Positions 1-64,000 of a stretch of 64,000 nucleotides of DNA are shown one piece after another. The translations under genes and the position numbers were made by a program. The stretch lies in assembly GCF_023101685.1 (NCBI RefSeq), contig NZ_CP082164.1, positions 1,674,001 through 1,738,000 on the forward strand, written 5' to 3'. Within the stretch, counting starts at the first letter, position 1. Every line of letters starts with the position of its first letter. Source of the DNA: Bradyrhizobium sp. 186. GTDB lineage: Bacteria; Pseudomonadota; Alphaproteobacteria; Rhizobiales; Xanthobacteraceae. The notes beneath the pieces were generated by a model. That model was not told where the DNA came from. It saw only the letters and a list, made by a program, of their open reading frames with translations, and searched no databases.

Positions 1-342
1 CTGAAAACAATTGTCTTCCGTGTCGGTTGCTCCTATCGGATAAGGCTTGAAAATCTGCTGAACAAGGTGGGAATACTTGTGGCGCAGCCTTTGGAATTTG
101 GTTCGATCGATGCCATCCTCGGCTGCGTGGCGGCGGGCGTTGGAATCACACTGCTGCCCAAGGGAGTGGTTGTTGCGGCATGGCGGGACGGCCAAGTCGC
201 AGTGCATGAATTGGAGTCCGAGTTTTCTGAAGTGCAGACCGTGTTCATTCGGCGCACAGACGCCTACGTCTCCAGTGCACTCTCTGCCTTTCTTCAGATT
301 GTACGGCCGGGCCCCGAGTTGCATGCGGCGGCCGCGGAGTAG
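1..342 (+). CDS. LysR-family regulator, C-terminal part (cut by window edge)
   Basis: The frame is open from base 1 to a stop at 340-342 and encodes about 113 residues. They match the end of a LysR effector-binding domain: an early GCSYR-type segment, followed by the typical AAGVGITLLPKG stretch. The DNA-binding half lies outside the window. It is followed by about 500 non-coding bases containing a LysR-type box and then the catabolic genes from 861, so it is the likely regulator of that group. The family is clear; the inducer cannot be read. Confidence 0.85.
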   Translation: MKTIVFRVGCSYRIRLENLLNKVGILVAQPLEFGSIDAILGCVAAGVGITLLPKGVVVAAWRDGQVAVHELESEFSEVQTVFIRRTDAYVSSALSAFLQIVRPGPELHAAAAE

Positions 343-860
343 TCCGGTCGTTGCGAGAGCGTCAAGTTCTGAAAATGGCAGTCGTCCAGGCGCTTTCCAT
401 TCTGGTCATTTCTGCCGGGGCCCGAGACGGCGGTCAGCCGTGCGTTGACGAAGCAGGGGCGATTGTCTCTTAAACTTCGAAGCCTGCCTAAGGCTCGGAA
501 ACCGCGCGTCGCATCTAGTCGGCAAGATGGCGTTTCATCGTGGCGGATGTGAGCGACGCGACCTCGGTCGTCGCCGATTGTCTGGGTACGCAGATCTGAT
601 GCGTTCGTGCCTGAGCAGCAACGATAATAGATCGCTCGATCGCTGGAATTGATGGCGTCGTCTCCTAGGCGGTACCACCCTGCGCAATTCCATCGCGTGA
701 TGCCGGCCCCCGTTATCCGACGAGCTCTGCACTTGGTCGAGTAATCTGCGGTGCAGATTGCCTTCTCGAATCTATTCGTTTGCTGATCGCAAATGAGAAA
801 GGCACGCTCTTTCCAAATTAAACCAGTTCAATCGTATGGGACGCGGCCAAGGACGTTTAC
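343..860. other. Intergenic region, no gene seen
   Basis: About 520 bases between the LysR gene and the MmgE/PrpD gene. Short reading frames here have no recognisable protein features. The only clear structure is the inverted repeat at 743-759. Confidence 0.6.
743..759. promoter_or_regulatory. Candidate LysR box
   Basis: AATCTGCGGTGCAGATT is a perfect inverted repeat, two 7-base arms around GGT, and contains the T-N11-A core expected of a LysR-type site. It lies about 100 bases before the MmgE/PrpD start and downstream of the LysR gene. Binding by that regulator is inferred from position. Confidence 0.5.
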
Positions 861-2285
861 ATGCTGATGAAGAATGCGACTTCCGTATCCACAGTAAGCG
901 AGATCGCCGGTTTTGCCGACCGGGCTGTTTCGGCATCTCTCAAGCCTGACGCGCGCAAGCTCTACAAGCGAAATATTCTGGATAGCCTAGGATGCGCGAT
1001 CTCCGCGCTTCCGGGAGCGCCGTTCGCGGCGCTGCGGGAACAGTTTGCGGAGTACCGGTCCGGCGGGTCGTGCACCCTGATCGGCGGCGGTAGGACCGCT
1101 CCGGACCAGGCCGCCCTGTATAACTCTGGGTTGGTGCGATATGTCGACCTCCTTGACAGCTACATGTCGCCGGGCGGGCTCTGTCATCCAAGCGACAATT
1201 TCGGCGCAATCCTGGCTGCTGCCGAGCACGCCAAGGCATCCGGCGAAGACTTCATGCTCGCCCTTGCGGTAGCCTACGAAATCCAATGCCGGTTTACCGC
1301 CGTTGTCCCTGTCATGGCGAAGGGGTTCAATCATGCAATTCAGCTCGCAATATCCGCTGCCGCTGGAGCAGGAAAGCTGTTTGGGCTGAACGCTGAGCAG
1401 ATCGCGCATGCGATCTCGATCGCGACTGTTGATAACATTTCCCTCACTTGCGTTCATGTCGAGCCGGTATCGCAGTGGAAGGGCTTTTCTCCCGGAATGA
1501 CCGGGATGCGCGCAGTCTATTCCGCATCGCTCGCTAAGCGTGGCTTCACCGGTCCATCTGGGCTGTTTGAGGGACCGAACGGCTTGCTGCGGATGTTTGA
1601 TCAAAAGATCGACGTTGATTGGTCGGACGACTCGCTCGAGATCATCAAGCTTACGATCATGAAGAAATTCTGTTCGCTCATTCACGGTCAGCCAGTTCTC
1701 GAGGCCGTGCTCAAGTTGAAGCGCGACAATAAGTTGGCGGCCGGCGATATCGAGACCGTCCGTTGCGACATCTTCCAGTCAGGTTTCGACATCGCGGGCG
1801 GCGGCGCATTTGGCTCAAAAGACAGACCGCAGACCAAGGAGCAAGCGGATTACAACTTGAAGTACCTGATTGCGGCGGCGCTTTTGGACGATGAGGTCGG
1901 GCCTGCGCAGCTCGAGCAGGCGCGTGTCCAGGCTGATGACGCACAAGCCCTGTTGAGCAAGGTAACGATAGCTCCCGACGATGCCTTCACCGCCAGATAC
2001 CCGCACGAGCTGAACACCAGGATAGCTATCAAGGCCAAAGACGGTCGTACCTTCGATCGCGAGCAGCTTGGGTACGAAGGTGGGCTCGGCAACCCAATGT
2101 CATGGGAACGCACGGTCGAGAAGTTCAACTGGCTGAGCGAGCCATTCGCGGATGAAGCACTACGTAACAGTATCATCAAGGCGGTCGAGAAGATCGACGA
2201 GCGACCGATCTCTGATTTGATGGATATCCTTGGGAAAGTGAACCCCGAGGCGGTCCACCCTGCGCTTCACCCCGGAATTCAATAG
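861..2285 (+). CDS. MmgE/PrpD family protein
   Basis: A 474-residue protein of the MmgE/PrpD family, which includes 2-methylcitrate dehydratase, cis-aconitate decarboxylase and iminodisuccinate epimerase. These act on small di- and tricarboxylates. Length is normal for the family, with the all-helical N-terminal domain (conserved segment near GLCHPSDN) followed by the C-terminal lid region. An AAGGA sequence sits a few bases before the ATG; a second ATG at 867 is also possible. It is the first gene of a run with two tautomerase subunits (28 bases to the next gene) and an enolase-superfamily enzyme. The exact reaction cannot be assigned. Confidence 0.85.
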   Translation: MLMKNATSVSTVSEIAGFADRAVSASLKPDARKLYKRNILDSLGCAISALPGAPFAALREQFAEYRSGGSCTLIGGGRTAPDQAALYNSGLVRYVDLLDSYMSPGGLCHPSDNFGAILAAAEHAKASGEDFMLALAVAYEIQCRFTAVVPVMAKGFNHAIQLAISAAAGAGKLFGLNAEQIAHAISIATVDNISLTCVHVEPVSQWKGFSPGMTGMRAVYSASLAKRGFTGPSGLFEGPNGLLRMFDQKIDVDWSDDSLEIIKLTIMKKFCSLIHGQPVLEAVLKLKRDNKLAAGDIETVRCDIFQSGFDIAGGGAFGSKDRPQTKEQADYNLKYLIAAALLDDEVGPAQLEQARVQADDAQALLSKVTIAPDDAFTARYPHELNTRIAIKAKDGRTFDREQLGYEGGLGNPMSWERTVEKFNWLSEPFADEALRNSIIKAVEKIDERPISDLMDILGKVNPEAVHPALHPGIQ

Positions 2286-2313
2286 TCATTCGTGTCAACC
2301 AAGGAGTATCCCG

Positions 2314-2544
2314 ATGTCAATGATTTCTTGCGACATGCGGTACGGCCGCTCGGATGAGCAAAAGCGAGCGCTTTCGGCCGGCCTGCTGCGTGTCGTCAGC
2401 GAAGCGACCGGTGAACCGGCCAACAACATCTTCTTTGTCATCAGAGAGGGACGAGGCATTAACTTCGTCGAGCATGGGCAACACCTGCCCGAATTTGTCG
2501 AAGGCAATGCCAACGACAAAGAGCTCATTGCTCGCCTGAAATAG
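2314..2544 (+). CDS. Tautomerase subunit like CaaD alpha, Pro-1 replaced by Ser
   Basis: A 76-residue 4-oxalocrotonate-tautomerase-superfamily protein. From memory it closely follows the alpha subunit of trans-3-chloroacrylic acid dehalogenase (CaaD) of Pseudomonas pavonaceae. Counting after removal of Met, the residues known to bind the carboxylate (Arg8, Arg11) and to activate water (Glu52) are all present. Residue 1, proline in nearly all superfamily members, is serine (codon TCA, one transition from CCA). In CaaD the catalytic proline is that of the beta subunit, so the heterohexamer could still work. The next gene, 15 bases on, is the beta-like partner. Family is certain; dehalogenase rather than hydratase activity is inference. 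Confidence 0.85.
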   Translation: MSMISCDMRYGRSDEQKRALSAGLLRVVSEATGEPANNIFFVIREGRGINFVEHGQHLPEFVEGNANDKELIARLK

Positions 2545-2559
2545 GAAAGGGAGGCAACT

Positions 2560-2745
2560 ATGCCCTACATTGAGTGTCATATCGCAGCGGGTCTCACCAA
2601 GACCCGTAAGACGCAGTTGATCCGTGACATCGTCAAGGTTACCCACGAATCGATCGGCTCGGATCCGAAGATCATCAACGTTCTCCTTTTTGAGCATCCC
2701 GCCGACAACATGAGCATTTCCGGAAGGATTCACGGCGAGGAATAG
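2560..2745 (+). CDS. Tautomerase subunit like CaaD beta
   Basis: A 61-residue tautomerase-superfamily subunit that keeps the amino-terminal proline after the initiator Met. It resembles the beta subunit of trans-3-chloroacrylic acid dehalogenase, including the segments SIGSDPKIINVLL and NMSISGRIHGE; CaaD beta is a few residues longer at the C terminus. In CaaD the beta Pro1 is the general acid and pairs with alpha Arg8, Arg11 and Glu52, all present in the preceding gene. A strong AAGGGAGG site precedes the ATG. Likely product of the complex with a 3-haloacrylate or propiolate is malonate semialdehyde. Confidence 0.85.
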   Translation: MPYIECHIAAGLTKTRKTQLIRDIVKVTHESIGSDPKIINVLLFEHPADNMSISGRIHGEE

Positions 2746-2897
2746 CTTAGCTGGCAGGAAGCGGTTTCGAGCGGCTTCGCCAGCACAGAAAAGCCCAGGC
2801 TAGGCGCAGCCGCCCGGGCAAGATAGGTGCGGGTTGCCGAGTGGTGAGGGCGCTTCGCTTGTCGATCCGATTTACCGAAACGTAGTGAAAGATCAAA

Positions 2898-4007
2898 ATG
2901 ACGAACGGCGTGAGTACCGCAGGACAACGAATTCGCTCGGTAACGACCCGCGGAGTGATGGTCCCGCTGAAATTTACGCTGGGAACGAGCGCGGCTGTTG
3001 TGAGGGCAGTGCCGCTGTTGCTTGTCGATTTGCTGAACGAAGATGGCGTAACGGGCAAGGCCTACACGTTTTGCTACCGGCCCTCGGGGGCGACTGCCAT
3101 ATCCTCACATCTGTACGAGGCGGTCGAACTCCTCAAGGGCAAGAACGCCACGCCCTTTGAGGCATCGCAGACCCTCGCGCGCCAGTTTGCACTACTCGGG
3201 GTGACCGGCGCCGTGCGGATGGCTCTTTCACTGCTCGATATGGCCATGTGGGACGCGACTGCGCAGATGCATCGTGCTCCGCTGTCCACTCTACTCGGGT
3301 CAGGGCCTAAATCGCTACGCGCGTACGACAGCCGTGGGCTTGGGCTGATGGAGCCGGATAGCCTTGCCCAAGAGGTGAGGGCGCTTCTGGAGAGCGGTTT
3401 AGGAGCAGTTAAGGTCCGGCTCGGATACCCCACGCTTTTTGAGGACCTGGCCGCGTTGCGGGCTGTCCGCAAGAGCGTTTCCGGCGCAGATATTGCGATC
3501 ATGGTGGACTACAATCAGGCCCTGACACCCGCGGAAGCAGTTCTTCGTGGACGAGAGCTGGAAAAAGAGGGGATCTACTGGCTCGAAGAGCCGATAGCTC
3601 ACGATGACTATGTGGCGAGCGCCGCACTGGCGCGTGAACTGAAGGTTCCGGTCCAGATCGGCGAAAACCTCAACGGCCCGGATGCCCTGTTACGTGCCGT
3701 CACGACTGGCGCGAGCGACTACGTCATGGTCGACGTCGCGCGGATAGGCGGTGTAACCGGCTGGCTGCATGCGGCTGGCATCGCTGCAGCCCAGGGTATC
3801 GAAATGTCGTCGCATCTGATGCCGGAAGTGAGCACGCATCTTCTTTGCGCCACGCCCACCGCCCATTGGCTTGAGTATGTTGATTGGGCAGATGCGATCG
3901 TCGAAGAACCATTGAAAATCCGCGACGGAATGGTTCTCACGCCGGAGAGTGCCGGCAGCGGGATCTCATGGGACGAGGCCAAGCTAAAGCGCCTTGCTGC
4001 AATCTGA
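2898..4007 (+). CDS. Mandelate racemase/muconate lactonizing enzyme family protein
   Basis: A 369-residue enolase-superfamily enzyme: N-terminal capping domain (about 1-130), then the TIM barrel. Visible barrel residues are the K-V-R pair (KVRLG), the metal ligands in MVDYNQ, LEEPI and IGEN, and the general-base His in SSHLMPE. This is the mandelate-racemase-subgroup arrangement, with Arg in place of the second Lys of the KxK motif. Such enzymes abstract the alpha proton of a carboxylate (racemisation or acid-sugar dehydration). It ends the upstream catabolic run; an IS630 copy lies 83 bases after its stop. Substrate unknown. Confidence 0.88.
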   Translation: MTNGVSTAGQRIRSVTTRGVMVPLKFTLGTSAAVVRAVPLLLVDLLNEDGVTGKAYTFCYRPSGATAISSHLYEAVELLKGKNATPFEASQTLARQFALLGVTGAVRMALSLLDMAMWDATAQMHRAPLSTLLGSGPKSLRAYDSRGLGLMEPDSLAQEVRALLESGLGAVKVRLGYPTLFEDLAALRAVRKSVSGADIAIMVDYNQALTPAEAVLRGRELEKEGIYWLEEPIAHDDYVASAALARELKVPVQIGENLNGPDALLRAVTTGASDYVMVDVARIGGVTGWLHAAGIAAAQGIEMSSHLMPEVSTHLLCATPTAHWLEYVDWADAIVEEPLKIRDGMVLTPESAGSGISWDEAKLKRLAAI

Positions 4008-4098
4008 GTCCGGACAAAGAAAACCCCTAACGCCATGGCTCTCGAAACGCGCGAGTTGTTGCGGAGCTGTATCCGGTCGGACGGATACTAGTGGTTCA

Positions 4099-4380
4099 TC
4101 ACAGTGATTTTAACGTTTTGATTCCGAGCCATTCGAGGATCGGCAAGCTTTCCGGCGGCACGAGGATTTCGATGCTTCTGGGGATGCCAGGTTGACGACG
4201 AATGAAACCGTTTCGCTCGAGGGTGACGATCATCTGGTGGACCGAAGGCGGGCTAACGCGGAAATGGCGCTGCATGTCGGTTTCGGCGGGCGGGCGTCCG
4301 AACATGTGCGCGTAGGTGTAGATAAAGGCCAGGTAGTGTCCCTGCTTCTCCGTGAAGTGCCTGCCTGATTTTTGACTCAT
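4099..4380 (-). CDS. IS630 accessory winged-helix protein (LexA-type DNA-binding fold)
   Basis: A 93-residue protein encoded inside the IS ends and divergent from the transposase. It resembles the N-terminal winged helix of LexA-like repressors: FTEKQGHYLAFIYTYAHMFG, then a recognition-helix region around SPPSVHQMIVTLERNGFIRR. An upstream TTG at 4407 could extend it by nine residues. Its C-terminal codons overlap the left inverted repeat region. A role in controlling transposase expression or end binding is inferred from position; both copies keep the frame open. Confidence 0.7.
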   Translation of the reverse strand: MSQKSGRHFTEKQGHYLAFIYTYAHMFGRPPAETDMQRHFRVSPPSVHQMIVTLERNGFIRRQPGIPRSIEILVPPESLPILEWLGIKTLKSL

Positions 4381-4418
4381 CGCTGGATTCGTCCCGGCCT
4401 CCGACAAGGAGGCGAAGC

Positions 4419-5549
4419 ATGAATGTACGTTATCGGGTCGAATTGAGCCAAATCGAGCGGGACGAACTGACGGCGATGCTGGGCGGCGGGAAGCATGCTG
4501 CCCGCAAGCTCAAGCGGGCGCAGATTTTGCTGGCGGCCGATGCCGGCAGTTGCGACGCGGAGATTGCCCGGTCTGTCCGGGTCAGCCTGTCCAGCATCGG
4601 CCGGACCAAGCGCCGCTTCGTGGAAGGCAATCTGGAGCGGGCCTTGAGCGAGGAACCGCGTCCGGGCGCAGGGCGCAAACTGACCGGCAAGGAGGAGGCC
4701 CTGCTGGTGGCGACGGCATGCGCCAAGCCGCCTGCCGGCCGCAAACGTTGGACGCTGACGCTGCTGGCCGACATGATGGTCAAGCTCACCGATCATGACA
4801 GCCTGTCGGGCGAGACCGTGCGTCGCCGGCTGGCCGAGAACGACCTCAAGCCGTGGCGCAGGGACATGTGGTGCATCCCCTATGTCGACGGCGAATACGT
4901 CGCCCGCATGGAGGACGTGCTCGACCTCTACGCCGAGGCGCCGGATCCCGTCCGGCCGCTGGTCTGCTTCGACGAGACCCCCGTCCAGCTCATCGGCGAG
5001 GTCCGTCAGCCGATTCCAGCCGAGCCGGGACAGCGCGAGCGCTACGATTACGAGTACCGCCGCAACGGCACCGTCAATCTCTTCGTCACCTTCGACCCGC
5101 ATCGTGGCTGGCGCAACGTCAAGGTCACCGAGCACCGCGCCGCCGTGGACTACGCCTACTGCATGCGCGAACTCGTCGACGTCCATTATCCCGACGCCGA
5201 CTGCATCCGCCTCGTGCAGGACAATCTGTCGATCCATACCGCCGGCGCGTTGTATCAAGCATTTGCGCCTGCCGAGGCCCGTCGCATCCTGCGCCGCCTC
5301 GAATTCCACTTCACCCCGAAACACGCCAGTTGGCTCAATATGGTCGAGTGCGAGATCAGCGTGCTCCAGCGCCAGTGCCTCGGCCGCCGCATCGACGACC
5401 CCAAAAGGCTCCGAAACGAGATCGCAGCATGGCAAAAGCGGCGGAATAAAACCCGAGCCCGCATCAAATGGATGTTCACAACCGATAAAGCCCGCGCCAA
5501 ACTCGCCCGCGCCTATTCAGCCACCGCCAAAGAGTCAAAATCACTGTGA
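4419..5549 (+). CDS. IS630-family transposase
   Basis: A 376-residue DDE transposase with an N-terminal helix-turn-helix region (about 1-150) and the catalytic domain with Asp in FDETPVQLI, Asp in VQDNLSIHT and Glu in NMVECEIS. An AAGGAGG site precedes the ATG. The frame is intact, so the element may still be active. It ends eight bases before the right IS end. Confidence 0.95.
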   Translation: MNVRYRVELSQIERDELTAMLGGGKHAARKLKRAQILLAADAGSCDAEIARSVRVSLSSIGRTKRRFVEGNLERALSEEPRPGAGRKLTGKEEALLVATACAKPPAGRKRWTLTLLADMMVKLTDHDSLSGETVRRRLAENDLKPWRRDMWCIPYVDGEYVARMEDVLDLYAEAPDPVRPLVCFDETPVQLIGEVRQPIPAEPGQRERYDYEYRRNGTVNLFVTFDPHRGWRNVKVTEHRAAVDYAYCMRELVDVHYPDADCIRLVQDNLSIHTAGALYQAFAPAEARRILRRLEFHFTPKHASWLNMVECEISVLQRQCLGRRIDDPKRLRNEIAAWQKRRNKTRARIKWMFTTDKARAKLARAYSATAKESKSL

Positions 5550-5745
5550 TGAACCACTAGATCGTCAGGAGCGCTCTGAGCAGCGAGGTTCGAGCGATCG
5601 TTTCGGCTGATATCGGCTCTCTGAAAGACTCGTCGGCTACAACAAAACGTGGTTTGGCCACCAAGAGATATAAGTGCCAGTTTGCCGCGCGTTCCGGTCC
5701 TACATTCGACGGCGGGAAATGCGATGATCAGATCGAGGAAACGTT

Positions 5746-6252
5746 ATGGATCGAAGGAATCTCTTGAAGACGGTTACGTTGGCGGGATCGGCACTTGCCT
5801 TGCCGGCACTTGTCGCGCCGGCCATGGCGGACAAGAAGAGCGCAGCCGCACCGTTGATTGAAAAGTTTGCAGCGACTTTGAGCGCGCACGACCTCGCGGC
5901 GTTCGCGGCGCTGTTCTCTGATAATTACGTCAACCACCAGCTCAGCGCGGCCGCACCGCCGCCGCCGCAGGGCAAGTCGCCGAAGCAGGGGACGGTGGCA
6001 GTTTTTACTGCGCGGCTGGCCGGAATACCGGACCTCAAGGTGGAGATCGAGTCGACGGTCGCGTCGGGCGATCGTGCTGCCGCAAGCTTCGTCTATAGCG
6101 GCACCCATAACGGCCCGCTTTCGGGAGTTGCGCCAACCGGTCGCGCGCTCCGATTCACCTCCTGCGATATCTTCAGGGTTCAAGGCGGCCTGATTGTCGA
6201 GCATTGGGGCATGGGCGATATCGCCGGAGTCCTGGCGCAGTTGAAGGCCTGA
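5746..6252 (+). CDS. Exported SnoaL-like/ester-cyclase family protein
   Basis: A 168-residue protein with an amino-terminal export signal (MDRRNLLK..., hydrophobic stretch, cleavage likely after APAMA). The adjacent Arg residues suggest the Tat route, though the motif is short of a full SRRxFLK. The mature part is a SnoaL/NTF2-like fold of about 130 residues (HDLAAFAALFSDNYVNH..., ending ...VEHWGMGDIAGV), as in polyketide cyclases and many ester-cyclase-like proteins of unknown activity. A GAGGAAA site precedes the start. It is followed by a terminator hairpin, so it probably forms its own unit. Substrate unknown. Confidence 0.75.
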   Translation: MDRRNLLKTVTLAGSALALPALVAPAMADKKSAAAPLIEKFAATLSAHDLAAFAALFSDNYVNHQLSAAAPPPPQGKSPKQGTVAVFTARLAGIPDLKVEIESTVASGDRAAASFVYSGTHNGPLSGVAPTGRALRFTSCDIFRVQGGLIVEHWGMGDIAGVLAQLKA

Positions 6253-6397
6253 CCGGCAACTGTTCAAGCCTTCACCTCAGTGTTTGCGAGAGTCGCATCT
6301 CCTCGGGTGACGCCCGGCTAAAACGGGCCATTTCAGCCGGCGGGATTGTGATTCTAAATCCAACACCGCTGGGGACTTCAAGGACCCAGATTTTCAG

Positions 6398-6441
6398 CGC
6401 CGTCGGGACACTCGATTTCGTGCTCGACGGCGTATTTTTTT
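6398..6441 (+). terminator. Rho-independent terminator
   Basis: Arms CGCCGTCG and CGACGGCG pair around a 19-base loop (which can form a further GACAC/GTG pairing) and are followed, after TA, by seven T residues. It ends transcription from the SnoaL-like gene. Confidence 0.65.
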
Positions 6442-6542
6442 GATGATCGGCAGACAGGTGCCCCGAGCGGCGTCATCCGGCCGCTGGCAAGCCAAAAATT
6501 GATCCCGAGTTCCTTTAGGTCCAACCGTTGGGCTTCGACAGG

Positions 6543-6932
6543 TTAGAGCTCACCCGTGAGAAACTGGGCACGTCCCAGCCCAAATGACCAATCCCCATCG
6601 GTGTTCGTTACGAACGTCACGACAACGTCGCTCGGCGAAATGCCGCATTGATCGGCAAGCCGTTCCACCAACGAACTGTAGAATGTTTGCTTCATCACGC
6701 GGCTGCGAGGGCGAGTCGTGACTTGAAGGACAAGCATGTTGGGTGTGCGCTTGATACCAAGGCCCGTGTCCTCGATGATCATTCTAGAAGGCGGGTGCTC
6801 CCTCACGATTTGATAGCGGTCGCGATGAGGTACGTTGAATGTGTCGACCAACACCTCATGGGTCACGTCTAGTATCTTTCTGAGCTGCCGTTCCGAACGT
6901 CCCTCAACAAGATCGAAGCACAAAAGGGGCAT
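6543..6932 (-). CDS. Malonate semialdehyde decarboxylase-like tautomerase
   Basis: A 129-residue tautomerase-superfamily protein. From memory it matches malonate semialdehyde decarboxylase (MSAD) of Pseudomonas pavonaceae 170, which is also 129 residues. After removal of Met, Pro1, Asp37, Arg73 and Arg75, the residues assigned to catalysis and substrate binding in MSAD, are all present, and the end DWSFGLGRAQFLTGEL fits the family. MSAD converts malonate semialdehyde, the product of CaaD, to acetaldehyde and CO2. It lies 146 bases downstream of the semialdehyde dehydrogenase gene on the same strand, probably in one transcript. Assignment is strong because the CaaD-like subunits are in the same window. 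Confidence 0.88.
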   Translation of the reverse strand: MPLLCFDLVEGRSERQLRKILDVTHEVLVDTFNVPHRDRYQIVREHPPSRMIIEDTGLGIKRTPNMLVLQVTTRPRSRVMKQTFYSSLVERLADQCGISPSDVVVTFVTNTDGDWSFGLGRAQFLTGEL

Positions 6933-7040
6933 TATCCATTCTCCGTGTCGCTATGGGTTGTCGCTTCGTCTTCGAGAGCGCGATCGCGGCTGTAGATCGA
7001 GTATTGAAACCGACGGGCCTTCGCCGCCGTTTTTCTGGTC

Positions 7041-7067
7041 GGCCCGCTGCTGGGCAAGCAGCGGGCC
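7041..7067. other. Stable hairpin between mmsA-like and MSAD-like genes
   Basis: A perfect 11-base stem (GGCCCGCTGCT / AGCAGCGGGCC) with a 5-base loop lies just after the dehydrogenase stop on the minus strand. No T run follows on that strand, so it may reduce rather than end read-through, or protect the upstream mRNA. Confidence 0.45.
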
Positions 7068-7078
7068 GGCCGTTGCGA

Positions 7079-8578
7079 TCATGACATGGTGGGCATCACG
7101 AACTCGGCGCCGGCGCGAATGCCGGTTGGCCAGCGGCTCGTGATCGTCTTCATCCGGGTATAGAAGCGGACGCCTTCCGGGCCATGCATGTGGTGGTCGC
7201 CGAAGATCGACGCCTTCCAGCCTCCGAAGGAATGGAATGCCATCGGTACCGGGATCGGCACGTTGATGCCGACCATGCCGATCTTGATCTTGTGCGCGAA
7301 CTCCCGAGCCGCGTCGCCGTCACGCGTGAAGATCGAGGTGCCGTTGCCGAACTCGTGCTCGTTGATCATGCGCGCGGCAGTGTCGTAGTCGGCCGCACGG
7401 GCGACGGACAGCACGGGGCCAAAGATCTCTTCCTTGTAGATCTTCATGTTCGGAGTGACATGATCGAACAACGACCCGCCGATGAAGTAGCCGTCTTCGT
7501 AGCCCTGCATGTTGAAGCCGCGCCCGTCGACGAGCAGCTTGGCACCCTCTGCGACGCCGGCGTCGATATAGCCCCTGACCTTGTCCAAGTGCTGCTTCGT
7601 GACCAGCGGCCCCATTTCCGCTTCAGGATCCGTGCCAGGTCCGATCTTGAGGCTGTGGATCTTCGGCTCCAGCGCCGAGATCAGCCGGTTCGCAGTTGTC
7701 TCGCCGACCGGCACTGCGACGGAGATCGCCATGCAACGCTCACCGGCCGAGCCGAAGGCGGCGCCCATCAGGGCATCGACCGCCTGGTCCATGTCCGCGT
7801 CCGGCATGATGATCATGTGGTTCTTGGCACCGCCCAGCGCCTGGCAGCGCTTTCCAGTGCTGGCGGAGGTCTCGTAGATGTACTTTGCGATCGGCGTGGA
7901 TCCCACGAAGCTGATCGCCGAGATGTCGGGATGATGCAGCAGCGCGTCGACGGTCTCCTTGTCGCCATGGACCACCCCGAATACGCCGTCGGGCAGACCC
8001 GCTTCCTTGAGCCATTCTGCCACGATCACGGACGCCGACGGATCGCGCTCGGAGGGCTTCAGGATGAAGGTGTTGCCGCAGGCAAGAGCCACGGGAAACA
8101 TCCACATCGGCACCATGGCGGGGAAATTGAACGGGGTAATGCCGGCGACCACGCCGAGAGGCTGGCGCATCGAGTAGCTATCGACGCGCGTTCCGACGTT
8201 CTCGGTGATCTCGCCCTTCAACAGCTGCGGGGCGGCCGTCGCGAACTCGACAACTTCCATACCACGCTGAATTTCGCCGACCGCGTCGGAGTGGACCTTT
8301 CCATGCTCGGCGACGATAACGTCCGCGAGCTGGCTCGTCCGTTCCTCGAGGATTCTGAGGAAACGGTTGAGGATCCTCGCTCGTCGCAAGGGCGTCGTCG
8401 CCGCCCACCCCGGCGCGGCCTTCACGGCTGCAGCGACGGCATCCGCCACATCCGCGGCGTTCGCGATCGGCACCGATGCCGCTTGCTCACCGGTCGCAGG
8501 GTTGAAGACGAACGATGACCGCTCGTTGCGGCCAGATACGCGCTGGCCATTGATATAATGCTGAACTTGCCGAACCAC
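7079..8578 (-). CDS. mmsA: CoA-acylating (methyl)malonate-semialdehyde dehydrogenase
   Basis: A 499-residue aldehyde dehydrogenase of the MmsA type. Start chosen at the GTG at 8578 because AAGGAGG sits six bases before it; an ATG 33 bases upstream has no such site. Motifs: [15 protein letters not shown] (family-specific N-terminal loop), cofactor region [13 protein letters not shown], catalytic Cys in [11 protein letters not shown], and [11 protein letters not shown]. MmsA oxidises methylmalonate or malonate semialdehyde to propionyl- or acetyl-CoA. With the MSAD-like gene downstream and CaaD-like genes nearby, malonate semialdehyde is the likely substrate here. Confidence 0.9.
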
Positions 8579-9106
8579 GATGAACCTCCTTGCTCTTTCC
8601 ACAAGCGGCATATGAAACGTTCAAGTCTGCACATCAACGAGCACTACTGCGGATTGGTTGTGCGAAAAATAAAGTCGTCTGATCGGAGTTACATTTGCGT
8701 GGATCGTGACAAAAGGCGCGCTGAACGCCAGCGAGGCCCATTCATTGTTTCGCATTGAGGAACACTGTTTGCCGCACGGTGAGGATTTATCGGGCGGTCC
8801 AAATGGACTAATCCCGCTGTTAATTGGCGGTCGCCAAGATAGGCTGACGGCGTTGCGGATCGTTTTGACCCAATTTGAGACGTTGCCTGCGCCAAGCGCG
8901 CAATGGGCATTGGGTTCGATCGACTTCGTCTCGCGTCGCGCTGGCAGAGCACCACGTGACGCGGTGCATGAAACCTTAACTTACGAGATGGGCAAAACGA
9001 CCAAGCGCGAGTGCTCGTGCCGCATGCACGTCTGGTCCGCCCTTCCGAATCGGGCAGACCGCGCGCAGACACGTGCCGACGGGTGACAACGGTATCTCAC
9101 GAGAGC
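8579..9106. other. Divergent intergenic region
   Basis: About 530 bases between mmsA (minus) and the large regulator (plus). I see no convincing gene. It holds one palindrome at 8824-8837 and presumably the promoters of both genes. Confidence 0.5.
8824..8837. promoter_or_regulatory. Palindrome TTGGCG-GT-CGCCAA
   Basis: Perfect 6-base arms with a 2-base spacer in the divergent region between mmsA and the 9107 regulator. A candidate operator; which protein binds is unknown. Confidence 0.35.
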
Positions 9107-11944
9107 ATGACGGACGTCGTTTCCTTTGGACCATTTCGTTTGTTTGCGGCCGAAAGGCTGCTTGAGAAAGCAGACGAGCCGCTCGAGCTCGGCAGTCGCG
9201 CCCTCGATATCCTAATCATGCTGGTGGAGCGGGCCGGAGAGGTCGTTACGCATAAGGAGCTGATGTCTCGAGCCTGGCCGAACGTGACTGTGGACGAAGC
9301 CAATCTGCGCGTCCATGTCGCGGGCCTTCGCAAAGCGCTCGGAGAGGGGCGCGATGGCGCCCGCTTTATCACGAATGTTTCCGGACGGGGCTATTGTTTC
9401 GTTGCTCCGGTAACGCGATTAGCGACACAACGGCCCGCACCGCAGGTGCGGAAAGTCGTCAGCGACCGGCTTCGCCAGCTGCCGGCGCAGTTGGCTCGGA
9501 TGGTTGGACGCGACGACACCGTCCGTGCGCTATCGGCTCAACTGTTGACGCGACGCCTCGTCAGCATCGTTGGGCCTGGAGGCATGGGCAAGACGACAGT
9601 CGCGGTCTCGATCGCTCACGCGCTGATCGACGATTTCGACGGAGCCGTTTTCTTCGTCGATCTGGGAGCGTTGACCGATCCCAGTCTTGTGCCGACGGCG
9701 GTTGCCTCGGCGCTCGGATTAATGATCCAGGCTCAGGATCCACTCCTAAGTCTGCTGGCCTTTCTTGGCGATCGGAGAGCTCTCCTCCTGCTGGATAGTT
9801 GCGAACACGTGATCGAAGCAGCTGCGGCGCTTGCCGAACCGGTTGTCAGCGCCGGGCCACAGGTCCACATTTTGACAACCAGCCGAGAGGCACTACGGGT
9901 CGAAGGCGAGCACGTTCATTTACTGTATCCGCTCGACAGCCCTCTCACTGAGGCCGGCCTGACAGCTGTCGAGGCGCTTTTATTTCCGACCGTTCAGCTA
10001 TTCATGGAGCGCGCAGCTGCGAGCGGCTATCGATCGGAGTTGAGCGACTCCGACGCTCCGATCGTCGCCGGGATGTGCCGGAAGCTCGACGGAATTGCGC
10101 TCGCTATCGAACTAGCGGCCAGCCAGGTTGGCTTCTACGGGATTCGCGGAACCGCCGAGTTGTTCGACAACCGATTCAAACTGCTCTGGCTTGGTCGACG
10201 TACAGCAATGCCGCGGCATCAGACCTTAAATGCGATGCTCGACTGGAGCTACAATCTTCTGCCTGAGCGCGACAGGCTCGTTTTATGCCGATTGTCGGTC
10301 TTCATCGGGGTATTCACGCTCAGGGAAGCTCTCTCGGTCGCGGGCACGGCATCAAATGACCCTGATGTCACGGTGTCCGTCGCAAGCCTGGTGACGAAGT
10401 CGCTTGTATCGACCACCGTCATTGACGACAGAACGTACTATCGCCTGCTCGATACCACACAGGCCTTCGCCGCGGGCAAGCTTGATGAGCGTGGTGAGGC
10501 TGATGGGGTCGCGAGACGGCATGCGGTCTACTACTCCAAATATCTTGAAAATCGTGAGGTCGTGAAATCGGCCGTCCGCGGGCAAGATCTATCTGGATTT
10601 GCACAGCATGTCGGGAATGTTCGGGCGGCACTCGAGTGGGCGTTCTCCGACCACGGCGACATCGCCATCGGAGCCGAACTCGCAACCTGGGCGGCACCGC
10701 TGTTCGTAAGTCTATCGCTGCTCGACGAGTGCCGGAAATGGTGCGAGCGAGCCTTAGCCGCTCTCGGCGATACCGAGCGCAGCACCAAGACGGAGATGAT
10801 CCTCCAGGAGTTTTTGGCGTTGTCGTCAATGTTCACCAAAGGAAACGGCAGCGAAGTTCGAACAGCTATCGAGCGCGGGCTTTCGCTTGCCGAGACTTTG
10901 GTAGACAGGGATCATCAGCTGCAACTTCTTGCCGGATTGAACATATTCCTTACACGGATTGCCGATTTTCGGGGCGCTTTGGCTGTCGCGGAGCGTGGAG
11001 TCTCGATCGCCGATGCAGCCAAGGACCTCGCCGGCCTCGTCATCACAGACTGGATGTTGGGGGTATCGTATCATCTGGTGGGAAATCAGGCGGCAGCGCA
11101 ACATCATTGCGAATCTGGGATGGCCAGATCTGTCGAGCTGGGACAGAGCAATGCCAGCTTCTTCGGCTACGATCATCGTGTCCGCGCGCTTGTCGCACTT
11201 GCCCGTGCCCTATGGCTGCGCGGTTTTCCAGAGCGGGCGGTTCAAGTGGCCCGGCAGGCCATTGACGAAGCGGAGCGTCAGGATCAACCGGTCTCTGTTT
11301 GTATCGCCCTGATTTACGCGGCGCCGGTTTTCTTATGGAGCGGTAACTTCGAGCGAGCGGGGGGCTACATCGAGCGGTTGATCGCCTATGCGGGGCGCTA
11401 CTTGCTGGCACCATACCGTGCCGTCGGCATGGCGCTAAAAGGCGAGCTTGCCGTCATTCGAGGCGAGGCAGGGGCGGGCCTCCATTTGCTGCGGGACGCG
11501 CTGGAAACGCTGCATGCCGAACAGCACAAGATTCTCGTGACAGTCTTTACCGGCGCGCTGGCAGATGGTCTGCGTAAGGCCGGACAATTCGACGAGGCCT
11601 TGCTCACCATCAACGGTGCGCTTGCGCGTGCGGCCCATTGTGGGGCGACATTCGATATGCCGGAGTTGCTTCGTATTAAGGGACAGATTCTCGCCACCAT
11701 GCCAAGGCGAGATCTGGCGTCGGGCGTCGACTGCTTGATGCAGTCGATTGCCGTAGCGCGCGAGCAATCTGCCCTGGGCTGGGAGCTACGATCGGCGATG
11801 GATCTAGCTCGTTTGCTGTCGGAGAGCGGACAATACGACCAAGCCCGTGACACACTCGTCCCGGTCTATGACCGGTTCACGGAAGGGTTCGAGACGGCGG
11901 ATCTTCGGGCCGCACGATGTCTCATCGGCGATCTGGTGCAGTGA
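9107..11944 (+). CDS. Winged-helix/ATPase/TPR regulator (COG3903-like)
   Basis: About 945 residues if started at the ATG at 9107, just before the first domain; the frame extends upstream to 9011 without better sites. Domains: OmpR/PhoB-type winged helix (about 5-100, ending NVSGRGYCFVAPV), a STAND-type NTPase (Walker A GPGGMGKTT, Walker B RRALLLLDSCEHV), then a long helical TPR-like C-terminal half. Such proteins are one-piece signal-responsive transcription regulators, cytoplasmic. The two following genes share an upstream motif (12075, 12674) that it might recognise. Signal unknown. Confidence 0.85.
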   Translation: MTDVVSFGPFRLFAAERLLEKADEPLELGSRALDILIMLVERAGEVVTHKELMSRAWPNVTVDEANLRVHVAGLRKALGEGRDGARFITNVSGRGYCFVAPVTRLATQRPAPQVRKVVSDRLRQLPAQLARMVGRDDTVRALSAQLLTRRLVSIVGPGGMGKTTVAVSIAHALIDDFDGAVFFVDLGALTDPSLVPTAVASALGLMIQAQDPLLSLLAFLGDRRALLLLDSCEHVIEAAAALAEPVVSAGPQVHILTTSREALRVEGEHVHLLYPLDSPLTEAGLTAVEALLFPTVQLFMERAAASGYRSELSDSDAPIVAGMCRKLDGIALAIELAASQVGFYGIRGTAELFDNRFKLLWLGRRTAMPRHQTLNAMLDWSYNLLPERDRLVLCRLSVFIGVFTLREALSVAGTASNDPDVTVSVASLVTKSLVSTTVIDDRTYYRLLDTTQAFAAGKLDERGEADGVARRHAVYYSKYLENREVVKSAVRGQDLSGFAQHVGNVRAALEWAFSDHGDIAIGAELATWAAPLFVSLSLLDECRKWCERALAALGDTERSTKTEMILQEFLALSSMFTKGNGSEVRTAIERGLSLAETLVDRDHQLQLLAGLNIFLTRIADFRGALAVAERGVSIADAAKDLAGLVITDWMLGVSYHLVGNQAAAQHHCESGMARSVELGQSNASFFGYDHRVRALVALARALWLRGFPERAVQVARQAIDEAERQDQPVSVCIALIYAAPVFLWSGNFERAGGYIERLIAYAGRYLLAPYRAVGMALKGELAVIRGEAGAGLHLLRDALETLHAEQHKILVTVFTGALADGLRKAGQFDEALLTINGALARAAHCGATFDMPELLRIKGQILATMPRRDLASGVDCLMQSIAVAREQSALGWELRSAMDLARLLSESGQYDQARDTLVPVYDRFTEGFETADLRAARCLIGDLVQ

Positions 11945-12074
11945 GTCGTTTCCCTTAGCCGTTTAGCCATCGGGCCGACAAACACGGCTCCTGCCTGGAT
12001 CTAGCGCTGAAAAGCGGCTCACGGTCTTCAGTGGAATCGCGTATGCAACGCGCGCCCCCTGCGCCGGGAGGCTG

Positions 12075-12104
12075 TTTTTCATTTCCTTACAAGATACAAC
12101 GCGC
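12075..12104 (+). promoter_or_regulatory. Shared upstream motif, copy 1
   Basis: T-rich run then CATTTCCTTACAA followed by GATACAACGCGC. It matches the site at 12674-12698 in 20 of 25 aligned bases without gaps, at nearly the same distance (about 90 bases) from the next start. Candidate binding site for the winged-helix regulator at 9107. Confidence 0.45.
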
Positions 12105-12175
12105 CAGATCGCGGCCCGTCAGCCATGGTTCCCGCAAACAGGACTAATCACCTGCCATGACTTCAAGAGCCCGCC

Positions 12176-12559
12176 ATGTCCGCTTCCAGCGTTCCACAAC
12201 TTCCACAGCCAGAGCTGCCATTGCTCGTGGCGGCCTGTGTTCGGGCCGTCAACGCCTACGATGCTGAGGGGTTACTGGCGCTCTTCGCGGAGGATGCGCT
12301 TGTCAACGATCAGCTTCACGAATACTGGGGGAAGCTGGCTATCCGGGAATGGGCGGACCGCGACATCATCGGCGAGAGACTGACGATGCAAGTCGTCAAG
12401 GTCGTGGAGCATTACGGCCACTTCATCGTAAGAGCCAACGTCGACGGCAACTACGACAAGCGCGGATTGCCTGATCCGCTTGTGCTTTCGTTCTATTTTT
12501 CATCTCACGGCGATCAGATCGTTCAACTCATTATTCTTCGCAATCAATTCGATATTTAA
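12176..12559 (+). CDS. NTF2/SnoaL-like protein
   Basis: A 127-residue cytoplasmic protein of the NTF2-like fold (VRAVNAYDAEGLLALFAEDALVND near the start), with no signal peptide. Proteins of this group range from small isomerases to proteins with no known activity. It follows the large regulator and has the conserved upstream motif also found before the histidine kinase at 12774, which suggests co-regulation. Function not assigned. Confidence 0.7.
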   Translation: MSASSVPQLPQPELPLLVAACVRAVNAYDAEGLLALFAEDALVNDQLHEYWGKLAIREWADRDIIGERLTMQVVKVVEHYGHFIVRANVDGNYDKRGLPDPLVLSFYFSSHGDQIVQLIILRNQFDI

Positions 12560-12673
12560 AAAGCCGCTCCAACGATTGAACCCCCGATTGGCCGGTTGTG
12601 ATGACGACTGTCGCGACCTCCATCACCAGCCGAGTGTTTGAAGGAGGCCTTCCACGCGAAGGAGCTCATTTTA

Positions 12674-12698
12674 CATTTTCTTACAACACTCAACTCGC
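12674..12698 (+). promoter_or_regulatory. Shared upstream motif, copy 2
   Basis: CATTTTCTTACAACACTCAA plus CTCGC, 76 bases before the histidine kinase start. It aligns without gaps to 12080-12104 (20 of 25 identical), and both are preceded by a T-rich run. Confidence 0.45.
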
Positions 12699-12773
12699 TT
12701 CCGCGTGGATGCTGCGCAACCCTGCGTTCTGTAGCCGAGTCATCCGAAGCCCCGAGCTGGAAGTGAGGATAAC

Positions 12774-13559
12774 ATGACTGACACAGATGAGCGGTTTGCT
12801 GTTGCTTTGGACGCAGGGCAGATCGGCATCGTGCAGCCGACCGGGCAGCCGAGGACCCTTGAATTGTCAGGTCGCGTTGAGCCCGCTAGGACCACCGATT
12901 TTCAAGCCGTGCTCCTAGCCATGGCCGGCCATGATCTTCGACAACCGTTGCAAATCATCCAGGGTTCGCACGAACTTCTCGGCCTTGGCGTCAGGACCAA
13001 GTCCGAACAACGCCTATTGCAAAGAGGGCAGTATGCGATCAATTGCCTCAATGGGCTGCTCGATGAACTGCTAGGTGCAGTCCGGATTAATGAGCATGCA
13101 ATGGAGGCGGGGCTCTTACCCGTCGCACTCGGACCGTTGTTCCAGCACGCGTGCCATGAAAACGCTGAAGCCGCGTTGCAGAAGCGGATCGAGATTCGCG
13201 TGTGCCCCACGGCTGCGTCCGTCCTGAGCAATGCAGTATTGCTTAGCGGCGTTCTTCGAAATCTCATCAGCAATGCCATAAAATACACCGAGCCCAATGG
13301 GCGGATTCTCATCGGTAGCCGCCGTTCAGGCCAAAACGTACGTATCGACGTCTGTGACACTGGCGTCGGTATCGCGGGCGAGCAACTTTCAAAGATTTTC
13401 GACGCGTTTACCCGACTTGATTCCGCGCGGTGTGACGGACTTGGCGTCGGGTTGTTCATTGTGCGCCGCGCGATTGAAGTGCTCGGGCATCGCATCGATG
13501 TCAGCTCCGTTGCCTCCCGGGGGTCGCGTTTCTCCATTTTCGCGACGCGGGCGGATTAA
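12774..13559 (+). CDS. Soluble sensor histidine kinase
   Basis: A 261-residue kinase without membrane segments or a recognisable sensor domain. H-box HDLRQPLQ (phosphorylated His near residue 51), N-box NLISNAIKYT, G1 box DVCDTGVGI, F box KIFDAF and G2 box GLGVGLFIV are all present. No response-regulator gene is adjacent, so it is an orphan in this window; input may come from a partner protein. It overlaps nothing and is followed by the GlxA-type gene on the other strand. Confidence 0.85.
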   Translation: MTDTDERFAVALDAGQIGIVQPTGQPRTLELSGRVEPARTTDFQAVLLAMAGHDLRQPLQIIQGSHELLGLGVRTKSEQRLLQRGQYAINCLNGLLDELLGAVRINEHAMEAGLLPVALGPLFQHACHENAEAALQKRIEIRVCPTAASVLSNAVLLSGVLRNLISNAIKYTEPNGRILIGSRRSGQNVRIDVCDTGVGIAGEQLSKIFDAFTRLDSARCDGLGVGLFIVRRAIEVLGHRIDVSSVASRGSRFSIFATRAD

Positions 13560-13664
13560 ATGAGCGAAATCATCGCGTCGCTCAACGAACGTCGAGCAGA
13601 TCGTCAGAACACGATTAAGCGGCGTGGCGACTGCCGAGCACGAGCCACGCCGGGCAATGCGGGC

Positions 13665-14627
13665 TCAGAGGCTGCGGCGGATTTCGCGCACACCGCGGCC
13701 GAGCCTTCGGCGCAGCAGCGCGCGCAGCGTCACGCCTTCGGCGTACCCGACCTCGGCTGCAATCTGATCGACGCTGGCATGGCCGGTTGTAAGCAGGTGA
13801 ACGGCCCGCTCGATTCGCAAATCCTGGAGGTATTCGAGCGGAGATTTGCCCAGCACGCCATGCATCCGACGCGCCAGAGTACGCTTGCTGGTGGCGAGCT
13901 CCGCGGCAGCCTGATCCAGCGAGAATCCCTCGGCCAGCCGCTGTCGTGCCCATCGTTCGAACTTCTGCACCAGTGGATCGCCGTGGACTACGTGCCCAGG
14001 TATCGCGTAGGCGGCCTGCGAGTTGCGGACGTCGGCCATCAAATACTTGCCCGTAAGGTCGGCCAGCGCAGGGTCGGCGCGTCGGATCAGGGTCAACGCC
14101 AGATCCAAATGGCCGAGTGCTGCGCCAGCGGTGACAACCATGTTGGACTGAACAATGATTTGCGACTCGTCGAGCCGCACATGCGGATATCGCTGCCGGA
14201 AAAGAGGTGCAAGCCACCAAGTGGTGGTTGCTTCTTCGCCGTCGAGCAAAGCCGCTTCCGCCAGCACGAAGGTGCCAACGCAAGCGGCCGCAGCCAGCGC
14301 ACCGCGCTCCGACCATTTACGCAACACCACACTGGCCTCGCGCACCTCGCCACTGGCCAGCATCTGCACCAGCGGTTTCGGCATGATCCGATTGATGGCT
14401 GGCATCACCACCGCATCGGGCTTCTGCGCGCGCACTGCCGAGGTGACCGGAACATTCAGGCCCTGGGCTGTTGTGACGGTCTCACGCAAACCGACCACTT
14501 TCGTCTTGAAGCGTACCGAGGAAATGCCGTGCATTTCCGCAAGCGCGTTGGCGAAGGCAAAGGCGTCGAGCACCGCGGCGAGACCCGTGTCGAGCACGTC
14601 GTTCAGAGCAAGGACATGGATGCGCAT
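13665..14627 (-). CDS. GlxA-family AraC-type transcriptional regulator
   Basis: A 320-residue regulator with an N-terminal DJ-1/PfpI-like domain (about 1-190) and a C-terminal AraC-type double helix-turn-helix (about 215-318; signature around DLRIERAVHLLTTGHASVDQIAAEVGYAE). It is divergent from the monooxygenase at 14848 across a 220-base region with several short palindromes, and probably controls that gene and the hydrolase after it. A degenerate relative is found at 59651-59793. Ligand unknown. Confidence 0.88.
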   Translation of the reverse strand: MRIHVLALNDVLDTGLAAVLDAFAFANALAEMHGISSVRFKTKVVGLRETVTTAQGLNVPVTSAVRAQKPDAVVMPAINRIMPKPLVQMLASGEVREASVVLRKWSERGALAAAACVGTFVLAEAALLDGEEATTTWWLAPLFRQRYPHVRLDESQIIVQSNMVVTAGAALGHLDLALTLIRRADPALADLTGKYLMADVRNSQAAYAIPGHVVHGDPLVQKFERWARQRLAEGFSLDQAAAELATSKRTLARRMHGVLGKSPLEYLQDLRIERAVHLLTTGHASVDQIAAEVGYAEGVTLRALLRRRLGRGVREIRRSL

Positions 14628-14756
14628 GGCAAAAACGATATCAGAATTAGGCGTTTTGCCAACACTTAGACTGCGGATCCTGTTCGAACTTGTAATCCGG
14701 GATGCCCCCGTAAATTGGCTAAATCTGGAGAATGGTTGGCTTGATCAGTATCAAAA

Positions 14757-14772
14757 TTGGCAATCCTGCCAA
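14757..14772. promoter_or_regulatory. Palindrome TTGGCAATCCTGCCAA
   Basis: Perfect 6-base arms around ATCC, in the divergent region between the GlxA-type regulator and the monooxygenase. TTGGC half-sites recur nearby (14715, 14735). Further dyads at 14741 (TTGAT-N4-ATCAA) and 14791 (ATCTC-N3-GAGAT) lie in the same region. Likely operator region. Confidence 0.4.
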
Positions 14773-14847
14773 TACGCGCCGCGCCGCTTATCTCATAGAG
14801 ATGCATCTACTTTGGGGTGTTGGACGGTCAACAGATGGAGATGAACA

Positions 14848-15156
14848 ATGACGCTCAAGTGTGGATTATTCGTCCGGCTGGAAGCCAAGCCAGGCAAGGA
14901 ACGGGCCGTGAAGGATTTTCTCATCAGCGGCCTTGATCTGACAAATCGGGAGGCGGGCACGCCGGTCTGGTTTGCCCTGCAGCTCTCGCCGACGACGTTC
15001 GGCGTGTTCGACGCCTTTACCAGCGAAGAAGATCGCCAGGCACATCTCGCCGGCAACATGGCCAAGGCTCTGATGTCGCGGGTCGAGGAAATGCTGGCAA
15101 AGCCGCCGTCAGTCGAACCTGTCGACGTTCTGGCCGTCAAGAATCAGCCAGCCTGA
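14848..15156 (+). CDS. Antibiotic-biosynthesis-monooxygenase-fold protein
   Basis: A 102-residue ABM-fold protein (GLFVRLEAKPGKERAVKDFL... EEDRQAHLAGNMAKAL), about the size of quinol monooxygenases such as YgiN. These are small dimeric cofactor-free oxygenases or related stress proteins. GGAG precedes the ATG. The secreted hydrolase gene follows 120 bases on. Substrate unknown. Confidence 0.75.
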   Translation: MTLKCGLFVRLEAKPGKERAVKDFLISGLDLTNREAGTPVWFALQLSPTTFGVFDAFTSEEDRQAHLAGNMAKALMSRVEEMLAKPPSVEPVDVLAVKNQPA

Positions 15157-15276
15157 TCTTCGCGTCTGCCAAACCGGACTCGGCCTCTATCAACCCTGAT
15201 TAGCCATCACCGGACAACGCCCGGCACCGAGATGGTCCTGCGAAGCGGGCAAACTGAAGCATACCAGGAGACTCCC

Positions 15277-16044
15277 ATGTCCTTACTACGAAAGACCTCC
15301 GCGATCGCCCTCGTGCTTGCCATGACTGGTGCGGTCGCCCACGCCGAGACGAAGCCGGCTGCGAAGGACGTCGTCATCGTCCATGGCGCACTGGCGGACG
15401 GCTCAGGCTGGCGCGCCGTCTACGACATTCTGACCAAGGATGGCTTCCATGTGACGATCGTGCAGGAGCCGCTCACCGGCCTCGCTGAGGACGTCGATGC
15501 AACCAAGCGCGTCATCGATCAGCAAACCGGTCCCGTCGTTTTGGTCGGTCACAGCTATGGCGGCTCCGTGATCACGGAAGCCGGTGCCGACCCCAAGGTC
15601 AGCGCGCTCGTCTATGTGGCCGCCTTGCAGCCCGATAAGGGAGAGGCCAGCGGTGCGCTGATGTCGAAGTTCGCTGCGCCGAACGATGCCATGCGGGTCT
15701 CCGTCAACAAGGCTACGCCGGACAACAAGTATTTCTTCATCCCGGCGGCGAAGTTCCGAGAAACCTATGCCCAGGACGTCCCGGCGGAGCAAGCTCAGTT
15801 CATGGCCGACTCGGAGCAGCAGCTCGCTCAGAAGGCCATGGGTGCGCCGCTCTCGGTCGCAGCATGGCACAGCAAGCCCAGCTACGCCATTCTGACCACT
15901 GAGGATCACGTGATCAGCCCTGAGCTTCAGCGCTGGATGTACAAGCGTTCGGGCGCCAAGGTCACGGAAGTGCCCGCAAGCCACGCTGTTTTCGTCTCTC
16001 AGCCCGCCGCGATCGCCCGCGTGATCGAGGACGCCGCGAAGTAG
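15277..16044 (+). CDS. Exported alpha/beta hydrolase
   Basis: A 255-residue protein with a Sec signal peptide (MSLLRKTSAIALVLAMTGAVAHA) and an alpha/beta-hydrolase domain. Nucleophile Ser in GHSYGG, acid in TTEDHVI and His in PASHAVF make up the triad. It resembles small plant-type methylesterases/EstC-like esterases. Start at 15277 is supported by AGGAG and by the signal peptide; an upstream GTG at 15232 has neither. Probably co-transcribed with the ABM-fold gene. Confidence 0.85.
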   Translation: MSLLRKTSAIALVLAMTGAVAHAETKPAAKDVVIVHGALADGSGWRAVYDILTKDGFHVTIVQEPLTGLAEDVDATKRVIDQQTGPVVLVGHSYGGSVITEAGADPKVSALVYVAALQPDKGEASGALMSKFAAPNDAMRVSVNKATPDNKYFFIPAAKFRETYAQDVPAEQAQFMADSEQQLAQKAMGAPLSVAAWHSKPSYAILTTEDHVISPELQRWMYKRSGAKVTEVPASHAVFVSQPAAIARVIEDAAK

Positions 16045-16169
16045 ATGAAGAGCTGACGATCACGCCGCTGATCGCCTCATTCCGCTCAAAGTGCGCATAC
16101 TTTGCGGTCCACCGACACGTGAAGTATGTGCGCTTGGCAGGTAGCGCGTCCGAAGCGCCGGAGCATTAT

Positions 16170-17015
16170 ATGGCCGCAGTTCCCAGCCCCGATCGGCCTG
16201 TCGCCGAGCACTGGTACTTCCGCCATGCCGCGCTGGTGCGTGCGACGCATTGGATCAACGCCGTCTGCTTCGTGCTGCTCCTGATGAGCGGACTGCAGAT
16301 CTTTAATGCCCATCCCGCGCTCTATGTCGGCGATCAATCGGACTTTGACCGTCCGGCCATGTCGATCCGTGCGCGCCTATCCGAGAACGGCCTCGTCGGG
16401 GAGACGATGTTCGCCGGCCATTCCTTCGACACGTCGGGCATATTCGGTATCTCGAACGAGGACGGTCAAATCTCGCAGCGTGCCTTTCCCAGCTGGATCA
16501 CGATCCCGAGCAACCAGGATCTGGCGACTGGCCGGCGTTGGCATTTTTTCTTTGCCTGGCTGCTGGTGCTGAATGGTCTCGTCTATTTTACCTGGGGCTG
16601 CGTTAGGCGACATTTCGACCGGGATCTTCTTCCCAGCCTTCGCGAGCTCAGCCATGTCGGATGGGAGGTCCTTGAGCATCTGCGCCTGCGCTTCCCACGC
16701 GGTGCAGCGGCGAGGCGATACAATGTGCTGCAGCAGATGACCTATCTCTTGGTCGTCTTCGTCCTGTTCCCGTTGATGATCCTCACGGGCCTTACGATGT
16801 CGCCCGGGATCGACAGCGCCGTGCCGCAGCTGCTCACGCTGTTCGGCGGGCGCCAATCGGCGCGGCTGATCCACTTCTTCGTCGCATCGAGCCTCACGTT
16901 TTTCGTTATTGTACATCTCGTGATGGTGCTGGCCTCGGGTGTCTGGAACAATCTGCGCTCAATGATCACCGGCTGGTACGATCTCGGCAATCCGAGGACG
17001 CCAGATGTCGCTTGA
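16170..17015 (+). CDS. Membrane cytochrome b (b561/HydC-like)
   Basis: About 281 residues with four membrane helices (near 10-32, 125-148, 190-212 and 237-260). Candidate haem-ligand His residues are in ATHWINAV, RRWHFFFAW and LIHFFVASSLTFFVIVHLV. GGAG precedes the ATG at 16170; a GTG at 16119 is possible. Its end overlaps the start of the molybdoenzyme gene by 11 bases, a translational-coupling arrangement, so it most likely passes electrons between the quinone pool and that exported enzyme. Confidence 0.85.
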   Translation: MAAVPSPDRPVAEHWYFRHAALVRATHWINAVCFVLLLMSGLQIFNAHPALYVGDQSDFDRPAMSIRARLSENGLVGETMFAGHSFDTSGIFGISNEDGQISQRAFPSWITIPSNQDLATGRRWHFFFAWLLVLNGLVYFTWGCVRRHFDRDLLPSLRELSHVGWEVLEHLRLRFPRGAAARRYNVLQQMTYLLVVFVLFPLMILTGLTMSPGIDSAVPQLLTLFGGRQSARLIHFFVASSLTFFVIVHLVMVLASGVWNNLRSMITGWYDLGNPRTPDVA

Positions 17016-17793
17016 ACATCCACGGCGTCGCGATTTGCTCTGGGCATTTGCGGCAACTAGTGGCCTCGCTTTGTCGGGCTGTGACCGCGTCGCCGTCGCA
17101 CCGCGCGTCCGTTCTGTCCTCAATGCCGCAAGCAGTCTCACTTACAAAATGCAGCGCCTCCTCATCGGGGCTCATCGGCTCGCGCCCGAATATAGTGAGG
17201 CCGACATCTCGCCGGCGTTTCGCCCCAATGGTTCAATCGATCCGCAGGACGAGGACTACCTCAAGCTCGTCGGCAATCATTTCGTCGATTGGCGCCTGAA
17301 GGTTCGCGGCCTCGTTGAGCACGAACTGTCGCTGTCGCTTGAACAGTTGCGCTCCCTGCCCACACGGACCCAGATCACCCGGCATGATTGTGTCGAAGGC
17401 TGGAGCTGCATAGCTAAATGGTCCGGCGTGCCGCTCTCGGAAATCCTGTTGCGCGCTGGCGTGAGACCAGAGGCACGGTTTGCCATATTCCATTGCGCCG
17501 ATACCCTGGACGATGGCGGCGAATCTGCTGATCCCGAGAACATCCGCTACTATGAGAGTATCGATCTGATCGATGCTGCGCATCCGCAGACGATCCTCGC
17601 TTATGACATGAACGGCACACCGCTGACCGTCCGCCATGGTGCGCCGCTGCGATTGCGCGTGGAGCGGCAGCTCGGCTACAAGATGGCCAAATACATCATG
17701 CGTATCGAACTAGTGCAAAGCCTCTCTGGCCTGCATGGCGGCCAAGGCGGCTATTGGGAAGATCGTGGCTATGAGTGGTATGCCGGGATCTGA
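17005..17793 (+). CDS. Sulfite-oxidase-fold molybdopterin oxidoreductase, exported
   Basis: A 262-residue protein with a twin-arginine-type signal (RRRDLLWAFAATSGLALSGC) that ends in a possible lipobox Cys. The catalytic domain has the Mo-ligand Cys in HDCVEGWSC (Cys129) and the family segment RVERQLGYKMAKYI. It resembles the MsrP/YedY group, with the cytochrome b upstream as membrane partner in place of YedZ. MsrP repairs oxidised methionines in periplasmic proteins; the substrate here is not established. Confidence 0.85.
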   Translation: MSLEHPRRRDLLWAFAATSGLALSGCDRVAVAPRVRSVLNAASSLTYKMQRLLIGAHRLAPEYSEADISPAFRPNGSIDPQDEDYLKLVGNHFVDWRLKVRGLVEHELSLSLEQLRSLPTRTQITRHDCVEGWSCIAKWSGVPLSEILLRAGVRPEARFAIFHCADTLDDGGESADPENIRYYESIDLIDAAHPQTILAYDMNGTPLTVRHGAPLRLRVERQLGYKMAKYIMRIELVQSLSGLHGGQGGYWEDRGYEWYAGI

Positions 17794-18017
17794 ACGACTC
17801 CTTATTCATCATAAGCCGCCGGTATCCAAGCCTCCTTCCGCGGGTAAGGCCGCGAGGTAAGCACTGACGTCGCAGTGACCAATACCACAAACTCCCGACT
17901 ATCATCTTTGGCTTTGGCGACGCAGGCGTCTGCTTGCTTCCATAGATTCGATATGGAATGTTGAGATCTGCACATCATTGAGAAAAGTTTGTAGTGTGCT
18001 TGCGGGAATTGAACTCG

Positions 18018-18902
18018 ATGGATTGGGACCGCATCCGCATATTCCTAGAGGTCGCCCGCACGGGTCAAATTCTCGGTGCCGCTCGGCGCCTGGGTGTAAA
18101 CCACGCGACCGTTGCACGGCAACTCACCGCGCTTGAGCAGGAACTGAAAACCCGGCTGGTCGAACGGCGTACAACGGGCTGTGTCCTGACAAGCGCAGGC
18201 GAGGCCCTCGTCGCCGCGGCGGAGCGTGCCGAATCCGAATTCCTTCAGGTCGGCACCCAACTTGGCCGATCATCGGACGCCATCTCTGGCACGGTCCGCG
18301 TCGGCGCTCCCGATGGATTGGGGAACTACTTTCTAGCCAGCCACCTCGGTGCGCTTGCCGCGCAGCACCCCGACCTGCTCGTTCAACTTGTTCCGCTACC
18401 GCGGACATTCTCGCTGTCGAGGCGGGAGGCCGACATTGCGATCACCTTGGACCGTCCGAAGCAAGGGCGACTGATTGTCAAAAAGCTTACGGACTACACG
18501 CTTAGTGTTTACGGTGCAGAGAGCTATCTGAAGCGCTTAGGACCAATCCGAAAGCAGGCCGATCTCGCCGGCCATCTTTTCGTGACGCATGTCGAGGATT
18601 TTGTCTACAGCCGAGCGCTCGACTACGCGTCTTCGCTTGGAAAAGTCATGACCAAGCACTACGAATGCGGGAGCGTTGTGGCGCAGATGGAGGCGGTGAG
18701 GGGCGGTCACGGCGTGGGCATACTACACGACTACGCTGCGCGACGGTTTCCAGAGCTCAAGCGATTGTTACCCGAGGTTCGCTTTGTGCGAAACTATTGG
18801 CTGATTTCGCATCCCGACACGCACCATACGCGCAGAGTGTCGGCGGTCCACGCGCACATCGTGGCGAGGGTGCGCTCGGCCCGCCGGGAATTCACGGGTT
18901 AA
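18018..18902 (+). CDS. LysR-family transcriptional regulator
   Basis: A 294-residue LysR protein: winged helix at the start ([34 protein letters not shown], given here in parts: DNA-binding helix near [16 protein letters not shown]), then the effector domain. Start at 18018 fits the usual N terminus; a TTG-type start 24 bases upstream is less likely. A dyad and promoter-like sequence (18986-19041) lie just downstream, before the acyl-CoA dehydrogenase operon, which it may control. Confidence 0.88.
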
Positions 18903-18985
18903 ACGGTTTGCCTTTTCCACGTCGTTCCGCGGTCAAGCAAATGGACGGCATGGAGAACGATGTCGGCCCTCCACCTATCTCTAAT

Positions 18986-19041
18986 AGAGATAGGTCTATC
19001 TTAAAAATGCGCTTGATGGCGACGCCGGTGACTGCCTAGCT
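18986..19041 (+). promoter_or_regulatory. Conserved promoter with dyad operator, copy A
   Basis: Dyad AGATA-N4-TATCT, then TTGATG, a 17-base spacer and CTAGCT, which fits a sigma-70-type promoter. The 55 bases 18986-19040 align without gaps to 58717-58771 at 42 identical positions. A further dyad CTATCTC-N5-GAGATAG overlaps its left edge (18976-18994). It would drive the acyl-CoA dehydrogenase operon with a 5' leader of about 200 bases. Confidence 0.6.
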
Positions 19042-19255
19042 TTGAACAGGCCTGATCGCAAATTTTGCGGGAAGGCGAAGGCTGCCCTCAAGATGGCAGG
19101 ATCCAATAGCAACCCCGAAGGGAGTTCGAACGCACCGGAAAAGTCCACACCCAGCATCCACAGCCCGCCTACGTATTGCGCTGAATGCTGTTCAGAACCT
19201 CAAGCGCCAACCCGACCAGCGGACGTGACTGCCCGCAGCTTCCTATGGAAGATTG

Positions 19256-20383
19256 ATGAACATAACAACGATCGCGGAGGAGTTCGCTCGGACGAGGATA
19301 TTGCCGAGAGCCCCTGTTTGGGAGAAGTCGCGCGCGATGGCGACGGCCGAAATCCGTGAAGCGATCAATGCGGGAATTGGATCAATTAGAATCGGCGCTG
19401 AGTATGGCGGCCTGGGTCTCGACTATTCGTCCACAGGAGCCGTCCTGCGAATCCTAGCCTCCGCGGACTTCGCGTTCGCGTTCAGCTTGGCGGTGCACAG
19501 CGCGGTCGCCGGATCGATATCGGAGCACGGGACGCCGGCTCAGATCGCTCAATACCTTCGCCCTGTACAATCCGGAGAGCTGATACTGTCCGTATGCATA
19601 ACCGAACCCTCAGCAGGCTCTGATGCGGCCGCCGTGAGGACGACAGCGACGCCTGACAAAGGGGGCTGGCGTATAAGCGGATCCAAGGCATGGATTACCA
19701 ATGCCACGTCCGCGGATCTCTTTCTCGTATACGCCCAGACCGACTCTGGAACGGGGCCGGCAGGCATTGCCGCCTTTCTCATCGAGCGGGAATGTCCAGG
19801 CCTCTCCATCACGGCTCCGTATGACCTCGTCGGGTGCCATTCCATGGGTCTTGCCGGCGTCGAACTCGCCGACTGCTTCGTGCCGCATGAAGCGCTTTTT
19901 GCTCGTCCCGGTGAGGGGTTCAAGCGGGCGATGAGCGGGATTGATGTCGCGCGTACGCTGGTTAGCGCCATGTGTTGCGGAATGATGGAAGCAAGCCTCG
20001 CATTCGCAATAGAGGCAACGGCCGAGCGTTCAGCGTTTGGTTCAAGAACGATCGACTTTCAAGGGGTGCAATGGATGTTGGCCGACATCGCCACAGATCT
20101 TTCGGCCTCGGAGCTGCTCTTCAAGGCTGCTGCATCGAAGCTTGATCGAGGGGAGCGGGCGACGATTGATGCTGCGCACGCCAAGAAATTCTCTACAAAA
20201 GTAGCGTTGAGCGCGGTCGCTCAATGCATGCAGCTCAGTGGTGCGCGTGGGCTCTTGGCCGAGACACCTATCTCGCGCCATCTCGCTGGGGCTAAAGCTG
20301 CCCAGTATCTGGATGGAACAACAGAGATACAGAATGTTGTCATCGCAAGGTCTCTTCGGTCGCGCGTAAATCAAGCTTCGTAG
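19256..20383 (+). CDS. Acyl-CoA dehydrogenase
   Basis: A 375-residue flavoprotein of the acyl-CoA dehydrogenase family with the expected order of helical N-terminal, beta and C-terminal helical domains. Signatures: CITEPSAGSDA (flavin/substrate loop) and SGSKAWITNA. The usual catalytic-base segment YEGT is YLDGTTEIQ here, so the Glu position holds Asp. It starts an operon with an acyl-CoA ligase (57 bases) and a GAF/Fis regulator (85 bases). Start set at ATG 19256 with GGAAG upstream. Substrate unknown. Confidence 0.9.
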   Translation: MNITTIAEEFARTRILPRAPVWEKSRAMATAEIREAINAGIGSIRIGAEYGGLGLDYSSTGAVLRILASADFAFAFSLAVHSAVAGSISEHGTPAQIAQYLRPVQSGELILSVCITEPSAGSDAAAVRTTATPDKGGWRISGSKAWITNATSADLFLVYAQTDSGTGPAGIAAFLIERECPGLSITAPYDLVGCHSMGLAGVELADCFVPHEALFARPGEGFKRAMSGIDVARTLVSAMCCGMMEASLAFAIEATAERSAFGSRTIDFQGVQWMLADIATDLSASELLFKAAASKLDRGERATIDAAHAKKFSTKVALSAVAQCMQLSGARGLLAETPISRHLAGAKAAQYLDGTTEIQNVVIARSLRSRVNQAS

Positions 20384-20440
20384 GTTTCAATGGAGCGGCC
20401 GCGCCGAATAGCGCAAGGGCCAGTCGTGGGGAGATAGTGC

Positions 20441-21994
20441 GTGGCTCGTTCGCTTAGTATCGATGACATCATCGCGGAGTTGCCGCGTCGCCTTCACCTG
20501 GCGGTAGATAACCAGGCGGCCATTTCGCCGAAGCAACCCGCCGTCATCGACCATGCGAACGCATTGACATTTGAGGAGCTAAGGCGATCCTCGATGGATA
20601 CGGCTACGCGATTGGGCGAACTGGGGGTACGCGCCGGCGATCGCGTGATGATTGTCAGCGAGAACTGTGTCGCGGCCGCCGTCCTTTTACTCGCCATGAG
20701 CCGGCTCGATGCATGGGCAATAATTGTCAACCCGCGGCTTTCGCAACGGGAGCTGGAGCAAATCCGAGAGCACAGCGGCGCGCGCTTGGTTCTGTTCGCC
20801 TCCGGAGTATCTCCTGAGGCTGCAACGCACGCGGTGTCCTACAACGCAAAATCCGCTGGTATCGTCGATTTTGCCGAGATCGCTGCGTCCGAAATCAACG
20901 TAGCCGCGCGTCCGGAGCGCGTCGAGGAGGACGGGCACAAGCAAGTTGCCATTCTCGTTTACACATCGGGCACCACAGGAACTCCAAAAGGAGTTATGCT
21001 CACGCATCAGAACCTTCTCTTTAGCGCGCGAACAAACGCTTTGTATGAGGCCCGAGGGAGCGGCCACCAGCTCTATATTGTTCTTCCAATCTCTCACATT
21101 GCCGGATTCACGTTTCTACTGATGTCGATGATGATGGGCGCAACCGGCCGCTTGGTCCGAAGATTCGAGCCGGCGCTTGTTTCAAAAGCAATATCGAGTG
21201 GGGAGGTATCAATACTCGGCGGAGTTCCCGCAACGTATCAGAGATTGCTGGAATACGAAGATGCCTTCGGCGCTGCGCGCCATGATTGCGACGTCCTCAA
21301 GCACTTGATGGTGGCCGGCGCGCCGTTGGATCTCACACTGAAATCGCGTATCGAAGAGAGATACCGAGTGCCACTTTTGAACTGCTACGGGATAACGGAG
21401 TGCTCGCCGACGATCTCAAGCGTTCGTCCCGATAAGCCGAAAAGTGATCAGACCGTGGGCTCGTTCGTTGTGGGCGTGGAAGGGCGTATTGTCAGATCGG
21501 ATGGCTCGATTGCAGCTGAGGGCGAGGTCGGCGAGCTGCACGTCCGCGGGCCGAACGTCATGCTGGGTTATTATCACGCACCCGAGCTGACCGCCGCGGC
21601 TATCGACGGTGGGGGATGGTTCAAGACGGGTGACCTCGGCCGTATCGACGATGATTGCCTGTATATCGTAGGGCGGGTGAAGGAAATGATCATTCGGTCG
21701 GGCTTCAATGTATACCCCGCCGAAGTAGAAGCGGTTCTAAACTCCCACCCAGCGGTCATTCAGTCCGCGGTTGTGGGAAAGCCGGTTCCGGGCAATGAGG
21801 AAGTCGTAGCGTTCGTGCAGCTGCAATCGGACGCGAGAACGACCGTCGACGACTTGGCGGAGTATCTAAATCCACTTTTGACGTCCTATAAGCGGCCGTC
21901 GCAGATCATTAGGCTCGAGAGCCTACCGGCAACGGCTACGGGAAAGATTCTGAAAAGCAGATTGGCTGCCTCGATTCGTCAGGCCAAGCAGTAG
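20441..21994 (+). CDS. Acyl-CoA synthetase (AMP-forming)
   Basis: A 517-residue adenylate-forming enzyme. The AMP-binding signature YTSGTTGTPKGVMLTH, the YGITECSPT motif, the hinge region KTGDLGRIDDD and the C-terminal Lys in TATGKILKSRL are all present. It activates a carboxylic acid with ATP and CoA to give the substrate of the neighbouring dehydrogenase. GTG start is supported by GGGGAG seven bases upstream. Confidence 0.92.
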   Translation: MARSLSIDDIIAELPRRLHLAVDNQAAISPKQPAVIDHANALTFEELRRSSMDTATRLGELGVRAGDRVMIVSENCVAAAVLLLAMSRLDAWAIIVNPRLSQRELEQIREHSGARLVLFASGVSPEAATHAVSYNAKSAGIVDFAEIAASEINVAARPERVEEDGHKQVAILVYTSGTTGTPKGVMLTHQNLLFSARTNALYEARGSGHQLYIVLPISHIAGFTFLLMSMMMGATGRLVRRFEPALVSKAISSGEVSILGGVPATYQRLLEYEDAFGAARHDCDVLKHLMVAGAPLDLTLKSRIEERYRVPLLNCYGITECSPTISSVRPDKPKSDQTVGSFVVGVEGRIVRSDGSIAAEGEVGELHVRGPNVMLGYYHAPELTAAAIDGGGWFKTGDLGRIDDDCLYIVGRVKEMIIRSGFNVYPAEVEAVLNSHPAVIQSAVVGKPVPGNEEVVAFVQLQSDARTTVDDLAEYLNPLLTSYKRPSQIIRLESLPATATGKILKSRLAASIRQAKQ

Positions 21995-22079
21995 ACCTCG
22001 AATGAAGCTATCTCGGTCATCCGAGTCGGTTGGCGACATCGGTCATTCGATTTCAAGCCGCTATGAAAAGAGGAGATAG

Positions 22080-23060
22080 ATGGCTTACGATATCGATGTG
22101 CATGCGCGGCACGTCAGAACAGCGGTTAAGTCGAATGGTGCGGCACGCTCGCAGGTCGTAGCGTCGTGGCGGCGCTGTATTGTTGGTTATGGGCTGGATC
22201 CGAGTGCAAAACTGCCGCGGCGGATGCTGTCGGCTATCGAGCTAAGAGAGGCGACCCAACGTCTCGAACCGCTGCTCTTTGCGGCTGGAGCAACACTCGA
22301 GAGATTGCAGGCAGCGCTCGCTAGAATGAGTTGCTGTGCCCTTATTGCAGGCGTCGATGGCGTGGCCGTGCACAGGAGCGGCAGAGACGCGGATGTCGAG
22401 CATCTTGGTCGCTTCGGGCTCTGGCCGGGAGTCGATTGGAGCGAGCGAAGCGAAGGGACGAATGGCATCGGCACCTGTCTTACCGAAAAACGAGATGTGT
22501 CAATCCACGGGGCGGATCATTTTCTTGCCCGTAACACGGACCTAAGCTGTAGTGTTGCCCCCATCTTCGATCATCAGGGAGAACTGGCCGGAGCCCTTGA
22601 TGTTACTTACTACGGGAAAGCCGTCTCGGAAGAGGTGATGGGCTTGCTCGCATTCACGGCGCGAGAAGCTGCATCGCAAATTGAGAGAGCCAACTTCCTC
22701 GCCTCCTTCGACGACGCGAGGATCATTTACATTCACGATCGTACGCGCGCGTGCGTGGGACTTATGGCAGTCGACGATGATGACATCGTGCTTGGAGCAA
22801 CGCGTGCGGCACGTTCGCTGCTTGGCATCACCGATGCCGGTTTGCGTAGCGGAATTCCCGCCATGGATATTCAACAGCTGGCAACTTATTCCGAGGACAC
22901 CATGGCTCGCGCGGAACGAGGGACCATCCGTCGGGCGCTTGCCCGCACAAGCGGCAACGTGTCTGCGTCGGCCAAGGCTCTCGAAATCAGTCGGGCGACT
23001 ATGAAACGTAAGCTGAAGAAGCTTAATCTCCGTAGGCGAGAAGAACTCGGTTCGGATTAG
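22080..23060 (+). CDS. GAF/Fis-type regulator resembling AcoR but without AAA+ domain
   Basis: A 326-residue protein with an AcoR-like N terminus (VVASWRRCIVGYGLDPS), a GAF-type sensor region (about 60-200, EGTNGIGTCL...) and a C-terminal Fis helix-turn-helix (about 275-326, RRALARTSGNVSASAKALEISRATMKRKL). The sigma-54-activating AAA+ ATPase normally between these, with GAFTGA, is absent. It therefore cannot activate sigma-54 polymerase by the usual mechanism and may act as a repressor or conventional activator of the operon it ends. Confidence 0.8.
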   Translation: MAYDIDVHARHVRTAVKSNGAARSQVVASWRRCIVGYGLDPSAKLPRRMLSAIELREATQRLEPLLFAAGATLERLQAALARMSCCALIAGVDGVAVHRSGRDADVEHLGRFGLWPGVDWSERSEGTNGIGTCLTEKRDVSIHGADHFLARNTDLSCSVAPIFDHQGELAGALDVTYYGKAVSEEVMGLLAFTAREAASQIERANFLASFDDARIIYIHDRTRACVGLMAVDDDDIVLGATRAARSLLGITDAGLRSGIPAMDIQQLATYSEDTMARAERGTIRRALARTSGNVSASAKALEISRATMKRKLKKLNLRRREELGSD

Positions 23061-23069
23061 CAAGTGCTT

Positions 23070-23106
23070 GGCGCACGCCTCCCTGCTGGAAAGGCAAGAG
23101 TGCGCC
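23070..23106. terminator. Hairpin between convergent genes
   Basis: Arms GGCGCAC and GTGCGCC with an inner GCCT/AGGC pairing, placed between two convergent stops (23060 and 23135). No strong T run on either side, so the terminator call is moderate. Confidence 0.45.
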
Positions 23107-23134
23107 TTCTCAGAGGTCGCTACGACGCAGGCGA

Positions 23135-24442
23135 TCAGTCGCGCACGCCCGTGACGCGCCAGATCACATCGCCCACATCGTCCGCCACCAGCAGCGAGCC
23201 GTCAGGTCCGAGCGCAACGCCAACAGGCCGTCCGTAGGAGACCCGCTCGTCCGATGCAAGGAAGCCGGACAAAATATCGCGCGGCGGTCCGACCGGGCGT
23301 CCATTTCGGAATGGGATGAAGACGACCTTGTAGCCGCTAAGTGTGCTGCGGTTCCAGGATCCATGCTGGCCGATGACCATGCCGTCGGGAAATCCCGGAA
23401 GGGTACCGGCCGGCAGCCAGCAGAGCCCGAGCGACGCGGTGTGCCCGCCGAGCGCGTAATCCGGTGTGATTGCTGTTTCAGCTGCGGACGGGTCCTGCGG
23501 GACGCGATCGTCGACTATCCGTCCCCAGTACGAGTAAGGCCAACCGTAGAACCCTCCGTCGCGCACCGAAGTCAAATAGTCAGGAGGCGTTTCGTCGCCA
23601 AGACCATCGCGCTCATTGACGACGGTCCAGAGCGCGCCGGTCTGTGGCTCCCAAGCCATGCCAACCGGGTTGCGCAAACCGCTGGCGAATATCCGGCTTT
23701 TTCCGCTTTCAAGATCGAGTTCGTAGATTGCGGCCCGGCCTTTCTCTGCGTCCATGCCGTTCTCGTCGATATTGCCGAGTGAGCCGACGCCGGCAAAGAG
23801 CTTCTTGCCATCGGGGCTCGGCAATAGGCTCCGGGTCCAATGTCCGCCAGGCTTGAATGTGGTGAGTCTCCGCCCTGGCGCCGAGATGCGGTCCGCGCCC
23901 CTCACGTACGGGAAGGCCATCACACCATCAGTGTTGCCGACGTAGAAGGTGTCACCGAGTTGCGCCATGCCGAACGGTTGGTTCAGCTTCTCCATAAAAG
24001 TGTGGCGCCATTCGGCGACACCGTCGCCGTCCTGGTCACGCAATAGCGTGATGCGGTCCGCGCTGACTCCGAGGGCCGCGGCGCGTCGCATCGTCGCTTG
24101 CATTGCATAGTCAAACACACTGCTAACGGGGCCAGCGATCTGCGTTGCCTCGGCCACGAGGACGTCGCCACTGGGGAGCGCAAGGATCCAGCGCGGATGC
24201 TTCAAATCTCTCGCAAATGCATTGACTGCAAGCCCTGGCGCCGCTGTGGGCTTCTGCCCGTCGGCCCACCCCCGTGCCGTCGGCATCTTCAGCGTCGGGA
24301 TACTGCCCTGCGGCTTCGCCGCTGGGACGACGGGGGCGCTGCCCCAGGCCGGCTCATGCGCGGAGCCCCGAAGCCGGCGCCAGAGCAGCGCGACGCCGCC
24401 GATTGTCGCAACCAATCGTGCAAAAATCCCCGAAAAGCTCAT
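23135..24442 (-). CDS. Sorbosone-dehydrogenase-like (soluble glucose dehydrogenase fold) protein
   Basis: About 435 residues with an N-terminal hydrophobic anchor or signal (MSFSGIFARLVATIGGVALLWRR) and a six-bladed propeller of the PQQ sugar dehydrogenase/L-sorbosone dehydrogenase type. Segments such as GLRNPVGMAWEP, LPAGTLPGFPDGMVIGQHGSWN and the end YGRPVGVALGPDGSLLVADD fit the family. Predicted to act in the periplasm on an aldose or aldehyde. Start moved to 24440-24442, where the signal begins. PQQ dependence is not provable from sequence alone. Confidence 0.82.
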   Translation of the reverse strand: MSFSGIFARLVATIGGVALLWRRLRGSAHEPAWGSAPVVPAAKPQGSIPTLKMPTARGWADGQKPTAAPGLAVNAFARDLKHPRWILALPSGDVLVAEATQIAGPVSSVFDYAMQATMRRAAALGVSADRITLLRDQDGDGVAEWRHTFMEKLNQPFGMAQLGDTFYVGNTDGVMAFPYVRGADRISAPGRRLTTFKPGGHWTRSLLPSPDGKKLFAGVGSLGNIDENGMDAEKGRAAIYELDLESGKSRIFASGLRNPVGMAWEPQTGALWTVVNERDGLGDETPPDYLTSVRDGGFYGWPYSYWGRIVDDRVPQDPSAAETAITPDYALGGHTASLGLCWLPAGTLPGFPDGMVIGQHGSWNRSTLSGYKVVFIPFRNGRPVGPPRDILSGFLASDERVSYGRPVGVALGPDGSLLVADDVGDVIWRVTGVRD

Positions 24443-24557
24443 GACGTTCCCCTCGTCCGCACACACTGCCCGCGCCGTTAGACAGTCGATCACGCAGCGT
24501 CAACGCAACGGATCAAGAATCTTCCACGAGATGTACCAAATCTGACCTAGTGGTTCA

Positions 24558-24839
24558 TCACAGTGATTTTGACGTTTTGATACCGAGCCATTCGAGGATC
24601 GGCAAGCTTTCCGGCGGCACGAGGATTTCGATGCTTCTGGGGACGCCAGGTTGACGGCGAATGAAACCGTTTCGTTCGAGGGTGACGATCATCTGGTGGA
24701 CCGAAGGCGGGCTGACGCGGAAATGGCGCTGCATGTCGGTTTCGGCGGGTGGGCGTCCGAACATGTGCGCGTAGGTGTAGATAAAGGCCAGGTAGTGTCC
24801 CTGCTTCTCCGTGAAGTGCGTGCCTGATTTTTGACTCAT
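24558..24839 (-). CDS. IS630 accessory winged-helix protein, copy 2
   Basis: Same small LexA-type winged-helix protein as at 4099-4380, with only a few residue changes (for example Val for Ile in the RRQPGVPRS segment). Conservation of the frame in both copies supports it being a real IS gene. Confidence 0.7.
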   Translation of the reverse strand: MSQKSGTHFTEKQGHYLAFIYTYAHMFGRPPAETDMQRHFRVSPPSVHQMIVTLERNGFIRRQPGVPRSIEILVPPESLPILEWLGIKTSKSL

Positions 24840-24877
24840 CGCTGGATTCGTCCCGGCCTCCGACAAGGAGGCGAAGC

Positions 24878-26008
24878 ATGAATGTACGTTATCGGGTCGA
24901 ATTGAGCCAAATCGAGCGGGACGAACTGACGGCGATGCTGGGCGGCGGGAAGCATGCTGCCCGCAAGCTCAAGCGGGCGCAGATTTTGCTGGCGGCCGAT
25001 GCCGGCAGTTGCGACGCGGAGATTGCCCGGTCTGTCCGGGTCAGCCTGTCCAGCATCGGCCGGACCAAGCGCCGCTTCGTGGAAGGCAATCTGGAGCGGG
25101 CCTTGAGCGAGGAACCGCGTCCGGGCGCAGAGCGCAAATTGACCGGCAAGGAGGAGGCCCTGCTGGTGGCGACGGCGTGCGCCAAGCCGCCCGCCGGCCG
25201 CAAACGTTGGACGCTGACGCTGCTGGCGGACACGATGGTCAAGCTCACCGATCATGACAGCCTGTCGGGCGAGACCGTGCGTCGCCGGCTGGCCGAGAAC
25301 GACCTCAAGCCATGGCGCAGGGACATGTGGTGCATCCCCTATGTCGACGGCGAATACGTCGCCCGCATGGAGGACGTGCTCGACCTCTACGCCGAGGCGC
25401 CGGATCCCGTCCGGCCGCTGGTCTGCTTCGACGAGACCCCCGTCCAGCTCATCGGCGAGGTCCGTCAGCCGATTCCAGCCGAGCCGGGACAGCGCGAGCG
25501 TTACGATTACGAGTACCGCCGCAACGGCACCGTCAATCTCTTCGTTACCTTCGACCCGCATCGTGGCTGGCGCAACGTCAAGGTCACCGAGCACCGCGCC
25601 GCCGTGGACTACGCCTACTGCATGCGCGAACTCGTCGACGTCCATTATCCCGACGCCGACTGCATCCGCCTCGTGCAGGACAATCTGTCGATCCATACCG
25701 CCGGCGCGTTGTATCAAGCATTTGCGCCTGCTGAGGCCCGTCGCATCCTGCGCCGCCTCGAATTCCACTTCACCCCGAAACACGCCAGTTGGCTCAATAT
25801 GGTCGAGTGCGAGATCAGCGTGCTCCAGCGCCAGTGCCTCGGCCGCCGCATCGACGACCCCAAAAGGCTCCGAAACGAGATCGCAGCATGGCAAAAGCGG
25901 CGGAATAAAACCCGAGCCCGCATCAAATGGATGTTCACAACCGACAAGGCCCGCGCCAAACTCGGCCGCGCCTATCCAGCCACCGCCAAAGAGTCAAAAT
26001 CACTGTGA
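24878..26008 (+). CDS. IS630-family transposase, copy 2
   Basis: 376 residues, DDE residues as in copy 1 (FDETP, VQDNLS, VECEIS), with a few substitutions such as Glu for Gly near residue 84 and Thr for Met near 117. Intact; AAGGAGG before the ATG. Confidence 0.95.
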   Translation: MNVRYRVELSQIERDELTAMLGGGKHAARKLKRAQILLAADAGSCDAEIARSVRVSLSSIGRTKRRFVEGNLERALSEEPRPGAERKLTGKEEALLVATACAKPPAGRKRWTLTLLADTMVKLTDHDSLSGETVRRRLAENDLKPWRRDMWCIPYVDGEYVARMEDVLDLYAEAPDPVRPLVCFDETPVQLIGEVRQPIPAEPGQRERYDYEYRRNGTVNLFVTFDPHRGWRNVKVTEHRAAVDYAYCMRELVDVHYPDADCIRLVQDNLSIHTAGALYQAFAPAEARRILRRLEFHFTPKHASWLNMVECEISVLQRQCLGRRIDDPKRLRNEIAAWQKRRNKTRARIKWMFTTDKARAKLGRAYPATAKESKSL

Positions 26009-26018
26009 TGAGCCACTA

Positions 26019-26326
26019 GTTGGCTGCCGAGATGTGAGCCGCTGTTGCCAGTCGACGATTACCGCACTCGACCGTCATCGCGTCTGCGCGCAAACTTCCA
26101 ATGCGAATGCGCAAGAACAGGACGCATCATCAGTCCTGCGAAGCGATCAATCTCACAGATATCTCGGCGAAAGCACAGATAGCTCAAACTCATTCCGCGG
26201 CGGGGAACGGAATTGGCTCATGGATGAGCCATTCCGACGGTCGTGGATGATTGCCCTGGATGACAATCGAAATCACCGACCGCATGGTCCGCTCGTTAAG
26301 AACACTTCATGGATGAGGGAGTAAAC
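26019..26326 (+). other. Leader region of the ABC transporter genes
   Basis: About 310 bases between the IS630 end and the binding-protein gene. No gene or clear operator seen; it must hold the importer promoter unless transcription enters from the IS. Confidence 0.4.
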
Positions 26327-27397
26327 ATGTTACGTTTGTTGAGCGGCCTGCAAACCGCTGCCGTTGCCGTGACGGCGGCTTTGACGCTGTCGACGGTTGC
26401 AATGGCGGCCAATGACAAGACAATTGGCGTGGTCGTTCCGACGCTCGACGCGCAGTTTTGGAACAGGGACATTGCCTTTCTGACAAAGGGAGCCGAAGAG
26501 CTGGGCGTCAAGCTGATCGTGCTAAACGCCGACAACAAGCCGGACCAGATGATCAAGTCGATCGAGGACCTGGTTGCAAGGAATGTCAACGGCATCATTT
26601 CAGTTGGTTACTGGTCGACAGGCGCCAAAACCATTCTAGCTGCACAGCGCAAGAAGATTCCGGTCATCCTGACAGACTCGTATCCCGATTTCGCGCCACA
26701 GTCAGAAAAGTACCCGAACTATCTGGCCTTTGTCGGTCCGAGCGACGAAGACGCGGGCTATCGTATGGGCAAGGCCCTGTTCGCTGCGATCAAGCCAGGA
26801 GCTGATGGCAAGAAGGTCATTGGCGTCGTCAACGGCACAGCGGGTACTTCGGTCGCTATCGATCGACGCAAGGGGCTGGCCAGGGCGATTGGCGAGGAAG
26901 GGAATATCAAGGTTGCCGGCGAGGTTGACGGCAATTTCGTTCGCGACGCGTCCCAGACGGCGTTTGAATCGCTGTATCAGGGCAACCCAGACATCACGGG
27001 CGTCTGGTGCGGCAACGACGCCGAGGCGATGGGCGTGATCGCCGCACTCAAGAGCAAAGGCAAGGTTCCGGGCAAGGATGTCATGGTGTCCGCCATGGAT
27101 CTCAATCCGGAGAATGTCGACAGGGTCAAGGCCGGCGAACAGCTGTTCTCCATTGGCGGTCATTGGGTCCAGGGCGGCATCGGTCTGGTCATCATGTACG
27201 ACTACCTCAATGGCGTTAAGCTGCCCGCGGCGGATGCGACCGTAAAGCTCAAGCTGCTGCCGATGGCTCAGAACCAGGTTGACCAGTACGTGAAGGACTA
27301 TCCGGGTGGTCAGCCGGCGTACGACTTCAAGGCGCACTCCAAGTTCCTCAATAAGGATGCGCCCCCCGTTGCCCTCGAGTTGAAGTATTCCAACTGA
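26327..27397 (+). CDS. Sugar ABC transporter substrate-binding protein
   Basis: A 356-residue periplasmic binding protein of the ribose/galactose type (Peripla_BP_4). Sec signal MLRLLSGLQTAAVAVTAALT with cleavage near VAMAA; mature start NDKTIGVVVPTLDAQFWNRD is typical. Start at 26327 follows GGGAG and gives a proper signal peptide. It captures a sugar or sugar acid for the ATPase and permease encoded next. The altronate-dehydratase-type gene downstream suggests a hexonate/aldarate or related ligand. Confidence 0.9.
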   Translation: MLRLLSGLQTAAVAVTAALTLSTVAMAANDKTIGVVVPTLDAQFWNRDIAFLTKGAEELGVKLIVLNADNKPDQMIKSIEDLVARNVNGIISVGYWSTGAKTILAAQRKKIPVILTDSYPDFAPQSEKYPNYLAFVGPSDEDAGYRMGKALFAAIKPGADGKKVIGVVNGTAGTSVAIDRRKGLARAIGEEGNIKVAGEVDGNFVRDASQTAFESLYQGNPDITGVWCGNDAEAMGVIAALKSKGKVPGKDVMVSAMDLNPENVDRVKAGEQLFSIGGHWVQGGIGLVIMYDYLNGVKLPAADATVKLKLLPMAQNQVDQYVKDYPGGQPAYDFKAHSKFLNKDAPPVALELKYSN

Positions 27398-27475
27398 CGT
27401 CCTGATCATTCTGGGTCGATATGTCCGCTGTAAAGGCTGGGCATATCGTGCTTACGCCTTATTGCGGGTTGCGTC

Positions 27476-28972
27476 ATGACGCTTGTTGCCGAGCATCTCA
27501 ACAAACACTACGGGCGCACTCACGCTGCGCGCGATGTGTCTTTGACGCTGCATACGGGAGCGGTTCATGCGGTTGTCGGCGAAAATGGTGCCGGCAAGTC
27601 GACAACGCTGCGCATGCTTGCCGGAGCCATATCCCCCGATAGTGGGACGATGAGGCTCGACGGGGCGCCCTACGCTCCCCAGTCTCTCGCCGAGGCGACG
27701 ACGCGCGGCGTCGCGCTCGTCCATCAAGAGATCACGATCAACCGCGCACTGGGCATCGCCGAAAACATCTTCATAGGCAATCTGCGCGGCTACGCGCGCC
27801 GCTTCGGCTTCATGAAGCGGAAGCAGATGGCAGATGCCGCCCAGGCAGTTCTCGATAGCATTGGCGTCAAGATATCTGTGTCGACCAACATCGACCGGCT
27901 CAATCTCGGTGAACTGAAATGCGTTGAGATCGCCCGCGCCATTTCTTCGTCCCCAAAGACTCTCCTGCTCGACGAATCGACGGCCTATCTCGATCATCGC
28001 GAGGTGGACGCCGTGCTCAATGTGCTCCGTAAGCTCAAATCTCAGGGCCTGACGATAGGTTTCGTCTCGCATCACCTCCAGGAAGTTCTAGCCGCCGCCG
28101 ACGATCTCACTATTCTCAAGGACGGACAATTCGTCGGCTCGTTCAAGGCGGCGGAAATGACGCCCAACGAAATTCATCGCCTGATGGTCGGGCGGGACTT
28201 TTCGCAAGGCACCTATCCCCCCCGTCCAGCTCGGCAATTGGACGACGTACCATACGCTCCAGTCACTCTTCGCGTTCGTGACATGGCGGTCGGCCGCGAA
28301 CTTAAGAGCGTTAGCGCCGAGGTCCGGCGCGGGGAAATACTCGGGCTTGCCGGCTTGAAGGGCGCCGGAGCTGAAGCATTGCTCGCAGGCATCGCCGGTG
28401 ACGAGCCCTTGAGCGGCGGCGCCATGCAGTTGGAGGGACAAGACTACCGGCCCAGGAATCAGAGAGCGGGATGGCAGCAGCGCATCGCGCATATGCCGGG
28501 AGATCGCGGCAATGAGGGCCTGATTACCGAATTCAGCGTCCTTGACAATTTGGTCATGGCGCGCCCGCCGGCTCGCGGGCCGCTCTTCGACAAGGTACGC
28601 GCGCGTTCATTGTCTGAAGCGTTGATCCGGCGGATCGGAATCCGCGCGGAAAGTCCTGACGCCCAGTGCCGCTCGCTGTCAGGCGGAAATATGCAGAAGG
28701 TGTTGTTAGGCAAATGCTTGGCGATCGGTCCGCAACTGCTCCTATTGAACAACCCTACGCGCGGTGTCGATGTGGGCGCCCGCGTCGATATTTATCGGCT
28801 CATCCGCCAGAAGGCAGCGGACGGCCTCTCGATCATTTTGTCGTCGGAAGACATGCCGGAACTGATCGGCATGGCGGACCGTCTCATCGTTCTGCGGCAG
28901 GGTGTGATCGCTTACGAATTCCGCTCGATGGCTAATGTCGAAGAGCACGAAGTGGTGAGGTATATGACGTGA
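27476..28972 (+). CDS. Sugar ABC transporter ATP-binding protein, two-domain (RbsA-like)
   Basis: A 498-residue protein with two nucleotide-binding domains. NBD1 has Walker A GENGAGKST and Walker B LLLDEST but a poor signature (LNLGELKCVEIARA). NBD2 has no Walker A lysine (GLKGAGAEAL), a good signature (LSGGNMQKVLLGK), and Asn-Asn in place of the Walker B Asp-Glu (LLLNNPTRGVDVGA). The degenerate NBD2 P-loop is common in the family; the NN change is not. Four-base overlap with the permease gene indicates one operon. Confidence 0.9.
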   Translation: MTLVAEHLNKHYGRTHAARDVSLTLHTGAVHAVVGENGAGKSTTLRMLAGAISPDSGTMRLDGAPYAPQSLAEATTRGVALVHQEITINRALGIAENIFIGNLRGYARRFGFMKRKQMADAAQAVLDSIGVKISVSTNIDRLNLGELKCVEIARAISSSPKTLLLDESTAYLDHREVDAVLNVLRKLKSQGLTIGFVSHHLQEVLAAADDLTILKDGQFVGSFKAAEMTPNEIHRLMVGRDFSQGTYPPRPARQLDDVPYAPVTLRVRDMAVGRELKSVSAEVRRGEILGLAGLKGAGAEALLAGIAGDEPLSGGAMQLEGQDYRPRNQRAGWQQRIAHMPGDRGNEGLITEFSVLDNLVMARPPARGPLFDKVRARSLSEALIRRIGIRAESPDAQCRSLSGGNMQKVLLGKCLAIGPQLLLLNNPTRGVDVGARVDIYRLIRQKAADGLSIILSSEDMPELIGMADRLIVLRQGVIAYEFRSMANVEEHEVVRYMT

Positions 28973-29991
28973 AGCACGATGTCGAACCAATCAAGATCGG
29001 CGAAGCGATTGGCGCAAGCACTTCAGACGATGCACCCGCCCGCGCCGCCAGAAGCATCGTGCTGGTCGACCTGCTGCGGCGCTCGTTTCCGTTCCTGTTT
29101 CTCGTCGTGCTGATCGCAGTGTTCTCGGCGTTTTCTTCCCGATTTCTTTCGTTCGACAATCTGATGACGGTGCTCGAACAGGGCACCGTTCTGCTTGTCG
29201 CCTCGCTTGGCATGACCTTCATCATCATGGCTGGGTCGATCGATATTTCGGTCGGGTCGATCGTCGGGATTGCGGCGCTGGTCGCAGCGGTGACCGCAGG
29301 CAAGCTTGGTGTCTGGGCCATCGTTCCAGCCGTCATGATCGGTGCCGCGTGTGGGACGGTCAACGGCTTGCTGCTGGCGCTAGGGAAGGTTCCATCGTTT
29401 ATCGCGACGATGGGTACGATGGTCGTCTATCGCGGATTCGTACTGCTTTTTACCCGTGGCGCGCCAGTCTCGATCGAAGATGACGGGTTCATGGCAAGCT
29501 ATTCCGGCTATTCCATGGGCATTTCGCATGCGGTGATCGTCGGTCTCGCCCTGGCGCTCGTGGCCTGGGTTATCATCAACTATACAGTTTTCGGCCGTGA
29601 AGTTCGCGCTATCGGTGGCGGCGAGCGCGTCTCGATCCTCACGGGGATCGCGGTCACGCGCGTCAAGATTTACATGTATGTCCTGCTCGGTGCGCTGTGC
29701 GGTATTGCCGGCCTGCTCCAGGGCGCGCGTACAATGGCTGCTTCCGCCCAGCTTGGAGCGGGGCTCGAACTTGACGTTATCGCCGCCGTCGTCGTCGGCG
29801 GTACGCCGCTGACCGGTGGCCTCGGCAGCATTGTGAACACCATGCTCGGGGTACTGATCATCACCCTGTTGTCGAACGGCATGAACATGACGGGCGTCGA
29901 CCCCTATTTGCAGAGCATCATCAAGGGCATCGTGCTGATCTGTGCGGTCTTCATCACGATCGATCGCAAGAAGATCGGAATAATCAAGTGA
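28969..29991 (+). CDS. Sugar ABC transporter permease (RbsC-like)
   Basis: A 340-residue inner-membrane protein of the BPD_transp_2 family with about eight to ten hydrophobic helices and a hydrophilic N-terminal extension of about 40 residues. Conserved segments IDISVGSIVGIAAL, GKVPSFIATMGTM and GGTPLTGGLGSI match ribose-type permeases. GTG start overlaps the ATPase stop (GTGA). Forms the channel of the importer encoded at 26327-29991. Confidence 0.92.
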   Translation: MKHDVEPIKIGEAIGASTSDDAPARAARSIVLVDLLRRSFPFLFLVVLIAVFSAFSSRFLSFDNLMTVLEQGTVLLVASLGMTFIIMAGSIDISVGSIVGIAALVAAVTAGKLGVWAIVPAVMIGAACGTVNGLLLALGKVPSFIATMGTMVVYRGFVLLFTRGAPVSIEDDGFMASYSGYSMGISHAVIVGLALALVAWVIINYTVFGREVRAIGGGERVSILTGIAVTRVKIYMYVLLGALCGIAGLLQGARTMAASAQLGAGLELDVIAAVVVGGTPLTGGLGSIVNTMLGVLIITLLSNGMNMTGVDPYLQSIIKGIVLICAVFITIDRKKIGIIK

Positions 29992-30035
29992 CACCCGTCA
30001 ATCCCGCGCGCATGGCGCTGTGAGAGGAGGCGCCG

Positions 30036-31559
30036 ATGGCCCAACCGCATCAAGTTCTAAGACTTCATCCCGACGACAATATCGCGATCGCGCGGGCAAG
30101 AATCGCCGCAGGCACGCCTCTCGACGATACCAACACCATGGCAGCCGAGGAGATACCTGCGGCTCACAAGGTCGCTTTGACTGCGATCGCGAGAGGCGAG
30201 CACGTACGCCGCTATGGCCAGATTATTGGCTTTGCGACTGCTGACATTGCGCCGGGTCAGCACGTTCACGTCCAAAATCTCGCGATGGCCAGCTTCGAAC
30301 GAGACTATGCCTATGGGCAGGGGGCCGTCGCGGTAGCGCCATCTTCCGAAGCATTGACTTTTATGGGCATTAGGCGCGCGGACGGCCGAGTTGCTACTCG
30401 GAACTACATCGCCGTCATCAGTACGGTGAACTGCTCGGCAACGGTAGCCAAGAAAGTTGTCCAGCATTTCAACAGCTCGTCGATCTTGCGCGACTATCCC
30501 AACATCGATGGCATCGTGCCCCTTACGCACGGCTTCGGCTGCTGCATCGACCACCATGGTGAAGGCCTGCAGCAATTACGCCGCACGCTGGCCGGTTTCA
30601 TGACCCACCCGAACTTCGCCGGCGTTGTGCTGGTTGGACTTGGATGCGAGGCAAACCAGCTCAAGCCGCTCTTCGCATCGGAGGGAGTCGAGCCGGGCGT
30701 TAGCCTCGTTCCTCTGGTGATGCAAGAACTCGGTGGTACTCAGAAAACGATCGATGCAGCGATTGCCGCAGTCTGCGCAATGCTGCCTGGTGCCAATGCG
30801 GTTAAGCGCGAGCCCCTTCCACTATCGCACCTGAAGGTCGCCCTGCAGTGCGGCGGATCCGACGGCTATTCCGGCATCACCGCGAACCCAGCACTCGGCG
30901 TTGCCGTGGACAAGCTGGTCGCACATGGTGGGACCGCAATCCTGACTGAAACACCAGAGATCTATGGTGCGGAGCATCTTTTGACGCGGCGGGCTATCAG
31001 TCGGTCGGTGGGCGAGAAGATCGTCGAGCGGATCCATTGGTGGGAGGCCTATGCTGAGCGGGAACGCGGCAGCATCGACAACAACCCAACGCCCGGCAAT
31101 AAGGCTGGCGGTCTGACGACGATCCTCGAAAAATCGCTTGGAGCCGTCGCGAAGAGCGGTACGACACCGCTGATGGAAGTATATCGCTATGCTGAGCCCG
31201 CGACTACGGCTGGCTTGGTCTTCATGGACGCGCCCGGATATGATCCGATGGGCACGACTGGGCAAATTGCCAGCGGCGCCAACATTATCGCCTTCACCAC
31301 GGGACGAGGATCCTGTTTCGGCGGAAAGCCTGCGCCGTCCATTAAGATCGCGACGAACACGCCGATGTATGACCGAATGCGCGACGATATGGACATCAAC
31401 TGCGGTTCGATCATGGATGGGAACGCCACAGTTGAAGAGAAAGGTCAGGAGATATTCGAGACGATCGTCCGTGTAGCATCAGGCGAGCAGAGCAGGAGCG
31501 AATCGATTGGCGTCGGCGACGAGGAATTCGTTCCGTGGATGATCGGTGCACAGATGTAA
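30036..31559 (+). CDS. UxaA-family (altronate/galactarate dehydratase-type) hydratase
   Basis: A 507-residue protein combining an N-terminal SAF domain (about 10-95) and the C-terminal UxaA catalytic domain, as in altronate and galactarate dehydratases. Conserved Cys/His segments include LTHGFGCCIDHHGEG, GLGCEANQ, LQCGGSDGYSGITANPALG and TTGRGSCFGGKPAPSIKIATN. These enzymes dehydrate aldonates or aldarates to 2-keto-3-deoxy acids. It lies 44 bases after the permease gene with AGGAGG, so substrate uptake and first catabolic step are probably coupled. Confidence 0.9.
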   Translation: MAQPHQVLRLHPDDNIAIARARIAAGTPLDDTNTMAAEEIPAAHKVALTAIARGEHVRRYGQIIGFATADIAPGQHVHVQNLAMASFERDYAYGQGAVAVAPSSEALTFMGIRRADGRVATRNYIAVISTVNCSATVAKKVVQHFNSSSILRDYPNIDGIVPLTHGFGCCIDHHGEGLQQLRRTLAGFMTHPNFAGVVLVGLGCEANQLKPLFASEGVEPGVSLVPLVMQELGGTQKTIDAAIAAVCAMLPGANAVKREPLPLSHLKVALQCGGSDGYSGITANPALGVAVDKLVAHGGTAILTETPEIYGAEHLLTRRAISRSVGEKIVERIHWWEAYAERERGSIDNNPTPGNKAGGLTTILEKSLGAVAKSGTTPLMEVYRYAEPATTAGLVFMDAPGYDPMGTTGQIASGANIIAFTTGRGSCFGGKPAPSIKIATNTPMYDRMRDDMDINCGSIMDGNATVEEKGQEIFETIVRVASGEQSRSESIGVGDEEFVPWMIGAQM

Positions 31560-31814
31560 CGCGATCTCATGCGGGTAACGCTTTGACATCGAGCGGTAGT
31601 TGGGGACGACGAGGGTTAGCGGCAGCACGATGGCCGGAAGTACCCGGCGAGGGGCCGGCCGGAAACGGCGCTATGGGCGTTGATTTGTTTGGCCGGTTGC
31701 GTTCTGGCGTCACCGTAGAACGTCATGACGCCGGCCATCCGAAATCCGATTCGAGCAAAGCGAGGCGACCGTCAGTCGGAGACGATCGCACGCTGAGTAC
31801 CAAGGAAATACCGA

Positions 31815-32552
31815 ATGTTTGACCTCAAGGGAAAAGTTGTCGCGATTACGGGCGCGTCCAGCGGAATTGGCGAGGCCGCCGCAAGGCTGTTAGCCACAGC
31901 AGGAGCCAAAGTCGTCCTCGGTGCGCGGCGGACAGACCGGCTCGAAGCTATTGTCGCCCATATTCGACGCGAGGGCGGAGACGCAGACTTCCTTACAATC
32001 GATGTCAGCAAGCGTAAGGACCTTGAACGGCTCGTGAAGAAGGCCGGGGATCGCTTCGGACGTCTTGACGTTTTGATCGGAAATGCCGGCTTGATGCCAT
32101 TATCTCCTCTCGATCAATTGAAGGTCGATGAATGGGAACGGATGATCGATGTCAACATCAAGGGTGTGCTCTATGGGATCGCCGCAGCGTTGCCGATATT
32201 TCGCAAACAGGGGTCTGGTCATTTCATCAATATCTCGTCCGTGGCCGGCCACCGGGTCAGTCCGAATGGGGCAGTTTACGCCGGGACTAAATTTGCCGTG
32301 CGCGCCATTTCCGAAGGCTTACGGCAGGAAGTGGGTAATAAAGTCAGGGTTACAGTGATTTCACCCGGCGCGGTCGAGTCTGAATTGTCATCGACGATAT
32401 CCGACCCGGACGTCAAACAGCAAATTGACGATTATCGAAAGATGGCCATTCCCGCAGAAGCGATTGCTTCAGCAATGGCTTATGCCATCGGACAGCCGAC
32501 CAACGTGGACGTCAACGAAATCCTCATTCGGCCGACGGCGCAACCCACCTAG
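31815..32552 (+). CDS. Short-chain dehydrogenase/reductase
   Basis: A 245-residue classical SDR: NAD(P)-binding [15 protein letters not shown]-like GNAG, catalytic Ser in NISSVAGH and the YAGTK motif (Tyr and Lys present). AAGGAA precedes the ATG. It stands alone between the UxaA-type gene and the IS3 element; IS insertion may have cut it off from former neighbours. Substrate unknown. Confidence 0.9.
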
Positions 32553-32657
32553 CGTCTTAGGCGGCCCGAGGGTTTGGATGACCTCGTTGTGAAATTAGAG
32601 CTGGCCCCGGTTGTCTGAACAGAATCTCCGCGTCGATAGGTGGAGCTTCTGCCGGGG

Positions 32658-33485
32658 TTAGGCCGCCGCGCGGAGCGGAGGAAGATCGAAGTAGGCTTGA
32701 TCCGGGGTGCGGTCGTCAAGGCTCGAATGTGGTCGTTGTCCGTTGTAAAAGTCGAGATACCGGCCAATCGAATGTCGCGCCTCACTGACGGTTTCGTAGG
32801 CTCGCAGATAGACCTCCTCGTATTTGACGCTTTTCCACAGTCTCTCAACGAACACGTTGTCGCGCCAGGCTCCTTTGCCATCCATGCTGATGGCGATGCC
32901 GTTGTCGGCGAGAACGCCGGTGAAGGCCGCACCAGTGAACTGCGAGCCTTGGTCGGTGTTGAAGATGTCCGGCCTGCCGTGACGCGCGAGAGCATCCTCC
33001 AGCGTCTCGACGCAGAAGGCCGCCTCCATCGTGATCGACAGCCGCCACGACAGGACACGACGTGTCGCCCAGTCCAGCACCACGGTGAGATAGACGAAGC
33101 CCTGCGCCATTGGAATGTAGGTGATGTCCATCGCCCAGACCTGGTTCGGCCGCGTGATCTCGATGCCGCGCAGCAGATACGGATAGATCTTGTGGCCGGG
33201 TTCGGGCTTCGTGGTGCGCGGACGGCGATAGAGCGCTTCTATCCCCATCCGCCGCATGAGCGTCTTCACATGCCGGCGGCCGATCTTGCACCCTTGCAAA
33301 GCCAACAGGCCTCGCAACATACGCGAACCGGCGAAGGGATACTCCAGGTGCAGCCGATCGAGCTGCCGCATGATCTCGAGGTCGGCAGAAGAAACCGGCC
33401 GCGGCAGATAGTAGACGCTGCCGCGGCTGACCTTCAAAATCTCTGCTTGCTTGGTGATCGACAGATCGTGCTTACGGTCGATCAT
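32658..33485 (-). CDS. IS3-family transposase, catalytic part (orfB)
   Basis: 275 residues with the rve-type DDE domain: Asp in WAMDITYIP, Asp in FNTDQGSQFT and Glu in FVERLWKSVKYEE. It lies in the -1 frame relative to orfA and overlaps its stop by four bases (ATGA). Normally made as an OrfAB fusion by frameshifting at 33527-33533. Confidence 0.9.
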   Translation of the reverse strand: MIDRKHDLSITKQAEILKVSRGSVYYLPRPVSSADLEIMRQLDRLHLEYPFAGSRMLRGLLALQGCKIGRRHVKTLMRRMGIEALYRRPRTTKPEPGHKIYPYLLRGIEITRPNQVWAMDITYIPMAQGFVYLTVVLDWATRRVLSWRLSITMEAAFCVETLEDALARHGRPDIFNTDQGSQFTGAAFTGVLADNGIAISMDGKGAWRDNVFVERLWKSVKYEEVYLRAYETVSEARHSIGRYLDFYNGQRPHSSLDDRTPDQAYFDLPPLRAAA

Positions 33486-33790
33486 CGCTTTGCGCTCAGC
33501 AATCCCGCCTTGGTGAGCGCGCCTTCTAAAAAATCGTTCTCCAGCGTCAGCTCCCCGATCTTGGCGTGCAGCGACTTCACGTCGATCGCAGGCGCGGACG
33601 GCGCCGTGTTCCCCGATCCGAAAACTCCGGAAGCACCGCCCTCCAACTGGGCCTTCCAGGCCGTAATCTGATTGGGGTGGACATCAAAGTGTTCGGCCAG
33701 TTGGGCTATCGTCCGGTCGCCCTTGACGGCGGCAAGCGCCACCTTCGCCTTGAAAGCCGGTGTGTGGTTCCGGCGCGGTCGTTTGCTCAT
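33482..33790 (-). CDS. IS3-family transposase OrfA
   Basis: 102 residues: helix-turn-helix of the HTH_8-type family (HTPAFKAKVALAAVKGDRT..., FDVHPNQITAWK) and a C-terminal helical segment. Contains the T-TTT-TTA slippery sequence near its end, from which the -1 frame continues into orfB. Confidence 0.9.
   Translation of the reverse strand: MSKRPRRNHTPAFKAKVALAAVKGDRTIAQLAEHFDVHPNQITAWKAQLEGGASGVFGSGNTAPSAPAIDVKSLHAKIGELTLENDFLEGALTKAGLLSAKR
33527..33533 (-). other. Slippery heptamer for -1 frameshifting
   Basis: Read on the minus strand, T TTT TTA falls in the orfA frame as GAT TTT TTA, and the -1 frame is open from there into orfB. This is the classical X XXY YYZ pattern of IS3-family frameshifting. 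Confidence 0.7.
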
Positions 33791-33933
33791 GGTCTCTCCT
33801 GCTCGCGGCGATTATCGCCGTTGTCAGGCAGAAATTCCACTTATCGACCTGTTCAAATTTGCGGAGCCGGCTCTATTCGAGGCCAAGCCGCTCCAGCAAA
33901 CGACGCGCCCGTTCATTGCTCTCGATCTGATAA

Positions 33934-33947
33934 TCTGGTATGCCAGA
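33934..33947. promoter_or_regulatory. Candidate GntR operator 1
   Basis: TCTGGTATGCCAGA, an imperfect palindrome of the form CTGG-N4-CCAG, ends three bases before the GntR start codon. Its position over the translation start would suit autorepression. The same arms recur at 34639 and 34680. Confidence 0.55.
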
Positions 33948-33950
33948 TTT

Positions 33951-34598
33951 ATGGACCAAACTGTAGATCTGAGCGCTCAAGCGGAGAAGACGATCCGCGA
34001 AGGTATCATCCGTGGGACATTCGGATTCGGCGAGAAGCTATCCGATCGCGTGCTCGCGTCGTCTCTAGGGATTAGCCGAACTCCGGTGCGAGAAGCTCTT
34101 GCCAGTCTCGCGCGGGAAGGACTGGTGGTGATCCGCCCCCAGAGTGGGACGTTCGTTATGGTCTTGGACGAGGAGTCCGTGCACGCCTTGTGTGAGATGC
34201 GCACGATTCTTGAGCTAGGCGCCCTTCGCATTCTTACGGATCATCCCGAGCGGCTCGCCAGTGCAGTTTCGAAACAGATTGCTGGTGGCGCGTTAGCAGT
34301 TGAGGCGAAGGACGTCGAAGAGGCCGAGCGAATGGACTCGGCGTTCCACCAGGCGTTTGTGCACGCAGCGGAAAACCCTCTCCTGGCCCAAGCATATCAA
34401 ATCATCACGCATAAGCTCGATGCCATTCGCCATCGGTTACCTCCCGACCTTGAGCGGATGCGCAGAGCGGTGGAGCAGCATCGGCGGATAGTCGATTTGA
34501 CGGTAACGGGCCGCATCGCTGAGGCGAATGAAGAGCTCACCTCGCACTTGAAGATCGTCCAGCAACTTGCCATGCGCATCGTCCGTCCGCTGAAGTGA
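33951..34598 (+). CDS. GntR-family (FCD/FadR-type) regulator
   Basis: A 215-residue GntR protein: winged helix (about 8-75, with LSDRVLASSLGISRTPVREA) and an all-helical FCD ligand-binding domain. The ATG at 33951 matches the usual N terminus; no good Shine-Dalgarno sequence precedes it, because an operator-like palindrome occupies that place. Three CTGG-N4-CCAG palindromes surround the gene, two of them before the thioredoxin reductase gene that follows. It is the likely local regulator of the 34.7-44.3 kb cluster. Confidence 0.88.
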   Translation: MDQTVDLSAQAEKTIREGIIRGTFGFGEKLSDRVLASSLGISRTPVREALASLAREGLVVIRPQSGTFVMVLDEESVHALCEMRTILELGALRILTDHPERLASAVSKQIAGGALAVEAKDVEEAERMDSAFHQAFVHAAENPLLAQAYQIITHKLDAIRHRLPPDLERMRRAVEQHRRIVDLTVTGRIAEANEELTSHLKIVQQLAMRIVRPLK

Positions 34599-34638
34599 TG
34601 GCAAACCGAGGCCCTCGCAATCGAGGCGTTGGCTAAAT

Positions 34639-34650
34639 CTGGAATACCAG
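34639..34650. promoter_or_regulatory. Candidate GntR operator 2
   Basis: CTGGAATACCAG, centre 41 bases (about four helical turns) before the next palindrome, in the intergenic region before the thioredoxin reductase gene. Confidence 0.55.
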
Positions 34651-34676
34651 TTGACGCCGAATATCGTATTTGCCAT

Positions 34677-34694
34677 AAACTGGAATTCCAGTTT
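34677..34694. promoter_or_regulatory. Candidate GntR operator 3
   Basis: AAACTGGAATTCCAGTTT is a perfect 18-base palindrome 14 bases before the thioredoxin reductase GTG. Same CTGG-N4-CCAG arms as the other two sites. Confidence 0.6.
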
Positions 34695-34708
34695 GGTGAG
34701 GTATTCGC

Positions 34709-35701
34709 GTGACCAGATTCGAAACGAAGGTCCTGATCATCGGTGCGGGGCCTGCCGGCTATACGGCCGCGATTTACGCGGCTCGGGCAAATCTCAAGCC
34801 CGTGCTGGTCACAGGGATACAGCCAGGCGGCCAGCTCACCACGACAACGGGTGTTGAGAATTTTCCCGGGTTTGCCGAGGCAGTCCAAGGGCCGGAGCTC
34901 ATGGATCAAATGCGGCAGCAGGCCGAGCATGTGGGCACGGGCATCATCTACGACACCATCACTTCGGTCGACCTTTCGCGGGATCCAATCGTCGCCCAAG
35001 GCGACTCCGGCGATGTTTATCTGGCGGACACTCTGATCATCGCGACGGGCGCCCAGGCAAAATGGCTCGGTCGTCCCGGCGAAGCCGACTATTCGGGCTA
35101 CGGCATCTCGGCTTGCGCTGTTTGCGATGGATTCTTCTATCGCGACAAAGAGGTCGTCGTCATAGGAGGCGGCAACATGGCCGTCGAAGAGGCTCTCTAT
35201 CTGACCAACCACGCTTCCAAGGTAACGCTGGTTCATCGGCGCGACAGCCTCCGCGCCGAGCCGATCATGCAGGGTCGTCTCTTCGCCCACTCGAAGATCA
35301 ATGTGATGTGGAATACCGAGATCGTCGCTTTCCTCGGAAAAGATCAGCCATCGCCCCGCCTGACCGGACTCCAGCTGCGCGACAGAACAACGGGAACTGA
35401 ATCTGTGATCGCGGTCGACGGCGCGTTCGTGGCCATCGGTCATGACCCCGCGACGGCGCTCTTTCGAGGCCAGTTGGACATGACTGATGACGGCTACATC
35501 AAGGTTGCTCCGTGGTCGACGGCGACGTCGCGCAAGAACGTCTGGTCGGCGGGTGATGTGAGCGACGACCGTTACAAGCAGGCTGTCGTCACAGCTGGCA
35601 TGGGCTGCATGGCGGCGCTCGAAGCAGAAAAATATCTAGCCGATCGCGCGTCACCCGCCGCGAACCGACCGCCCGTTGGAATCTCCCGGCCGGCGGCCTA
35701 G
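34709..35701 (+). CDS. trxB: Thioredoxin reductase
   Basis: A 330-residue FAD/NADPH flavoprotein of the low-molecular-weight thioredoxin reductase type. FAD motif IGAGPAGYTAAIYAARA, redox-active CAVC (Cys136, Cys139), NADPH motif IGGGNMAVEEALYL and the C-terminal FAD segment SAGDVSDDRYKQAVVTAGMGC are all present. GTG start. Because a thioredoxin-domain protein and a CGSC protein follow in the same cluster, this is probably a pathway-specific copy and not the housekeeping enzyme. It would feed NADPH electrons into that system. Confidence 0.93.
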   Translation: MTRFETKVLIIGAGPAGYTAAIYAARANLKPVLVTGIQPGGQLTTTTGVENFPGFAEAVQGPELMDQMRQQAEHVGTGIIYDTITSVDLSRDPIVAQGDSGDVYLADTLIIATGAQAKWLGRPGEADYSGYGISACAVCDGFFYRDKEVVVIGGGNMAVEEALYLTNHASKVTLVHRRDSLRAEPIMQGRLFAHSKINVMWNTEIVAFLGKDQPSPRLTGLQLRDRTTGTESVIAVDGAFVAIGHDPATALFRGQLDMTDDGYIKVAPWSTATSRKNVWSAGDVSDDRYKQAVVTAGMGCMAALEAEKYLADRASPAANRPPVGISRPAA

Positions 35702-35766
35702 CCAGGAGACGCTTTCCTTCATCGTTAATCCGGCATTCCGTGCAAGCCCCCCAAGAGAAAGCTCAG

Positions 35767-37125
35767 ATGACGACATTGCTCCGAAGTCTCTCGAAGAATC
35801 TCACCGTGCAGGTCTTGCTGGCACTCTTGTTGGGCGCAGCACTGGGTGTGCTTTGGCCCGCTGTCGGAGTCTCGATGCAGATGTTGAGCGACATCTTCAT
35901 CAAGCTAATCAAGATGGTCATTCCGCCAATCGCGTTTCTCACGATCGTTATCGGCGTTGCGGAAGTGCGTGACTTGCGTCGGTTGGGGCGCGTGGGCGGG
36001 CAAGCGCTGATCTACTTTGAGGTAGTCTCGACGATTGCTCTGGTCGTCGGCATGATCGTTATGAACGTCCTGAAGCCGGGCGCCGGCTTCGACAAGGCCG
36101 CCGTCGGCAGCCAGGCCGTCGACATATCCAAATATAAAGCGGCTCCCGTTGGGTCTTATTTTTTCGACTTCCTGTCTGGCATCGTTCCTGACAACGCGGT
36201 GGCGGCTTTTGCGAAGGGCGATCTGCTCCAAATCGTCTTCTTCGGAGTATTGTTCGGCTGTGCGGCCGTTCTAGTCGGTGATCGAGCGAGGCCCTTTGTT
36301 TTGGTGGCCCAGTCCGCGAACGATATTCTGTTCAAGATCGTCGGGATGATCATGCGGCTCGCGCCAATCGGCGCATTCGGCGCCATGGCGTTTACCGTAG
36401 GCCGCTACGGCCTCGGATCAATCCTTGTTCTGGGCCATATGCTGGTTGCCGTCTACGCGACCTGCATCATCTTCATGTTCGTCGTGCTCGGCGCGGTTGC
36501 CCGATTGAATGGCTTCAGCTTCGTTCGCTTTCTGCGCTACATGGCCGACGAGGCCCTCATCGTCCTCGGGACCTGCTCCTCAGAAAGCGTGCTGCCGCGG
36601 CTGATGGACAAGCTTTCACAGTTGGGATGTTCACGATCGAGCGTCGGACTCGTCCTTCCGATCGGTTACTCGTTCAATGCCGATGGCACTGCGATCTACC
36701 TTTCGATGGCTGCTCTTTTTATTGCGCAGGCTTATGGGATCGAAATGACCGTATTGCAACAGATCGGACTTCTGTTGTTGCTTCTCATCACCTCCAAGGG
36801 CTCCGGCTCGGTCGCGGGATCGGGGTTTGTGGTTCTCGCAGCGACACTCTCTGCCACGCATGTGTTGCCCGTGGAGGGACTCGCGTTGCTGATTGGTATC
36901 GATCGCTTCATGTCGGAAGCCAGATCCGTGACGAACATCATCGGAAATGGCGTCGCGACCGTCGTCGTTTCAAAAATGAGCGCAGAATTCGATCCGGCGC
37001 AGGCCGATTCTGCTTATGCGCAGCGGTTTGGTGCGGGGGTGAAGTTTAACCTCAAACCCTTTGTGACTTCTGCCGACCAAGAGGTGGTCCCGGCAGCGTC
37101 GATGATATCGCCGCAGCCGGACTAA
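35767..37125 (+). CDS. Dicarboxylate/amino acid:cation symporter (DAACS family)
   Basis: About 452 residues, inner membrane, with eight main hydrophobic segments and two re-entrant hairpins typical of DctA/GltP. Signature regions: IKMVIPPIAFLTIVIGV, TCSSESVLPRLMDK (serine-rich hairpin), YSFNADGTAIYLSMAALFIAQ, and DRFMSEARSVTNIIGNGVATVVVSK. It imports a C4-dicarboxylate, amino acid or analogue with protons or sodium. Its place between trxB and the thioredoxin fusion suggests it brings in the cluster's substrate. Confidence 0.92.
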   Translation: MTTLLRSLSKNLTVQVLLALLLGAALGVLWPAVGVSMQMLSDIFIKLIKMVIPPIAFLTIVIGVAEVRDLRRLGRVGGQALIYFEVVSTIALVVGMIVMNVLKPGAGFDKAAVGSQAVDISKYKAAPVGSYFFDFLSGIVPDNAVAAFAKGDLLQIVFFGVLFGCAAVLVGDRARPFVLVAQSANDILFKIVGMIMRLAPIGAFGAMAFTVGRYGLGSILVLGHMLVAVYATCIIFMFVVLGAVARLNGFSFVRFLRYMADEALIVLGTCSSESVLPRLMDKLSQLGCSRSSVGLVLPIGYSFNADGTAIYLSMAALFIAQAYGIEMTVLQQIGLLLLLLITSKGSGSVAGSGFVVLAATLSATHVLPVEGLALLIGIDRFMSEARSVTNIIGNGVATVVVSKMSAEFDPAQADSAYAQRFGAGVKFNLKPFVTSADQEVVPAASMISPQPD

Positions 37126-37214
37126 AAAATAGCGTCGACTTTGCAATTGACCAAGGGCGGTGATCTTGCGGCAATCGCGAGCGGACACACCCCCGATCTA
37201 AGAGTAGGGAGACC

Positions 37215-38666
37215 ATGACCGTGGATATCAGCGAGCGACAGCAGGATGGTGTTTTGATCTTCGCCAAACGCGAATGCGAGACCTGCCAAATGGTCGAACC
37301 GGTATTTGGGCAGATTGCCGACAACCTACCGACCGTCATCTATACGCAGGACGATCCGACCTTTCCGTCGTGCGTCGCAGCAATTGACGATACGTCGCTC
37401 GAATCGTCTTTCTCGTTCGATATCGAAGCCGTTCCGACGCTCGTCCGCATAAGAGATGGTAAGGAGATCGCGCGAACCTACGGTTGGAATCGTCACGATT
37501 GGGAGACGATTACGGGTCTCAAAGCTCTTGGAGAGGGCTTGCCCGACATGCGGCCCGGGTGCGGCTCGAAATCACGGGAGCCGGGCGTTCACGACGCCTT
37601 GCGCGCGAAGTACGGTAAGCTTGACTACAAGTCGCGGCAGATCCGGCTCGGCGAGTGGGATGACGATATCGAAGCTTGCTTCGATCGAGGTTTCAGCGAC
37701 GGGCTGCCGGTAGTTCCACCGACCGACGTTCGCATTTTGCGCATGCTTGAAGGGACGACACGCAAGCCCGACGAGATCATCGGCGACGTTCCCCCCAATC
37801 TCTCACCCATCACCGTCGAGAAGGTCGCGATCAACGCGGTAATGGCCGGCTGCCGGCCCGAATATATGCCGGTCGTTCTGACCGCACTCGAGGCAGCGTT
37901 GGATCCGCTCTTCACGATGCACGGTCTGTTGTGCACGACGTGCTTCTCCGGCCCCATTGTCGTTGTAAATGGACCGATTGCTCGCGAGATCGGCATGAAC
38001 TCTGGCATCAATTGTCTTGGCCAGGGTAACCGCGCCAACGCAACCATCGGCCGGGCGCTTCAATTGATCATTCGCAACGTCGGGGGCGGCCGTCCGGGAG
38101 AGCTCGACCGTGCCGTGCTGGGAGGTCCTGGCAAATATACATTCTGCTTCACGGAGGATGAGTCCGATCCAACATGGATGCCGCTCTCGGTCGCGCGTGG
38201 GATCGGACGTGACAAGAATGCGGTTACGCTTTTCCAAGGTGACGGAATTCAAGGGTTCCTAGACCAGCGATCACGAACTCCCGAAGAACTCACGAAATCG
38301 CTGGCCATGTCCTTGCTCGCGGTCGGACATCCCAAGCTGTGCGAATTCACAAACGCCATGCTGGTTCTGGTGCCCGAGCACTATGCGATCTTCCGCGAAG
38401 CCGGATGGGACCGCGGACGTATCACCGAGGAGCTCCACAGGGCAATGGTACGTCCCGGAAAGGATGTGATCCAAGGCGCACATGGTGTCGGCGAAGGCAT
38501 CGACCGAAAGCGGGTCGACGAAATGGTCAACAAGTTCTGGCCTGAAGGCCTCCTGATCGTTCAGGCTGGTGGACAGGCGGGCTTGTTCTCAGCGATCTGC
38601 GCCGGTTGGACCGGTGGCCGTTTCCGGAATGAATCAAAGCCAGTCACCAGGGAGATTACCATATGA
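37215..38666 (+). CDS. Thioredoxin-domain fusion protein, uncharacterised C-terminal domain
   Basis: 483 residues. Residues 1-110 form a thioredoxin-like domain with CETC (Cys21, Cys24) and a cis-Pro segment (AVPTLVRI). Residues 140-480 form a domain I do not recognise functionally, with conserved-looking DGLPVVPPT, a second CxxC (CTTC, Cys240 and Cys243) in LLCTTCFSGPIVVVNGP, and SGINCLGQGNRANATIG. It has no signal peptide, so it is cytoplasmic. Its stop overlaps the start of the CGSC protein gene (ATGA), implying tight coupling and probably a complex. A dithiol relay from TrxB through CETC to CTTC and on to the partner is plausible but untested. Confidence 0.75.
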   Translation: MTVDISERQQDGVLIFAKRECETCQMVEPVFGQIADNLPTVIYTQDDPTFPSCVAAIDDTSLESSFSFDIEAVPTLVRIRDGKEIARTYGWNRHDWETITGLKALGEGLPDMRPGCGSKSREPGVHDALRAKYGKLDYKSRQIRLGEWDDDIEACFDRGFSDGLPVVPPTDVRILRMLEGTTRKPDEIIGDVPPNLSPITVEKVAINAVMAGCRPEYMPVVLTALEAALDPLFTMHGLLCTTCFSGPIVVVNGPIAREIGMNSGINCLGQGNRANATIGRALQLIIRNVGGGRPGELDRAVLGGPGKYTFCFTEDESDPTWMPLSVARGIGRDKNAVTLFQGDGIQGFLDQRSRTPEELTKSLAMSLLAVGHPKLCEFTNAMLVLVPEHYAIFREAGWDRGRITEELHRAMVRPGKDVIQGAHGVGEGIDRKRVDEMVNKFWPEGLLIVQAGGQAGLFSAICAGWTGGRFRNESKPVTREITI

Positions 38667-39217
38667 GATACGGAGTGAGTTTCCGCGACCCCACGGCCGA
38701 ATCGGCCTCGGCGTTGCGGGATCGTGTAGCGCCGCTCGAGACCATCAACGGTAAGACAATTGCGCTCATGGATATCGGGAAGATGCGTGGCGACGAGTTC
38801 ATCGACCGTCTCGAGCAGCTTTGCGCCGAACGCGGCATCAAGACCCTCCGATACAAGAAGCCCACGAATACCCGGGTCGCTCCTCGTGAAATGATCAAGG
38901 ACATTGCCGAAAACTGTGATGCGGTCATCATTGCGCTGTCGGATTGCGGATCGTGCACGTCATGCTCAACGCATGATTTGAATGATCTCGATAAGAAAGG
39001 CCTTGCCGGGGTTAGTGTCCTGACGACTGAATTTCGGCAGGCGTTCGAGTCCCAGAAAGCATCGATCGGTCTGGATGGTGCCGCGGTGTACGTGGCGCAT
39101 CCTCTTCAGAATAGAACCACGGCAGAACTCCATCGGTGGGCCGAAGCCGCGGTAGATGAGATTCTGCAGATGATCGCGCGAGATCAGTCCAAGACGAAAA
39201 TGCGCGAAACGGCCTAA
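38663..39217 (+). CDS. UGSC-family protein with Cys in place of Sec
   Basis: A 184-residue cytoplasmic protein with the motif CGSCTSC (Cys95, Cys98, Cys101). Selenoprotein relatives carry UGSC at this place; here the first codon is TGC. The surrounding fold looks Rossmann-like (KTIALMDIGK near 31, DAVIIALSDCGSC near 86). The family has no assigned reaction known to me. Overlap with the thioredoxin-fusion gene and the nearby trxB suggest that its thiols are re-reduced by thioredoxin, by analogy with glycine- and proline-reductase-type systems. Confidence 0.75.
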   Translation: MRYGVSFRDPTAESASALRDRVAPLETINGKTIALMDIGKMRGDEFIDRLEQLCAERGIKTLRYKKPTNTRVAPREMIKDIAENCDAVIIALSDCGSCTSCSTHDLNDLDKKGLAGVSVLTTEFRQAFESQKASIGLDGAAVYVAHPLQNRTTAELHRWAEAAVDEILQMIARDQSKTKMRETA

Positions 39218-39247
39218 GGGGGCGCGTGCATTGAAAGACTGCATTTT

Positions 39248-39274
39248 CCGAACTCGGCTCCTGGCTGAGTTCGG
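39248..39274 (+). other. Hairpin after the CGSC gene
   Basis: Arms CCGAACTC and GAGTTCGG with an 11-base loop, 30 bases past the stop. No T run follows, so it may be an mRNA-stabilising or weak termination structure. Confidence 0.4.
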
Positions 39275-39339
39275 CGGGCGACCACCTGCTCTTTGAACGA
39301 AAAATGGCGGCCTCGGTGGTTTCTAGTGTGACAGCCCAT

Positions 39340-39358
39340 TGTTCCAGTTTCTGGAACA
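39340..39358. promoter_or_regulatory. Inverted repeat TGTTCCAG-TTT-CTGGAACA
   Basis: Perfect 8-base arms around TTT, about 120 bases before the SDR gene at 39476. The half-site CTGGAA is the one in the GntR operators but in everted order. A candidate operator for a second transcript. Confidence 0.5.
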
Positions 39359-39475
39359 GAACCTGCCGGATGACGGCCATTCGGCGCGTGCCCAACCCGC
39401 ACTAGGTTTGTGGGATCAGACGTGGACCGTCTGGCGGGTGATACTGACGTCGCACGCTGATGAGGTGAGGCAAGC

Positions 39476-40186
39476 ATGGGAACTGAGCAGAAAGTAGTTG
39501 TCATCACCGGTGCATCGCAAGGCTTCGGCGCCGGACTCGTGAAGGCGTACAGCGATCGCAATTACCGCGTGATTGCCAACTCACGCTCCATCAAGCCCAG
39601 CACGGATCCGGACATCTTGACGATCGCGGGCGACGTCGCGGACCCCAAGACGGCTGATCGCATCGTCGAGGAAGGCTTGGCACGTTTCGGACGTATCGAC
39701 ACCCTCATCAACAATGCGGGGATATTCATCGCCAAGCCGCTGATCAATTATACCGAGGAAGATTATGCTTCGGTCGTTGCGATCAATCTTGGAGGCTTCT
39801 TCCGGATCACCAAACGCGTCGCGGCCGAAATGTTGAAGCAAGGCTCCGGCCATATCGTGCAGATTACGACCAGCCTCGTAGATCACGCCAACAGCAATGT
39901 TCCCTCGGTCCTAGCCTCGCTAACCAAGGGTGGGCTGAACGCAGCCACGAAGTCGCTCGCGATCGAGTATGCAAAAAAGGGAGTCCGGGTTAACGCCGTT
40001 GCTCCTGGTGTCATGAAGACGCCAATGCATGCTCCCGAAAAGCATGAATTTCTTGCAAAGCAACATCCTGTCGGGCGGATGGGAGAAATTCAGGACGTCG
40101 TCGACGCGATCCTCTTTCTCGAAAACGCTCCCTTCGTCACCGGCGAGATTTTACACGTCGACGGCGGCCAGAGCGCCGGTCGCTGA
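39476..40186 (+). CDS. SDR-family protein without the catalytic Tyr
   Basis: A 236-residue SDR with cofactor motif TGASQGFGAGL and NNAG. Where classical SDRs have Ser...YxxxK, this reads VPSVLASLTKGGLNA, so the Lys is kept and Ala stands at the Tyr position. C-terminal DGGQSAGR is normal. Either a divergent subfamily with altered chemistry or a protein without dehydrogenase activity. Preceded by GGTGAGG; 259 bases separate it from the CGSC gene. Confidence 0.85.
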   Translation: MGTEQKVVVITGASQGFGAGLVKAYSDRNYRVIANSRSIKPSTDPDILTIAGDVADPKTADRIVEEGLARFGRIDTLINNAGIFIAKPLINYTEEDYASVVAINLGGFFRITKRVAAEMLKQGSGHIVQITTSLVDHANSNVPSVLASLTKGGLNAATKSLAIEYAKKGVRVNAVAPGVMKTPMHAPEKHEFLAKQHPVGRMGEIQDVVDAILFLENAPFVTGEILHVDGGQSAGR

Positions 40187-40263
40187 CCTCTATGGAGCGG
40201 CGGCCGGTGCCAGTTCTCCGGTTCGCTCTTCTGGACCGCGGTTTGGGTTCCCGGGGTATTGGC

Positions 40264-40298
40264 GGACTCAGACCTTTCAACCGGACCGGTACTTCACC
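40264..40298 (+). promoter_or_regulatory. Bipartite motif, copy X
   Basis: GGACTCAGACCTTTCA, five variable bases, then ACCGGTACTTCACC. The same two blocks with the same spacing occur on the opposite strand at 49605-49639 in front of moaA. Here it lies about 180 bases before the CoA-transferase gene. Likely a shared operator or promoter element. Confidence 0.55.
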
Positions 40299-40479
40299 GG
40301 GCAAGCGTCCCGATTTGATAATCGCGGTTCGCCGCTATGAGCTGGGATGCCATCAGCTCGGCGTTGGCGACCCCGGGCCGGTAAAGGCGGAAACGAGCCG
40401 ACGCGAACTCTAACGGAGCGAAATTCCCAGTGTTTGTTCGCGGCGAGAGCACGCCGGCAGCGTCTTGGGAGGAGGTACT

Positions 40480-41745
40480 ATGCAGCGAACACCTATTCAG
40501 GCTTCGAAGAAGGGGCCTCTCGAGGGCATTACGGTTCTTGATTTCTCGCGGGTCTTGGCCGGACCGTATTGCACGATGGTCCTGGCCGATCTCGGTGCGC
40601 GCGTTATCAAGATCGAGAAGTTCGGCACCGGCGACGATACGCGCGCGTTCGGCCCATTCGTCGACGGCGAGTCGGCCTACTTCATGTGCTTCAATCGGGG
40701 CAAGGAGAGCATTGTTCTCGATATCAAGTCGCCGCGCGACAGAGAGTTGCTTGAGCGGCTGCTGGACAAGGCCGATGTGGTCGTCGAGAACTTTCGTCCC
40801 GGCGTCATGGACCGGCTTGGTTATGGCGCCGAACGGCTCGCCAAAACTCACCCGCACATCGTCTATGCGTCGATTTCGGGATTTGGCCATACGGGGCCCT
40901 TCAGTGATCTGCCCGGTTACGACATGGTCGTGCAAGCCATGGGCGGAGTGATGAGCTTGACGGGATGGCCGGACGGCCCGCCGTCGCGTGTCGGGACCAG
41001 CTTTGGTGACCTCGGCGCCGCTCTTTTCGCGACAGTCGGCATCCTTTCCGCTCTTTACAAGCGCGTACAAAACGCACAGGGAACGCGTGTGGATATCGGC
41101 ATGCTTGACTGCCAGGCGGCTCTGATGGAGACGGCTCTCGCACGCTATGACGTGGAAGGTAAGATACCTGGCCGTACCGGCGACAGTCACCCTTCATTGG
41201 CTCCGTTCGAAAGCTTCGCCGCGAAGGACGGGCGCGTCATCATAGCCGCCGGCAACGACACGCTTTTCATGCTCATGGCAGACGCGCTTGGATCGCCTGC
41301 ATTGGCACTGGATCCTCGTTTCATGAGCAATGATCTGCGGTGCAGCAATCGCCCCGCTATGATTGCGACCATCGAGGCGATCACCACGCGCGAGCCTGTT
41401 GAGCACTGGGTCGCAAAACTCAATGAGGCCGGCGTTCCTTGTTCACCGATCAACACGATTGACAAGCTGTTTGATCACCCGCAACTCAAGGCGCGGAACA
41501 TGATCGTGAAGGTGAGAGGTGAGGGCGTCCGTCACATCCGTACTGCCGGCAACCCGATCCGTCTAAGCGGATACGCCGAAAACGATGTCGAAACGCCCGC
41601 CCGTTCGCCGGGCCTTAATCAGCACCGCGAAGCAATTCTGAACGAGCTCATGGCGACACACGGCGCTTATGCGACCGCAGTGGCCGGAGACGTCAACCCT
41701 GACGATGTCGATGCAGTCGGCTCGCTGCCGCGAGCGGCCGAATGA
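40480..41745 (+). CDS. Class III CoA-transferase (CaiB/BaiF)
   Basis: 421 residues, family III CoA-transferase. N-terminal [34 protein letters not shown], and catalytic Asp in [12 protein letters not shown] are all as expected. It transfers CoA between acyl-CoA and free acids. Start set at the ATG at 40480 after GGAGGAGG. Its stop overlaps an ATG leading into the enoyl-CoA hydratase gene, so the two are translated together. Together with the hydratase it suggests that an acid is activated to a CoA thioester and then hydrated or processed. Confidence 0.92.
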
Positions 41746-41777
41746 CACGGGCATCTCCCAAACTTAGGAAACAGGCC

Positions 41778-42626
41778 ATGAGCAATACTGTCGCGCCCAT
41801 CCGTAAGGACGACCCATCCTCCTCGGAACAGCCTGCCGTAACGCCCGAGAAGAGCTCGCCGCAGACGATTATCGTGGAGCGCCGCGATCGTGTAGGTCTC
41901 ATTACCTTGAACCGGCCAAAGAGTTTGAATGCCTTGAATGGTCAATTGGCGATTGAGACGTTGGCGGCATTGAAGGCCTTCGACGCCGACGATCGGGTCG
42001 GAGCGGTCGTGATCACTGGCAGTGCGCGCGCCTTTGCGGCCGGGGCAGATATCGCAGAAATGGCCGAGAAGCCCTTCACCGATTTCTACATGAATGATTT
42101 TCTCGGACCCTGGGATGACGTCAAATCCATTTCCAAGCCGATCATAGCGGCGGTCGGCGGGTTTGCGCTTGGTGGCGGCTGTGAGCTGGCGCTGCTCTGC
42201 GATTTCATTATTGCATCGGAAGACGCTCAATTCGGCCAACCGGAGATCAAGCTCGGTATCTTGCCCGGTATTGGAGGGTCACAGCGGCTAACCCGTGCGG
42301 TCGGCAAATCGCTTGCCATGGATCTCGTTCTGACCGGCCGTACCATTGGAGCCGCCGAGGCGAAGGCTGTCGGTCTCGTTGCGCGAGTCGTCCCAAGCAG
42401 CGATCTTCTACAGGTTGCGCTGGAAGCCGCGCATACCATCGCCGGCTACAACGCGCCGGCCGTCAAGATGGCCAAGGAAGCCGTTAATCGTGCGTTCGAA
42501 GGACCGCTTTCGGAAGGGCTGCGGCATGAACGTCTTCTGTTTCAGGCAGCGTTTGCGACCGAAGGGCAGAAGGAAGGCATGAACGCCTTCGTCAACAAGC
42601 GGGCGCCGGTCTTTCGCCACCGCTGA
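41778..42626 (+). CDS. Enoyl-CoA hydratase/isomerase
   Basis: About 282 residues of the crotonase family. Oxyanion-hole segment [14 protein letters not shown] and [16 protein letters not shown], and the second acidic position in [20 protein letters not shown], so both catalytic Glu positions are filled. The reading frame is open from an ATG at 41742 that overlaps the CoA-transferase stop; 41778 is preferred because AGGAAA lies upstream and the N terminus is already long. Predicted cytoplasmic. Confidence 0.92.
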
Positions 42627-42703
42627 CCGCTCGCTGTTCCGGGTGGTGCGGTCTGTGATCCGGACGCGCAAGCCCTGCGTGGGGCGCACCACGACCCCCA
42701 ACA

Positions 42704-44338
42704 ATGGAGAAGACGGTGGTTTCCAGCACTGAACTGGATGGCGACTACGACTACATTGTCGTGGGAGCTGGGTCTGCCGGGTGCGTTGTCGCCAACCGAT
42801 TGTCGACCGATAAAAGGAAACGGGTTCTTGTCCTGGAAGCCGGCGGCAAGGACAACTGGATCTGGTTTCACATTCCGGTTGGCTATCTGTTCGCGATCGG
42901 CAATCCGCGTTCGGATTGGATGTTCGAGACCGAAACCGAAGCGGGGCTGAACGGCCGTTCCCTTAAATATCCGCGCGGCAAGGTGATTGGCGGCTCGTCC
43001 GCGATCAATGCCATGATTGCCATGCGCGGACAGGCGTCGGACTATGATCACTGGCGCCAACTCGGTCTCACCGGCTGGGGGTGGGACGATGTCCGTCCGG
43101 TGTTCAAGCGCCTCGATGACCATTTCCTGGGTGAATCTGAGCATCATGGCGTCGGCGGCGAGTGGCGCGTGGAACGGCCAGGTGTGAAGTGGGATATCCT
43201 CGATAGCGTGGCGAAAGCGGCAGTCGAGATGGGCATCCCAGCGACGACCGATTTCAACACCGGAGATAATACCGGTGTCGGCTACTTCCACGTCAATCAG
43301 AAGCGAGGCTTTCGCTGGTCATCGGCGCGCGGCTTCCTCAAGCCAGTACTTCATCGTACCAATCTGCGCCTCGAAACAGGCGTTTTGGTCGAGAAGGTGC
43401 TGTTCGACGGCAAGCGTGCTGTGGGTGTCCGATTCCAGCAGCATGGGCGGACGACCGATGTTCGTGCGAAAGCCGAGGTGATCCTATGTGCCGGCTCGGT
43501 CGGTTCGCCCCAGATCCTTCAACTATCCGGCGTCGGACCGGCTGAATGGCTCGGCGAACTTGGCATTGCCACCGTCGCCGACAGGTCTGGTGTTGGCCGT
43601 AATCTGCAAGACCACCTACAGCAAAGAGCGATCTACCGGGTACACGGCGCCAAGACACTCAACGAGACCTATCACTCGCCGATTGGACGAGCACTGATGG
43701 GACTCGAATATGCACTGTTTCGGCGCGGTCCTCTTACGATGGCGCCGTCCCAGCTTGGGATCTTTACAACCTCATCGTCCCACTTCGATCGTCCAAACAT
43801 CGAGTTTCACGTTCAGCCTCTCTCGCTCAATAAGTTTGGCGAGCCGTTGCACCGCTTTCCTGCGATCACGGTCGCGGCCTGCAATCTCCGGCCGACGTCC
43901 CGCGGTACCATCCGGCTGCGCTCGGTGGATCCTTCGGCGAAGCCCATTATCGCGCCGAACTATCTTTCGACCGACGACGATCGCCGCGTGGCGGCCGACG
44001 CCATTCGCGTTACACGCCGTCTGATGAAGCAAGCGGCGCTCCGCCGTTTCCGCCCTGAGGAGTTTATCCCAGGCTTGTCGGTTGATGACAGCGAGAGCGC
44101 TCTTGCCAAGGCCGCCGGCGATATCGGAACGACCATCTTTCATCCGGTTGGCACAGCGAAGATGGGCTTGGAGCACGATCCGCTCGCGGTTGTGGATCGG
44201 CACCTGCGCGTGATTGGTCTGGATGGGTTGCGCGTTATCGATGCGTCGGTGATGCCGACGATAACTTCGGGCAACACGAATACGCCGACAATCATGATTG
44301 CCGACAAAGGCGCAAACTTTGTTCTGTGGGATGCCTAG
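42704..44338 (+). CDS. GMC-family FAD oxidoreductase
   Basis: 544 residues of the glucose-methanol-choline oxidoreductase family. FAD motif DYIVVGAGSAGCVVANRLS, second signature GSVGSPQILQLSGVGP, active-site His in TIFHPVGTAKMG and Asn in GNTNTPTIMIADKGA. It oxidises an alcohol group. Last gene of the + strand cluster, 78 bases after the hydratase, ended by a large hairpin. The substrate may be the hydroxy product of the preceding steps. Confidence 0.92.
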   Translation: MEKTVVSSTELDGDYDYIVVGAGSAGCVVANRLSTDKRKRVLVLEAGGKDNWIWFHIPVGYLFAIGNPRSDWMFETETEAGLNGRSLKYPRGKVIGGSSAINAMIAMRGQASDYDHWRQLGLTGWGWDDVRPVFKRLDDHFLGESEHHGVGGEWRVERPGVKWDILDSVAKAAVEMGIPATTDFNTGDNTGVGYFHVNQKRGFRWSSARGFLKPVLHRTNLRLETGVLVEKVLFDGKRAVGVRFQQHGRTTDVRAKAEVILCAGSVGSPQILQLSGVGPAEWLGELGIATVADRSGVGRNLQDHLQQRAIYRVHGAKTLNETYHSPIGRALMGLEYALFRRGPLTMAPSQLGIFTTSSSHFDRPNIEFHVQPLSLNKFGEPLHRFPAITVAACNLRPTSRGTIRLRSVDPSAKPIIAPNYLSTDDDRRVAADAIRVTRRLMKQAALRRFRPEEFIPGLSVDDSESALAKAAGDIGTTIFHPVGTAKMGLEHDPLAVVDRHLRVIGLDGLRVIDASVMPTITSGNTNTPTIMIADKGANFVLWDA

Positions 44339-44432
44339 ATCGGCGCTGACGGTCCCTTAGAACCCGGCGGAAGGCGGATCCAGGTGCTCTTCGGAAAAGG
44401 TCATATTTCGCGGAGAGGAGCTTCAAATGAAC

Positions 44433-44497
44433 CCTGCCAAGAGCCGTAGCCCACGAGATCGACACCCTGTCGATCTCGTGGAGGCCTCTTGGGCAGG
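44433..44497. terminator. Long hairpin between convergent genes
   Basis: A perfect 14-base stem (44451-44464 with 44468-44481, loop CCC) extended outward by an 11/12-base stem with one bulge (CCTGCCAAGAG with CTCTTGGGCAGG). It lies between stops at 44338 (+) and 44505 (-) and could end both transcripts. Confidence 0.6.
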
Positions 44498-44504
44498 TCA
44501 TAAA

Positions 44505-44879
44505 TCAGCTGTGAAGGTGGAAGACCTTGTTCATGATTTGCCACTTCCCATCTGTCTTCAGCAGCGTGAACATGTCGGTGAAGCGCGATCCCTTCCAGTT
44601 GTCGATCTCCAGGCGCACGTTCGCGATCGTGCCGACGATGTCGATTTCCGAAATGCGAGATTGGATTCCGGTGGCGGCACCGTTCTTGTCGTTCCAGTCG
44701 AACAATCCCTGAATAGGGCCTGCAAACAAGTCGGATCCGACGTACCCGAAGATCGTAGCATCCTTGTGAAAGGCGGGTTTCATATCGCTTCCCTTGCCCG
44801 ACTTGGCGCCGTCCAGATAGTGTTGAACGACCTTCGTGATGGCTTCATAGTCGCTCAAATTCGTAGCTGTGCCACTCAT
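44505..44879 (-). CDS. NTF2-like (SnoaL/lumazine-binding-like) protein
   Basis: 124 residues from the ATG at 44879, which follows AAGGGAG; upstream in-frame starts lack a site. NTF2-like fold with VVQHYLDGAKSGKGSDMKPAFHKDATIFGYVG and the C-terminal strand WQIMNKVFHLH. Proteins like this are often annotated as lumazine-binding or polyketide-cyclase-like; activity unknown. Transcribed toward the GMC gene. Confidence 0.75.
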   Translation of the reverse strand: MSGTATNLSDYEAITKVVQHYLDGAKSGKGSDMKPAFHKDATIFGYVGSDLFAGPIQGLFDWNDKNGAATGIQSRISEIDIVGTIANVRLEIDNWKGSRFTDMFTLLKTDGKWQIMNKVFHLHS

Positions 44880-45174
44880 CCTTTGCTCCCTTGTGATATC
44901 TAGCAGCAGCGCCATGGCCGTAGTGGAAAACACCCGCCGGCGCCCCTAACTGCCGGCGCCGTCGCAGTAGGAGCTCGCCCGCAATTTCCAACCACAAACT
45001 AGTGGGACACGAGTGCTCCTCACAGCGCCGGTGCGGGCAAAGCCGATGGTACCGGTTCACGGCGAATGTTGAGCAGGTTGGCGCTCTCTCAGCGCAGCGG
45101 ACGACAACGCGCGCTCAGTCCGCGCAAGCGCGTCTGGCGGAGGAGCTAGAGATCATGGCCCTTCCCAGAGAGCG

Positions 45175-46641
45175 TTAAAGCACCTTGGCGAGCCTCGAAA
45201 TTCCCTCTTCGATGGCCGGCTCCGAAAGTGCCGCAAACCCCAGCAGAAGATATCTGTCGCAATTCTCAAGGTAATCCGCGTCGCCGATATTCTGGTCGCG
45301 CAACGTGTAAACGCCGATCTGCTGCTTCAGCATGAGCGTCTGCAATTCGACGGCACTCGGCAAATCCGGCGGCAACTCCCATACCAAGTGCGTGCCGCAA
45401 TGTACCGGATTTATCTGGACGGATCCGATATGCTTTTGAAGCGCCAAGATCAAGCAGTCGCGCCGCGCCATATATGTTTTGCGGATTTTTCTCAGATGCT
45501 TTTCAAAGGCACCGGTTTCGATAAAATCGTTCAGCACCGCCTGCTCAAGCCAAGGAACGCCGGTGCACGGAAAGCCGTGATCAAGCAATGAAGCGGCGTG
45601 AACGGCTGGATTAACCAGATGTGGCGGTAGGACCATGTAGCCCACTCTCAGCCCTGGGCCGATAGAAGCTGCAAACGAGCCAACATAGACGACGCGCCCG
45701 TGGGTATCGAGACTCTTCAGAGGTGGCGGCGGTGAGCCCTGATATCTGATCTCGGTGTCGAAATCGACTTCGACAATGTGAGAGTCCGTTTGATCGGCCC
45801 AGCTCAGCAGAATGTCGCGTCGGGAAGCCGACAGCATGACGCCCATCGGATACTGACGCGCTGAAGTGACAAAGGCGACGCCGTTCCGGGACTGCGGCAA
45901 GTGTCTTACAACGATCCCGCTTTGATCGACAGGAACAGGCGCAATATGTGCGCCATAGGCCCGAAAAAGGTCTGCTGTTGTCCGGCAGCCTGGTGCCTCC
46001 ATTGCTACTGTCGTACCCGCGCGGACGAACAGGTGGGCGGCGACATTCAACGCTTGCTGAACGCCGGTAACGATGACGATCTGATCCGGGTTGCATGAAA
46101 TGCCGCGCGAAGCGCCAAGATACGCGGCAAGCGTTTCACGCAAATCCCGAAGTCCCTTGGGCGTACCGGAATACGTCAAGTTGAATTTTGACGATTGCAT
46201 GCGCCAATTCGTTAGGCGACGCCATACGCTGCGCGGAAAGCAGGCCGGATCAGTGCTCTCGAGTGCAAAGTCGCAAACGATTTCACTGGGGGGCACGGAT
46301 CGCTTTTTGTCGTCAGCAACCGGAACGAACAAGTAAACCGGCTTATGGTAGGTGGCATCGTGGTTCGAGCCGCTTGCAACCGACAGAGAGTTGTCGGGAA
46401 AAGTCGTCGACACGTATGTTCCAGCGCCCTCCCGCGACTCCAGATAGCCTTCGGATGTCAACGTTTCATAGGCGAGTATGATTGTATTGCGAGAGACCCC
46501 GAGCTGCTCACTGAGGGCACGGGTACCGGGAAGGCGTGCGCCAGGTTTCAAGCGGCCAGACACGATCAAGCCGTGGATTTGCTTGAAAACTTGATTCTGC
46601 AGCGACGCGGCGGATAGGTCAATTTCAAGTGCTAATTGCAT
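45175..46641 (-). CDS. MocR-type regulator with degenerate PLP site
   Basis: 488 residues from the ATG at 46641 (GGAG upstream): GntR-type winged helix (about 10-80) fused to an aminotransferase-I-like domain. The usual PLP-lysine segment GT-F-SK reads GSFAAS here (Lys to Ala, codon GCT), and the Tyr of the ExPGY loop is Cys (EAPGCRT), while the Asp-containing EVDFDTE remains. It probably cannot form the internal aldimine, so it may sense a different ligand. It sits between the CoA-thioester cluster and the moaA-ferredoxin operon, and a motif shared by those two regions (40264, 49605) is a possible target. Confidence 0.88.
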   Translation of the reverse strand: MQLALEIDLSAASLQNQVFKQIHGLIVSGRLKPGARLPGTRALSEQLGVSRNTIILAYETLTSEGYLESREGAGTYVSTTFPDNSLSVASGSNHDATYHKPVYLFVPVADDKKRSVPPSEIVCDFALESTDPACFPRSVWRRLTNWRMQSSKFNLTYSGTPKGLRDLRETLAAYLGASRGISCNPDQIVIVTGVQQALNVAAHLFVRAGTTVAMEAPGCRTTADLFRAYGAHIAPVPVDQSGIVVRHLPQSRNGVAFVTSARQYPMGVMLSASRRDILLSWADQTDSHIVEVDFDTEIRYQGSPPPPLKSLDTHGRVVYVGSFAASIGPGLRVGYMVLPPHLVNPAVHAASLLDHGFPCTGVPWLEQAVLNDFIETGAFEKHLRKIRKTYMARRDCLILALQKHIGSVQINPVHCGTHLVWELPPDLPSAVELQTLMLKQQIGVYTLRDQNIGDADYLENCDRYLLLGFAALSEPAIEEGISRLAKVL

Positions 46642-46787
46642 CGGCTGCTCCAATCGTTCGACAGTCGGTACTTGGCGAAGATGCCGGTCCGCGACTGCGT
46701 CTGTCACCTGCTCGTTGGATCAAAGCTCGTGGGCAACTTGGGGGCCGCGGCACTTCCGGGAGGCGACCCTCTGGTCCCACGGGAAGC

Positions 46788-48167
46788 CTACGGCCGGCCG
46801 GTGCTTGCCGCAAGCATTTCGGGAATTCTCGTGAACTTCTCTCGCGGCTTGCCCAGGGGCGTACCGCGGGCCTTCTCTGCCTGATCGATCATTTCCCAAT
46901 CTTGAAAAGATATCGACCGCGTCGCCCGCTGCGCCAAGAGGCAAGCAAACGCCTCACGGCCTGGCTTCTGCCGAGACTCAAAGGTTGGCAAATCTGCAAG
47001 AAGCGTCGCGACGGTCGCCATGCTGTCCGCTCGGTTGGTGCCGATGATCCCGGTTGGTCCACGTTTGATCCACCCTACGACGTAGACAGGCAATTCGTTG
47101 GGTGATGTCATTTCCAAACGGCCATCTTTGTTAGGAATCGTTCCGCGCGCGTTGTCGAAAGGAATTCCTTCCAGGGCGCGGCCGCTATAACCGACACTCC
47201 GGATCATGAGCCCGGCTTTTATGGACAGCGTCTGTCCCGTCCCGACGGCCTCCTGACGGCCGGCAGCGCCAACGAGCCTGGTTCGCTCGAGAATGAGTTC
47301 TTCGAGCTTATGCTCTCCACGTGCTTCTTTTGGGCTCAAAAAGAAGTGGATCCGGCAACATTTGGGCTTCTCCCGCCGCCGGGAAGCGAAGCTCTTGAAT
47401 GCTTCGAAATTCCGCGCACGAGCCGGCTCGCGCACATCGGCCAATTCGGACTTGCAGACGTCGTTCAAGAGCAGGTCATTAGGATCTACAAACGGATCGC
47501 ATTCAGACAGTTGGCCGAGTTCGCGCAGCTCTTTGCTGGTGAACCGTGACTGAACCGGACCTCTGCGACCAATGAGATGGATCTCACGAATGCGACTTTC
47601 GGCCAGAGCATCCAGTGCGTGCGCCGCAATATCCGTCTTTCGCAGCTCATCAGGCGATTTGGCCAAAATGCGGCAGACGTCAATTGCGACGTTGCCTTGA
47701 CCGATGATGATGGCGGAGTCGCCCGACAAATCGAATTTGAGGTCGCGATAATCGGGATGTCCGTTGTACCACCCGACAAAGGAAGTCGCGGCGTGACTTC
47801 CCTGAATATCCTCGCCGGGAATGCCAAGCTTCCGATCGGTCGCTGCTCCCGTGGCAAAGATCACCGCGTGGTAGCAGTCCGTCAGCTCCCGCATGGTGAA
47901 GTCTTTGCCAAACTCGACGTTGCCGATAAATGAGAAACGGGGATCCCGAGCGATCTCGGCGTAGGTGTTGGCCACGTCTTTCAAGCGCGGATGATCGGGT
48001 GCGACGCCATAACGAACTAAGCCATAGGGCACCGGGAGCCGTTCGATAACATCAACTACTGTCGTGCGTTCGGATTGCAGCAAAGCTTCAGCTGCGTAGA
48101 AACCGCTAGGCCCGCTGCCAATGATTGCCACACGTAAGGGGTTGTTTGTCGTTCCGATTGCGTTCAC
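46788..48167 (-). CDS. Ferredoxin-NADP reductase (adrenodoxin reductase/FprA type)
   Basis: 459 residues: FAD motif IIGSGPSGFYAAEALL, then the NADPH motif around IIGQGNVAIDVCRIL and the C-terminal GWIKRGPTGIIGTNRADS typical of FprA-like enzymes. It moves electrons between NADPH and ferredoxin. It follows the ferredoxin gene by 19 bases on the same strand, after moaA, so it is the third gene of a moaA-fdx-fpr operon. Confidence 0.93.
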   Translation of the reverse strand: MNAIGTTNNPLRVAIIGSGPSGFYAAEALLQSERTTVVDVIERLPVPYGLVRYGVAPDHPRLKDVANTYAEIARDPRFSFIGNVEFGKDFTMRELTDCYHAVIFATGAATDRKLGIPGEDIQGSHAATSFVGWYNGHPDYRDLKFDLSGDSAIIIGQGNVAIDVCRILAKSPDELRKTDIAAHALDALAESRIREIHLIGRRGPVQSRFTSKELRELGQLSECDPFVDPNDLLLNDVCKSELADVREPARARNFEAFKSFASRRREKPKCCRIHFFLSPKEARGEHKLEELILERTRLVGAAGRQEAVGTGQTLSIKAGLMIRSVGYSGRALEGIPFDNARGTIPNKDGRLEMTSPNELPVYVVGWIKRGPTGIIGTNRADSMATVATLLADLPTFESRQKPGREAFACLLAQRATRSISFQDWEMIDQAEKARGTPLGKPREKFTRIPEMLAASTGRP

Positions 48168-48186
48168 GGCGCCTGGCTCATTCTGT

Positions 48187-48501
48187 CTAGCTGGGGCCGT
48201 AGCCTAGGGCGGCGCGCCGCGCCTCGGCACCTGTTAATGGCGTCTGCTTGCTCCGGATCACCGGCGTGCTGCTCGATTTGTCGGCGTTGACTTGAATCCA
48301 CATCTGCTGGTCTTGCGAGAGATCCCCGCTTTCACTGATCGCGTGCACGGGGCAGGCCGGAACGCATGCGGCGCAATCGACGCATGCGATGGGATCGATA
48401 TACATGCGCTGATCGTCCCCGTGAAAGCACGCTACCGGGCAGACAAGAACGCAATCCGTGAATCTACAGTCGCTGCAGTTTCCAGTAACCACGTGGGGCA
48501 T
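48187..48501 (-). CDS. FdxA-type ferredoxin
   Basis: 104 residues with two cluster motifs: NCSDCRFTDCVLVCPVACF ([3Fe-4S]-type with the C-x7-C spacing) and CVDCAACVPACP ([4Fe-4S]). Same layout as seven-iron FdxA ferredoxins. Start immediately after moaA (33-base gap). Electron carrier for the neighbouring reductase; possible acceptors are MoaA, which needs a low-potential donor, or the molybdoenzyme at 49789. Confidence 0.92.
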   Translation of the reverse strand: MPHVVTGNCSDCRFTDCVLVCPVACFHGDDQRMYIDPIACVDCAACVPACPVHAISESGDLSQDQQMWIQVNADKSSSTPVIRSKQTPLTGAEARRAALGYGPS

Positions 48502-48534
48502 GGTCGTTCCTCACTCGAACGTTGTTTTCTCGCA

Positions 48535-49524
48535 TCAGCCGCCCGTCGCGGCCATGATTCGTGAGATCTTCTCAGGCTTTTCATTGAACTCGTGACGCTC
48601 CGGCTTTAGGCTCATGGCCGAGCAAAGTGCTCCCACTATCTCGTCGTCGGTGGCGCCGCGACGCAAGAGTGGGCCGAAAGCCAGCTGCTCACGCTGACCG
48701 AGACAGAGATACATTGTCCCGTCGGCTGCCAGCCGCACGCGATTGCAGGTGGCGCAGAAATGTTCAGACAGCGGGGTGATAAAGCCGATGCTCATTCGTG
48801 CATCTGGCGTTTTCATGTACCGAGCCGGTCCACCGCCGGGCACGTCGGCTGCAATGAGACCGCGCTCTTGCTGCAGGCGTCGCCGGACAGGTTGGAGGTC
48901 GAGGTATTGGGCGTTCCGGCCTGTTGTGCCCATCGGCATCGCTTCGATCAGACGAAGAACAAATTCCTGCTCGATGCAGAAATCGACCATCTCGTCGATT
49001 TCATCGTCGTTCACACCGCGCATCACGACCATATTGATCTTGATTGGCGCGAAGCCCGCTTGTTTTGCGGCCTTGAGGCCGGCCAATATCGTGGCAAGGA
49101 CATCGCGGCCGCAGATTGCCGCGATGCGCTCGGCACGAAGAGAATCCAAGCTGACATTGATGCGCTGCACCCCAGCCTCTCGTAGAGGGGCGGCGAGCAC
49201 CTGCAAGCGGGTCGCGTTGGTGCTCAAAGATAGGTCTTCGATGCCCGGTATTGCCGCAAGTCTTGCCGCAAGGTTTGGCAAGTCCCGCCGAACGAGTGGC
49301 TCTCCACCCGTGAGGCGGATACGCTTCAGTCCACGAGGAGCCATAATCGATATCAGGCGCTCGATCTCATCGAACCGTAACCAGGAGGCTGGTTCCTGAA
49401 ATCCGCGGAATCCGCTTGGAATGCAGTAGGTACAGCGCAGATCGCATCGGTCGGTAACCGAAAGCCGCAAATATTCAATTCGGCGCCCGAATGTGTCTAC
49501 CAGGAGTGGGGCTTGCGATCTCAT
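48535..49524 (-). CDS. moaA: GTP 3',8-cyclase (molybdenum cofactor biosynthesis)
   Basis: 329 residues from the ATG at 49524, at the start of the conserved region. Radical-SAM cluster Cys in CDLRCTYC, SAM-binding GGEPLVRRDL, second cluster Cys in CATCNRVRLAADGTMYLC, and the essential C-terminal Gly-Gly. It makes the first Moco intermediate from GTP. No other moa/moe genes are nearby, so it is likely an extra copy tied to the divergent molybdoenzyme. Confidence 0.93.
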   Translation of the reverse strand: MRSQAPLLVDTFGRRIEYLRLSVTDRCDLRCTYCIPSGFRGFQEPASWLRFDEIERLISIMAPRGLKRIRLTGGEPLVRRDLPNLAARLAAIPGIEDLSLSTNATRLQVLAAPLREAGVQRINVSLDSLRAERIAAICGRDVLATILAGLKAAKQAGFAPIKINMVVMRGVNDDEIDEMVDFCIEQEFVLRLIEAMPMGTTGRNAQYLDLQPVRRRLQQERGLIAADVPGGGPARYMKTPDARMSIGFITPLSEHFCATCNRVRLAADGTMYLCLGQREQLAFGPLLRRGATDDEIVGALCSAMSLKPERHEFNEKPEKISRIMAATGG

Positions 49525-49604
49525 ATGATGCTGCCGCGATTTTATTTCGACACGCAATGCGCACGACCAAGGATTCACCAATGATCGGTCCCTGGATCCG
49601 GGTT

Positions 49605-49639
49605 GGTGAAGTACCGGTGCAAATGAAAGGTCTGAGTCC
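49605..49639 (-). promoter_or_regulatory. Bipartite motif, copy Y
   Basis: On the minus strand: GGACTCAGACCTTTCA, five bases, ACCGGTACTTCACC, identical in both blocks to 40264-40298. It lies about 80 bases before the moaA start. A partial match, ACCGGTACT, is at 49683-49691 on the + strand, facing the molybdoenzyme gene. Confidence 0.55.
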
Positions 49640-49788
49640 GGACGGACGGCAAAGGCAAGCCGGCACCAAGAGATTCGGGGCAACCGGTACTCAATTCGAT
49701 TGAGTCGTTGGATTTAACTGCGAAAGGCCGCTCTTGGTGACCGTAAGTCCCAGGCGCAGATTTCCCTTAACCGGACGGTAGAAGGAAT

Positions 49789-51996
49789 ATGCCGATGTCT
49801 GCCAGCATCCAAACAAAAAAGGCGAGCACGAAAGATTTCTTTGGCGGTTGCCCCCACGATTGTCCTGACACCTGCGCAATGCTTTATACGGTGGAAGGCA
49901 ACAAACTGGTCAATGTCCGCGGTAATCCCAAACACCCGATCACGCGCGGCGGCTTGTGCGTCAAGCTCAACGATTACGCGGATCGCCACTACAATGCTGA
50001 TCGTGTGCTGTATCCCCTGAAGCGCAATGGGCCGAAGGGCAGCCGGGCCTTTGTGCGGATCAGCTGGGAACAGGCACTCGCGGAAATTAAAGATCGCTGG
50101 ACGAAGATCATTTCAAGCAATGGTGCAGAGGCCATCCTGCCAGTCAGCTATCTCGGCAATGAAGGCCTCGTGCAGGGCCTGACGGTCGGTGATGCCTTCT
50201 TCAACAGACTCGGGGCTACCGTTTGCGAGAAAACCTATTGCGCATCGGGTTCTTCCACCGCTTGGCTCCTCACGGTCGGACCCACGAATGCGCTGGATCC
50301 GGAAAGCTTCGCCTATTCGAAATACATCATTATCTGGGGCTGCAATTCCGTCAGCACCAACCTGCATCATTGGCCCTTCGTCACCGAGGCGCGTCAAAAG
50401 GGTGCGAAAGTCGTTGTTATCGATCCGTACCGGTCGCGTACTGCCAAGCAGGCCGATTGGCATATCGCGCCGAAGCCCGGCACCGACGGCGCTCTAGCCA
50501 TGGCAATGATCCAGACGTTGATCGCTGAAGACCTGGTCGATCGCGATTATGTCGACAAGTACGTTTTGGGCTATCCGGAGCTCAAGGAACATGCGGCAAC
50601 CTGCACGCCCGAGTGGGCCGAGAAGATCACAGGCATCCGTGCCGATGACATACGAAGATTGACGCGGGAATACGCAAAGTCGCGCAACGCCTCGATCCGC
50701 ATCGGTGTGGCGCTAGAGCGTACCGCAGGCGGTACTCAGGCCATCCGCGCTGTCATCGCGATTCCCGCCTTGACCGGTGCCTGGAAGGATGTCGCCGGCG
50801 GCATCTACCAAGCACCGCTGTGGGAATTCCCCGTAAACTTCGGAGCGATTTGTCGCCCTGATTGGATCAAGCCCGGCACGCGGGTGGTGAATCTGCTCAA
50901 GCTAGGCGAAGCGCTGCTTGGCGAGACCAAGCTTGATCCGCCGATCAACTCGATCATGGTCTACAATACAAATCCTGTGACCCAGGCGATGGATGTCGAC
51001 AAGATCGTCCGAGGGCTTCAGCGTGATGACCTATTCACTGTTGTCGCGGATCATTTCATAAGCGACACTGCCGCTTACGCAGATATCATCTTGCCGGCGA
51101 CGATGGCCGCCGAACACGATGACATGATGTTCTCCTGGGGACACTACTACCTCACGCTCAATCAGAAGGCCATTGAGCCGCCCGGTGAGGCCTGCTCGAA
51201 TGCAGAAATCTTCCGCAGGCTTGCGAAGACGATGGGATTGACCGACCCCGAGTTCCTGAAATCGGATCTCGAGTTGGCCGAAAGCACGATCGACTGGACC
51301 GCGCCGCAGGTGGCGGGTGTCGATATGGATCTTCTGCGGAAGCAAGGCTTTGCCAAGTTGAACTTGGGTCCGGCGGATACGCGAACACCTCACGCTGAGG
51401 GAAATTTCAAGACGCCGTCGGGCAAATGTGAGATCCTGCTCACCGGCGCCACAAATTTCGTAGCACCGCCGTTTCGTCAACTTTACAACGAAATGCAAAG
51501 CGGCGAGCCGATCGAACCGCTTCCCGGCTATACTAGGCCCTATGAGAGTGCGGCTGACGAACCCGAGCTTGCCAAGCTTTATCCTCTGAGCATCATAGCC
51601 CCGAAAAGCCACGCATTTCTCAATACCAACTACGCCAATGAACCCAAGAAGCGGAGACTGCAGGGGGATCAGTTCGTTCTCCTTAGTCCGCAGGACGCCG
51701 CTGAGCGTATGATCGAGCACGGCGACAAGGTGAAGGTGTACAACAGGACGGGCGGCTTCCACGGCGTCGCCCATATCACCGATGATGTTCAGGCCGGACT
51801 GGTTGTCGCTACTGTCGGCTATTGGCGGACGCATAACGAAGAAGGTACCGTCAATAGCGTATCCGCAGCTCGGTTCGGTGGGATGGGCAACTGTCCTACA
51901 TTCTCGGACAATCTCGTTCAGGTGGAGCGGATCGTGGCCAGGAATGCCGCACGGAGCATGTACGAGCCTGAGCCGGTCGCGTTGGTGAGAGCCTAG
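49789..51996 (+). CDS. DMSO-reductase-family molybdopterin oxidoreductase
   Basis: 735 residues without signal peptide, so probably cytoplasmic. [4Fe-4S] motif Cys21-x3-Cys25-x3-Cys29-x27-Cys57 (GGCPHDCPDTC... GGLC), candidate Mo ligand in EKTYCASGS (Cys151), cofactor-binding FAYSKYIIIWGCN, and a C-terminal molydop-binding domain (from about 610). It resembles uncharacterised formate-dehydrogenase/YoaE-like enzymes. Divergent from the moaA-ferredoxin-reductase operon, which could supply cofactor and electrons. Substrate unknown. Confidence 0.9.
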   Translation: MPMSASIQTKKASTKDFFGGCPHDCPDTCAMLYTVEGNKLVNVRGNPKHPITRGGLCVKLNDYADRHYNADRVLYPLKRNGPKGSRAFVRISWEQALAEIKDRWTKIISSNGAEAILPVSYLGNEGLVQGLTVGDAFFNRLGATVCEKTYCASGSSTAWLLTVGPTNALDPESFAYSKYIIIWGCNSVSTNLHHWPFVTEARQKGAKVVVIDPYRSRTAKQADWHIAPKPGTDGALAMAMIQTLIAEDLVDRDYVDKYVLGYPELKEHAATCTPEWAEKITGIRADDIRRLTREYAKSRNASIRIGVALERTAGGTQAIRAVIAIPALTGAWKDVAGGIYQAPLWEFPVNFGAICRPDWIKPGTRVVNLLKLGEALLGETKLDPPINSIMVYNTNPVTQAMDVDKIVRGLQRDDLFTVVADHFISDTAAYADIILPATMAAEHDDMMFSWGHYYLTLNQKAIEPPGEACSNAEIFRRLAKTMGLTDPEFLKSDLELAESTIDWTAPQVAGVDMDLLRKQGFAKLNLGPADTRTPHAEGNFKTPSGKCEILLTGATNFVAPPFRQLYNEMQSGEPIEPLPGYTRPYESAADEPELAKLYPLSIIAPKSHAFLNTNYANEPKKRRLQGDQFVLLSPQDAAERMIEHGDKVKVYNRTGGFHGVAHITDDVQAGLVVATVGYWRTHNEEGTVNSVSAARFGGMGNCPTFSDNLVQVERIVARNAARSMYEPEPVALVRA

Positions 51997-52306
51997 CCGT
52001 CCGACAACATGCGCTTGTGGGTCCGCAGCTTGATAGTTGTGGGCCTGCTGGCGGGAATGATCAGCATGACGCCGCACCTAACACGGCGTTAGAGGAAATA
52101 TCGATTGCCCAAAGCTCGCAAAATTGTCCGATCTCCGACCGCTTGGCTTGAGATCGACCAACCAGCCAATGTTCCGTTAGAAGCAACAGTGTCTTTCCAG
52201 TAACGGCTCTTCAAGTCAGTGACGACTCGCACTAGCCTGAAGGCCTAGATCTGCGTATGCGTGGCTGCTCGCGCCGCAGGTTCGTGTGAGCGTCTGGAGA
52301 GCTGCA
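51997..52306. other. Intergenic region
   Basis: About 310 bases between the molybdoenzyme and VOC genes; no gene, strong hairpin or operator seen. Confidence 0.4.
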
Positions 52307-52729
52307 ATGCAGGAGAATGTGCCGCTAACGATCGGTGTCGATCACGTAGGCCTTACCGTAAAGGATCTTGCACTGACGCGGAAGTTCTTTTGCGATTGCC
52401 TTGGTTGGCGGGTCGTTGGAGAGAATCCAAGCTATCCAGCAGCCTTCGTATCGGACGGAAATGCCATTGTAACGTTGTGGCAAGTCGAGGATCCGGGGAC
52501 GTGCGTGCCGTTCGAGCGCCACCGTAATGTCGGTCTGCATCACCTTGCGTTGAGGGTTGTGGATCACAAGGCACTTGACGCATTGCACGAGCGTGTCGCG
52601 GCATGGCCTGGTAATGAGATTGAGTTCGCGCCGGAAAGGTCGGGCAAGGGTCCGAAATTCCACTTTATGATACGAGAGCCAGGCGGCATCCGGATTGAGT
52701 TTGCCTGCGTGTCTCCCGCTACCGGTTAG
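52307..52729 (+). CDS. VOC-family (glyoxalase/dioxygenase-fold) protein
   Basis: 140 residues from the ATG at 52307 (GGAGAG upstream). Two beta-alpha-beta-beta-beta modules, with metal-ligand candidates His in GVDHVGLTV, His in GLHHLALRV and Glu in GGIRIEFA. This ligand set is typical of glyoxalase I, epimerases and related enzymes. Monocistronic or grouped with the ketopantoate-reductase-like gene 104 bases on. Substrate unknown. Confidence 0.85.
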   Translation: MQENVPLTIGVDHVGLTVKDLALTRKFFCDCLGWRVVGENPSYPAAFVSDGNAIVTLWQVEDPGTCVPFERHRNVGLHHLALRVVDHKALDALHERVAAWPGNEIEFAPERSGKGPKFHFMIREPGGIRIEFACVSPATG

Positions 52730-52833
52730 CCGAGCTCCGGTTGGTGAACGCCGCCCCGCCGATCGGTCAAGTGCCTCTCTAGTGCTGCCCCGTTCCGTCG
52801 TGCCGAGCCCGGCGTGTCAAAAGGAAGACCTTC

Positions 52834-53778
52834 GTGAGTAGTCCTAAGATTTTGGTTCTTGGTGCCGGGGGTATTGGCGGCTACTTTGGCGGCCGTCTTG
52901 CCGAAAGCGGTGCCGATGTCACGTTTCTCGTCCGGGAAGGACGGCGCAAAATCCTCTCCGAGCAAGGGCTACGGCTCGAGAGCCCATTCGGGGATGCGCA
53001 GTTGGCGGTGAAGACCGTGGTCGCGTCCGAAGTGGCACCGATTTTCGACGGAGTGATTCTGACCTGCAAGGCATACGACCTCGATGCGGCCATAGCGACG
53101 ATCGCGCCGGCCGTGGCACCGAGCGGCTACGTCTTGCCATTCCTGAATGGTATTGCCCATATCGACCTCCTGAACCAAAGATTCGGTCAGCGCCGCGTGC
53201 TCGGGGGGACTGCCAAGATTCAAGCGACCCTCACGCCGAGCGGCGCGATCCGCCAATTCAACGATTGGCGGACGCTCACTTTTGGCGAGCAATCCGGCCA
53301 GATGACGGAACGCGTGACAACGTTGGCGGCTCTATTCGCTGCCGCGAAGGGCGTCGAGGCCTTTGCGGTAACCGACATCGTGCAACGGATGTGGGAGAAA
53401 ATCGTCCACCTCTCGACGGCTGCTGCGATGACCTGCCTGATGCGCGCGAATGTCGGCGAGATTGTCCGCACTCCCTATGGCCGTGAGCTTTTCCTCGAGC
53501 AGCTTCGGTGCGGTGCCGCGGTGGCAGCCGCCGGCGGCCACGCGCCTAGCGATAGCTTTATGAAACTGTGGGAAGAGACGTTCTCGCAGCGGGAGTCGCA
53601 ATACGCGACGTCGATGCTGCGCGACGTCGAACGCGGTGGGTCGACAGAGGTCGACCACATCCTGGGCTTCATGCTCAACAAGGCGATTGACGCTAACATT
53701 GAGCATCGCACATTGATGCTTGCCTATACGCACATCAAAGCTCTCGAGCAGAGACGCGCGGCAGGCCGTCTGCCCTGA
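52834..53778 (+). CDS. Ketopantoate-reductase-family dehydrogenase
   Basis: 314 residues of the 2-dehydropantoate 2-reductase family: NADP motif VLGAGGIGGYFGGRLAESG, FLNGIAHIDLL, and the C-terminal-domain Lys in MWEKIVHLS. GTG start after AAGGAAG. Because the neighbourhood is catabolic and not pantothenate-related, it probably reduces or oxidises another 2-keto/2-hydroxy acid. No clear operon beyond the VOC gene. Confidence 0.85.
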   Translation: MSSPKILVLGAGGIGGYFGGRLAESGADVTFLVREGRRKILSEQGLRLESPFGDAQLAVKTVVASEVAPIFDGVILTCKAYDLDAAIATIAPAVAPSGYVLPFLNGIAHIDLLNQRFGQRRVLGGTAKIQATLTPSGAIRQFNDWRTLTFGEQSGQMTERVTTLAALFAAAKGVEAFAVTDIVQRMWEKIVHLSTAAAMTCLMRANVGEIVRTPYGRELFLEQLRCGAAVAAAGGHAPSDSFMKLWEETFSQRESQYATSMLRDVERGGSTEVDHILGFMLNKAIDANIEHRTLMLAYTHIKALEQRRAAGRLP

Positions 53779-54122
53779 TCGCGAGCTATCACGCTACAAT
53801 AGCGCACGTGAACTGCACTGCGAGTCAGCTGGTACGCGCCAGAACATCGCATCGCATGAATAGATCTGTGAAGCGACAAAAGACCAATCGCTTTCGGCGA
53901 TAAGATGATCGTGTTTATTCGTTTGACCTTCGCGAACACGGCTGATGAAGTTCAATGAGGGCGTCTATCACTACCGACATCAGTTGAGCAATGTTTTGAA
54001 CCTAACGCCGGCTATCACATGCAGATCTACTTGGATGGCACGCCGTTGGGTCTGCGCGGCGGTTGGCTCGCTCGCATGTTGCCAGAGGGGTCCGACGGCC
54101 GCTTCATTGGAGGTTACGTCTT
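53779..54122. other. Intergenic region
   Basis: About 340 bases before the CoxG-like gene. The short frame at 53945 has no recognisable features. A weak sigma-54-like string at 54036 was considered and rejected. Confidence 0.4.
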
Positions 54123-54578
54123 ATGCCTATGACGATGGCCGGAGAGGTCCAACTTGCCGCGAACCGGGAAACTGTGTGGGAGAAACTGAATGATCCGGAT
54201 GTTCTGAAGGTGTGCATTCCGGGCTGCGAAGAACTCGTGAGGTCGGCGGACAATCAGTTTAGTGCGATTGCAAAGATGAAGGTCGGCCCAGTCTCGGCGA
54301 GATTCAAGGGGCGAGTCACTCTGAGCGATCTCGTTCCCCCGAGCAGCTACCGGATTTCGGGCGAAGGTGAGGGGGGCATCGCAGGATTCGCTAAGGGCGT
54401 AGCCACGGTCGCGTTAGTGGCGAACGAGGAAGGTACGTTGCTATCCTATGGCGTAGAGGCGCAAATAGGTGGGAAGCTGGCGCAGTTAGGTCAGCGCTTG
54501 ATCAGCGGGTCGGCGAAGAAGATCGCCGACGAGTTCTTTTCGCGCTTCGCAGATGTAGTCAAAGGTCCACCCCGCTAA
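54123..54578 (+). CDS. CoxG-like SRPBCC protein
   Basis: 151 residues of the CO dehydrogenase subunit G family (SRPBCC fold): GEVQLAANRETVWEKLNDPDVLKVCIPGCEEL, VGPVSARFKGRVTL, GGKLAQLGQRLISGSAKKIADEFF. GGAGG precedes the ATG at 54123. CoxG-like proteins usually accompany aerobic molybdenum hydroxylases; no such hydroxylase genes are adjacent here, so this one is isolated. Confidence 0.88.
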   Translation: MPMTMAGEVQLAANRETVWEKLNDPDVLKVCIPGCEELVRSADNQFSAIAKMKVGPVSARFKGRVTLSDLVPPSSYRISGEGEGGIAGFAKGVATVALVANEEGTLLSYGVEAQIGGKLAQLGQRLISGSAKKIADEFFSRFADVVKGPPR

Positions 54579-54643
54579 CTCTTTAGCGTATCTGCGCGCC
54601 GTCGCTCCTGGTGGGCCTGCGGCGATCGTAAGGGCCGCGCCGG

Positions 54644-55294
54644 TCAGACGACTTCGGACACGGCCTTGCGGATGGCCTTCTCGAACGCCTCCGGCGGTTG
54701 GGCTCCTGTGATTAGGTAGCGATCGTTGACCACCACGGCGGGAACGCTGCTTATCCCTGCTCGATGCCATTTCTCTTCGGTGTCGCGCACCTCGTCAGTG
54801 TAGCGCCCTGAGGTGAGCACATCGCGCGCAGCCGCGCCTTCAAGGCCAACAGATTCAGCAGCGGCGACGAGCACGCTGTGGTCACCGGGATTTTGCATGT
54901 TGGTATGGTAGGCGGCGAGCAGTGCGCGCTTCAGCTCTTCTTGCCGCCCCTCGATTCGAGCCCAGTGCAGCAGGCGGTGCGCGTCAAATGTGTTGTAGAA
55001 GCGGCTTTCGTCGGTAGTCACCATGTCGAAGCCCACTTGCGCGGCGAGGGCACGCTGGCGCTCACGGTTCGCGATCGCCTGCTCGCGCCCGACGTTGTAT
55101 TTGCGTGCCACGTTGTCGAAACGGCTCTCACCCTCCGGCGGGATCGCTGGATTGAGTTCGAATGGCTGGAAATGGATGTCAGCCGTCAATTGCCCATCAA
55201 ATCGCTTCAGGGCAACATCCAGGTTTCCTAGCCCAATTACGCACCAGGGGCATGACACATCAGATATGAAGTCGATCTTGACCGTCTTAGTCAT
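54644..55294 (-). CDS. DsbA-family (FrnE-like) oxidoreductase
   Basis: 216 residues from the ATG at 55294, where the family N terminus MTKTVKIDFISDVSCPWC begins; upstream frame has no features. Thioredoxin fold with CPWC and a helical insertion, cis-Pro region SSVPAVVVNDRYLITGAQ. No signal peptide, as in FrnE and 2-hydroxychromene-2-carboxylate-isomerase relatives. Cytoplasmic thiol oxidoreductase or glutathione-dependent isomerase; substrate unknown. Confidence 0.88.
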   Translation of the reverse strand: MTKTVKIDFISDVSCPWCVIGLGNLDVALKRFDGQLTADIHFQPFELNPAIPPEGESRFDNVARKYNVGREQAIANRERQRALAAQVGFDMVTTDESRFYNTFDAHRLLHWARIEGRQEELKRALLAAYHTNMQNPGDHSVLVAAAESVGLEGAAARDVLTSGRYTDEVRDTEEKWHRAGISSVPAVVVNDRYLITGAQPPEAFEKAIRKAVSEVV

Positions 55295-56088
55295 GGAAAG
55301 GTCGCTCGCTATTCGCTTGGTTACGTTTCGGGGATGCCACGCACCCCCGAGCTCATTAGCTAAATAGGGTGACTTAACCATCGGATGAACCGCTGCTGGC
55401 AGAAACACACTCTTCCGTAGATCGTTACACTCATGTGCGTTCGGCCGGACACATAAGCGGGTTCGGACACCGGCCGGAAGCAACAGCCACCCAAAGCCAG
55501 ACGTACTAAATTACGCTGAGGGACATGACCTTTCATTCTGGGGACGGCAAACGCGGTTCGATCAAAGAACAAGCAGTTCTCCAGGATCGCTTGTCGATCA
55601 CGTCGATAATAGGTAGTGCATGGCACTGCTGCTGCGTCCTCCCCGTCCGTAAGCGAGCAGTCGGCAAGGAGATTGCGGTTGGTTAATGCCTGGGTATGAT
55701 GGCCTCTTGTATCGTCGCCCATGATCTTGCCAAAAAGCGAGATAATGGGGCTCGCTGCCGAACGGAGATCCAGGCGCCGCGTAGATTGACATGGTCTCAT
55801 TGGCTGACGAGCGAAACACTCGAAGAAGCGGGAAAGCACGCGACTGCCAGCGCTGCGGGAGTTTGCGATCTCGGTGGTGGTAATACGGTTGTAATCTTTG
55901 CGGGCGATTTGGTTTGTCGGGCACGACTATCACCAATTTTGGTATGCATATGGTTCTGGTTCGGTTGATCTCCCGTGGAACATGTGAATGCCACGCCACG
56001 TGGCGCGCTACCCTGAATTTCGCCAGAGATCGCCGACACAGATATTTCAACCGCTTCCGCGACAGCACCCAGCATCCAGAGGAAGTCT
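55295..56088. other. Long intergenic region
   Basis: About 790 bases between divergent genes. Frames of up to about 160 codons on the minus strand (55360-55839, 55598-56068) have no domain-like sequence, no good start sites and overlap each other, so I do not call them. Possibly an old degraded gene. Confidence 0.4.
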
Positions 56089-57165
56089 ATGAAGATCTCG
56101 CGCCTGCGTACCCACGTCGCCCACTTGCCTGTCGCAAAGCCCTTTTCGACAGGCAGGTACGACGTGCGGTCGATCGACTGTGTGTGCGTATTTCTGGAGA
56201 CGGACGAGGGTCTCGTCGGGGAAGGGATGTGTTATGTGACGAACGGGCGCCGACTAAAGGTGCTGCGGGAGATGATCGTAAGCCTCGAGCATCTTGTCGT
56301 TGGTCTCGAGCTCGGCCAGAGCGGCAGCTTTGTTCTCAACGCGTTCAATGATGTTCGCGCCTTTGGGCGACAAGGGATCTCGGCTCTGGCGATTTCTGCC
56401 GTAGAGGAGGCGCTTTGGGACGTGCGAGGCAAGCAATTTGGTGTCAACATTTCTCATATTCTTGGCGCCTGTCGAACCACCGTGCCCAGCTACGTGAACT
56501 CATTGTGGCTATCGGCAACGATCGACGAACTTCACAAGGAAGCAGAGGGCCTTGTGAGGCGAGGCTTTCGTGCAATCAAGATGCACGTTGGATTGCCGGA
56601 TCCCGACAAAGACGTGGAGCGTGTCAGGGCGGTTCGAGAGATGTTGGGTCCCGATGTCGTACTGCTGGTTGATGCAGCGCAACTGATTGCGTCGCCTGAG
56701 GCGTCGATCAAGCTTGCGCGCCGTATCGAGGAGTTCGATATCGGTTGGTACGAAGAACCCGTCATGGGCAGCAATCCGCTTTCAGAAGCCAAGGTTGCCG
56801 CCGCTATCGATATCCCAGCTGCAACCGGTGAGTACACGTATAACCACCAAGGCATTTTTGAACTGCTGCAGCTCAAGGCTGCTGATATTCTGATGCCTGA
56901 TCTGCAAAGGATGGGCGGGCCGACCGAGTTCCTAAAAGCCGCGGCCATTTGCGAGGCATTCGATATCCCTGTGTCGTCCCATGTCTTTCCGCAAATGAGC
57001 CTTGCGCTCATGGCGTGCGTGCCCAACGCAAGCTATCATGAATATATCAATTGGTTTGACGCGCTCTACCAGGAGCCCCTGTTGAGGGACGAAAGGGGCG
57101 CAAGCATCGTGCCTAACGGGCCGGGTTGGGGCTTCGCCATCGACCCGTCCGTATTGGCGGACTGA
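56089..57165 (+). CDS. Enolase-superfamily (mandelate racemase-type) protein
   Basis: 358 residues. Capping domain about 1-125, then barrel with KMH (second position His), metal-ligand regions LVDAAQ, YEEPV and TGEYTYN, and C-terminal His in SSHVFPQM. Different from the protein at 2898: shares the fold but low apparent identity. Probably an acid-sugar dehydratase or racemase. It lies alone, with a convergent hydrolase-cyclase gene 19 bases past its stop. Confidence 0.87.
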   Translation: MKISRLRTHVAHLPVAKPFSTGRYDVRSIDCVCVFLETDEGLVGEGMCYVTNGRRLKVLREMIVSLEHLVVGLELGQSGSFVLNAFNDVRAFGRQGISALAISAVEEALWDVRGKQFGVNISHILGACRTTVPSYVNSLWLSATIDELHKEAEGLVRRGFRAIKMHVGLPDPDKDVERVRAVREMLGPDVVLLVDAAQLIASPEASIKLARRIEEFDIGWYEEPVMGSNPLSEAKVAAAIDIPAATGEYTYNHQGIFELLQLKAADILMPDLQRMGGPTEFLKAAAICEAFDIPVSSHVFPQMSLALMACVPNASYHEYINWFDALYQEPLLRDERGASIVPNGPGWGFAIDPSVLAD

Positions 57166-57184
57166 TGCTCCCGGCGCTCATCTT

Positions 57185-58510
57185 TCACGCGCTGGCTGCA
57201 AACAAATCCCATCGACCGGGGAGGCCTTTGAGCTCATATGCTCCCCGCTCGTCGAATTTCAGTGCGGCCCCCGCTACGAGATCCGAGACGACGCGAGATA
57301 CGAGGACCTCCTCGGGCCCCGAATTTGCCATGACACGGGCCGCCGCGTGAACTGCGATGCCACCGATATCGCGGCCCCTGACCTCGATTTCTCCCGTATG
57401 CAGACCCGAACGCAGGGGCAGGCCAATCTGCTTGGCTGCGGCCGAGAATGCCAGCGCGCAACGTACGGCACGACCTGGTCCGTCGAAGGTTGCGAGAATG
57501 CCGTCACCGGTGCTCTTGATCAGGTTGCCACGGTGTCTTTCGACCATCTGGCGTGCCAGCTGATCGTGACTGTCCAGCAATCGACGCCAATTCTGGTCGC
57601 CCATTTCGGCAGCGCGACGAGTTGAATCGACGATGTCGGTGAACAGCACGGTCGCCAGGATGCGCTCCAGATCCGCCGATACAGTCTCGCGATGCCCGGT
57701 GATGAACTCTTCAATATCACCGAGCAACGCCTCTACGTCGCCTGACCAGAATGCATGATCCCCGCCGGGATACTCGACATATTTGGCGCCGGGAATTCGC
57801 GCAGCGAAGTCGCGCCCCAAGCGGACGGGGACCAGTGCGTCGGCTGTCCGGTGCAGCACGAGTGTCGGGACCCGCACAGCCGGAAGGATATGACCGACGT
57901 CGATCTGGAAGTTTAACAATTGAGTAGCCTTCATTGCGCCGGGGCTCGCCGACAGGCGCTCGAACTTGGCAAACTTCGCAACAGCGTCAGGGTCGGACGC
58001 CCTGCTGGATATCACACCTTTCATCAGGGCACCGGTCCCCCAATTCTTCATCTGCTCCTGAGCGATCACCTCTGGATCAGCGTCCGTAAAAAGATCCCGG
58101 TAGCGGACAAACGCTCCGAACAAAGCGAGGTGCGAAACGCGCTCGGGGTAGGACGCAGCGAACATTGCGCTCATTGCACAACCCTCGGAAAATCCGAGCA
58201 GGGCCGCACGCTGTGCGCCAACGGAGTCCAGAACAGCTCGCACGTCGTCCATGCGCTCTTCGAGCGTAGGAGCGCCTGAAATCCTGTCCGACAGTCCCTG
58301 GCCGCGCTTATCAAAGGTGATGACGCGCGCGAATTTTGAAAGACGTTGCAGGAACGCCGTATACCCGGACATCTCGTGCAAGAACTCGACGTGCGAAATG
58401 GCGCCCGGGATGGCGATGATATTGATGGGGCCATCCCCCATGGTTTGATAAGCGACACTTATGTCGCCGCTCATCGCGTACCGTGTCAACGGTAGTTCTG
58501 AATAGCTCAT
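57185..58510 (-). CDS. Alpha/beta hydrolase fused to class III adenylate/guanylate cyclase
   Basis: 441 residues from the ATG at 58510. Residues 1-265: alpha/beta-hydrolase domain (AYQTMGDGPINIIAIPG, nucleophile Ser in LLGFSEGCAMS, acid/His near LVLHRTADALVP and YPGGDHAFWSG). Residues 275-441: class III cyclase catalytic domain with metal-binding Asp in TVLFTDIVDST and STGDGILATFD. The fusion may link hydrolysis or ligand binding to cyclic nucleotide production. Upstream lies the conserved promoter copy B, divergent toward the GST gene. Confidence 0.88.
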   Translation of the reverse strand: MSYSELPLTRYAMSGDISVAYQTMGDGPINIIAIPGAISHVEFLHEMSGYTAFLQRLSKFARVITFDKRGQGLSDRISGAPTLEERMDDVRAVLDSVGAQRAALLGFSEGCAMSAMFAASYPERVSHLALFGAFVRYRDLFTDADPEVIAQEQMKNWGTGALMKGVISSRASDPDAVAKFAKFERLSASPGAMKATQLLNFQIDVGHILPAVRVPTLVLHRTADALVPVRLGRDFAARIPGAKYVEYPGGDHAFWSGDVEALLGDIEEFITGHRETVSADLERILATVLFTDIVDSTRRAAEMGDQNWRRLLDSHDQLARQMVERHRGNLIKSTGDGILATFDGPGRAVRCALAFSAAAKQIGLPLRSGLHTGEIEVRGRDIGGIAVHAAARVMANSGPEEVLVSRVVSDLVAGAALKFDERGAYELKGLPGRWDLFAASA

Positions 58511-58716
58511 TTGATGGCCATCCCCAGTGGTCGTAGCTCTGTCGGCTGCATGATAACACCGCCAAAATTGCTGCGCGAGGTTTGTTCGGGTCATTCGCGT
58601 CGTTGTGAGGACGTCGAGTATCGGCGCGAAGTAGAAATGCGGTGTAACACGGTGTCCGAAAGCGCTATTGGACCAAACCGTTCGCGCGACCTTGAGAATG
58701 CCGAGTAATCTGAATG

Positions 58717-58772
58717 AGAGATAAGGCTATCTCGGAAAAGCGTTTGATAGCGATACCGGTCGATGCCTAGCG
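58717..58772 (+). promoter_or_regulatory. Conserved promoter with dyad operator, copy B
   Basis: Dyad GAGATA-N4-TATCTC, then TTGATA, 17 bases and CTAGCG. 42 of 55 bases (58717-58771) match copy A at 18986-19040. It points toward the GST gene at 58961. Confidence 0.6.
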
Positions 58773-58960
58773 TGAATTCGCTCGAGCGCAAACCTACGAC
58801 GCGGATAAGCAATGCGGTGGGACGAGTGCGCACAAAACCACTGAGGTTGTTCCGTTGCTGAGACCGTCAGAGGGACGGCTTGCGCGTCATCTTAACTGAC
58901 GAATTGGCGACACGCCCAAATGCAGAAAGCTGGAGCGATGTCCAAGCTAAAGGGAATAGA

Positions 58961-59635
58961 ATGACTGGGATCGTCCTCTATGGTTTCGACGGCAGTACGT
59001 ATGTCCGGACAGTCCGGATGCTGCTCGCAGAGAAGGGCGCGCAATACGAACAGGTGCCAGTGAATGTGCTCAAGGGCGAACCGCGCCAGTCCGAGCACAT
59101 GGCGCGCCATCCGTTCGGTAAAGTGCCGGTGCTGGACCACGATGGCTTCCGGATCATCGAAACTGGCGCTATTGCGCCATATCTGGACGAGGTGCTGCCG
59201 GGCCCGTCGTTCACGCCGGATAGTTCAAAGGACCGAGCGCGAATGCGCATGGCGATGGGCATCATTGATTCCTATGGCTACGGCGCGCTGATTGCTGCCT
59301 CCGGATATCACTTGTTTCCTGACTTGATTGGCGAGCCGGATGAAGAAGCGAGAAAGCATGCGATCGTTAGCAGCCGTCGTGTGCTGCAGGAGCTTATGAA
59401 GATTCGTGGCGGTAGTGCCTTTATCGCGGGCGAGCGTCCCTCAATCGCTGATTTCTACGTCGCTCCGATCTGTTGCCTCGTTTCACTGACCCCGGATGCT
59501 AACGAAGTCTTCGCGGTGGAGGGTTTCACCAGATGGTGGGAGCAGGTTCAGGTAATGCCGAGCTACCAGGCGACAGCACCACGGTTCGGCTGGGATCTGT
59601 TATTTGCGGCGGCGGCGGGTAGGGGCGTGAGCTGA
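58961..59635 (+). CDS. Glutathione S-transferase
   Basis: 224 residues from the ATG at 58961. Thioredoxin-like N-terminal domain (GIVLYGFDGSTYVRTVRMLLAEKG, cis-Pro in FGKVPVLDHDG, ETGAIAPYLDE for the glutathione gamma-glutamyl site) and helical C-terminal domain with AGERPSIADFYVAPI. Conjugates or removes groups from electrophiles with glutathione. Driven by promoter copy B. Its substrate may be an intermediate of the nearby pathways. Confidence 0.9.
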   Translation: MTGIVLYGFDGSTYVRTVRMLLAEKGAQYEQVPVNVLKGEPRQSEHMARHPFGKVPVLDHDGFRIIETGAIAPYLDEVLPGPSFTPDSSKDRARMRMAMGIIDSYGYGALIAASGYHLFPDLIGEPDEEARKHAIVSSRRVLQELMKIRGGSAFIAGERPSIADFYVAPICCLVSLTPDANEVFAVEGFTRWWEQVQVMPSYQATAPRFGWDLLFAAAAGRGVS

Positions 59636-59650
59636 GGTGGCGAGCCGACC

Positions 59651-59793
59651 TCAGAGGTCGCGGCGGATTTCGCGGGCGCCGCAACCGAGCCTTCAGCGCA
59701 TCGCGCGCAGAGTCACGGCTTCAGCATAGCCGCCTTCAGCGGCGATCTGGTCGACGCTGGCGAGGCTGGTCTTGATCAGATGCACGGCGCGTT
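59651..59793 (-). pseudogene. Remnant of a GlxA-family AraC-type regulator gene
   Basis: About 140 bases align with the 3' end of the gene at 13665 (RAVHLIKTSLASVDQIAAEGGYAEAVTLRA), but the frame has a TGA where the intact gene has CGA, plus a 3-base deletion, and the 5' nine-tenths are missing. It ends abruptly at about 59793. Confidence 0.8.
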
Positions 59794-59862
59794 GATGTGT
59801 ACAAGATCTATGACGATTCCTATCATCAATCGCTGCTGGGCGATTTCGATGCTTCCTTGTGA
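59794..59862 (+). pseudogene. Possible gene-end fragment joined to the regulator remnant
   Basis: Starting exactly where the AraC remnant stops, an open stretch on the + strand (DVYKIYDDSYHQSLLGDF then DASL and stop) has protein-like composition but no start. It could be the tail of a lost gene, making 59793/59794 a rearrangement joint. I do not recognise its family. Confidence 0.3.
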
Positions 59863-60060
59863 ACGCGAGTAATCCTGGGGCATATCGCAAAGCGCGTCCG
59901 GCGTGTAGCCCGCCGTGCGGCGAAGATGATTGATCGTCGTTCGCGCTCAAGCGGCTAAAATCGACCTGCGACTACGCTTGACTTGCTACAGCGCGGTGCC
60001 ACTGGATGTGCCTTCAAGAGTTACGGAATGGCGCTGCCGGCGCGTGCCCGCTGCAAGTGG

Positions 60061-60936
60061 CTACCTTCCGGTCGTTAGCTTGTCTTGCGTTTTCGTCTCA
60101 AAATCGCTGGCGTCGTGCCGCTCATGCAGTTGACTTGACGCGTCGCCAGTGACGCGGTTGACCATTCGCCCACGTTGAACGGCCGGCCGCTCGGCGATCG
60201 CGTCTACCCAGCGCGCAATATTCTTGTACTCCTGTGCTTGAAGGAACTCAGCCGCTCCGTAAAGCCAACCCCTCATCAGGCCAGCGTACCAGGGCCAAGC
60301 GGCGATATCGGCGATTGTGTAGTCGTTGCCAGCGACAAATTCGTTCGTTTCGAGCCGGCGGTCGAGCACGTCGAGTTGGCGTTTTGTCTCCATGGAGAAT
60401 CGATCTATGGCATATTCGATCTTGGTCGGCGCGTACGCGTAAAAGTGGCCGAAGCCTCCGCCCACGTATGGCGCGCTTCCTGCCTGCCAGAACAGCCATG
60501 ACATGCATTCGGCTCGTGCACCGGGTTCGGTCGGCAGGAAGGTGTCGAATTTCTCGGCCAAGTATATCAAGATCGCTCCGGAGTCGAAGACCCGGATCGG
60601 CGATGGTCCGCTTTGGTCGACCATGGCCGGGATCTTGGAGTTGGGGTTCAGCGCAACGAAGCCGCTCCCAAATTGGTCGCCGCGGTCGATTCTGATGAGC
60701 CAGGCGTCGTATTCTGCGCCGCTGTTGCCGAGCGCCAGCAGCTCCTCAAGCATTACAGCCACCTTCACGCCGTTTGGCGTCCCTTGGGAATAGAGTTGGA
60801 TGGGGTGGCGGCCGAGTGGGAGATCCTTGTCGTGCGTCGGGCCTGCGACCGGTCGGTTGATATTCGCGAACCGTCCGCCATTCGGCTTGTCCCAACTCCA
60901 AACTTTCGGCGGCGCATATTCAAACGAGGAAGTCAT
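60061..60936 (-). CDS. yghU: YghU-type glutathione disulfide-bond oxidoreductase
   Basis: 291 residues, close to the usual length. Long N-terminal extension typical of YghU (VWSWDKPNGGRFANINRPVAGPTHDKDLPLGRHPIQLYSQGTPNG in parts), thioredoxin-like domain with NPNSKIPAMVDQ and DSGAILIYLAEKF, and helical domain with AGNDYTIADIAAWPW. Related enzymes bind two glutathiones and reduce organic hydroperoxides or disulfides. Second GST-type gene in 2 kb. Confidence 0.92.
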   Translation of the reverse strand: MTSSFEYAPPKVWSWDKPNGGRFANINRPVAGPTHDKDLPLGRHPIQLYSQGTPNGVKVAVMLEELLALGNSGAEYDAWLIRIDRGDQFGSGFVALNPNSKIPAMVDQSGPSPIRVFDSGAILIYLAEKFDTFLPTEPGARAECMSWLFWQAGSAPYVGGGFGHFYAYAPTKIEYAIDRFSMETKRQLDVLDRRLETNEFVAGNDYTIADIAAWPWYAGLMRGWLYGAAEFLQAQEYKNIARWVDAIAERPAVQRGRMVNRVTGDASSQLHERHDASDFETKTQDKLTTGR

Positions 60937-61424
60937 TCTAAAAGCTCCAGGTCGTTCCTCACCGCAAGTCTAATCGCCAGTACGAGAGAACTCGCATCGG
61001 TCACTTCAGCCTATGTCTCCTCCGTACGACCGTGAATGCCCGTTGTCCGGTGCACACTGTTTCGTTGAGCGATCGAGTGTGAGATCGAGGTTGGATCTTT
61101 GGAAGCAACGGATCCGTCCTACTGTCGACTGACCCAGTTGGATCAGTCCGTTTCAGCCTGCTGACACGGCGGGATGCGATTTCGCGGGCAATTTTGACCT
61201 ATGGGCACACCTCGCCGGTCTGTTCACAATCTGCGGCCGAGATAGGTGCAATCTGAATTATTCGTTTTTCGGATCGACGTTGTGCCCTTACCAAGTAGCG
61301 ACGCCCCTTAACCGGGCCATTGCCGATGTCCTCGCACCACGCGAGGCCGGCGCGCCTGCCGCATACGAGACGAGGTCAATGGAGAGCTCCAGTGCCACTT
61401 GACCGGGAAACTGCGGACCGAGAT
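60937..61424. other. Divergent intergenic region
   Basis: About 490 bases between yghU (minus) and the third enolase-superfamily gene (plus); promoters expected, no gene seen. Confidence 0.4.
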
Positions 61425-62531
61425 GTGAAGATTGCAATGATCGAGGTCATCGCGGTCAGTATCCCGTTCGCAGGAGGCAGTGAGTCAGCCGAATCGGCGT
61501 GGGGAAGAAAGAATGCCGGTAGCGCCGACTCGTTGTTGGTCAAGGTAACGACCGAGGGCGGCATTATCGGTTGGGGCGAGGCGTTCGGCTTCACCGCAAT
61601 TCCCGCCGTCAAAGCTGCGATAGAACAGGTTATCACTCCCTTGTGTATCGGCCTCAGCGCGTTGAACATCGGATCGTTGATGCTCGACGTTCAGAAGCGC
61701 CTTCACATATTCGGGCGAAGCGGCGCCATTATGTTCGGGATTTCTGCGATCGATACTGCGTTATGGGATATCCTGGGAAAGGTAACCGGCCAACCTGTAC
61801 ACCGACTATTGGGTGGTGCAGCAGTGTCCGAGTTGACTTGCTATGCAAGTCTCGTTCGCTACACTGATCCGCAGCTTCTTGTCGAGAACGTCAATCGAGC
61901 TCTGGCCGATGGCTTCTCCCATCTGAAGCTCCATGAAATCACTGTGGATGCAGTCCGTGAGGCGCGAAATGCCGCCGGCGACAACGTGGAGATCACGCTG
62001 GACGTCAACTGCCCATGGACCGTGCGCCAGGCGCTCGATATGAGCGCCAAGCTGCGACCGTTTAATCTGCGCTGGCTGGAAGAACCCATTTGGCCTCCAG
62101 AGAACTTTGGCGGTTTGGCTCGATTGCGTCGTGAAGGGGGAATACCCACTGCGGCAGGAGAAAATGTTTCAACGTTGGTGGAGTTCCAACAGATGCTTTC
62201 GGCTGGCGCCGTCGACTTCGTCCAGCCCAGCCCGGCCAAGATGGGAGGCATCTCGGAACTTCAGAAAGTGTTCTCGCTTGCCGCGGCAAGCGCGACCGAG
62301 GTGATGGTCCACTCGTTCTATGATGGCCCCGGGTTGCTCGCGAGCGTACATGCGAGCGCCGCACTAGGCTCGAAGGACTCGCTGGTGGAGTGGCGGTACT
62401 TCGACCTCGAGGCACAGCTATATGGCGATGCAATGCGGCCGAGGAACGGAACGATTGCTGTTCCCCAAGGGCCTGGTCTGGGATTCGACCCTGATGCCGA
62501 CGTAGTTCGGAGCTTCCGAGTCCGAAGTTGA
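61425..62531 (+). CDS. Enolase-superfamily (mandelate racemase-type) dehydratase
   Basis: About 368 residues from the GTG at 61425 (ATG at 61437 also possible; a further upstream ATG at 61320 would add a non-conserved tail). Barrel features: KLH, LDVNCPWT, LEEPIWPPEN, AAGENVST and a His in MVHSFYDGPG. This layout fits acid-sugar dehydratase-like members. The stop overlaps the frame of the metallo-beta-lactamase-fold gene, suggesting joint use: lactone hydrolysis and dehydration of the acid. Confidence 0.87.
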   Translation: MKIAMIEVIAVSIPFAGGSESAESAWGRKNAGSADSLLVKVTTEGGIIGWGEAFGFTAIPAVKAAIEQVITPLCIGLSALNIGSLMLDVQKRLHIFGRSGAIMFGISAIDTALWDILGKVTGQPVHRLLGGAAVSELTCYASLVRYTDPQLLVENVNRALADGFSHLKLHEITVDAVREARNAAGDNVEITLDVNCPWTVRQALDMSAKLRPFNLRWLEEPIWPPENFGGLARLRREGGIPTAAGENVSTLVEFQQMLSAGAVDFVQPSPAKMGGISELQKVFSLAAASATEVMVHSFYDGPGLLASVHASAALGSKDSLVEWRYFDLEAQLYGDAMRPRNGTIAVPQGPGLGFDPDADVVRSFRVRS

Positions 62532-62560
62532 GTTCTTTTCAGCGATCGACGGATAGAAAC

Positions 62561-63460
62561 ATGTTTCTCAAGCGATACCTTGTTTACGCAGGCGTGTTGT
62601 TGCTCCTGGTGCTATCTGTCTCTGTGGGTACCAAGAACGTTTCTTCGCGGGAGTTGCCGGACGCGAGTAGCGCTGGCTTCGTAGAGAAGCTCTACAGGCT
62701 GGATTGCGGGCACTCGCTTGCCAACGATCAATCGGTTTGGACCCCGGGCGAAAACCAGGGGCACAGCATCGAGTTTTCATCGACCTGCTGGCTGGTTAAG
62801 CGCGGAAACCAGTGGTTGCTCTGGGATACTGGAGTGCCGGAGGCGACGGTTAATGATCCGAACGGTTGGTCGACACTGCCCAAGCTGATCGTTTATCGCT
62901 TGGACAAGACTCTAACGGGTCAGCTTGCGGAGATCGGTCTCAAGCCATCCGACGTCGCTTACGTCGCCATTTCCCACACCCACGGGGACCACATCGGTAA
63001 CGTCGGCCTGTTTCCCGATGCCAGGATCCTAATGCAGCGCGCGGAGTATGAGTGGATCCATGGAAGCAATGGGCCAAACGAAAACGTGAATCAGCTGATG
63101 GCGCTGGCGCGCCGCCTGCTTGGAAATCCCAGGGGTATGCGACTGATTGACGGGGATCTCGACGTATTCGATGACGGGAGCGTTACGCTCATATCCACGC
63201 CGGGACATACACCCGGTAGCCAGTCGCTGCTCGTCCACCTCAGAAATTCCGGCTTCATCATACTGTCGGGCGATGTCGTTCATCTCGAAGAGAATTTCGC
63301 CAAGAGCAGGGTTCCTTCGCTCAACACCGATAAACAGGCATCCGTCGAATCGATGGACAAGATTAGGCAGATCATCAAGACCTACAATGCCACAATGTTC
63401 ATCAATCACGACAAGAAACAAACCGACGGCCTTAAGTTGCTGCCGGCATTTTATGACTGA
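62561..63460 (+). CDS. Exported metallo-beta-lactamase-fold hydrolase (N-acyl-homoserine-lactonase-like)
   Basis: 299 residues with a signal peptide (MFLKRYLVYAGVLLLLVLSV) and the zinc motif SHTHGDHIGN, a His in STPGHTPGSQS, Asp in ILSGDVVHL and a last His in FINHDKK. Same family as AiiA-like quorum-quenching lactonases. The operon partner (enolase-superfamily enzyme) hints at a sugar-acid or other lactone instead. ATG at 62561 is preferred over a TTG at 62528 because it begins the signal peptide. Confidence 0.87.
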   Translation: MFLKRYLVYAGVLLLLVLSVSVGTKNVSSRELPDASSAGFVEKLYRLDCGHSLANDQSVWTPGENQGHSIEFSSTCWLVKRGNQWLLWDTGVPEATVNDPNGWSTLPKLIVYRLDKTLTGQLAEIGLKPSDVAYVAISHTHGDHIGNVGLFPDARILMQRAEYEWIHGSNGPNENVNQLMALARRLLGNPRGMRLIDGDLDVFDDGSVTLISTPGHTPGSQSLLVHLRNSGFIILSGDVVHLEENFAKSRVPSLNTDKQASVESMDKIRQIIKTYNATMFINHDKKQTDGLKLLPAFYD

Positions 63461-63800
63461 CTTGTTGTGAACCGCCAGCTCTTCAAACTCGCAGACAGTT
63501 CCGCGATCGTTAATCGAAATGTCAAAGCGTCGTTCCGCGTCCAAGTAACGTTGACACGCACAACGTGGTCGGCAGCGTGCAAACATATCGCGGCTGTGTA
63601 CGGACCGCTCGTTCAGGTATTCGGGCTGCGATTGGTCGGCCGGTCCTGCCGCTGTCTCGCTTGACGGGACAGTGTCTTTCTAACGGGAGATCTTCGAACT
63701 CGCAGCAATCGTCGTACACTAGCGTCCTGAATCTGCGGCCGCGCCGGTATGCGCGTCGCCACTTGCCGACCCGGTGATAACAATGTCCAGGAGGAAACGA
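63461..63800. other. Intergenic region before the PQQ dehydrogenase
   Basis: About 340 bases; no gene called. Presumably carries the promoter of the dehydrogenase gene. Confidence 0.4.
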
Positions 63801-64000
63801 ATGACGGGCAGAAAGTTCATTGCGGCTATTTCGATCGCGATCGGCGCAGCGTCCGTTGCCGGTGCCAACGAATCGGTCGTCAAGGCCGTCGCCAATACCG
63901 ATCAGTGGGCGATCGCCGGCCATGACTACGGCAATACGCGCTTCAGTCCTCTCAGTCAGATCAATTCGGACAACGCCAGCAAGCTGTCCCTGGCCTATTC
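63801..64000 (+). CDS. PQQ-dependent dehydrogenase, N-terminal part (cut by window edge)
   Basis: 66 residues visible. AGGAGG before the ATG, a signal peptide (MTGRKFIAAISIAIGAASVA) and the mature start QWAIAGHDYGNTRFSPLSQIN, which matches the first propeller strand of quinoprotein alcohol/methanol dehydrogenases. Periplasmic. The rest lies outside the window, so the subfamily cannot be fixed. Confidence 0.8.
   Translation, partial: MTGRKFIAAISIAIGAASVAGANESVVKAVANTDQWAIAGHDYGNTRFSPLSQINSDNASKLSLAY

Follow-up and report, generated by a model that had tools for sequence, protein, structure and literature searches.

Among the described systems closest to the locus studied here, D-proline reductase contains PrdB, a 26-kDa protein that is homologous to the glycine reductase protein GrdB according to the accessible text of one report (PMC13188914), and thioredoxin is said, in the accessible part of another, to be excluded as a partner of this enzyme (PMC10298544). 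A fluoroacetate operon of Cloacibacillus, as far as the available sections of its description go, is small and apparently laterally moved, encodes GrdB-related proteins together with a transporter, and has a substituted acid as its proposed substrate (PMC10838667). The UGSC family is covered by a survey of selenoproteins, whose available sections present UGSC as a redox protein with a likely thioredoxin-like fold and include a UGSC/Unknown_1 fusion among the UGSC-containing selenoproteins (PMC2398784).

The window analysed here, a stretch of 64,000 nucleotides from Bradyrhizobium sp. 186, carries a cassette of five genes for a GntR/FCD regulator, a thioredoxin reductase (TrxB), a DctA-type symporter, a thioredoxin domain fused to a second domain (CTD), and a UGSC protein. 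The host belongs to a genus of aerobes. The initial annotation had grouped the TrxB, symporter, fusion and UGSC genes; the coordinates of these four reading frames are correct and all four genes are upheld as a real set, but the list lacked the GntR/FCD regulator just upstream and the likely operators. Because the five-gene set recurs in three other genomes, giving four with the host, the grouping exceeds what chance would produce, and the cassette flanks mostly differ among the three relatives. The regulator and trxB genes are in reversed orientation in the G143 genome, and none of the four genomes keeps further catabolic genes with the cassette. The downstream SDR, CaiB, enoyl-CoA hydratase and GMC genes were rejected as members of the system, as they are not retained beside the cassette in the three other genomes; relatives of the downstream genes in 20-kb stretches of these genomes reach low identity only (27-44%), save for a DsbA-like gene. 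The latter has a relative of 85% identity near the cassette in one of the three. On an Arthrobacter plasmid, trxB, trxA, CTD and UGSC are separate genes, whereas Trx and CTD are fused in the window.

The regulator gene (33951..34598, forward strand; PF00392 and PF07729 above cut-off) was assigned, by eye, the ATG behind a palindrome as its start. This palindrome, CTGGNATNCCAG with A/T flanks, is present as CTGGTATGCCAG just before the regulator gene (33935..33946) and as CTGGAATACCAG (34639..34650) and CTGGAATTCCAG (34680..34691) before trxB. Three of the four sites in the genome fall at the cassette, and the three in the window compare with 0.04 expected; five sites are found in L111, four in L112, and near-variants in L113. 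The palindromes are likely the operators of the cassette. TrxB (34709..35701, forward strand) scores 374.2 bits with TIGR01292, above the curated threshold of 343.45, and is one of two in the genome, the other of which lies outside the cassette and scores better. The earlier idea of a dedicated TrxB holds in that the genome does have a second reductase, but it is a lineage addition: only 7 of the best 80 of 580 loci have a TrxB within 5 kb of the CTD. The symporter (35740..37125, forward strand), kept in all four genomes, matches PF00375 and passes the DctA model NF002461 (555.5 bits, cut-off 513).

The fusion protein (37215..38666, forward strand, 483 aa) comprises a thioredoxin domain at about residues 1-110 and the CTD at about residues 150-483. 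Its N-terminus scores below the thioredoxin cut-offs (PF00085, 21.0 against 23.5 bits; TIGR01068, 23.1 against 96.8) and is called thioredoxin-like because CETC (21-24) and VPT (73-75) are present; a PDB sequence search with it returned thioredoxins only. The 340-residue CTD is matched by no Pfam or NCBIfam model, and its best PDB sequence hit (E 1.3) is nothing notable. The Unknown_1 part of the published UGSC/Unknown_1 fusion is possibly the same domain. The CTD residues noted are C213, C240, C243, R280, C311 and E314, of which C213 is near-universal (122/124 CTDs). The second CxxC reported by the initial annotation is indeed present, as CTTC at 240-243, but it is no family signature: both cysteines occur in only 15/124 CTDs, every one of them fused to thioredoxin, and a general redox pair at C240/C243 was rejected as a clade-only feature. 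Nor does this pair compensate in general for loss of selenocysteine, since other partners of cysteine-type UGSC proteins have no CxxC. Within the thioredoxin fusions, Cys UGSC pairs with CTTC and Sec UGSC with ATTM, which on the tree amounts to one evolutionary contrast. A pyruvoyl site in the CTD was likewise discarded: although T241-T242 is conserved, residue 243 varies among the 124 CTDs (H in 76, C in 15, N in 13), and no pyruvoyl-type cysteine is conserved at T241-T242.

The UGSC gene (38663..39217, forward strand) overlaps the fusion gene at ATGA (38663-38666), as had been noted before, and encodes a 184-aa cysteine version of the family, in agreement with alignments. The protein passes Pfam PF24696 (113.7 bits, cut-off 25) and lies just below the curated NCBIfam cut-off of NF041046 (121.7 against 125), and a PDB sequence search found nothing notable (best E 0.34). 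Its motif, C95-G-S-C98-T-S-C101, agrees with [Sec/Cys]-G-S-C, and C95 is likely the nucleophile, C98 the resolving cysteine and C101 an additional one.

The co-occurrence of CTD and UGSC, selenocysteine versions included, holds at the level of genomes, so that the lack of co-occurrence by which the initial annotation would have been refuted is not observed. A profile built from 10 seed CTDs (among them L001 and L004, found via UGSC, and L006, L007-L010 and L014, found via CTD) placed UGSC within 1.5 kb of the CTD in 75 of the best 80 of 580 loci. Both were present in the same five of 398 genomes, the CTD search being run at E 1e-30, at which weaker relatives could escape, and one-chain UGSC-CTD fusions exist. 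A CTD match was found in 24 plasmid records; an HMM detected the UGSC region in nine of ten examined, and in the tenth (L013) it was recognised by alignment only and has no nucleophile. The nucleophile is also absent from the fusions L012, P0265, P0267 and P0270. According to the alignment of UGSC proteins, a selenocysteine-type stop codon occupies the nucleophile position in 70 of those 75 pairs from the best 80 of 580 loci (69 TGA, 1 TAG). All eight related Sec-type loci group selA, selB, tRNA-Sec, Trx-CTD and Sec-UGSC, and none of the eight keeps a transporter beside the pair. The G513 genome, with two UGSC matches (one with TGA, one short) and no SelB above cut-off, is probably disturbed and was left aside. 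The commonest operon neighbours elsewhere are TctC receptors (15/120 scanned proteins; 123 were listed from a rough gene caller and three dropped before the scan), and MmgE/PrpD, enoyl-CoA hydratase and CoA-transferase families also occur. These neighbours vary too widely for a substrate to be read from them.

UGSC is distantly related to the GrdB domain that carries selenocysteine. In profile comparisons, for which the alignments were shallow, hhalign gave 94% for UGSC against GrdB (E 1.4e-7 over 98 columns, with the Sec columns aligned), 9% against GrdE and 2.9% against thioredoxins, the last leading us to reject UGSC as a thioredoxin relative. Two PF07355 relatives with NCPVCHQ were excluded as a source of GrdB. 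The NCBIfam GrdB model matches 18 of 30 UGSC proteins at E up to 1 (best 2.4e-6), the PrdB model five of 30 (best E 0.021), and the Pfam GRDB model none of the 30. The 184-aa window protein is not a full-length GrdB (about 430 residues), the match covering positions 326-373 of 431. Because of this distant relation of UGSC to GrdB, the parallel with glycine and proline reductases drawn in the initial annotation is stronger than could be recognised there. Profile comparison detected no relation of the CTD to GrdE (0.2%) or GrdB, and none of 10 CTDs, even with E values of up to 10 allowed, matched PF09338, the pyruvoyl-yielding GrdE/PrdA-type partner.

A thiol peroxidase or detoxifying reductase, in which UGSC, supplied with electrons by thioredoxin, would reduce peroxides, disulfides, sulfoxides or other electrophiles recognised by the CTD in a protective and not a nutritional role, seems rather unlikely. 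Such enzymes usually have a Sec or Cys followed two residues later by a resolving Cys, the published treatment of UGSC as a redox protein with a likely thioredoxin-like fold points the same way (PMC2398784, available sections), and so do the eight importer-free Sec-type loci; however, the profile preference for GrdB over thioredoxin, the DctA symporter and metabolite-type GntR/FCD regulator of the cassette, and the carboxylate receptors so common among operon neighbours argue against it. We regard as unlikely that CTD and UGSC form a carboxylic-acid lyase, hydratase or isomerase whose activity the thiols and thioredoxin merely maintain or regulate. Such an enzyme would suit the relatives that retain the fused layout without the nucleophile, among them L012 and L013 adjoining aconitase X genes, and the neighbour families listed above, but the predominance of Sec-type codons argues for a catalytic chalcogen, and regulation alone would hardly call for a thioredoxin fusion together with a TrxB dedicated to it. 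Accidental adjacency of genes without joint function is very improbable, for although the reversed genes in G143 and the lack of TrxB near most relatives would allow it, the four-genome set, shared palindromes, identical distribution in 5/398 genomes and one-chain fusions stand against it and the co-occurrence counts contradict it.

The explanation we favour, at about even confidence, is that the cassette encodes a two-component, thioredoxin-driven, GrdB-type reductase in which the substrate partner is new, together with a regulator and a carboxylate importer of its own. The carboxylate imported by DctA would most likely be a C4-dicarboxylate bearing a substituent, and the CTD would bind it (candidate residues R280, E314, C213 and C311). 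C95 of UGSC may then attack the substituted carbon or the substituent, removing the latter, and C98 would resolve the adduct to a disulfide; electrons from NADPH could pass through TrxB to the fused thioredoxin (C21/C24) and, perhaps via C116 and C240/C243, re-reduce the pair. Because no further catabolic gene is kept in the four genomes, the product, e.g., succinate, probably joins central metabolism directly. Points against this reductase are the silent Pfam GRDB model, a CTD unlike GrdB and GrdE, the fusions lacking a nucleophile, the scarcity of nearby TrxB (7 of the best 80 of 580 loci), the variable neighbours and the Sec-type loci without transporter. The earlier overall interpretation, which is supported in part, keeps its cassette, second TrxB and CTD-UGSC co-occurrence, but loses the CxxC signature and a TrxB that is more than a lineage addition.

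More tentatively, and with somewhat less than even confidence, UGSC and CTD may constitute a widespread, oxygen-tolerant superfamily for thioredoxin-driven reductive C-X cleavage, spread over bacteria as well as haloarchaea. It would form a new branch next to the glycine and proline reductases, one that retained the selenocysteine domain of GrdB but swapped the pyruvoyl substrate subunit for an unrelated domain. If so, it would account for a selenoprotein family that ranks among the commonest in lakes and oceans, it would be the main reason why one alphaproteobacterial group keeps its selenocysteine machinery, and the inferred chemistry would provide an aerobic counterpart to the reductases of amino-acid-fermenting anaerobes. 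We know of no activity for any member of the CTD/UGSC system. UGSC, an abundant orphan family of selenoproteins, now has a near-constant partner, and its function becomes testable because it is tied to that partner and to a known enzyme class. The window holds a compact, all-cysteine version, expressible without selenium and accompanied by a reductase, an importer and a regulator of its own, which could bring this orphan selenoprotein to a small in-vitro assay.

The protein encoded in the window belongs, as a cysteine version, to the surveyed UGSC family, for which the available sections of the survey give no partner rule, GrdB relation or function (PMC2398784). The Cloacibacillus operon shares with the cassette GrdB-related proteins, a transporter and a proposed substituted-acid substrate, but it belongs to anaerobes and encodes a radical SAM protein, and its available description mentions neither a thioredoxin reductase nor a thioredoxin fusion (PMC10838667). 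D-proline reductase (PrdA/PrdB) likewise combines a small Sec subunit with a larger substrate subunit, but that enzyme has a pyruvoyl subunit and none is recognisable in the CTD. As for glycine/sarcosine/betaine reductase, the N-terminal part of GrdB is missing in UGSC, the CTD shows no relation to GrdE, and neither GrdA nor GrdC/D is found among the cassette genes; yet both systems have a small Sec/Cys part, which in UGSC is distantly related to the Sec domain of GrdB, with a separate partner protein, and both would draw their electrons from thioredoxin and TrxB.

The initial annotation proposed a thiol-reductive system of a thioredoxin reductase (TrxB, 34709..35701), a C4-acid-type importer (DctA, 35740..37125), a thioredoxin fusion (Trx-CTD, 37215..38666) and a UGSC-family protein (PF24696, 38663..39217), all on the forward strand. 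All four reading frames are present; TrxB and DctA exceed curated cut-offs, and UGSC exceeds that of Pfam. The 483-residue fusion protein shows a weak N-terminal thioredoxin match, with CETC and VPT present, and the following ~340 residues (the C-terminal domain, CTD) are covered by no model in Pfam or NCBIfam. The reported overlap of the last two genes was confirmed, as the UGSC gene begins within the fusion gene's stop codon (ATGA). Together with a GntR/FCD regulator (33951..34598, +), these genes are clustered in the genomes G347, G435 and G143 at 57-90% identity to those of the window, with regulator and trxB inverted in G143 relative to the window arrangement. The genes surrounding this five-gene cassette in the three genomes differ from the window's, and flank relatives of window genes are restricted to low-identity matches (27-44%) plus a DsbA-like gene in G347; the latter product (85%) is encoded outside the cassette in both cases, at 54644-55483 (-) in the window and 5421-6326 in the G347 stretch (L111). 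A two-frame insertion element (32658-33790, -; integrase core PF00665 and HTH_Tnp_1) ends ~150 bases before the regulator gene. The cassette is rare within the genus that the host shares with G435, the Trx-CTD fusion being found in 3 of 242 genomes and any CTD relative (E 1e-30) in 8 of 242. The remainder of the 10.77 Mb genome encodes one other TrxB over the cut-off, scoring 402.5 vs 374.1 bits for the cassette TrxB, which is therefore a second copy.

The window contains three copies of the palindrome CTGGNATNCCAG, against 0.04 expected, and all three are in the cassette; the G347 stretch has five copies and the G435 stretch four, and near-variants precede the G143 cassette genes. With A/T flanks, four sites exist genome-wide, three of them in the cassette, and a control pattern gave none. 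The fourth site (L154, 1501-1514), 12 bases before a gene resembling by eye an aldehyde dehydrogenase, may be due to chance.

The expected co-occurrence of CTD and UGSC was borne out by a CTD-profile scan over named genomes, which yielded loci from several phyla. Among the best 80 of 580 loci, 75 have UGSC on the same strand no more than 1.5 kb away; of the five without it, three have a contig end adjoining the CTD (L023, L029, L089) and two have ample sequence on at least one side (L026, L056). A single sample of 398 Pseudomonadota genomes yielded the CTD in five and PF24696 in the identical five, for which the odds are 1.2e-11 if genomes were independent, a value that indicates scale only since they are not. 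CTD and UGSC were also found as a single chain, and a UGSC/Unknown_1 fusion was recorded in a 2008 study (PMC2398784).

Several variant arrangements were observed. Two Chloroflexi contigs (L062, L068) carry three UGSC-CTD pairs within about 10-12 kb, which suggests substrate diversification, and in L016-L019, L021 and L025 the pair is followed by another CTD relative, which is shorter (about 270 residues matched). Another branch, from Bradyrhizobium and other genomes (L116-L118, L147, L148, L150), encodes UGSC-CTD as a single frame, with TrxB after it; there, HCSTC replaces CGSC in the four Bradyrhizobium frames examined, L147 has a stop codon at that position and L117 an S15-type hydrolase upstream of the fusion. 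UGSC-CTD fusions that lost the Cys/Sec nucleophile, near aconitase X genes on Vibrio and Sporomusa plasmids (L012 7362-9047, L013 7287-9011), hint at a non-redox offshoot. In Arthrobacter (L009 3975-9815), a CocE-type hydrolase and a ComA-like phosphosulfolactate synthase precede trxB-trxA-CTD-UGSC.

Sec-type UGSC partners, also named by the initial annotation, predominate: among UGSC proteins from the best 80 of 580 loci, the position of C95 is an in-frame TGA in 69 of 75, Cys in five and TAG in the remaining one, from Blastococcus (L024, 9729-9731). A tRNA in the L024 genome matches the tRNA-Sec family at 66.7 bits, and ARAGORN assigns it the anticodon CTA and the label tRNA-Pyl; this TAG recoding was known beforehand, as TAG-encoded Sec, a CUA tRNA-Sec and UGSC-motif selenoproteins are described for the bacterial family of Blastococcus in PMC5330540. 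The C98 position is Cys in 72 of 75 proteins and the C101 position in 7 of 75. A search for Sec-type fusions in 150 genomes gave matches in 12, fused in nine, of which eight loci were examined (G704, split over two short contigs, was omitted). All eight hold selA, selB, tRNA-Sec, Trx-CTD and Sec-UGSC in one stretch, selA and selB being confirmed with Pfam in L114 and L140, and in four a gene for a SelD-pyridine-nucleotide oxidoreductase fusion is next (Pfam check: L140). SelB over the cut-off was present in 3 of 12 genomes tested and absent from the window genome, G347, G435 and G143, consistent with their Cys-type UGSC. Elsewhere, tRNA-Sec adjoins CTD-UGSC on a Minwuiaceae contig (L064 9796-9891), and a Paracoccus plasmid carries selB (L006 12437-14212) at a distance of 3 kb from CTD and UGSC.

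Thioredoxin-fused CTDs form a single clade (100/100), within which a Sec clade (8 rows) stands apart from the Cys clade that includes the window's protein (9 rows); P0278 sits beside this Cys clade. Across 124 aligned CTDs, D162, G163, R280 and E314 are kept in all, C213 in 122 and C311 in 112. The second CxxC (C240 and C243) is present in the window as claimed, but is not a family feature, both residues occurring in 15 of 124 CTDs, all thioredoxin-fused. Of the 120 nearest fusions, 115 carry a linker cysteine (C116, as part of CGS or CGT), as do all eight Sec-type fusions.

The UGSC profile matched eight GrdB proteins from genomes also holding UGSC (PF07355 confirmed for one of these loci) at 94% (E 1.4e-7, 98 columns), with Sec positions in register, vs 9% for GrdE. 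Of 30 UGSC proteins, 18 matched the NCBIfam GrdB model (best 2.4e-6) and 13 the GrdF model (best 9.1e-7) at E up to 1; none matched the Pfam GRDB model. The CTD profile reached 0.1-0.2% against GrdB and GrdE. Given this profile match, and with no detectable relation of the CTD to either protein, UGSC probably represents a GrdB-type Sec domain that has been pared down and has a different partner. A thioredoxin-like fold, proposed for UGSC in 2008 (PMC2398784), is unsupported, the profile giving only 2.9% against thioredoxin domains. In the genome of L065 (G764), also with UGSC, GrdB is matched over its full length five times, with a TGA in frame, and GrdE-type genes adjoin GrdB in L175-L177, L179 and L181.

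Literature searches that covered a minority of subscription papers and no bioRxiv preprints turned up no work on the function of UGSC or the CTD, and a 2026 review places UGSC among selenoproteins with largely uncharacterised functions (PMC13188914). In glycine and D-proline reductases, one protein holds the substrate, Sec attacks it and a dithiol re-reduces the enzyme (PMC10298544, PMC13188914). The parallel to these reductases drawn by the initial annotation holds for the plan, which is repeated with TrxB, thioredoxin and a UGSC nucleophile; every step from substrate binding on is inferred. Electrons would pass from TrxB through thioredoxin to the UGSC nucleophile, and the importer in the cassette points to a C4-dicarboxylate-like acid as substrate; at other loci, the commonest neighbours in the operon are TctC receptors, with 15 of the 120 proteins scanned. 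GrdB-type chemistry is likely the model for the cassette, which shares the plan of glycine and D-proline reductases, with the CTD as the likely substrate-holding subunit, but differs from GrdB-type systems in its partner, its electron fusion and its hosts.
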